Below the pieces are notes generated by a model. That model was given only the letters and a program-made list of their open reading frames with translations. It was not told where the DNA came from and did not search any database. 33,779 bases of DNA, taken from NCBI GenBank assembly GCA_027364655.1, contig DAHXOX010000040.1, positions 1 to 33,779 on the forward strand, read 5' to 3'. Every line of letters starts with the position of its first letter. The stretch's first letter is position 1. Shown here in pieces: positions 1 through 33,779 of this stretch. The stretch is from Paludibacter sp. (lineage in GTDB: Bacteria; Bacteroidota; Bacteroidia; Bacteroidales; Paludibacteraceae). A program made the translations under genes and the position numbers.

Positions 1-990
1 CAAAGCGGAGTACAACTCACATGGCCTCACGAAAAGACCGATTGGAGCGAAATGCTCGACGAGGTGACACCCTGTTTTGTCTCCATTGCAACGGAAATTG
101 CCAAACATGAAAAAGTGTGCATCGTTTGTTCTGACAAAGAAACAGTGAAAAAGCAATTTGAGGGAATAAATAATAACTCAACTATTTCATTTTATGAGAT
201 ACAATCCAACGATACTTGGGCTCGCGATCATGCACCAATCTCAGTTTTTGAAAATAGGGTACCTACACTTCTTGACTTCACCTTCAACGGATGGGGACTT
301 CAATTTGCCGCCAATTATGACAACTTGATAACGCGTAAGTTAGTTGAACAACAAGCATTTCAAAAAAACGTAGTATATCAAAATAAGTTGAATTTCGTAT
401 TAGAAGGTGGGAGCCTCGAATCGGACGGAGAAGGCACACTTCTAACGACTGCACGTTGTCTCCTTTCACCCAATCGTAACGATGGCAAAACAAAAGACGA
501 AATTGAATCCTATCTGAAAAGGACATTCGGGTTGAATCGCATTCTATGGTTGCATCACGGCTATTTAGCCGGAGACGATACAGGAAGTCACATTGATACA
601 TTGGCACGATTTTGTAACCCAAAGACAATTGCATACGTGAAATGTGACAATCCAAAAGACGAACATTTTGAAGCGTTGCAGCAGATGGAAGCAGAGCTAA
701 AAGGATTGCAGACAATGAGCGGAGAATCCTATCGGCTCGTTCCACTGCCAATGGCGGACCCTGTTTATGACAAAGACGAACGGCTTCCTGCAACATACGC
801 TAATTTTCTAATCATAAATGAGGCTGTTCTGGTGCCAACGTACAATTCACCCAAAGATGTCCTTGCTATGAAGCAAATCCAAGCGGCGTTTCCTGATCGC
901 AAGATGGTAGGCATCAATTGTCTCCCATTGATCAAACAACACGGTTCTCTGCACTGCGTAACGATGCAATATCCTGATAAATTTTTATAA
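1..990 (+). CDS. aguA: Agmatine deiminase (5' end truncated by window edge)
   Basis: The frame is open from base 1 (QSGVQLTWPHEKTDWSEML...), so the gene starts upstream of the window. Agmatine deiminase-type motifs: TWARDHAPISV, EGGSLESDGEGTLLTT, HIDTLARF. The next gene is AguB-like. Confidence 0.93.
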   Translation, partial: QSGVQLTWPHEKTDWSEMLDEVTPCFVSIATEIAKHEKVCIVCSDKETVKKQFEGINNNSTISFYEIQSNDTWARDHAPISVFENRVPTLLDFTFNGWGLQFAANYDNLITRKLVEQQAFQKNVVYQNKLNFVLEGGSLESDGEGTLLTTARCLLSPNRNDGKTKDEIESYLKRTFGLNRILWLHHGYLAGDDTGSHIDTLARFCNPKTIAYVKCDNPKDEHFEALQQMEAELKGLQTMSGESYRLVPLPMADPVYDKDERLPATYANFLIINEAVLVPTYNSPKDVLAMKQIQAAFPDRKMVGINCLPLIKQHGSLHCVTMQYPDKFL

Positions 991-993
991 GTC

Positions 994-1869
994 ATGAAGA
1001 CGGCTCTTATTCAAATCACCCATTCAGACAACAAGCAAGCTAACATTGCAAAATTAGAAGCACGCATCGAAGCTACGGCTCACGAAGGCGCTCAACTGGT
1101 GGTGCTTTCTGAACTGCATAACAACCTCTATTTTTGTCAAACTGAAAATACCGCATATTTTGATTTGGCAGAAGCAATACCCGGCCCATCCACCGATTTC
1201 TTTGGTACATTGGCTAAGCGATTCGGCATCGTTTTGGTACTTTCACTGTTTGAAAAACGGGCTACGGGGTTATATCACAACACGGCAGTAGTAATTGAAA
1301 AAGATGGCTCCATCGCAGGAAAATATCGTAAAATGCACATCCCCGACGATCCGGCTTATTATGAAAAATTCTACTTTACACCTGGAGACTTAGGCTTTTC
1401 TCCCATCAAAACAAGTATCGGCATGTTGGGCATCATGGTTTGTTGGGATCAATGGTATCCCGAGGCTGCGCGTCTGATGACATTAGCCGGAGCGGAGATA
1501 CTCATTTATCCTACAGCTATTGGTTGGGAATCTACTGACTCTGAAGAAGAAAAGTCACGACAATTAGAAGCATGGCAAACCATTCAACGAGCACACGCCA
1601 TTGCCAACGGGATTCCCGTAGTGGCAGTAAACCGAATTGGGTACGAAGCCGATCCTTCCGGTGCTACCAACGGCATTACCTTTTGGGGAAATAGTTTTGC
1701 CGTGGGGCCTCAAGGCGAATGGATAGCACGCGCAACCTCCGGTCAAGAAACAACCCTGCTTGTCGATATTGATGTAAAAAGAAGCGAAACAGTACGTCAA
1801 ATCTGGCCATTTCTTCGCGATCGTCGCATCGACGATTATAAAAACATCACCAAACGCTATATCGATTGA
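994..1869 (+). CDS. aguB: N-carbamoylputrescine amidase (nitrilase superfamily)
   Basis: Nitrilase fold with catalytic E/K/C segments (LSELHNNLYF, YRKMHIPDDP, MVCWDQWYPEAARL). Directly downstream of aguA. Confidence 0.93.
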   Translation: MKTALIQITHSDNKQANIAKLEARIEATAHEGAQLVVLSELHNNLYFCQTENTAYFDLAEAIPGPSTDFFGTLAKRFGIVLVLSLFEKRATGLYHNTAVVIEKDGSIAGKYRKMHIPDDPAYYEKFYFTPGDLGFSPIKTSIGMLGIMVCWDQWYPEAARLMTLAGAEILIYPTAIGWESTDSEEEKSRQLEAWQTIQRAHAIANGIPVVAVNRIGYEADPSGATNGITFWGNSFAVGPQGEWIARATSGQETTLLVDIDVKRSETVRQIWPFLRDRRIDDYKNITKRYID

Positions 1870-1916
1870 CATTTAAATGCCTATTAAATAACACAATAAA
1901 TTTATTTTACACTGAC

Positions 1917-3746
1917 ATGAAAAAACTTATCACCTTCGTTCTCTTGCTTTTCTCAATTGGCGTTTTCGCACAGTTAGATCACGTCGAACCTACTTTTTGG
2001 TGGATTGGAATGAAAAACCCTCATCTACAAATCTTGGTAAATGGTCCTGAAATCTCAAAAACAACTGTTTCGCTTCATTACCCGGGCGTTCAACTGACCG
2101 CTGTGCACAAAGTAACCAGTCCGAACTACCTTTTTCTTGATTTGGTTATTGATTCAAAGATTGCCAAGCCCGGGAAGTTTGCCATCGACTTCAAAGCAAA
2201 TGGAAAAACGGCAGACACGTACACCTATGAATTAAAAGCACGAGCAAAAGGGTCGTCTCAGCGCGAAGGCTTTTCGAGTGCCGATGTTATTTACTTACTC
2301 ATGCCCGATCGGTTTGCAAACGGGACAACGGCAAACGACAACGTACCTTCGATGCTTGAAAAAGTAAATATGTCCATCAATTATGGGCGTCATGGCGGCG
2401 ATCTTCTAGGGATGGAAGAACATCTGAATTACCTGAAAGATTTGGGAGTTACAGCCGTATGGAGCACACCACTCCTCGAAAACAATTCCGCAGCCTATTC
2501 CTATCACGGCTACGCTATTACAAATTATTACAAAGTTGACCCGCGCTTCGGAAGTAACGAAGACTATGTTCATTATGTCAACGAATGCCATCAAAATGGC
2601 ATCAAAGTAATTATGGACATGGTGGCTAATCATTGCGGCATCGACCATTGGTGGATGAAAGATCTGCCTATGCCCGACTGGATTCACCAATTCCCAACTT
2701 ACACGAATACCAATTGGCAAATGAGCACCGTAGCTGACACACATGCTGCGACTATTGACAAAAAAATCTTTGTTGATGGTTGGTTTGACCACTCCATGCC
2801 TGACTTAAATCAAAATAATCCATACGTTTTGACCTATCTAATTCAAAATGCAATCTGGTGGATCGAGTATTCCGGCATTAACGGCATCCGCATGGATACC
2901 TACCCTTATTGCGACAAAGAACCAATGGCAAAATGGGCAAAAGCGATCATGACCGAATATCCTCATTTCAACATTGTGGGAGAAACTTGGGCGCAAGAAA
3001 CCTCACAAATTGCTTATTGGCAAAAAGACGATATTAACCCTTCTCACTTTAATTCCAACCTGCCAACCGTGATGGATTTTGTTCTTCTGGGATCCCTTCA
3101 AAAATGCTTCAATGATCATAAAAATGGTATGAGCCAGATTTACAATACACTTGCGAACGACTATCTGTATGCCAACACCAACGACTTACTTGTTTTTGCA
3201 GAAAATCATGACACGCAACGATTCAATTTTCTTGTCAAAAACGATGTTGATAAATACAAAATGGCAATGGCTTACCTGATGACAACACGGGGAATTCCGG
3301 AAATTTATTACGGAACAGAAATTGGGATGACCGGCAATAAAGAGTTGGGCGATGGCGATATTCGTCGCGATTTTCCAGGTGGCTGGCCGAACGACACAAT
3401 CAATGCGTTTACCGCAGCGGGACGAACGCCACTACAAAATGAATATTTCAACTATTTGGCAAAACTGCTGCATTGGAGACAACACGAAGAGGTTGTTCAA
3501 ACCGGAAAATTGATTCACTACATTCCTCAAAATGATGTGTATGTCTATTTCCGTTACAATGACAAAGCAACCGTTATGGTTATTCTTAACAACAACGACA
3601 CGGAGCAAACATTGAGCACCGCCCGATTCTCGCAGTGTATTAAAAATTTTAAGCAAGGGACAGATGTAGAAACAGGCAAAACCTATCAACTTCAGTCTTC
3701 TTTGACCATTCCAAAAGAAACAGCGTTGATTCTTGAACTGAAATAA
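1917..3746 (+). CDS. Secreted GH13 alpha-amylase family protein (cyclomaltodextrinase/neopullulanase-like)
   Basis: Signal peptide MKKLITFVLLLFSIGVFAQ from an internal ATG at 1917. GH13 motifs: DMVANHCG, GIRMDTYPY, VGETWA, FAENHDTQR. N-terminal Ig-like domain. Confidence 0.9.
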   Translation: MKKLITFVLLLFSIGVFAQLDHVEPTFWWIGMKNPHLQILVNGPEISKTTVSLHYPGVQLTAVHKVTSPNYLFLDLVIDSKIAKPGKFAIDFKANGKTADTYTYELKARAKGSSQREGFSSADVIYLLMPDRFANGTTANDNVPSMLEKVNMSINYGRHGGDLLGMEEHLNYLKDLGVTAVWSTPLLENNSAAYSYHGYAITNYYKVDPRFGSNEDYVHYVNECHQNGIKVIMDMVANHCGIDHWWMKDLPMPDWIHQFPTYTNTNWQMSTVADTHAATIDKKIFVDGWFDHSMPDLNQNNPYVLTYLIQNAIWWIEYSGINGIRMDTYPYCDKEPMAKWAKAIMTEYPHFNIVGETWAQETSQIAYWQKDDINPSHFNSNLPTVMDFVLLGSLQKCFNDHKNGMSQIYNTLANDYLYANTNDLLVFAENHDTQRFNFLVKNDVDKYKMAMAYLMTTRGIPEIYYGTEIGMTGNKELGDGDIRRDFPGGWPNDTINAFTAAGRTPLQNEYFNYLAKLLHWRQHEEVVQTGKLIHYIPQNDVYVYFRYNDKATVMVILNNNDTEQTLSTARFSQCIKNFKQGTDVETGKTYQLQSSLTIPKETALILELK

Positions 3747-3784
3747 CGAGTTGAAAAGCTACAACGATTTATAATGGTGTAACG

Positions 3785-5257
3785 ATGAGTCAAGAATATA
3801 GAACTACCGAACTATCAACAAAGCACATTCAACGGGCTTTGTTGATTATTTTCGGATGTTTATTTGTCTTTGCTATTCTTTTCAATCAACCTGTTATGGC
3901 ACAATCGGAAGACATGGACAAAGCCGTTACTTTATTTCAAAAAGGTGATTTTTCCGCATTGCAACAAATGCAAAAGAGTGCTGATGTTGCAAATAAAGAC
4001 CAGCAGAAGATAGACTCTTTAGTCGAGATTTCACGACGCATTCAACACGATTTCAATCTGTCGGAACAGGAAGTGGATACTTTGTTGCAAAAACAAGGGA
4101 TGCACTTCTCTCCTAACGAGAAACAAGCATGGGAAGCAAAAGGTTGGTTGGAGAACCGATCTATAAATGGGGAAAAACGGTACTTCTCCCGTTCTGTCAG
4201 CAACCTGAAACTCCGGTTACAACAACAGCATGACAGCTTAAACAAGACGTTACCACCTTTAGACGGGTTGTCGAAGTTTCGTTTAGCTCACACGGCAACC
4301 GTTATTGATCAAACCACCAAAAACGGAGAACTCACAGCGCCGATTGACTTTAAAATAACTTATACGATTACGGTGAAGCCTAATTTTGTTCCCGATGGAG
4401 ATACACTCCGATGTTGGATGCCTTATCCAAAGCAAAATCATGCGCGGCAAACAAATGTGGTGTTGCTGCATGCTTTCCCAGCGGTATATCGTATAGCACC
4501 AGATTCGGTTGGGCAACGGTCGATCTATTTTGAACAAAAAACCAAAAAGGGAGAACCTACCGTTTTTCAAATCAGTTTCATCTATCGTTCGTATGCTCAA
4601 TCGTATGATTTATCGCGGCTCTCTCCTTTGCCTTACAAAACCTCATCAGCTCTCTATCGTAAATACACCGCCGAACAGCCGCCGCATATTGTCTTTTCAA
4701 GAGAGATAAGACACTTGGCCGACTCCATTGTAGGAACGACAACAGAACCTACCGTGATTGTCCGGAAACTGTACACGTGGATCAACCGGAATATCATCTG
4801 GTCGGGAGCGTTGGAATATTCTACTATAGCCAACATTCCGCATTATGTACTGATGAATCGTAAAGGCGATTGCGGTATGCAAACACTCCTTTTCATGAGC
4901 ATGGCGCGTTACAAAGGTATCCCCGTGAAATGGCAAAGCGGCTGGATGATGCATCCCAACGAAGTCAATTTGCACGATTGGAGCGAAGTTTATTACGAAG
5001 GCATTGGCTGGGTTCCTGTGGATGTTTCGTTTGGACTGCAACAATCAGAAAACAGGCGCATTCGCGATTTCTACATCTCGGGCATCGATGCCTATCGTTT
5101 AATTATCAACGACGCCATCAGCGCGCCACTCTTTCCTCCCAAGCAATTTATGCGAAGCGAACCAGTTGACTTTCAACGCGGAGAAGTGGAATCAACGCAC
5201 GGAAATCTTTATTTCGATCAATGGAACTATTCCATGCAAGTGGAATATATGAAGTAG
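3785..5257 (+). CDS. Transglutaminase-like domain protein, membrane-anchored or exported
   Basis: N-terminal hydrophobic segment. Core RKGDCGMQTLLFMSMARYKGIPVKWQSG...LHDWSEVYYEGIGWVPVDVSFG has the Cys-His-Asp arrangement. Confidence 0.82.
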   Translation: MSQEYRTTELSTKHIQRALLIIFGCLFVFAILFNQPVMAQSEDMDKAVTLFQKGDFSALQQMQKSADVANKDQQKIDSLVEISRRIQHDFNLSEQEVDTLLQKQGMHFSPNEKQAWEAKGWLENRSINGEKRYFSRSVSNLKLRLQQQHDSLNKTLPPLDGLSKFRLAHTATVIDQTTKNGELTAPIDFKITYTITVKPNFVPDGDTLRCWMPYPKQNHARQTNVVLLHAFPAVYRIAPDSVGQRSIYFEQKTKKGEPTVFQISFIYRSYAQSYDLSRLSPLPYKTSSALYRKYTAEQPPHIVFSREIRHLADSIVGTTTEPTVIVRKLYTWINRNIIWSGALEYSTIANIPHYVLMNRKGDCGMQTLLFMSMARYKGIPVKWQSGWMMHPNEVNLHDWSEVYYEGIGWVPVDVSFGLQQSENRRIRDFYISGIDAYRLIINDAISAPLFPPKQFMRSEPVDFQRGEVESTHGNLYFDQWNYSMQVEYMK

Positions 5258-5558
5258 CCATTTCTGTGAAAGTTATAGAATAATGGCTGTCTCGTTCCGA
5301 AGGAGTAAATTCTAACTCTTTACTCATGATTTTCAATGGTTGATTTTGGCATTTTCTGATGGCACAAAGAACCATTTTCATAAAAATGAAAGCATATTGC
5401 TTGAAGCCAATTGGTTTTGAACAAAAAACAGTATCTTTGGGGCAACAAAACAAACCTAAAATCAAAATTAGAGTCCTTGTATCCTTAATCCAGGAAATCA
5501 ATTAAATTCATGCAAAACATCTCTTCTGTGTGTTACTGCATTTAATAACTATACAAAT

Positions 5559-6314
5559 ATGAAACGATTCGGCATCATGATTTCTGTTCTATCCATCTTA
5601 TTGACGGGATGTTCAAAAAACAATGAAACAGGAAACACCTCTGTTATAACCGTTACCACAGCCGGCACATTGTCAACCCTTCTGGGTTTATCATTAAAAA
5701 CGAGTAAAACGCTTATCGTTAAGGGAACAATTGATGCACGTGATTTTGTAACAATACGCGATAGTATGCCAGCATTGACAACGTTGGATCTAAGCGCTGC
5801 CACAATAGTTGATTATAGCGGCACGCTTGGAACTGCAGGAACACAGAATAGGGATTATCCGGCCAATACCGTTCCAACTCTTGCATTTCACAATGCCACA
5901 ACAAATGCTAATAAAACCGAGTTGACTAAACTCAGTTTACCCGGATCGGCTACTACCATTGGTGATTCTGCTTTAATGAACTGTTCAGGTATAACTACCA
6001 TCTCAATCCCTTATGCTTTGGTTACTCTCAGAAGCAGTGCCTTTTCAGGTTGTAACGGTTTAACGACTATCACACTTCCTTCGACAGTGGCAACCATTGG
6101 CTCCTATGCTTTTTCCAATTGTGGCGGATTGACTACCATCACTGTCTATCCTATTTCGCCGGTCAATTTATCACAATCAATTTCTGTATTTAACGGAGTG
6201 AATCCTAATACCTGTATCTTATATGTGCCTAGCGGCACTAAAATTGCGTATCAAGGAGCCATTGGATGGTCATACTTTAAGAACATCGTGGAACTTGGTA
6301 ACGGAGCGGTATAA
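5559..6314 (+). CDS. BspA-type leucine-rich-repeat (LRR_5) lipoprotein
   Basis: Lipobox MKRFGIMISVLSILLTGCSKNN. Repeats such as LTKLSLPGSATTIGDSALMNCSGITTISIP and LTTITLPSTVATIGSYAFSNCGGLTTITV. Confidence 0.85.
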   Translation: MKRFGIMISVLSILLTGCSKNNETGNTSVITVTTAGTLSTLLGLSLKTSKTLIVKGTIDARDFVTIRDSMPALTTLDLSAATIVDYSGTLGTAGTQNRDYPANTVPTLAFHNATTNANKTELTKLSLPGSATTIGDSALMNCSGITTISIPYALVTLRSSAFSGCNGLTTITLPSTVATIGSYAFSNCGGLTTITVYPISPVNLSQSISVFNGVNPNTCILYVPSGTKIAYQGAIGWSYFKNIVELGNGAV

Positions 6315-6416
6315 TAGTTGTAATGTTACTTCAATGTACAACCCACCGCGAGTTGACAATCTACAACGTTTATTTCTTTTATAATTTCTGCGAATGGTTA
6401 TTCTGCCAAAAGGCAT

Positions 6417-6442
6417 TACCTTTGTTTCGTTATCTTACGAAA
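6417..6442 (+). promoter_or_regulatory. Putative Bacteroidetes -7 box followed directly by an inverted-repeat operator
   Basis: TACCTTTG (6417-6424) followed by TTTCGT-N6-ACGAAA (6425-6442), 10 bp before the ArsR-like ATG. Confidence 0.5.
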
Positions 6443-6452
6443 TACAATTTTC

Positions 6453-6758
6453 ATGCCAAAATCAACTGCGCTCTTCACTGAGCAAGAGATCCGGTTAGCA
6501 CGTTATGCAAAAGCCTTGAGTCATCCGGCTCGGGTTTATATCATGGAATATTTGGTGAAAAATGCCAATCGCTGTTTTTACAGCGGCACCATCTCCGATG
6601 AGTTACCCATTGCACGTTCCACCCTCTCGCAACACTTGAGTGCATTGAAAGACGCTGGCTTAATTAAAGGAGAAATCAACTCTCCTTTCATTCGTTATTG
6701 CATTCAGCAAGACAATTGGGACGAAACAAAACAACTCTTTACCAATCTTTTTGTGTGA
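6453..6758 (+). CDS. ArsR/SmtB-family winged-helix transcriptional regulator
   Basis: ALSHPARVYIMEYL...IARSTLSQHLSALKDAGLIKGE is a typical ArsR HTH region. Confidence 0.85.
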   Translation: MPKSTALFTEQEIRLARYAKALSHPARVYIMEYLVKNANRCFYSGTISDELPIARSTLSQHLSALKDAGLIKGEINSPFIRYCIQQDNWDETKQLFTNLFV

Positions 6759-6841
6759 TTATTTAGTAAGATCAGGGTTGTTTTCGACAAACCATGAGAA
6801 TAAAATTAGCACGTATAATTTGACTCTATAAAAACTTTACG

Positions 6842-7750
6842 ATGGAACATCATCACCATCATCATCATGAGACACCTCCCATGACAAGCCTCAACCGTGC
6901 TTTTGTCATTGGTATCGTCATCAATTTGCTTTACGTCGTTATCGAACTGGGAGCCGGTTTTATGTATAATTCCCTCTCCCTTATTTCTGATGCGGGACAT
7001 AACCTGAGCGATGTGGCTGCATTAGGCTTGTCGCTGCTGGCATTTCGATTAGTCAAGGTGAAAGCCACCGATAAGTTTACCTATGGCTACCGAAAGTCGA
7101 CCATTTTGGTGTCGCTCATTAATTCTGTCGTATTGTTTATTGTCATTGGCGGCATTATTAGCGAAAGCATCGCACGGCTACATCATCCGGTGGTAGTACA
7201 AGGCGAACCGGTCTCTATTGTTGCCGGCATTGGCATCATTATCAACGCCGTTTCTGCCATGCTTTTCTTTCGCAACAAAGAGCACGATTTGAATGTGAAA
7301 GGTGCTTACTTGCATTTGATGTCCGATGCGGCCGTTTCGTTAGGCGTTGTCATTTCAGGCGTTTTGATGGTTATGTTTCACGTTTATTGGTTGGATATGG
7401 TGATGAGTTTACTCATCGTGGTGGTAATCTTCTATTCCACCTGGAAATTGTTTCGCGACAGTCTTTCACTGACGCTCGACGGCGTTCCAAACGGAGTAAA
7501 CATAACGAACGTGATCGATATCATGAAAAGTATTGATGGCGTGACCAATGTACATCATGTACATGTATGGGCAATGAGCACTACGCAGAATGCGTTGACG
7601 GCACATGTCGTTATCCGGTGTACCACATTGGAACAACAAGCCCAGCTGAAGCATATCATCAAAGAAAAGTTAGCCGATGAGAATGTGCATCATGCCACGC
7701 TTGAGTTTGAAACAGAGGAAGAACAGTGCAAAGATACGCTGAGGGAATGA
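6842..7750 (+). CDS. Cation diffusion facilitator (CzcD/ZitB-like) with N-terminal poly-His
   Basis: MEHHHHHHHETPP start; SLISDAGHNLSDVAALGLSLLAF and HLMSDAAVSLGVVISG metal-site segments; C-terminal VHHVHVWAMST domain. Confidence 0.93.
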   Translation: MEHHHHHHHETPPMTSLNRAFVIGIVINLLYVVIELGAGFMYNSLSLISDAGHNLSDVAALGLSLLAFRLVKVKATDKFTYGYRKSTILVSLINSVVLFIVIGGIISESIARLHHPVVVQGEPVSIVAGIGIIINAVSAMLFFRNKEHDLNVKGAYLHLMSDAAVSLGVVISGVLMVMFHVYWLDMVMSLLIVVVIFYSTWKLFRDSLSLTLDGVPNGVNITNVIDIMKSIDGVTNVHHVHVWAMSTTQNALTAHVVIRCTTLEQQAQLKHIIKEKLADENVHHATLEFETEEEQCKDTLRE

Positions 7751-7857
7751 GACAGCCTACGAAGTCAGAAGGCAGAAAAAGAAGCAGTTAAGAATGTAAT
7801 AATAATCTGTCAACCCGTTTATTCATGATAAAGGAAGTTTGACACAATTTTTTTTTA

Positions 7858-8310
7858 ATGGAAGTTACCAACAAACAGATGAGAGTGATCATCGAAGGAC
7901 AAAGCGAAAGTGCAACGAAAATCAATCTTCGTGCCGGACGTTTTTCTATGATTATTGACGAACCAGCCCCGATGGGCGGCACCGACGAAGGGCCTACTCC
8001 CGTACAAGTGCTATTAATGTCATTAGCCGGCTGCTTAAGCATTACCGGCCATGCCGTTGCGCAACAACGCGGCTTAAAACTGAATGACATGCACATAAAA
8101 ATTGAAGGAATGATGAATCCTTGTGCATTTATGGGAATATCGTTTGACGAACGCGCAGGATTTCAGGAAATTAATGTCACTATTGATGCCGATTTTGACG
8201 GCGCTTCACAAGAAGAACAAGAAGCGTGGCTCGAAGAGACCGAGAAACGTTGCCCCGTAACCGATAATATCAAAGACAGTACCAGAATTAAACTAACACC
8301 GAAATATTGA
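7858..8310 (+). CDS. OsmC/Ohr-family protein
   Basis: GTDEGPTPVQVLLMSLAGCLSITG and EKRCPVTDNIKDSTRI contain the two OsmC cysteine regions. Confidence 0.88.
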   Translation: MEVTNKQMRVIIEGQSESATKINLRAGRFSMIIDEPAPMGGTDEGPTPVQVLLMSLAGCLSITGHAVAQQRGLKLNDMHIKIEGMMNPCAFMGISFDERAGFQEINVTIDADFDGASQEEQEAWLEETEKRCPVTDNIKDSTRIKLTPKY

Positions 8311-8324
8311 TAATTTACATCCTG

Positions 8325-8380
8325 ACTCCTGTATGAAATTGCGCCATGTATCGCTGTTTCATATAGGAGTTTTTGTTTTT
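8325..8380 (+). terminator. Rho-independent terminator after the ArsR-CDF-OsmC operon
   Basis: ACTCCTGTATGAAA (8325-8338) pairs with TTTCATATAGGAGT (8357-8370) with one wobble, followed by TTTTGTTTTT. Confidence 0.8.
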
Positions 8381-8461
8381 CTACACTAAGGATGAATATT
8401 TTCAGGGATTAAAGAACTTCATAAATGGACAATTGACAGTTGACAATGAATTTATGGGTTA

Positions 8462-8528
8462 GCAGTTCCCTATTGGCTTTTTGGTTCCCTTTCCCGATTC
8501 CTTCAACCTTTAGCCTTGCAGTTCCCTA
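8462..8528. repeat. 11-bp direct repeat GCAGTTCCCTA (two copies)
   Basis: Identical copies at 8462-8472 and 8518-8528, with a related GGTTCCCTTT between them. Confidence 0.5.
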
Positions 8529-8832
8529 ACCTGGACAAGCCAGAACCAAAAGGGTAAAACAAAATCCTGGAATAGGCACAAGCGATCTAAAAATTTCTTT
8601 GTCGAATGGCGTTCTTACAACGTATGGACTAACAACAGATACAAAAATTCCAGACATCATAACAGCATCCACCGGATTAATTTCCGGATTTACTGCTGAG
8701 GCAAAAATTCTTAGAATGAACGATCAAGGCAAAGAACCTTCTGAAAATTTGAAGAAATCGTATTTTGAGCTATATGAATTTATTGTCGATCAAGACAATA
8801 CCATTAAATTGCAAAAGGTTGGAATCGAGTAG
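8529..8832 (+). pseudogene. 5'-truncated remnant of a conserved-looking hypothetical protein
   Basis: The frame stays open upstream of the TTG called at 8599 (PGQARTKRVKQNPGIGTSDLKISLSNGVLTTYG...) back to an in-frame stop near 8525, with no ATG or convincing start. Looks like the C-terminal part of a protein. Confidence 0.4.
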
Positions 8833-8854
8833 AGACAAGGCGCGCCTTGTCTCT
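8831..8854. repeat. Perfect 24-bp palindrome AGAGACAAGGCGCGCCTTGTCTCT
   Basis: The sequence is its own reverse complement. It lies at the stop codon of the preceding ORF and is not followed by a T-tract. Confidence 0.9.
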
Positions 8855-8872
8855 AAAAAAATGTTCAATAAA

Positions 8873-9169
8873 TCAAGCATTGAGATTTTTCAGCCATTGA
8901 GATTCGTGAGAATTCATTTTAGCTTGAAATTCTTTCCCTGCTTTCTTTATCTCTTTTCTCATTTGATTTTTACCTGAACGCCAGAGATGGATGGTTCTTT
9001 CATTAGCCGCATTTTCTTCTACTCTGTTATTTGAGAAGGATAAACACTCAATCTTTTTGTTCGTCGTAGATTGAAACGTTGAAGGTGTTTTGGATACTTG
9101 TGCCGATGCCATTGCTACACAAAATGATGATACCAAAACAGTTAAAACTACTACATTCTTTGTTGCCAT
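8873..9169 (-). CDS. Small exported protein of unknown function
   Basis: N-terminus MATKNVVVLTVLVSSFCVAMASAQ is a clear signal peptide; the mature part is short, charged and unrecognised. Confidence 0.5.
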   Translation of the reverse strand: MATKNVVVLTVLVSSFCVAMASAQVSKTPSTFQSTTNKKIECLSFSNNRVEENAANERTIHLWRSGKNQMRKEIKKAGKEFQAKMNSHESQWLKNLNA

Positions 9170-9659
9170 AATCGATACGAATTATAAATGAATGAATAAA
9201 CAGTTCCAGTTACCTAGCCACTGCATCACTAAACATAATTTGGATACTTCCTGATCGGACAAGTTTAAAAGGCAAATGTTAATTATCTGTATAGATGAAT
9301 CTTGAAGGCTAAGCTGAACGTGAATCACCCCTCGCGTGAGTGATTATGAAATTATCACTTTTACAAAAAAACGAGCTTAACTGAGACTACCGTTCCTCAT
9401 AAACACGATGGGGTCGATAGTTTAATTATGCTTTCTCGTAATTTTGATGCTTTATTTTCTGTAAAACGAGGAAGTTTTGGGAAAAAATAGGTATGTTTGT
9501 GAACTATAATGATGAATAGCATGCTAATTTACATGTTGACCTGCCAAGTAACCCTGTGATTAGATAAAAAACAATATCAATTCACCCAATGTTTGGAAGC
9601 AATCCGGTGAGAAATTAGCCTGAAGTGTGCTTAAGCAATTAAAATAAAAAATTGAGTTT

Positions 9660-9830
9660 ATGAGTAAGGAAGTTGGTAGAATGGTGTTAATCAAACCCGG
9701 GCTTTATGTTTTTGACAACAAAGACAGAACTGATGAGGAAGTAAGAGCTGATTGGGAGAAGAATCATGTAGAACGTGTAGATCATAAAGATTTTAGGAGA
9801 TCGGATGTAGGGGGTGGGAAACGCAAATAG
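9660..9830 (+). CDS. Possible small orphan ORF (56 aa)
   Basis: Reads MSKEVGRMVLIKPGLYVFDNKDRTDEEVRADWEKNHVERVDHKDFRRSDVGGGKRK*. Below the supplied ORF track cutoff; protein-like composition but no recognised family. Confidence 0.3.
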   Translation: MSKEVGRMVLIKPGLYVFDNKDRTDEEVRADWEKNHVERVDHKDFRRSDVGGGKRK

Positions 9831-10003
9831 TGTAGTAGTTAAACGGATAAAACCGTAGCTACCATGACAATTTGCAAAATGAAGTTTGAAATATCCATTG
9901 ATAGCATTCGTTCTTTGGCACTAATTTTCAATTCGAGTCAAATGAAGTAAATATACAAGGACACATACTGAAAAGTCAACCAGCATGGGAGACAACCCTT
10001 TTA

Positions 10004-10699
10004 TCAACCGTGTTTACTGATCTCTTCCAAACGATCACGATGAAGAATGGAGACCGTTTTATCGGTCAGCGCAATAATGCCTTCTTTCTCAAATATTTTC
10101 AAAATCTTCACGGCGCTTTCGGTCGAGATGCCGGCAAAATCGGCAATCTCCTTGCGCGTAAGCAGAGCAGTAACTTCCAATCCATCAAAATTATCGGACG
10201 ATAAGTAAAGCAACGCATCGGCCATGTGGCCATTCATCTGCTTGTAAATCAAATTGCGTACCACACTGTAGAAACGAGTATTTTGTTCGCAATAACGTTT
10301 AATGATGGTGTAAGCAAACATACCGTTTTGTTGCACTACTTTGCGGAGAGCCTCTTTCTCGATGAGAAAAACCTGAGTTTCCATCAAAGCCGTAGCTGAA
10401 TAAGGATAGATAGCCTCGCCAAACACGGCAGATAATCCAAGAAATTCATTGGGCTGCACGAGTTGCAAGTTATAGTTATGAATGCTGTCACCTTCGACAT
10501 ACTGTTTCACCAACCCGCTCATGATGAACAAAACATACGATGCAAACGTGCCTTGCTTTGTCAAGGTTTCTCCTTTACGAAACACGACTTGCGTTTTACT
10601 GGCGCGAATTAATGCCGCTTCTTCTTCCGAAAGCATTTGAAAACACGGGGCTTGTATATCGCAAATAAAGTCCTGATCAGTTTCTATTAATGGTTTCAT
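10004..10699 (-). CDS. Crp/Fnr-family transcriptional regulator (first of two)
   Basis: cNMP-like fold (GETLTKQGTFASYVLFIMSGLVKQY) and C-terminal HTH TRKEIADFAGISTESAVKILKIFEKEGII. Confidence 0.9.
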   Translation of the reverse strand: MKPLIETDQDFICDIQAPCFQMLSEEEAALIRASKTQVVFRKGETLTKQGTFASYVLFIMSGLVKQYVEGDSIHNYNLQLVQPNEFLGLSAVFGEAIYPYSATALMETQVFLIEKEALRKVVQQNGMFAYTIIKRYCEQNTRFYSVVRNLIYKQMNGHMADALLYLSSDNFDGLEVTALLTRKEIADFAGISTESAVKILKIFEKEGIIALTDKTVSILHRDRLEEISKHG

Positions 10700-10907
10700 C
10701 TGATTACAATTTGTTTATAACGGTTCCGCTAAAGCAGAATAGCCCATTTGAATTTGAAAACTCTCTTTCTTCGGACACAAGATGCAATCTTACTCCGTGT
10801 GAGATGATTGCTAACATATTCATTTTGAATGATGAATGTCTTTATTATACACTTTCCACATTCTCGCTTCAAAAGAGACACAAAGGTAGGCATAAATCAA
10901 TAAAATC

Positions 10908-10923
10908 ATTGAGCTATCTCAAT
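10908..10923. promoter_or_regulatory. Candidate Crp/Fnr-type operator ATTGAG-CTAT-CTCAAT
   Basis: Perfect 6-bp inverted repeat with 4-nt spacer, which fits TTGA-N6-TCAA, in the divergent intergenic region. Confidence 0.55.
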
Positions 10924-10954
10924 TGTGCAGTTAAAACATCCGTAGAGCAAATCC

Positions 10955-10985
10955 TTTGTTTCGGGTTGCTTGGTGCCTAACTTTG
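10955..10985 (+). promoter_or_regulatory. Bacteroidetes promoter: TTTG-N19-TAACTTTG
   Basis: -33 TTTG (10955-10958), 19-nt spacer, -7 TAnnTTTG (10978-10985), upstream of the OsmC/Trx operon. Confidence 0.7.
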
Positions 10986-11080
10986 CAGCAGAAATCAGAG
11001 CGAGTTAACATTGAATTTATTTCAAAAGAGAAAGTTCATTTGGCTCAACTCTATAATAACACAATAAAATAAGCTTTCAT

Positions 11081-11497
11081 ATGAAACAGTCTCTCATAAC
11101 CACCTGGAAAGGCAACATGCAGTTTGATGCATTAGTAAGCGGACACCATGTAGTGATGGATGCGTTACCTATTGTTGGAGGAGAAGATAGCGGGCCTCGT
11201 CCAAAAGAATTAATGCTTGCTTCGTTGGCAGGCTGCACGGGGATGGACGTTGTCTCCATCTTAAAAAAAATGCGTGTCGAGATCGAGTCGTTTGACATCG
11301 AAATCATTGCCGATATTACGGAAGAACACCCGAAGCATTACACGGCTATGCACATCATCTACAAACTAAAAGGCAAAGACATTGATCCTGAAAAGGCGAA
11401 GAAAGCAGTCGATCTTTCGCAAGAGAAATATTGCGGTGTTTCCGAAGCCTATCGCAAAGCGATGACTTTGACTTACGAAATTCAAATAACCGAATAA
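11081..11497 (+). CDS. OsmC-family protein
   Basis: GGEDSGPRPKELMLASLAGCTGMDVVSILKKM and LSQEKYCGVSEAYRKAM cysteine regions. Confidence 0.88.
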   Translation: MKQSLITTWKGNMQFDALVSGHHVVMDALPIVGGEDSGPRPKELMLASLAGCTGMDVVSILKKMRVEIESFDIEIIADITEEHPKHYTAMHIIYKLKGKDIDPEKAKKAVDLSQEKYCGVSEAYRKAMTLTYEIQITE

Positions 11498-11525
11498 ACA
11501 AAAACCAATTTAGCATTCCAATTTT

Positions 11526-11879
11526 ATGTTGTACACAAATTTAAAACACGTTGAATCAGGCGCTCAGCTTGAAAAAATTATTAGTGAAAACGAAAACGTC
11601 ATGGTTATCTGCGGTCGCATGGGACCCATGTGTATTCCTGTTTATGGCATTGCCGAAGAACTCGAAGATACCTACAAAAACGTACAATTTTTCGACATGG
11701 AGTTTGACAATCCAGAAGCTGTGGTGATTCGTCGTTTACCTGAAGTAAGAGGATTTATGGGCATTCCTTTCACTATTTATTACAAGAATGGAAAAGTGGT
11801 AAAAGCCACGTCAAGTATTCAAAGCAAACAACAAATCACAACGATTTTAGATACCGAATTCGGAGCATCTGCAAAATAA
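11526..11879 (+). CDS. Thioredoxin-fold protein with atypical CGRMGPMC motif
   Basis: The usual WCGPC position reads MVICGRMGPMCIPVYGIAEEL. A cis-Pro-like region GIPFTIYYKNGKVV remains. Confidence 0.75.
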   Translation: MLYTNLKHVESGAQLEKIISENENVMVICGRMGPMCIPVYGIAEELEDTYKNVQFFDMEFDNPEAVVIRRLPEVRGFMGIPFTIYYKNGKVVKATSSIQSKQQITTILDTEFGASAK

Positions 11880-11885
11880 GAAACG

Positions 11886-12830
11886 ATGAACGAAGTAAAA
11901 AAGTATGATGTCATTGTTGTCGGTGGCGGACCTGCCGGACTGACAGCGGGTATCTATTTGTCGAGAGCACGCTTGAAAACAGTTATTCTGAACGAAGGAA
12001 CCATTGGCGGCCAAATGATTCTCACGCATGAAATTGCAAACTACCCGGGTGTGGAAAGCATCAACGGATTTCAGTTGGCAAACATCATGAAGAAACAGGC
12101 TAAAAGTTTTGGCTGTGACCTCATTTCCAATATCAACATTGCCTCAATGGATATTGAAAGCGATACTAAAACAATCACCCTCACCGATGGACAAACCTTC
12201 AGCAGTGACGCCGTCATATTAACTCCCGGCGGAAGACCCCGCACATTGGGAGTACCCGGCGAAGGGAAATTCAAAGGGCGCGGCATTTCGTATTGTGCTA
12301 CGTGCGATGGCGATTTCTTTACAGATAAGGAGATTATAGTTGTCGGTGGCGGAAACTCGGCTCTTGAAGAAGCAGTATCGTTGACTAAATACGCGACTAA
12401 AGTCACTATTGTTCATCAGTTCGATAATTTTCAAGCATTTGAACATGCTATTGAAGAGGCAACGAACCATCCAAAGATCAACTTTATCATGGAATCGACC
12501 ATTGCGGCATTTTATGGTGAAGAAAATCTGGAGCATGTCGATATTCTCAATTTGAAAACCAATGCAATCACGCCTTTCAAAACCGATGGTGTCTTCATTT
12601 TCATCGGGTATGTTGCAAACACAGAAAGTTTGAAAGGAATTGTCACCCTGAACGAATGGGGCGAAATTGTCGTAAACAGCGATTTAGAAACAAATCTTCC
12701 AGGTGTTTTTGCTGCCGGCGATTGCATTGCAAAACGATACCGGCAAGTAACCACATCCGTGGGCGAAGGTACCATTGCTGCGTTGGCGGCTTCCAACTAC
12801 CTGCATCTCAAGAAACAGACAAACAAGTAA
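11886..12830 (+). CDS. trxB: Thioredoxin reductase-like FAD/NAD(P) oxidoreductase
   Basis: VVGGGPAGLTAGIYLSRA, redox CATCDG, VVGGGNSALEEA, and C-terminal GVFAAGDC. Confidence 0.92.
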   Translation: MNEVKKYDVIVVGGGPAGLTAGIYLSRARLKTVILNEGTIGGQMILTHEIANYPGVESINGFQLANIMKKQAKSFGCDLISNINIASMDIESDTKTITLTDGQTFSSDAVILTPGGRPRTLGVPGEGKFKGRGISYCATCDGDFFTDKEIIVVGGGNSALEEAVSLTKYATKVTIVHQFDNFQAFEHAIEEATNHPKINFIMESTIAAFYGEENLEHVDILNLKTNAITPFKTDGVFIFIGYVANTESLKGIVTLNEWGEIVVNSDLETNLPGVFAAGDCIAKRYRQVTTSVGEGTIAALAASNYLHLKKQTNK

Positions 12831-12851
12831 TTAATTTATAAACGGATTGTC

Positions 12852-13271
12852 ATGACTATATTTTTCATCGTATTAGGTGTTATTCTCGTTGTAGTGTTTG
12901 GATACGGATTTTACACGACGCAGAAAATGAAAAAAGCACCGGATGTTCCTAATAGTGCTAAAATTAAGATCCTTTCCGACAAAATATTTGCACAACAAAT
13001 TAAAAACGGCATCGTGTTGGTTGACTTTTGGGCCTCATGGTGTATGCCTTGCAAAATGATGGCTCCCATCTTGAACGATGTGGCCGAACATGCCACCGGA
13101 AATGTAACCATTGCCAAGCTCAATGTAGAACAAAACCAGAGCACAGCTACAAAATATAAAGTGCGTAGCATCCCAACCATGATTTTGTTCAAAGACGGAA
13201 AAGAAATGAACCGCATCGTGGGTGTAAAACAGAAAGATTATATATTGAAGGAAATTGCAAAGGTGCAGTAA
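12852..13271 (+). CDS. Thioredoxin with N-terminal membrane anchor
   Basis: MTIFFIVLGVILVVVFGYGFY transmembrane segment, then VDFWASWCMPCKMMAP and VRSIPTMILFKDGK. Confidence 0.9.
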   Translation: MTIFFIVLGVILVVVFGYGFYTTQKMKKAPDVPNSAKIKILSDKIFAQQIKNGIVLVDFWASWCMPCKMMAPILNDVAEHATGNVTIAKLNVEQNQSTATKYKVRSIPTMILFKDGKEMNRIVGVKQKDYILKEIAKVQ

Positions 13272-13288
13272 AAGCTCATTTTAACTCC

Positions 13289-13792
13289 ATGAATAAAGTC
13301 ACGAAAGCACTGATTAACAAACGCTTTTACATCCTTATTGTATTAGGTGTTGCCCTATATTTTGCCGTATCAACCTATCACGTTTCATTGTGGTATGTTT
13401 TGGGTGGAGGAGTTTTATTGGGAGTCATTTTTGGAAAAGTGTTCTGTCGTTGGGTTTGTCCGATGGGATTAATCATGGAGCTGCTTATGAGTTTCAGTCC
13501 TGATACCAAGGTACGACAAATGTATCAATACCATAAGATCGGATGTCCCATTGCCTGGATTTCAGGCTGGCTTAACAAAATGTCGATCTTTCACATCAAA
13601 CTAAAAACGGATAGTTGTAAAAACTGTGGATTGTGCGACAAGAAATGCTACATCGTGGCGATGGAACCGACTAAATACAGCCTTTACAAGACAGATAAGA
13701 TAAATCCGGGTAATAGTTATACCTGTTCGAAATGCCTACAATGTGTTGCCGCATGTCCTAATGGCAGTCTGAAATACAAAGTAAGGAAGTAA
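13289..13792 (+). CDS. NapH/CcoG-like membrane 4Fe-4S polyferredoxin
   Basis: FCRWVCPMGLIMELL motif, hydrophobic N-terminus, and two clusters (CKNCGLCDKKC and CSKCLQCVAACP). Confidence 0.82.
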   Translation: MNKVTKALINKRFYILIVLGVALYFAVSTYHVSLWYVLGGGVLLGVIFGKVFCRWVCPMGLIMELLMSFSPDTKVRQMYQYHKIGCPIAWISGWLNKMSIFHIKLKTDSCKNCGLCDKKCYIVAMEPTKYSLYKTDKINPGNSYTCSKCLQCVAACPNGSLKYKVRK

Positions 13793-13833
13793 CAAGGATT
13801 TTTTAGAAAGTTGTGTTTATAGATATGAGCTCT

Positions 13834-13866
13834 GGGGGAAAGTAATGTGTAACCTTCCCCCTTTTT
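13834..13866 (+). terminator. Rho-independent terminator after the OsmC/Trx operon
   Basis: GGGGGAA (13834-13840) pairs with TTCCCCC (13855-13861), then TTTTT. Confidence 0.7.
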
Positions 13867-13872
13867 ATTGCT

Positions 13873-14553
13873 CTATCCTTTTTGACTGATTTGTTCCAGA
13901 AGTTCTTCGTTTAAGATGGTGATTTCTTTCCCATTCTGGTAAATGATATGCGCTGAATGAAACTCACCTAAGATGCGACTGACACTTTCGCGCGAAATTC
14001 CCATCCAATCGCCCAATTCTTGTCGCGAAAAGGGTAACAAAAACACAAGTGAGTTGTAAATTTCACGTGCAAAATAGAGCAAAGCATCCGCCACTCTGCC
14101 GTTAGCTTGTTTTTGAGCTAAATTGAGGGATACCTGAAAACTCTTTATCTCATTTTGACTCAACGCTAAGATAATTTGATAGGCAAAATCGCCATTTTCT
14201 AAAATGAATTTCTTAAAAACATGAATGTCTATGAAACAAGCCAGCGTTGGTTCAATGGTCGTAGCCGAAAACCGATTGATGGAATCGCCCAAAACACCAG
14301 GCAAACATAAGTAAGAAGGAGCTTTTGTCAAACGCAGTATGCGGTCTTTAGAAAAATTATCTGTGTGAATTTTCACCAATCCCCGTTTCAGATAAACCAC
14401 ATTGGTAGAAATGGCGTTCTCTTTGAAAATGATTTCACCGGGTTTAAATTCAACTTGGGAGCAGTGATCGGTTAAGTCATTCAATTGATTTTTTATCAAT
14501 TTAATAGCGGAATCCGACTGTAAGATACAATTTTGGCAAAGCGTTTTTTGCAT
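13873..14553 (-). CDS. Crp/Fnr-family transcriptional regulator (second)
   Basis: Effector domain (GEIIFKENAISTNVVYLKRGLVKIHT) and HTH SRQELGDWMGISRESVSRILGEF; N-terminal CQNC. Confidence 0.92.
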   Translation of the reverse strand: MQKTLCQNCILQSDSAIKLIKNQLNDLTDHCSQVEFKPGEIIFKENAISTNVVYLKRGLVKIHTDNFSKDRILRLTKAPSYLCLPGVLGDSINRFSATTIEPTLACFIDIHVFKKFILENGDFAYQIILALSQNEIKSFQVSLNLAQKQANGRVADALLYFAREIYNSLVFLLPFSRQELGDWMGISRESVSRILGEFHSAHIIYQNGKEITILNEELLEQISQKG

Positions 14554-14598
14554 TGCAGTTCCTATTTTACGTGTGACTAAACATGCTCACCGTGGTCA

Positions 14599-14614
14599 TG
14601 TGATACATATCACA
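14599..14614. promoter_or_regulatory. Candidate CRP-type operator TGTGATACATATCACA
   Basis: TGTGA-N6-TCACA with a perfect 7-bp inverted repeat, located between the divergent Crp/Fnr gene and the DsrE/Qmo operon. Confidence 0.7.
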
Positions 14615-14644
14615 AATATCGTTATTAAATCTCACATTTATTCT

Positions 14645-14675
14645 TTTACCGGACGATTAATTCAGAATACTTTTG
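14645..14675 (+). promoter_or_regulatory. Putative promoter of the DsrE-TusA-Qmo operon: TTTA-N19-TACTTTTG
   Basis: -7 TACTTTTG (14668-14675) fits TAnnTTTG; imperfect -33 TTTA (14645-14648). Confidence 0.55.
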
Positions 14676-14777
14676 TAGTCGTAATTTGTTAGGATAATTT
14701 ATACGGCATTCATACTCAACGTCAGTACGATTAGGCTGATTAATAATCTACATATCAACACATAAACACATACTATT

Positions 14778-15326
14778 ATGGCAAATGAATTAGAATTGCA
14801 AGTTAAACAGCTTGAAGCTCAATTGAAAGAACTACAAGAAAATCAGCCAAAAGATCAACTTTCTATTATCGTTTTTTCCGGAGATTTAGATAAAGTACTT
14901 GCTGCGTTTATTATTGCAACGGGAGCACGTGCCATGGATTCAGAAGTGAAAATGTTTTTTACATTCTGGGGCACCTCAATCTTACGAGCAAAAAACAAAT
15001 CAGGCAATGGCAAAGACTTTATGTCAAACATGTTAGGTTGGATGTTACCTAAAGGAAGCACTCAAGCTAAACTTTCAAAACTCAATATGGGAGGCATGGG
15101 AACCGAAATGCTCAAGTCTGTGATGAAGAAGAAAAATGTTTCATCGTTAGAATCATTGATCGAAGTTGCCGGAGAATTAGGTGTTGAAATTGCGATTTGT
15201 CAAATGAGCATGGATTTGATGGGATTCAAAAAAGAAGAGATGATCGATTATCCTAATTTGTCGTATGTTGGAGTAGGGACGTATCTTTCGGATGCACAAG
15301 AAAGCAAAATACAATTATTCATTTAA
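14778..15326 (+). CDS. DsrE/DsrF-like (DsrE2 type) sulfurtransferase-family protein
   Basis: LSIIVFSGDLDKVLAAFIIATGARAMDSEVKMFFTFWG and VEIAICQMSMDLMG, a DsrE2-like fold with conserved Cys; N-terminal coiled-coil-like segment. Confidence 0.85.
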   Translation: MANELELQVKQLEAQLKELQENQPKDQLSIIVFSGDLDKVLAAFIIATGARAMDSEVKMFFTFWGTSILRAKNKSGNGKDFMSNMLGWMLPKGSTQAKLSKLNMGGMGTEMLKSVMKKKNVSSLESLIEVAGELGVEIAICQMSMDLMGFKKEEMIDYPNLSYVGVGTYLSDAQESKIQLFI

Positions 15327-15343
15327 ATCAAGGAGATATTATT

Positions 15344-15592
15344 ATGACAGTAGAAGAATTAAAAGGCCTGAAAAGTGACAAAGTAGTAGATGCACGCGGA
15401 ACAGCTTGTCCTGGTCCACTTTTGGCAGCAAAAAAAGCAATTGGTGACATTCAACCGGGTCAAATCATGGAAGTTCTTTCAGCCGACGAAGGCACAAAGA
15501 GTGACATTCCAAAATGGTCAAAGAAACAGAATTACGAATATCTTGGTTCAATTGACGAAGATGGCATGTACCGTCTATTTCTAAAAAAATAA
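15344..15592 (+). CDS. TusA-family sulfur carrier protein
   Basis: KVVDARGTACPGPLLAAKKAI contains the TusA CPxP signature. Confidence 0.93.
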   Translation: MTVEELKGLKSDKVVDARGTACPGPLLAAKKAIGDIQPGQIMEVLSADEGTKSDIPKWSKKQNYEYLGSIDEDGMYRLFLKK

Positions 15593-15595
15593 CGC

Positions 15596-15988
15596 ATGAG
15601 CACTAAACCAAAGATTTTGGTTTTCTCGACCGAAAAAATTTCTGATCCCGCGATTGACCTCGCGGGATTATTGAAAAAACATTACCCCAATACAGTTTAT
15701 ACAATCAGTGTTCCTTGCTCAAGCGGCATCAAACCGAGATGGATCATGCAAGCTTATGAGAAAGGTTTTGACGGCGTTTTTATTGCTGCCGACGGCACGG
15801 ATTGTCCATACGGGGAATCATGCGTTGAAAAAACCTCAGACATCATTTCTGTCACACACCAGATGATGAAAGATAAAGGGCTAAAGCCATCACAATTAAA
15901 AATGGCGGCTATCTGCTCTGTGTGCGCCGATCCTTTCGTTGCGCATATTAATAACTTCATGAAGGAACTTGCCAAAAAAGATAATTAA
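15596..15988 (+). CDS. Hydrogenase iron-sulfur subunit / MvhD-like protein
   Basis: VPCSSGIKPRWIMQAYEKGFDGVFIAADGTDCPYGESCVEKTSDII...CSVCADPF matches MvhD-type cysteine spacing in general form. Confidence 0.8.
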   Translation: MSTKPKILVFSTEKISDPAIDLAGLLKKHYPNTVYTISVPCSSGIKPRWIMQAYEKGFDGVFIAADGTDCPYGESCVEKTSDIISVTHQMMKDKGLKPSQLKMAAICSVCADPFVAHINNFMKELAKKDN

Positions 15989-15990
15989 TT

Positions 15991-17313
15991 ATGACAGATA
16001 ACCAGAATGCTGCCGCAACCTGCTTAGACGAAACACAATTTGACGTCATGGTTATTGGAGCCGGCATTGCAGGAGCAGAATCGGCGCTCAAACTGGGTGA
16101 TATGGGATATAAGGTTCTGTTAGTAGAAAAGGAACCTTCCATAGGAGGGAAAATGATTCTCCTCAGCAAAGTATTTCCAACGCTCGATTGCGCCGCTTGC
16201 ATCACCACCCCAAAAGTATCGGAAACTGCGAGACATCCGAACATCACCATCCACACCTTAACTGAAGTAGATACGATTCAGCGCAATGCTGATCGTCATT
16301 TCTCGGTTCAACTAACCAAGAAACCCCGTTACGTGGTTGAAAAAGATTGCACCGGATGTCAGGAATGCGAAAATGTTTGTCCTGTGATCACCAAAGATCA
16401 GTTTCAATTTGATTTGACAGCGCGAAAAGCAGTTTACATCCCGTTCAACATTGCGAATCCCCGCATTGCTTTAATTGATATTGAAAACTGCATGCTTTGC
16501 GGCGCTTGTGAAAAAGCATGTCCATCAAATTGTATTGATTTCACACAAAAAGAGCAACAGCTTCAAATCACAGCTAAGTCGGTGATTGTAGCTACAGGTT
16601 TCAAACTGTTCGACCCGATCTCCATTGAACGATACGGCTATGGACGCTACAAAAACGTCATTACTTCCATGCAAATGGAACGTGAATTAGCACCAACACG
16701 CCCTTACAACAACGTATTACGTCCATCCGACGGGAAAATTCCCGACAAGATTGCTTATGTTTTTTGTACAGGATCGCGCGACCACACCGTTGGCAACCCG
16801 ATCTGTTCACAAGTTTGCTGTATGTACTCCACCAAGCAAGCCCAATTGTTGATGGGAGCTTTACCAATGGCCGATATTTCGCTTTACTACATTAATATAC
16901 GCGCTTTTGGAAAAGGTTATAACGAGTTTTATCTTCAGGCCAAAGACATGGGTGCAAACTATGTGAAAGGGAAAATCGGAAAGATCACGGAAAAAGAGAA
17001 TGGAAACCTGATTTTGCGCTTTGAAGATATCCTTACCGGCAAAGTGACTGAAAAAGAACATGACATGGTAGTTCTTTCTGTGGGTTTATTGGCTAATCCG
17101 GCTATTACGCAAGTATTTAAAGGCGAAAAATTAGAATTAGACCCGATTAATTACATTCAACAACCGAACATGCTTCAAAGTCCCGCACAAACTTCTCTGG
17201 AAGGAGTATTTGTGGCAGGTACGGCAACAGGACCAATGGATATACCTGACACAATCATGTCGGCAGGTGCTGCAGCTACCGAAACGTCAAGCTACTTAAA
17301 ACGATTGTCATGA
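15991..17313 (+). CDS. QmoA/HdrA-like FAD and 4Fe-4S protein
   Basis: VIGAGIAGAESALKLGDMG, FPTLDCAACITTPK, CTGCQECENVCPV, CMLCGACEKACPSNCI, and VFCTGSRDHTVGNPICSQVCCMYSTKQA, which are HdrA-family motifs. Confidence 0.88.
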   Translation: MTDNQNAAATCLDETQFDVMVIGAGIAGAESALKLGDMGYKVLLVEKEPSIGGKMILLSKVFPTLDCAACITTPKVSETARHPNITIHTLTEVDTIQRNADRHFSVQLTKKPRYVVEKDCTGCQECENVCPVITKDQFQFDLTARKAVYIPFNIANPRIALIDIENCMLCGACEKACPSNCIDFTQKEQQLQITAKSVIVATGFKLFDPISIERYGYGRYKNVITSMQMERELAPTRPYNNVLRPSDGKIPDKIAYVFCTGSRDHTVGNPICSQVCCMYSTKQAQLLMGALPMADISLYYINIRAFGKGYNEFYLQAKDMGANYVKGKIGKITEKENGNLILRFEDILTGKVTEKEHDMVVLSVGLLANPAITQVFKGEKLELDPINYIQQPNMLQSPAQTSLEGVFVAGTATGPMDIPDTIMSAGAAATETSSYLKRLS

Positions 17314-19250
17314 AGAAAAAGATAGGTGTTTATGTGTGCCACTGCGGAGGCAACATATCCGATTATGTTGATATAGAAAAGGTTAAAGATGCTGTCAGAG
17401 ACGAAGCTGACGTTTTCTTGGTAAAGAATACGCTTTTTGCTTGTGCCGATTCTTCCCAAAAGATGATGGAAGAAGACATTAAAACACAAGGATTGGATGC
17501 TATGGTCGTTGCTTCGTGCTCGCCCAAACTTCACTTGAATACATTTCGCGGCGTTGCTCAACGTGCAGGACTAAATCCTTACAACTACGTTCAGGTAAAC
17601 ATTCGCGAACAAGACTCATGGGCACACTCTGATAATCCTGCCGGAGCAACCGAAAAAGCCATTCAATTGGTGAAAGCGGGTATTGCTCGTGCCAAAGAAT
17701 CGGAAGCGCTGACTTCGATGAAAATCGCCACAACCAATGCAGTTGCTGTAATAGGAGCTGGGGTTGGCGGCATGCGTACCGCACTGGGTTTGGCTGACAT
17801 GGGAACAGAAGTTTACTTGATCGAAAAGTCATTCTTTGTAGGTGGTCGCACCGCTCAATGGGGTTCTGTTGCTCCCACCAACGATCGTGGAGATGTCTTA
17901 ACAGCCGGATTATTTAATGAGATTCAAAAACGCAGCAATATTAAATTGTTTACGGGAGCCGAGCTGATTGAAAAAACCGGAAGTGTAGGGAATTTCGACA
18001 TTAAAGTAAAAATTCATCCTCGCGGGTTTGACGGTACTGCAACGGCAGATGACATTCAAAAGGCGGTAAAAGCATGTCCCGTTTCAACAACGGATGAATT
18101 TAATTTCGGATTGACTCAACGAACAGCCATTTTAACCCCGCAGAAAGGACAATACCCGCAACAACCGGCTATTGACAAAGCCCTTTGTAATCAATGCGGA
18201 GCTTGCCAAAAAATCAATTCTGCCTTTCAACCGGCTTCCACAAACGAAGAAATTCTAACGTTACACATTGGTGGTTTTGTCGCTAATACCGGCTTTGATC
18301 CGTATGAACCTGCAAAAGGAGAATATGGCTATGGCGAAATTGACAACGTCATTACCCTACCCCAGTTAAAGCGTTTGATTGAGTTGAACGATAATGAATT
18401 AGTTTTCAAAGGCAAAAAAGTAAAGAAGATTGCCTATATCTATTGCGTTGGTAGCCGGCAGGATGATGATGAAGGTAAAAATAAATATTGCTCGCGTTAT
18501 TGCTGTACATCGGCCACGCACACAGGAGTTACCGTCAAGAACAAATACAAAGATATTCTGAATTATCACTTTAACCGTGGCATCCGCACGTATGGCAAAG
18601 CAGAATTGATTTACGGACAAGCCTCCCAACAAGGAGACGTCTTCTTACAATTTACCCTCGACAGCATTCCGCAAGTGGAACGCAAACACAACAAGACGTA
18701 TGTGAAGGTAAAGGATATTCTGACTGCAGGAAAAACCATCGAGACAGATGCCGATTTGGTGGTTTTGGTAACCGGAATGGTTCCTCGTGAAAACGTTAAA
18801 TTAGGCCATTTATTGAAAATACCTGAAGGTCGCGACCATTTCTTCAATGAAATCCACATGAAGCTCAAGCCGGTGGAAACAGTGATTGACGGAGTGATGA
18901 TTGCAGGGACAAGTCAAGCGCCTAAAAACATTCTGGAAACACTCAATTCATCGATGGCCGCTGCAGCTAAAGTCAATTCGGTGTTGACAAAAGGCGAATT
19001 GTCATTGGAACCAACTTTAGCCAAAGTGAATCCGGGAGCTTGCACCTGGTGCGGCAAATGTGCCGAAGCATGTCCGTTCGATGCCATTGTGCAAGTTGAC
19101 AATGAGGGGAAAATGGTGGCCAAAGTCAATGAGTCAAACTGTAAAGGTTGTGGTATGTGTACTCCTGTTTGTCCGACAGATGCCATTGATCTAGATGGAT
19201 TTACAAATGCTCAGATTGGCGCAATGATCGATGCTTTAGCAGAATTATAA
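17310..19250 (+). CDS. QmoB/HdrA-like FAD and 4Fe-4S protein
   Basis: HdrA N-terminus GVYVCHCGGNISDYVDIEKV, FAD motif VIGAGVGGMRTALGLADMG, YCVGSRQ...YCSRYCCTSATH, and C-terminal CTWCGKCAEACPFDAI...CKGCGMCTPVCPTDAI. Overlaps the upstream gene by 4 nt. Confidence 0.88.
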   Translation: MKKKIGVYVCHCGGNISDYVDIEKVKDAVRDEADVFLVKNTLFACADSSQKMMEEDIKTQGLDAMVVASCSPKLHLNTFRGVAQRAGLNPYNYVQVNIREQDSWAHSDNPAGATEKAIQLVKAGIARAKESEALTSMKIATTNAVAVIGAGVGGMRTALGLADMGTEVYLIEKSFFVGGRTAQWGSVAPTNDRGDVLTAGLFNEIQKRSNIKLFTGAELIEKTGSVGNFDIKVKIHPRGFDGTATADDIQKAVKACPVSTTDEFNFGLTQRTAILTPQKGQYPQQPAIDKALCNQCGACQKINSAFQPASTNEEILTLHIGGFVANTGFDPYEPAKGEYGYGEIDNVITLPQLKRLIELNDNELVFKGKKVKKIAYIYCVGSRQDDDEGKNKYCSRYCCTSATHTGVTVKNKYKDILNYHFNRGIRTYGKAELIYGQASQQGDVFLQFTLDSIPQVERKHNKTYVKVKDILTAGKTIETDADLVVLVTGMVPRENVKLGHLLKIPEGRDHFFNEIHMKLKPVETVIDGVMIAGTSQAPKNILETLNSSMAAAAKVNSVLTKGELSLEPTLAKVNPGACTWCGKCAEACPFDAIVQVDNEGKMVAKVNESNCKGCGMCTPVCPTDAIDLDGFTNAQIGAMIDALAEL

Positions 19251-19262
19251 ATAAATGATGCG

Positions 19263-19541
19263 ATGGAAAAGAAAGAAAAAACAATAGATATCATCAAGCA
19301 AGAACGTAAGGTTTCTCCTCAAGTGCTTGAAGACCGGAAAACATACAGCCGAAACCGGAAAGCCATTATGGAGGTGCTTAAGGCAGGACCAAAGTCAATT
19401 CCACAAGTAGCAGCCGAGACTCAACTTTCATTGCCGGATACCACTTATTTTATGATGGCGTTATTTAAATTTGGCGATGTCCAAGTTAACAGCTTAGACG
19501 ATATGGACGAGTATTATTTTTATGAACTGAAAAAAAAATAA
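19263..19541 (+). CDS. Small winged-helix-like protein embedded in the Qmo-like operon
   Basis: YSRNRKAIMEVLKAGPKSIPQVAAETQLSLPDTTYFMMALFKFGDVQV looks like a wHTH. Tight spacing to both neighbours. Confidence 0.65.
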   Translation: MEKKEKTIDIIKQERKVSPQVLEDRKTYSRNRKAIMEVLKAGPKSIPQVAAETQLSLPDTTYFMMALFKFGDVQVNSLDDMDEYYFYELKKK

Positions 19542-19544
19542 GTC

Positions 19545-20597
19545 ATGGCATTGATACAACCTGATCTGACAAAAGAACTCAAAAAATACGGAGCTTTCGA
19601 TTTTAATGCGTGCTACAATTGTGGAACGTGTACTTCTGTTTGCACCCTTTCAACCGAAGACAACTCATTTCCACGTGAAATGGTTCGATACAGTGTTTTA
19701 GGACTGGAAGATGATTTGAAATCATCGCTGAAACCATGGCTTTGTTACTACTGTGGTCAATGTACTGAGAACTGCCCGCAAGAGGCATCTCCAGGTGAAT
19801 TGATGATGTCGTTGCGTCGCTGGTTAACAGCAAAGTATGACTGGACAGGATTGTCCGGATTGTTTTATAAGTCTTGGCCACTCACCGTGCTTGGTTTTAT
19901 CTTAATCCTTGCTGCCGAACTTGGGTTTGCTGCACGCTTGCATTTCCATATCGACCGCATCATGTATTACGGACACTATTTTGAAATGTTTTCGATCTTG
20001 GGCGTGTTTACCATTATACTGCTTCCAAACATCATTCGGATGTGGTATTTCACTATTTTGAAACGAAAGATTAAAGCGCCAATTAAAGCCTATTATACGG
20101 CAATTTCCGACCTGGTTGTGCACATGTTTACGCAAAAACGCTCGTTGGATTGCGATGACAACCAGTTTCGTTGGTTTGAACACTTTATCTTGGTAATCGG
20201 TTATTTAAGTCTGCTCTTCACCACCGTTTTCCTGAATTGGTTTGAGACTCACAATTTGTTTATCAATATTCTTGGGTATGTGGAAAGTATCGTCATCTTT
20301 GTTGTGACGTTCGATTTTGTGAATAGCCGCATCAAAAAGAACAAAGAGATGAACAAGTTTTCGCAACCATCCGATTGGTTTTTTGTTATCTGGTTATTTT
20401 TGATGGGAGTAACTGCTTTTGTGGTACGTTTGTTCATCGATTTGAACTTGATTGAGACAAACAGTTGGGCTTACTTATTTCACTTAATGATTTTGGGTCA
20501 ATGGGCGCTTATCATCGTTCCTTTCGGCAAATGGACACACTTCCTTTATCGTTCGTTTGGCATGTATTTTGCCAAGATTGAAGAATTAGCCAAATAA
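19545..20597 (+). CDS. QmoC-like protein: HdrC ferredoxin domain fused to a membrane (HdrE/heme b-like) domain
   Basis: CYNCGTCTSVC and CYYCGQCTENCP clusters, then several predicted TM segments carrying histidines (YYGHYFEMF, FEHFILVIGYL, YLFHLMILGQW, FGKWTHFLYR). Confidence 0.85.
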   Translation: MALIQPDLTKELKKYGAFDFNACYNCGTCTSVCTLSTEDNSFPREMVRYSVLGLEDDLKSSLKPWLCYYCGQCTENCPQEASPGELMMSLRRWLTAKYDWTGLSGLFYKSWPLTVLGFILILAAELGFAARLHFHIDRIMYYGHYFEMFSILGVFTIILLPNIIRMWYFTILKRKIKAPIKAYYTAISDLVVHMFTQKRSLDCDDNQFRWFEHFILVIGYLSLLFTTVFLNWFETHNLFINILGYVESIVIFVVTFDFVNSRIKKNKEMNKFSQPSDWFFVIWLFLMGVTAFVVRLFIDLNLIETNSWAYLFHLMILGQWALIIVPFGKWTHFLYRSFGMYFAKIEELAK

Positions 20598-20628
20598 CAA
20601 AACGCCCATACGCTTCTTACCATACAAC

Positions 20629-20666
20629 GACTCCCTGATTTTGAAAGATCATGGAGTCGCTTTTAT
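20629..20666 (+). terminator. Rho-independent terminator after the Qmo-like operon
   Basis: CGACTCC (20629-20635) pairs with GGAGTCG (20653-20659), then CTTTTATTT. Confidence 0.7.
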
Positions 20667-20759
20667 TTGTGAGGGGAAGCCTCTTTGTATTATGGCAGGG
20701 GTACATAAATGCTTGTCAATTCATTAGTATACTCGGAATCTCTTTCGGATTTCTCCCGT

Positions 20760-21238
20760 TTACTTCCGCAATCCGAGCTCTTTCGGCCAATACGTGGTTT
20801 TGCCAAGACCCATCCACGCAGCGCCGATATGTCCATGAATCTTTAGGCGGTTGTTATCGCCGAACTTAATGATACATTGATAAGTCTTGCCACTTGCGGG
20901 ATTGTAAATGGTACCGCTTGTCCATTCGTTGTTGTTAGCCGAATAGGTAAAGCCGTTTAATAAGGGAAGCCCCAACATCGGACTATTTCGCAATTGATAA
21001 TCCGGATTTTTTTCATCCAACTTAGGACGACTATTTTCGTTTGGCTCTTGCAACCAGACAATTTTCCCGTAATATTTTCCGTCCGTTGCCCTGTAAATTT
21101 AAATTTGAGAAGATTTACCAGTTGCATTGTCAACCGCATAGTAATAACCGATGATGCGATCAGGTTTGTTTTTCGTTCCTGCTGACGTCAACACCACATT
21201 CCTAAAAATAAGAAAAGGGCAATTGATTTTATCTTCAT
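20760..21238 (-). pseudogene. DUF2147-family exported protein, disrupted by a frameshift and an in-frame stop
   Basis: The minus strand reads MKIKSIALFLFLGMWC (signal peptide, stop at 21188-21190). In another frame, ...LTSAGTKNKPDRIIGYYYAVDNATGKSSQI then TAA (21099-21101) then IYRATDGKYYGKIVWLQEPNENSRPKLDEKNPDYQLRNSPMLGLPLLNGFTYSANNNEWTSGTIYNPASGKTYQC.... Confidence 0.82.
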
Positions 21239-21262
21239 AATGAATCCACTTTAAGTTGAGAG

Positions 21263-21270
21263 CAAAGGTA
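21263..21270 (-). promoter_or_regulatory. Putative -7 box (TACCTTTG on minus strand) for the DUF2147 pseudogene
   Basis: CAAAGGTA on the plus strand, about 25 bp upstream of the pseudogene ATG. Confidence 0.45.
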
Positions 21271-21292
21271 GCAGAAAATTGCAAAAAACGTG

Positions 21293-21300
21293 TACCTTTG
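21293..21300 (+). promoter_or_regulatory. Putative -7 box TACCTTTG for pheS
   Basis: Fits TAnnTTTG, 28 bp before the pheS ATG at 21328. Confidence 0.5.
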
Positions 21301-21327
21301 CACGAAGAATCAAAGATCGTTATCCAA

Positions 21328-22347
21328 ATGATTACCACCATTCAACAATTAAAGGCTGAGATTGAAAACCTGACAGCCGCAACTAATGAACACGTAGAAG
21401 CACTGCGCATTAAGTATCTGAGCAAAAAAGGAGAGATAGCGCAACTTTTCAATGCATTTCGCGATGTGCCAAATGATCAAAAACGGGAAGTAGGACAACT
21501 GCTTAACGAATTGAAAGAGTTGGCACAAAATAAGATGGAAGCACTTAAAGCCGCAACTACCACTTTGGCAGGACAAACCGATGCTACCGATTTAACACGT
21601 CCGGGCGACCCCATTCTTTTAGGCACAAGGCATCCGATTTCCATTGCTCGCAACAAAATTGTATCAATCTTTTCGCATGTAGGCTTTACCATTGCCGAAG
21701 GCCCTGAAATTGAAGACGACTGGCATGTATTCGGGTCTCTCAACTTTCCTCCCGAACATCCGGCGCGTGACATGCAGGACACATTCTTCATCGAGAAAAA
21801 CCCCGATGTTCTTTTGCGCACACACACATCGTCGGTACAGACTCGCATTATGAGCACCACTCAACCTCCCATCCGCGTGATTTGTCCTGGGCGAGTCTAT
21901 CGCAACGAAGCTATTTCATATCGTGCCCACTGCTTCTTTCATCAGGTTGAAGGATTGTACATCAACAAAAACGTATCTTTTGCCGACCTGAAACAAGTAC
22001 TTCTCTATTTTGCAAAAGAGATGTTCGGTGAAAATACCAAGATCCGTTTGCGCCCTTCCTATTTCCCTTTCACGGAACCTTCAGCCGAAATGGACATATC
22101 ATGTAATCTGTGTGGAGGCGAAGGATGTGCTTTTTGCAAACATACCGGCTGGGTTGAAATACTCGGATGCGGCATGGTCGATCCCAACGTTTTAGAGGCT
22201 TGCGGAATCGATAGCAAAATCTATTCGGGATATGCTTTCGGAATGGGCATTGAACGTATCACCAACCTCAAGTATCAAGTAAAAGACTTACGGATGTTCT
22301 CTGAAAATGACATGCGCTTCCTGCAACAATTTGAAGCTGCATTTTGA
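21328..22347 (+). CDS. pheS: Phenylalanine-tRNA ligase alpha subunit
   Basis: GDPILLGTRHPISIARNKIVSIFSHVGFTIAEGPEIEDDWHVFGSLNFPPEHPARDMQDTFF, LRTHTSSVQTR, and GFGMGIERI-type ending (YAFGMGIERITNLKY). Confidence 0.97.
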   Translation: MITTIQQLKAEIENLTAATNEHVEALRIKYLSKKGEIAQLFNAFRDVPNDQKREVGQLLNELKELAQNKMEALKAATTTLAGQTDATDLTRPGDPILLGTRHPISIARNKIVSIFSHVGFTIAEGPEIEDDWHVFGSLNFPPEHPARDMQDTFFIEKNPDVLLRTHTSSVQTRIMSTTQPPIRVICPGRVYRNEAISYRAHCFFHQVEGLYINKNVSFADLKQVLLYFAKEMFGENTKIRLRPSYFPFTEPSAEMDISCNLCGGEGCAFCKHTGWVEILGCGMVDPNVLEACGIDSKIYSGYAFGMGIERITNLKYQVKDLRMFSENDMRFLQQFEAAF

Positions 22348-22401
22348 CAATTAATAAGAGAAAAAATTCATTATATATTCTCCGTGAATTCGTTTTTTAA
22401 T

Positions 22402-22409
22402 TATCTTTG
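22402..22409 (+). promoter_or_regulatory. Putative -7 box TATCTTTG
   Basis: Fits TAnnTTTG, 25 bp before the ATG at 22435; no clear -33 element. Confidence 0.4.
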
Positions 22410-22434
22410 TCCATAATCTAAATACAAACAGCTT

Positions 22435-24216
22435 ATGTCACGCGAAATAAAATTCAGCTTAGTCTATCGCGACATGTGGCAATCTTCCGGGAAGTATGTG
22501 CCTCGCGTCGATCAATTAACACAAATTGCACCCGTCATTATCGATATGGGATGTTTTGCCCGTGTCGAAACCAATGGTGGAGCTTTCGAACAAGTAAACC
22601 TTCTTTTTGGCGAAAACCCCAACAAAGCCGTGCGTGAATGGATGCAACCATTCAACGACGCAGGTATTCAAACCCACATGTTGGAAAGAGGATTGAACGG
22701 ATTGCGCATGTACCCTGTTCCTGCAGATGTTCGTCAACTTTTCTTCAAAGTAAAAAAAGCACAAGGAACCGATATATCACGTTCGTTTTGCGGACTGAAT
22801 GACACTCGAAACCTCGAGCTTTCGGTGAAATATGCCAAAGAAGCCAACATGATTTCTCAGGTTGCTCTTTGCATCACCAACTCACCCATTCATACAGTGG
22901 ATTATTACATGAACGTGGTAGAAAAAGTGGTTGATTTCGGTTGCGATGAAATCTGTCTGAAAGATATGGCCGGCATTGGTCGTCCTGCCTTCTTAGGCAA
23001 TTTAGTTACTGCTATCAAAAAGCGTCACCCAAAGATGCTTGTTCAATATCACGGACACACAGGCCCTGGTTTTTCGGTTGCATCCATGCTCGAAGTAGCA
23101 CGTGCGGGAGCCGACATTCTCGACGTTGCCATGGAGCCTCTCTCCTGGGGAATGGTACATCCCGATGTGATCACCATTCAGGCCATGTTGAAAGATGCAG
23201 GATTCATGGTGCCCGATATCAACATGAAAGCTTACATGGAAGCCCGCTCCTTGACACAATCGTTTATTGATGACTTCTTAGGTTACTTCATCGATCCGAG
23301 TAATAAAAGCATGACATCCCTTTTAGTGGGTTGCGGCTTACCCGGTGGCATGATGGGATCTATGATGTCTGACTTGAAAGCCATGCACAACGCAATCAAC
23401 ATGTCGCTGCGGGCGCAAAAGAAGCGCGAAGTAACGCTCAATGAATTAGTCGTGCTATTGTTCCAGGAAGTTGAATATATTTGGCCTTTGTTAGGTTATC
23501 CTCCTTTGGTAACTCCTTTCAGTCAATACGTAAAGAACATTGCGTTGATGAATGTCATGCACATTCTGAAAGGCGAACCACGTTGGAGCACCATTGACAA
23601 GAATGCCTGGGATATGATTTTGGGCAAGACCGGTAAATTGCCGGGTGAATTAGCTCCTGAAGTGAAAGAGTTGGTAAAAAAGAACGGATTGGAATTTTAT
23701 ACCGGCAATCCACAAGACGCATTCCCGAACGAATTGGATAAGTATCGCAAAGAGATGCAGGATAACAACTGGGACTTTGGTCAAGACGACGAAGAGCTTT
23801 TCGAGCTGGCCATGCATGACCGTCAATACCGCGATTATCGTAATGGCTCGGCTAAGAAACGCTTTGAACAAGAGCTGGAAGCCGAAAAAGCTAAAGTTGG
23901 TGCCCCTATTCTCGTTACACGCCCCGTTGTTGAAGTACCAAAGATCGATATTGCCACCGTGCAGGCTCAATATCCGAATGCAAAGCCTATTCAGGCATCG
24001 GTAAAAGGTCGGGTTATCTGGCAGTACGACGTAGAAGATACCTCTTCCGCTCCTCACATTGGCGATGCCGTGAAAGAGAACGACACTATTTGCTTCATTC
24101 AGTCATTCTACGGACCTGAAGCAGTGAAAACATCGTTTAGCGGAAAAATCGTTGCCACCTACCCAAAACAGGGAGAGTTGGTTCAAAAAGATGAGATCAT
24201 CGCCTTTGTGGACTAA
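22435..24216 (+). CDS. Oxaloacetate decarboxylase/pyruvate carboxylase-type carboxyltransferase subunit
   Basis: YRDMWQSS near the N-terminus, DEICLKDMAGIGRP, YHGHTGPGFSVASMLEVARAGADILDVAMEPLSWG. C-terminal biotinyl-like fold lacking the AMKM lysine motif. Confidence 0.88.
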   Translation: MSREIKFSLVYRDMWQSSGKYVPRVDQLTQIAPVIIDMGCFARVETNGGAFEQVNLLFGENPNKAVREWMQPFNDAGIQTHMLERGLNGLRMYPVPADVRQLFFKVKKAQGTDISRSFCGLNDTRNLELSVKYAKEANMISQVALCITNSPIHTVDYYMNVVEKVVDFGCDEICLKDMAGIGRPAFLGNLVTAIKKRHPKMLVQYHGHTGPGFSVASMLEVARAGADILDVAMEPLSWGMVHPDVITIQAMLKDAGFMVPDINMKAYMEARSLTQSFIDDFLGYFIDPSNKSMTSLLVGCGLPGGMMGSMMSDLKAMHNAINMSLRAQKKREVTLNELVVLLFQEVEYIWPLLGYPPLVTPFSQYVKNIALMNVMHILKGEPRWSTIDKNAWDMILGKTGKLPGELAPEVKELVKKNGLEFYTGNPQDAFPNELDKYRKEMQDNNWDFGQDDEELFELAMHDRQYRDYRNGSAKKRFEQELEAEKAKVGAPILVTRPVVEVPKIDIATVQAQYPNAKPIQASVKGRVIWQYDVEDTSSAPHIGDAVKENDTICFIQSFYGPEAVKTSFSGKIVATYPKQGELVQKDEIIAFVD

Positions 24217-24240
24217 TCGTTGAAGACCTGATAAAATTCG

Positions 24241-24273
24241 AAACCCTAACTTGACAAACAGGTTAGGGTTTTT
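24241..24273 (+). terminator. Rho-independent terminator
   Basis: AAACCCTAAC (24241-24250) pairs perfectly with GTTAGGGTTT (24262-24271), with a T-rich tail. Confidence 0.8.
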
Positions 24274-24292
24274 AGCATAAAACCGCAAAGGA

Positions 24293-27200
24293 TTATTTGA
24301 TTAACTCATTCACTATCAAGTCTATTTCCTCCAATTCTCCCTTCAGATTCTTCTTTATATCAAGGCGTAAACGCCCTAAATGCATAGCGGTAAGCGGTTG
24401 TTGAGAAGGATTTTCTTCCAAAAAAAGAGTCGTTTTACGATGCGCCGCTTCACTCAATGTGGCCAATTGAAGATGCTTTGCATTATGTTCATTGAACTTT
24501 GGGAAAAAGACATCCAATATCTTTTTGTGCACATGTCTCGGCCCAAAAAGGCCTTTTGCTTGAAAATCTTTCATGAGCTTGTTAGGCAACTTAGAATTAA
24601 GGATAGCAGTTAAATAATAGGCTTCTTTTTCATTTGTCGTATAAAGAACATAAGCTACACTTTCCACGATAAACTCAAAATCAATATTTTCCCGTTTCAC
24701 CACCGTTGCGTTGGCATCTTTGGCCGATGAATTGTAAAGCACCAAATAAGGCATATTCAGCTTTTGTCCAATCAGCTTATTTTGCCAGTTCAAATAGTTT
24801 TCACTGCTAATGATCTTGTTTTTTTCAGTACAATGAATTTTCCAAATCCTTTCAGTATTTCTAAACCAACGCGAAGCTTGTAAGTCGCCTTTGTTCATAA
24901 TATCGTCCGCTTCATGGAGTTTAATTGTTTTCTCGCCCTGTTCACTGATTTCGATCGATATAGGAAGGACTATTAAATCGGGTTGATGCAAAGCAAAAGG
25001 CAAAATACTTCGCGATAAAGCCGTTCTGAAAATGTATCGGCTCTCCATTCTTCCATGTAAAGCAATTTCTTTCCACGGCGCTTTGGCATCCGATTTTACA
25101 GAATTTGCCGTTTTGATTACAATGGAACGATCTTTAAAATCGGGAGGCACATCTTGCGCCAATTCAACAAAATAAAACGTTCGTGGCACGATGGTTGCTC
25201 CTTGCTTGAAGTGTTTCTTGTAAGGGTTTTCCGCCGTTTGCTTCTTTTGCTTTCGGAGCGAAAAAGCAGTGGCATCGCCTTGTTTCGAATAGAACCATTT
25301 TACCGGAGTTTCAATCAATTTGGACTTCGCTTCTTCGTAGTTGCAATTATGCGAAGGCACATGCCCTGCAAACGTTACGCCCAAAAGACCCGAATTCGGC
25401 AAGGCACGCTTACCTTCACTTTTATCGCTGAACATGACACAACTTGGAATGCGAAATAATGGAGAGACATCATGTAGATCCCAAATAGCGGATAATTTAA
25501 CTCCGATTGTCTTACCACTTCGCGTGTTGTCGTGCTGACTACCACTGAAGAAACTACGAGGCAACACAAATGCCAACCTTCCATCTTCTTTCAGAAAATA
25601 GTTGGTACAATAGCCCAAAAAGATGGCAGCAATTTCGAGATGAGGGAAATCGGCCACTTTCTCCGGCTTGATGTTGTAGGTTGTAGCTAAATCATTAAGC
25701 ACCTTCTGATATTCTTCATTTTGCACTGAACTGTAAGTGAACCACGGAGGATTACCAATGATGTACGTGAATTGGTTGGCAAGAAAATAGGGCTTGTAGA
25801 GGTTTTGCACAATGAATTTCCAGATGCCATCACGATCTTTCTCTTTAACGGTTTTGAATCCTTTGTAAATCTCATAGAAACTTTCGAACACCTGTGCAGG
25901 CAGTCCGTTTTTGTTTCGGTGACGAATCAGTATTTGAGAAAACTCGTCGAGCGAAGATAATTTTCGGTACATAGTTTGTTCCGCAAGTTCCTCGCAAACG
26001 TCCAACGCCATATCGAACAACTCCACATCTTCCAATATTTGGGTGTTCAGCACATATTTCTCTTTGTCAATGGGCATGGTAAACTGACTACCCCATAATG
26101 TCTTCACTCCTTCGGGAGCAAGCAGCGTATTGGCCAGAATAATGTTGAGATGCACCTGCTTTTGTGCCTGAATAAGCTCTTTCCCCAAAGCCAGCAAAAG
26201 CGTTGTTTTGGCAATTTGCACCGACAGGGGATGGATATCAATACCATAAATGCAGTTATTGATTTCGATGGCATCCATGTCAGGATTGTTTTCACGCATC
26301 TTATGAACGGCAGCCCGTAAAAATGACCCCGATCCACAAGCAGGATCGAGAATTTTATCGGTAGGCTTAAACTCAAACTCGTTGACGATACGTTCGCAAA
26401 GCCAGTCGGGAGTGTAATATTCTCCCAACGAGTGACGCGTGTCCAAATCGATTAATTCCTGATAAACACCTTTCAGAATATCTTCATCTACCTCATTGAA
26501 ATCAAACGTCGATATTTCCTGTGCAATCAAGCGAAAAACTTTTTTCAAGTTATAGAAGATACGATCGGATTTCACCCAATGGAAAAAATCGTTATCAATG
26601 AAGTTGACAATGTTGTATTTCTGAAACATCGATCCGTCAAGCACCTGTCTCAACTCTTCATCATCAATATAGTCGTCATTTGAGATCACGGCATAGGCCA
26701 AAAGTTTGGCGAAAACGCTCAGGTAAGTATGTATTAGAAAATTGCTGTCGCTCGCGTCAAACGAACCATAAGCAATACTGAGGAATTTGCTCCATTGCTC
26801 AAACGAAACCTGCACCTCACCATATTTCTTTGCTTCGTTGAACCACGTATTCAATTCTCGAAACGACTCAATGAAAACGGCGCTGTTATAACCAAAGGCA
26901 TCTTCCACCCGTTTCAAAGTAGCTTTCAGCATCTCCTCCTTGAATAGAAAACGGTCTATCCAATAGTAAAAATCTTCCGCATTGGTTTCGTTCAGGGTAA
27001 ACGAAGCGCCTTCTACCTCATTCAAGATAAGTTCTTGTTCGGTCAATGAACCCAAGCGATCGAGACACGAAATATCGGGCGCATAAACTTTCCACACGAT
27101 GCAATCGGTGGCAATGAGCGTGAAATTATACCCTTCCCCCGATTGAAATTGTCCCAATAAATAGCCGGCCAATTGCTCTTTGGCATGAGTGCCGGTAATC

Positions 27201-27463
27201 TTGAGGCTGTTCTCAAATTCGATGATGATTTTATTGTAAAGCGTATCGGCGCTACCACGATGAAGTTTGTCCTTGCGTGGAATATTGAGCACGGAAGTTT
27301 CAGCGCCCAGTGTTATTTTATCAATAATTTGCTCAATCTCTTTAATACCGGTATAAAGACGATTTAAAAGGTCTTTAAACGCCTCTTTTTTGGGCAATTC
27401 CTTGTTTGCCGAAAGAATCGTTTGACGGTATTGCTCAATGATGTCCAATTTGTTTTTCTCCAT
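24293..27463 (-). CDS. Type IIG-like restriction enzyme / N6-adenine DNA methyltransferase
   Basis: SLGEYYTPDWLCERIV...DKILDPACGSGSFLRAAV (SAM site) and YIIGNPPWFTYSSV (NPPW catalytic motif). N-terminal region with IIIEFENSLK could be a nuclease domain; long C-terminal specificity-like region. Confidence 0.85.
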   Translation of the reverse strand: MEKNKLDIIEQYRQTILSANKELPKKEAFKDLLNRLYTGIKEIEQIIDKITLGAETSVLNIPRKDKLHRGSADTLYNKIIIEFENSLKITGTHAKEQLAGYLLGQFQSGEGYNFTLIATDCIVWKVYAPDISCLDRLGSLTEQELILNEVEGASFTLNETNAEDFYYWIDRFLFKEEMLKATLKRVEDAFGYNSAVFIESFRELNTWFNEAKKYGEVQVSFEQWSKFLSIAYGSFDASDSNFLIHTYLSVFAKLLAYAVISNDDYIDDEELRQVLDGSMFQKYNIVNFIDNDFFHWVKSDRIFYNLKKVFRLIAQEISTFDFNEVDEDILKGVYQELIDLDTRHSLGEYYTPDWLCERIVNEFEFKPTDKILDPACGSGSFLRAAVHKMRENNPDMDAIEINNCIYGIDIHPLSVQIAKTTLLLALGKELIQAQKQVHLNIILANTLLAPEGVKTLWGSQFTMPIDKEKYVLNTQILEDVELFDMALDVCEELAEQTMYRKLSSLDEFSQILIRHRNKNGLPAQVFESFYEIYKGFKTVKEKDRDGIWKFIVQNLYKPYFLANQFTYIIGNPPWFTYSSVQNEEYQKVLNDLATTYNIKPEKVADFPHLEIAAIFLGYCTNYFLKEDGRLAFVLPRSFFSGSQHDNTRSGKTIGVKLSAIWDLHDVSPLFRIPSCVMFSDKSEGKRALPNSGLLGVTFAGHVPSHNCNYEEAKSKLIETPVKWFYSKQGDATAFSLRKQKKQTAENPYKKHFKQGATIVPRTFYFVELAQDVPPDFKDRSIVIKTANSVKSDAKAPWKEIALHGRMESRYIFRTALSRSILPFALHQPDLIVLPISIEISEQGEKTIKLHEADDIMNKGDLQASRWFRNTERIWKIHCTEKNKIISSENYLNWQNKLIGQKLNMPYLVLYNSSAKDANATVVKRENIDFEFIVESVAYVLYTTNEKEAYYLTAILNSKLPNKLMKDFQAKGLFGPRHVHKKILDVFFPKFNEHNAKHLQLATLSEAAHRKTTLFLEENPSQQPLTAMHLGRLRLDIKKNLKGELEEIDLIVNELIK

Positions 27464-27862
27464 GTTCCTCGCTCGTAGATTGATCGTATTAACGGAATGT
27501 CTACTAAAACAGGCCTATAAGTTCACTTAACCACTTTGCCCATTTGAAGAGTAAAAGTACTATTAAATGATTACACTTTTGTAGATGCTTCGATGAACGC
27601 TTATCCTGCAACAAGACTGATTTTCAATTTACCTCAGAAGGAAAATGTAGACAATTAATTAAAAGACAGTCGCCATATCACCTGATCAGAATAATTTTTA
27701 TCTGACAATCAGTTTAAATGGAGTTCCATTGTTGGGAAACTGGTAATGCTTGTAAATAAACGCTTTGCTATGAAACGAGCATTAAATCAGGGTTAAATCC
27801 AAGAGAATGCTTATTTGCGAGTCTCATACCACCTTTAAAAACAAAGTATTTACGTATGCAAA

Positions 27863-28639
27863 CTACCTACTTGCCTTGAGACCTGCAATAACAGAACGTG
27901 TAAATCCTGCCTCTTCCATCGCATTCAATCCTTTAATAGTAAGGCCTCCTGGAGTAGTCACTTTATCAATTTCTGCTTCTGCGTGGCTTTGATTATGAAG
28001 TAAAAGCGTAGCAGCACCAATTAAAGTTTGTGCTACCATCTCTTGCGCTTGTGTCGGCGAGAATCCCATCTCCACGCCACCTTCAGTTGCAGCTCGAATA
28101 TATCGCAAAGCATACGCAATTCCACATGAAGTTAATGATGTCGCCGCACTCATCAACGTTTCAGAAATAAACAACACTTTCCCTAATTTTTCAAAGAAAC
28201 GGCCAATCAACGCATCTTGTTCATCGGTAGTATTTTGAGATGCAATCAGCGTCATGCTTGCGCCTAAAGCAATGGCTGTGTTTGGAATCAAGCGATAAAT
28301 GGGAAAGACATATTGCAGACGGTGATTGATTGTCTCTAAAGTGACACCGGCAGCAACAGAAACCAAGATATGCCGCTCCGGATTCAGAGATTCATTAATT
28401 TCTTCAAGCACAATTTCCACCAACCATGGCTTCACTGCAATAATTATAATATCCGCATCCGCAATGGCTTGCACGTTGTTCATAAACGTTTGGTCGCAAA
28501 AAGAAGCTGCTTGTTCCAATTTCTCCTTATTTACATCCGACAGGCAAACTTGTAATTGGTCTGAGTCGTTTTTTTGTTGAAATAATCCTTTAGCAATAGC
28601 TCCTCCAATGTTTCCGGCTCCAATTATTGTAATTTGCAT
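27863..28639 (-). CDS. proC: Pyrroline-5-carboxylate reductase
   Basis: MQITIIGAGNIGGAIAKGL, VKPWLVEIVLEE, and ...EAEIDKVTTPGGLTIKGLNAMEEAGFTRSVIAGL. Confidence 0.95.
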   Translation of the reverse strand: MQITIIGAGNIGGAIAKGLFQQKNDSDQLQVCLSDVNKEKLEQAASFCDQTFMNNVQAIADADIIIIAVKPWLVEIVLEEINESLNPERHILVSVAAGVTLETINHRLQYVFPIYRLIPNTAIALGASMTLIASQNTTDEQDALIGRFFEKLGKVLFISETLMSAATSLTSCGIAYALRYIRAATEGGVEMGFSPTQAQEMVAQTLIGAATLLLHNQSHAEAEIDKVTTPGGLTIKGLNAMEEAGFTRSVIAGLKASR

Positions 28640-28677
28640 AATAATATAATTTTATAAAGACTCAATCTAATTCGTCG

Positions 28678-29154
28678 CTATTTTGCAATTTCCAACCCAA
28701 TGGCATCTACTCCTGTTAACACGTCATCACGCATCCCTTGACGAATAGCAAACGTATAATTCCCAACATGTTTAAACTGCTTATCATGAGCAATCAACAC
28801 AGGCATGGAGTATATGCTCAATCCTCTACCTAACCATCGGCCCCTATCATCAGCCAGATAACATTCTACTGTGTCCTTCACAACCGTTTTATTTGGAGAA
28901 GTTTCATCAATAAACATCCAAAAATTTTGGTAAGGGTACGTTGTCCGATGTCGCAAGGTGACAATCACATTGTATCGCGAAACTGTGTCGGGAACAGGAA
29001 CGTTAAAATAAACAATACTATCTTTGTTCCATCCGTCATTAGGCAGTGGCTTATATCGATTATAGAGAGAATTGGAGTTGCACGCAATGAGTAGCAACCC
29101 AAATCCAGTCAGAATACTATGAATTATCGGATTGCGGATGATTTGTGGAACCAT
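28678..29154 (-). CDS. gldH: Gliding motility-associated lipoprotein GldH
   Basis: Lipobox LLLIACNSN; VTLRHRTTYPYQNFWMFIDE matches GldH; follows the PSP1 gene as commonly seen in Bacteroidetes. Confidence 0.85.
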   Translation of the reverse strand: MVPQIIRNPIIHSILTGFGLLLIACNSNSLYNRYKPLPNDGWNKDSIVYFNVPVPDTVSRYNVIVTLRHRTTYPYQNFWMFIDETSPNKTVVKDTVECYLADDRGRWLGRGLSIYSMPVLIAHDKQFKHVGNYTFAIRQGMRDDVLTGVDAIGLEIAK

Positions 29155-30256
29155 GTTTTTTGAATCGAAATTTATTCTTTTTCTTTTTAGCAGGATCAAA
29201 ACGAGTGAGACTGTCTTGTCCGACAACGTTTTGATAATCAACATTGACAACACTTGATTTCTCTTCTTTTTCTTCTAATTCACTCACTTTCTCTCCTTTG
29301 CGATTAAGAGCAATAATTTCTTTCACACGATCGACAGAGAGAACAACTAAATTTGCAGCCATTCCAGGAGCCGATGAATAGGTCATTTGACGCTTAAACA
29401 CATCTGTTTTGAAATGGAAAAAGGTTCCTGCCTTGGTTTCAAGCGGCACCTCTTTTGAGGGAAAATCTTTTTGAACGTCAATGTACGTATCTAATTCATA
29501 GTTGATACAGCATTTCAATTTGGCACACTGCCCGGCCAATTTTTGAGGATTCGTCGACAAGTCTTGACATCTAGCAGCATTAGTGGCCACAGAAACAAAA
29601 TTACCCATCCACGTTGAACAACACAATTCACGACCGCAAGGACCTATTCCTCCAATACGTCCGGCCTCTTGCCTCGCTCCTATTTGTCGCATTTCAACAC
29701 GAATACCAAATTCTTCTGCTAAAACTTTAATCAATTGGCGAAAATCAACCCGTTCGTCAGCTATGTAATAAAAAATTGCTTTGTTGCCGTCTCCTTGATA
29801 TTCCACATCTCCTATTTTCATATTGAGATGAAGGTCGGCAGCAAGAGACCTGGCCTTGATCATTGTGGCATGTTCTTTGGCTTTAGCCTCTGCATATTTT
29901 TCTAAATCAACCGGACGTGTTTTGCGATAAACTCTGCGAATTTCCGCTTTTTTGGAGTTGATGCCATTTTTACGCATTTGCAATTCCACTAAACGGCCTG
30001 TGAGCGTTACTTCACCAATATCATGACCTGGAGTTGCTTCGACAGCTACCATATCGCCTTTTTCAAGTTTCAACTGGTTGCTATTTAAATAATAGCCTTT
30101 GCGCGTGTTTTTAAATTGCACTTCCACAAAAGTACAATCGTCATGCGTTTCCGTCAAATCGCAAAGCCAGTCGAAGGTACTTAGCTTTTTATTGGAATTA
30201 TGTTGAGTTCCTTTTTTATTCATCCGGCAACCGCCGGGAGATGATATATAATCCAT
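29117..30256 (-). CDS. PSP1 domain (YaaT/RicT-like) protein
   Basis: GRIGGIGPCGRELCCSTWMGNFVSVATNAARCQDLSTNPQKLAGQCAKLKCCINYE. Start taken as MDYISSPGG (30256) or MNKKG (30223), since the upstream ORF extension looks non-coding. Confidence 0.88.
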   Translation of the reverse strand: MDYISSPGGCRMNKKGTQHNSNKKLSTFDWLCDLTETHDDCTFVEVQFKNTRKGYYLNSNQLKLEKGDMVAVEATPGHDIGEVTLTGRLVELQMRKNGINSKKAEIRRVYRKTRPVDLEKYAEAKAKEHATMIKARSLAADLHLNMKIGDVEYQGDGNKAIFYYIADERVDFRQLIKVLAEEFGIRVEMRQIGARQEAGRIGGIGPCGRELCCSTWMGNFVSVATNAARCQDLSTNPQKLAGQCAKLKCCINYELDTYIDVQKDFPSKEVPLETKAGTFFHFKTDVFKRQMTYSSAPGMAANLVVLSVDRVKEIIALNRKGEKVSELEEKEEKSSVVNVDYQNVVGQDSLTRFDPAKKKKNKFRFKKHGSTNHPQSDNS

Positions 30257-30374
30257 TGTAAGGTGTTCTAAATAAAAATACTGCCGTATTTTTGTTTGCA
30301 AAAATTGCAATGGATACAAAATCATCCGCATGCACGGAAGAAAGCATCCCATACGACTACAAAAGGCAAAGTTA

Positions 30375-31496
30375 CTACATTTTCAACAAATGGGTAAATT
30401 TTAGTGACAAATCAAGAAAAACCATTTTAGCTTGCACATTGCTTTCGATGTGTACCTCAGCCAAAGCAACTTGTTCCATCATTTCCTCAATATTGCGTTC
30501 GTTCACAAAAGGTGAGAATTTTTGCGAGAACTGATTCTCATCTTGATCCAAATAGTTCAATTCTTCTTGATGAAGATTTAGTACAAAATTTTCCCGTAAC
30601 ATCCTTTGAACATAACGCAAGAAACTTTTTTGTTTTTCTCGTCCGATTTTAGCCATCATATCCGACCAAGTTTTCAATTCAAAAACGTTACGCTGATAGG
30701 CTTTGCGCATAAAAAAAACGAATTGATCATAATTAAACCGTTGTTCTTCACTTGATTCTATCACTTCGATGGCCTTACGAAAATTTCCATTGGCAATGCG
30801 TGCCACATGCCACGATTGCTCTTCTGTTAAATTAAATTGTCGTTGAATGGCTTTTGACATGTCTTCACGATCGATCAAGGGCACATTGATTCGCTGTGTG
30901 CGTGACTGTATTGTTGTCAATAACGCATCAGGCTGTTCGGAAACCAGCAGAAACAAGGTTTTTTCAGGCGGTTCTTCTAAAATTTTCAGCAGTTTATTGG
31001 AACATACAGCGTGCATACGTTCAGGTTGCCAAATAATCATGATTTTGTATTCCGACTCATACGTTTTGAGACTCAATTTACGCACAATCTCGCTGCTTTC
31101 TGCTTCGTAAATCATGCCTTGTTTGCCAGAAGCAATCCGATTGATCCACTCATTATTAGTCCCGTATGGATTGCTGAGAACAAATCGCCGAAAATCAAAT
31201 ACAAAATCGTCACAAATCGCCGTTTTAGAACCGTCAGGTTTAATGATTGGGAAGACGAAGTGAAGATCAGGGTGCTCTAATTTAGCAAATTTTACACACG
31301 ACGGACAAGTACCACAAGCATCCTCAGGGGTACGTCTTTCGCAACTCACATATTGAGCAAAAGCAATTGCCAAAGCCAATTTACCAATGCCTTCGGCTCC
31401 ACTTATCAACAATGCATGAGGGATACGCTCCTCGTGCACTAAATTCTGCAACCTATGCTTAATGGCTTGCTGACCAATAATATCTTTGAAAAACAC
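30375..31496 (-). CDS. holB: DNA polymerase III delta' subunit
   Basis: MFFKDIIGQQAIKHRLQNLVHEERIPHALLISGAEGIGKLALAIAFA, zinc-type CGTCPSC, and LLKILEEPPEKTLFLLVSEQPDALLTTIQSRTQRI. Confidence 0.93.
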   Translation of the reverse strand: MFFKDIIGQQAIKHRLQNLVHEERIPHALLISGAEGIGKLALAIAFAQYVSCERRTPEDACGTCPSCVKFAKLEHPDLHFVFPIIKPDGSKTAICDDFVFDFRRFVLSNPYGTNNEWINRIASGKQGMIYEAESSEIVRKLSLKTYESEYKIMIIWQPERMHAVCSNKLLKILEEPPEKTLFLLVSEQPDALLTTIQSRTQRINVPLIDREDMSKAIQRQFNLTEEQSWHVARIANGNFRKAIEVIESSEEQRFNYDQFVFFMRKAYQRNVFELKTWSDMMAKIGREKQKSFLRYVQRMLRENFVLNLHQEELNYLDQDENQFSQKFSPFVNERNIEEMMEQVALAEVHIESNVQAKMVFLDLSLKFTHLLKM

Positions 31497-31560
31497 AATA
31501 AGATTTAATTAATTGTTTATTCAAAATCACGACACAACCTCTACTCCTGTCAAATTAAAA

Positions 31561-32598
31561 TCAAATGAGATGCTGGTCTTTAGCTAATGCTTTCAACCGA
31601 CTTACGAAAAAGTAGATTTCCTCTTCAGTTGTATCATACGAACACATCCAGCGAGCCTCTACGTTTGTTTCATCCCATAAATAAAAGGGAAAGTCTTTTT
31701 GCAATGGGACAACAAGAGACGCCGGAAGTTTGACAAACAAGGCGTTTGCCTCGACCGGTTGTGTTAATTCAACGAATGGTAATTGTTTAATTTCGCTTGC
31801 AAGCAATTGTGCCATACGATTGGAATGACGCGCCATCGTGAGCCACAAATTATGCTCGAACAATGCTATAAATTGAGCAGAGATAAATCGCATTTTTGAA
31901 AACAATTGCGTAGTTTGCTTACGAATAAATTGTGCATTAACAGATAATGTCGGATTAAAAATCAGGATTGCTTCGCCTATTAACAATCCGTTTTTCGTTC
32001 CTCCAAAACTCATAATATCTACACCACAGTCAACCGTACAGGCTTTTATGTCAACACCCAGCGCTGCAACGGCATTAGAAATTCGAGCACCATCCAGATG
32101 TACTACCAACCCATGAGCATGGGCAAAATCACATAAACGTTTCAGCTCATCAATTTGATAAATCGTTCCCAATTCTGTTGTTTGGGAAATAGAAACTACG
32201 CGTGGTTGCACATTGTGCATATTACCAACGCCTTTTAAATAAGGTTCGATCAACTCAGGCGTTAACTTTCCATCGGGCGTAGTAATCGGACGTAGCATGC
32301 AACCTGTTGCTTTGACGGGAGCTCCACATTCATCAGAATGTATATGCGCCGTCTCAGCACACAAGACTAAGTCAAATGATTGTACGGCACATTGGAGGCT
32401 AATCACGTTAGCGCCAGTGCCATTAAACACAAATAACACATCAATATTTTCTCCAAAAATAGATCGAAACACAGCTTCGGCTTTTTCGGTATAAAAATCA
32501 TTTCCATACGATGAAGCATGGTCTTGATTTGCCTCAATGATTGCTTCTAAAATGGCGGGGTGAACTCCCGAGTAATTATCACTTGCAAAACTTTTCAC
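31561..32598 (-). CDS. Threonine aldolase family PLP enzyme (probable GTG start)
   Basis: SFASDNYSGVHPAILEAI, VVHLDGARISNAVAAL, and DIMSFGGTKNGLL (PLP lysine). Family proteins usually begin near xKSFASDNYSG, so GTG at 32598 is preferred over 32697. Confidence 0.85.
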   Translation of the reverse strand: MKSFASDNYSGVHPAILEAIIEANQDHASSYGNDFYTEKAEAVFRSIFGENIDVLFVFNGTGANVISLQCAVQSFDLVLCAETAHIHSDECGAPVKATGCMLRPITTPDGKLTPELIEPYLKGVGNMHNVQPRVVSISQTTELGTIYQIDELKRLCDFAHAHGLVVHLDGARISNAVAALGVDIKACTVDCGVDIMSFGGTKNGLLIGEAILIFNPTLSVNAQFIRKQTTQLFSKMRFISAQFIALFEHNLWLTMARHSNRMAQLLASEIKQLPFVELTQPVEANALFVKLPASLVVPLQKDFPFYLWDETNVEARWMCSYDTTEEEIYFFVSRLKALAKDQHLI

Positions 32599-32794
32599 AA
32601 TAGTAAAGAATAAATTTAATTGAATAATTCGCTCAAGTCTCATTTCATGGGAAGTTCCCAGTAAATAAACCGGTGACAAAGGTAACGATTTTCCCAAAAG
32701 GAGCCATTGGATTTTTCAAGTCAATTGAACGAATGATGGAACAAGAATACAAACAATCTTATGTAAGACGTTCATGTATATAGTTAAATGCAGG

Positions 32795-33121
32795 TCATTT
32801 CTCATTTTCTACGTCATTTGAGAGCACCGATTGCTCATTCTTTATGTTAATCAGGTCAATCAGTTCGTGCATTCCCTCTAAAAATTTTTCAAAATCTTCT
32901 TTATACAAAAAAATTTTATGTTTTTCAAAGGATACAACTTGTGCAGTAAGGTCCACACCAACTACCGTTTTTTTGCTTTCTGTAATAGCTAAATAATAAT
33001 CTCCCAAGCGGCTTTGTTTCATGTCTAAATAATAAATACGCTTACCGGCCTTAATCACTTTCGAATAAAAGATTTGTTGATCTTTGATTCCATTCTCATA
33101 TTGCAAATTAGATTCATCCAT
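32795..33121 (-). CDS. DUF3276 / PUR-alpha-like nucleic acid-binding protein
   Basis: IFYSKVIKAGKRIYYLDMKQSRLGDYYLAITESKK is the PUR-like signature. Confidence 0.85.
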   Translation of the reverse strand: MDESNLQYENGIKDQQIFYSKVIKAGKRIYYLDMKQSRLGDYYLAITESKKTVVGVDLTAQVVSFEKHKIFLYKEDFEKFLEGMHELIDLINIKNEQSVLSNDVENEK

Positions 33122-33246
33122 AACAATCGATGTTTAGTGTTCATAAATTCTTTGCCAAATATGGGAATAATATTTTAATTTGTCAAACAATTAGCATAAA
33201 ATATTGTGAATTGCCGACAGATTATACAAAACCATCTTTTTTGAGT

Positions 33247-33254
33247 TATATTTG
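33247..33254 (+). promoter_or_regulatory. Putative -7 box TATATTTG
   Basis: Fits TAnnTTTG, 39 bp before the ATG at 33294; no clear -33 element. Confidence 0.35.
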
Positions 33255-33293
33255 CAACGACTAAGCGTGCTTACTTTCAAAAACACAATACTT

Positions 33294-33779
33294 ATGGAAC
33301 CAAATTTTGTAACCATTGCCATTCACACACAAGAACGTGCATATCTATTAAAAACGTTGTTAGAACGTGAAGGAATTACAGTTAGACTTCATGTTGTAAA
33401 CGATTTACCCAATGATCTTACAGCTGGAATCCGTGTCAGAATTCCCGAGAATGATCTTGCCCGAGCGCTTATGGTGGTAGAAGAAATGGAATATGCCCAA
33501 CAACAAGGAGAAGACATTTTAAATAAAACGACATCCAAAGAGATTCTCATTCCGGTTGATTTTTCTGACTATTCAATCCGGACATGCGATTTAGGCATTA
33601 AGATGGCAGCTTCAATGAAAGCACGCATTGTGCTGATTCATAGTTATTATAGCATGACATTTTCAATGATGCAACTCACTGAGACATTGTCATACGATAT
33701 TTACGAAAATGAAACCGTAAAAGAACTGGTGCGGAAAGCTGAAACAGACATGCGTAATCTTTTCAACTTGTTAAAGCGA
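33294..33779 (+). CDS. DUF2007-like domain fused to universal stress protein domain (3' end beyond window)
   Basis: MEPNFVTIAIHTQERAYLLKTLLEREGITVRLHVVND...VRIPENDLARALMVVEE (DUF2007-like), then EILIPVDFSDYSIRTCDLGIKMAASMKARIVLIHSYY (USP). Open to the end of the window. Confidence 0.8.
   Translation, partial: MEPNFVTIAIHTQERAYLLKTLLEREGITVRLHVVNDLPNDLTAGIRVRIPENDLARALMVVEEMEYAQQQGEDILNKTTSKEILIPVDFSDYSIRTCDLGIKMAASMKARIVLIHSYYSMTFSMMQLTETLSYDIYENETVKELVRKAETDMRNLFNLLKR

Follow-up and report, generated by a model that had tools for sequence, protein, structure and literature searches.

The window, by which we mean the whole stretch of 33,779 nucleotides of Paludibacter sp. DNA that was analysed, holds seven packed open reading frames on the forward strand between positions 14778 and 20597, with intergenic gaps of 17, 3, 2, -4, 12, and 3 bases. 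They encode a DsrE2-like protein, TusA, an MvhD-like protein, two HdrA-like proteins, a winged-helix protein, and a QmoC-like protein. The initial annotation had named this set, and its open reading frames, place, strand, packing, and domains were all borne out. Each named domain was backed by family scans (Pfam), and no protein reached an NCBIfam curated equivalog cut-off; the top NCBIfam matches, all below cut-offs, were to HdrA in the two large subunits and to QmoC in the product of the last gene.

The first two genes encode sulfur carriers. The DsrE2-like protein (14778..15326, +; PF13686, 2.4e-55; solved relative 3pnx) has the DrsE_2 domain and the conserved cysteine expected of a DsrE2 carrier: C141 is its sole cysteine and was invariant among 51 aligned sequences. 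It scored 79 bits against NCBIfam DsrE2, below the equivalog cut-off of 210. DsrE2 carriers have two transmembrane helices (PMC12998232); simple hydropathy gave one weak hydrophobic segment for this protein. TusA (15344..15592, +; PF01206, 4e-21) combines the TusA fold with a CPxP cysteine, C22 of its CPGP motif, which was invariant in 66 sequences.

The remaining five genes encode the redox complex. The MvhD/FlpD-like electron entry subunit (15596..15988, +; PF02662, 1.6e-24) is a separate product of 130 amino acids, in which C41, C70, and C76 were invariant and C107 and C110 were kept at 95%. HdrA1 (15991..17313, +; QmoA-like in the initial annotation) carries FAD and keeps both HdrA cluster cysteines and two inserted 4Fe-4S ferredoxin clusters. 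HdrA2 (17310..19250, +; previously QmoB-like) has 646 amino acids and comprises a conserved HdrA N-terminal domain, FAD, and conserved C-terminal ferredoxins (2x[4Fe-4S]) without an MvhD domain; its nearest relative among solved structures is methanogen HdrA. These cysteine patterns are consistent with a division of labour between the two proteins. HdrA1 exceeds 800 amino acids in nine related loci, and in those that were read a GltD-like NAD(P)H-binding insertion lies between the ferredoxin clusters, which suggests that NAD(P)H is one of the electron partners. The last gene encodes a QmoC-like HdrC-membrane fusion (19545..20597, +) with two 4Fe-4S clusters and, by hydropathy, about six membrane helices; its eight cluster cysteines, H213, and H332 were invariant, and it scored 153.6 bits against NCBIfam QmoC (NF038018), below the cut-off of 300.

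Between HdrA2 and the QmoC-like gene lies the small winged-helix protein (19263..19541, +). Its AlphaFold2 model (pLDDT 91.7) resembles ArsR/MarR folds (best E-value 1.4e-3). This domain is joined to the HdrA2 C-terminus in seven loci, all among the nine with a long HdrA1, and this fusion makes it probable that the protein belongs to the complex as a subunit. A role as regulator of the operon was set aside on the same ground, and since the divergent Crp/Fnr gene with its conserved site is a better candidate.

That regulator gene (13873..14553, -; PF13545, PF00027) is separated from the operon by a region containing a perfect palindrome, the putative Crp-type operator TGTGATACATATCACA (14599..14614). 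The pattern TGTGA-N6-TCACA, with at most one mismatch, occurred in 34 of 46 equivalent intergenic regions, where shuffles expect 0.2. Scans for sigma-70 promoters and terminators gave no more than shuffles did. Cysteines C6, C9, and C106 of the regulator were invariant in 35/35 sequences and its recognition helix reads RE..SR; the cysteine spacing recalls Fnr, and so the protein may be an Fe-S or thiol sensor. Just upstream of the operon (11081-13792, +) stand genes for an OsmC-like protein, a thioredoxin-like protein, thioredoxin reductase, thioredoxin, and a NapH-like 4Fe-4S membrane protein in series, and upstream of this thioredoxin cluster a second Crp/Fnr-like gene (10004-10699, -) that grouped with the first by sequence.

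Conservation and distribution of the cluster

GTDB species genomes were scanned once with the QmoC-like protein, yielding 128 relatives, and 80 loci were retained; the titles displayed named Bacteroidota or Chlorobi metagenome-assembled genomes (MAGs). HdrA1 and HdrA2 lay beside QmoC in all 66 Bacteroidota loci with enough sequence. Of these loci, 64 also have MvhD, 63 a DsrE-family protein, and 58 a divergent Crp/Fnr gene. The simple gene caller found TusA in 55 of the 66, and nine of the other 11 gave a tblastn match, the gaps being the fault of the caller. The co-occurrence and the DsrE/TusA adjacency, which the initial annotation had left to be checked, are thus not peculiar to one strain. 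With over 60 other Bacteroidota loci showing the same gene order, conservation of the cluster is far beyond chance. In many uncultured, anaerobic Bacteroidales, sulfur carriers are joined to a membrane electron-transfer complex in one conserved cluster.

The closest relative found was another Paludibacter MAG (L035), with operon proteins 92-99% identical and shared upstream genes. Within the order, a full-length QmoC relative of at least 53% identity was present in 30 of 247 sampled genomes, plus one partial, which places the cluster in about 31 of 247 species; the three other members of the window's own family in this sample all lack such a relative. No relatives were found in the viral contigs scanned. 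Three further loci (L148, L149, and L150) have two HdrA-like genes around a QmoC-like gene and MvhD, beside proteins of 320-490 amino acids and with TusA and DsrE uncalled, and two from other Bacteroidota (L116 and L117) have very large HdrA-like proteins (1087 and 1490 amino acids) near QmoC-like genes.

Ancestry of the HdrA-like subunits and relation to Qmo

The initial annotation had called the complex Qmo-like, and had stated beforehand that trees placing its HdrA-like proteins far from Qmo would refute its reading. We built a quick-search tree of 67 sequences in which the Qmo references came from Chlorobi and Bacteroidales, with no Desulfobacterota Qmo. Internal references were taken from sat-aprBA-qmoABC loci of the Chlorobi type (L121, L122, and L124) and aprBA-qmo loci of Bacteroidales (L142, L143, and L151). 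The aprBA-linked QmoA and QmoB were sisters, forming one group at 100, and HdrA1 and HdrA2 formed two separate groups, each at 100, apart from them. AU tests rejected trees constraining HdrA1 with QmoA (p = 0.021) or HdrA2 with QmoB (p = 0.014). One of the refuting outcomes named in the initial annotation was thus observed. Canonical QmoB also differs in having 707-750 amino acids and a fused MvhD.

Among 49 carrier genomes aprA was found in two only, each of which had its own true qmo genes, including an MvhD-fused QmoB, adjoining aprA. A genome-wide search of the Paludibacter genome gave no aprA over the cut-off, which also answers the initial concern that aprA elsewhere in the genome would make this an ordinary Qmo. 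Judged from sequence, the complex is Qmo-like in architecture only and is not a Qmo descendant. Qmo membership was therefore given up, and what stands of the earlier interpretation is a conserved, quinone-linked complex with a persulfide relay and without sulfate-reduction partners.

Sulfur import genes and candidate partners

In five relatives (L155-L159) a YeeE-type transporter and rhodaneses precede the complex genes in a same-strand operon. TusA stands at the head of the operon in L155-L158, and a Porin_O_P protein is included in L156-L159; in L155 Porin_O_P and some rhodaneses were uncalled. Since transporter and rhodaneses start the operon in these five, the complex is tied to imported sulfane sulfur, which strengthens the proposed link between the quinone-linked complex and a persulfide relay. 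Elsewhere, in L154, the transporter and two rhodaneses are convergent with the complex genes, and the neighbourhood also has SQR-like, DsrC-like, and DsrE-like genes; in L058 the operon is followed, at 11-21 kb of the locus, by Psr-type molybdoenzyme genes, a split YeeE pair, rhodaneses, and SQR-like and DsrC-like genes.

The 404-amino-acid YeeE type occurred in 11 of 38 carrier genomes vs. 0 of 209 others, a comparison that ignores kinship and uses a type defined after seeing the matches. The 38 carriers comprise the 31 above and seven with 43-48% QmoC identity, the module being confirmed at least partly by loci in five of the seven. Sulf_transp proteins taken together were not enriched (12/31 carriers vs. 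77/216 others); only the 404-amino-acid and full-length types were, in a subdivision made after seeing the matches. The Paludibacter genome itself has a full-length YedE, on a contig other than the operon's, and its rhodaneses are scattered.

The absence of sulfate-reduction partners, previously noted for the window, extends to the genome, which lacks aprA, any NIR_SIR protein (siroheme sulfite reductase; genome-wide search), and DsrC. DsrC was accordingly rejected as partner. An NIR_SIR protein was present in 7 of 49 carrier genomes, where the listed matches lay in frames of 561-841 amino acids vs. 379-435 in Chlorobi. The operon has no CCG/HdrB protein and the genome only one, of 246 amino acids with two CCG domains, which by its size is probably LutA-like. 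About a dozen loci have HdrBC close to the operon; it was rejected as partner since it was not enriched (13/31 vs. 68/216) and is missing from the Paludibacter genome. A Psr-type molybdoenzyme, near the operon in five loci, was likewise not enriched genome-wide (7/31 vs. 66/216).

Proposed mechanism and comparison with known systems

We put at somewhat better than even the chance that a complex linked to quinone and probably also to NAD(P)H supplies electrons to TusA/DsrE2-carried sulfur and so reduces carrier-bound persulfide to sulfide. HdrA1, HdrA2, the MvhD-like, winged-helix, and QmoC-like proteins would assemble as a cytoplasm-facing, membrane-anchored complex with TusA and DsrE2 as its own sulfur carriers. 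Imported sulfane sulfur, from thiosulfate or polysulfide, would be loaded onto C22 of TusA and handed to C141 of DsrE2, and the complex would give the electrons that free it as sulfide at a putative site of persulfide reduction. Menaquinol electrons may enter through QmoC. Since menaquinol by itself donates electrons to persulfide only weakly, we assume another donor of lower potential, NAD(P)H or the like, that would feed MvhD/HdrA1, the two streams meeting at the HdrA flavins. The reductive direction is suggested by the absence of oxidative partners. Against the proposal as a whole speak the absence from every operon subunit of a catalytic CCG/HdrB domain, the disulfide reducer of Hdr, and the lack of enrichment of Psr-type molybdoenzymes, HdrB, and all Sulf_transp proteins in carriers, together with the off-contig YedE and scattered rhodaneses of the Paludibacter genome. 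A bolder version, possible but short of probable, is an undescribed respiratory complex that uncultured Bacteroidales carry widely. At its paired HdrA flavins, electrons from menaquinol would be confurcated with those from NAD(P)H or ferredoxin, and protein-carried persulfide would be reduced without HdrB, Dsr, Apr, or a molybdoenzyme.

The opposite direction, in which electrons are drawn from sulfide- or persulfide-loaded carriers into menaquinone by an sHdr-like sulfur-oxidising module without HdrB and LbpA, appears unlikely. TusA, DsrE, and YeeE do serve sulfur oxidation in Hyphomicrobium (PMC11582611), and the surroundings of the operon in L154 and L058 include an SQR-like and a DsrC-like gene; however, the operon lacks a CCG subunit and its genome lacks aprA, siroheme sulfite reductase, and DsrC. 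We give an equally low probability to redox maintenance rather than respiration, that is, a TusA/DsrE persulfide pool balanced for reactive-sulfur detoxification or biosynthesis. The thioredoxin/OsmC cluster just upstream, the Trx-type genes that lie close to the operon in about eight related loci too, and the invariant regulator cysteines would suit this function, but a membrane subunit linked to quinone, together with import genes and a porin inside the operon, suits a substrate used in bulk better. TusA- and YedE-type proteins also have roles in selenium metabolism, and the best NCBIfam match of the 404-amino-acid YeeE is YedE/FdhT; this score (132.8 bits vs. a cut-off of 350) is far too low, and the sharing of the operon by several rhodaneses and DsrE-family carriers further makes it very improbable that selenium rather than sulfur is handled. 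An ordinary Qmo that works with APS reductase, its aprAB and sat genes lying elsewhere in the genome, deserves almost no credence despite the similar overall composition and the QmoC match of the last gene, given the rarity of aprA in carriers, the separate true qmo genes in both genomes that have it, and the split of both HdrA-like subunits from Qmo in the tree.

Returning to persulfide reduction, it is probable that the Bacteroidales carriers exchange electrons with intermediate sulfur compounds in a way not described so far; no description of the operon was found in the titles, abstracts, and passages of the open-access literature searched. If the proposal is true, it would add an electron-transfer complex acting on protein-bound sulfur in one of the commonest anaerobe groups of sediments, digesters, and sulfidic springs, one that Dsr/Apr marker surveys would overlook. 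The compact operon offers a test case for persulfide reduction without HdrB. New here are the YeeE/rhodanese import cassettes, the NAD(P)H-domain HdrA1 variant, the winged-helix/HdrA2 fusion, and the conserved Crp/Fnr site.

Like QmoABC of sulfate reducers and Chlorobi, the complex has two HdrA-like flavoproteins, an HdrC-membrane fusion, an MvhD function, and a quinone link. Unlike it, MvhD is separate rather than fused to QmoB, the two HdrA clades arose separately, both HdrA cluster cysteines (C194 and C197 of 5odc_A) are retained in HdrA1 but one of them in canonical QmoA, and the operon has its own sulfur carriers and no aprBA or sat neighbours. A Qmo-like architecture was thus put together from HdrA parts more than once. 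With methanogen HdrABC-MvhD the complex shares a stand-alone MvhD and, in HdrA2, the nearest relationship among solved structures. It differs by a membrane quinone subunit, two different HdrAs, and the lack of HdrB, hence of a known disulfide-reducing subunit; HdrB with CCG domains, which defines HdrABC, is absent from operon and genome, the 246-amino-acid protein aside. In HdrL-type proteins of Desulfurivibrio and Desulfobacterium an NAD(P)H-binding domain is likewise joined to HdrA (PMC12142623), whereas the GltD-like domain described here is an insertion that separates the two ferredoxin clusters of HdrA1, in nine loci only.

The YTD cluster of sulfur disproportionators also brings together a transporter (YedE), TusA, and DsrE (PMC12998232, PMC13293266). 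In cable bacteria it passes sulfur to DsrC and DsrAB, both missing from the Paludibacter genome, where the relay is instead linked with a redox complex. The sHdr-LbpA system (with TusA, DsrE, and SoxT/YeeE) resembles ours in that sulfur carriers and a YeeE-type importer feed an HdrA-containing complex (PMC11582611). It differs in that sHdr gene clusters contain HdrB1/B2, whereas our operon has no CCG protein and thus no HdrB, no LbpA was seen in it, and a QmoC membrane subunit is present. In E. coli, TsuA/TsuB (YeeE/YeeD) import thiosulfate with a TusA-like partner (PMC11582611), and this pair is the closest known parallel.
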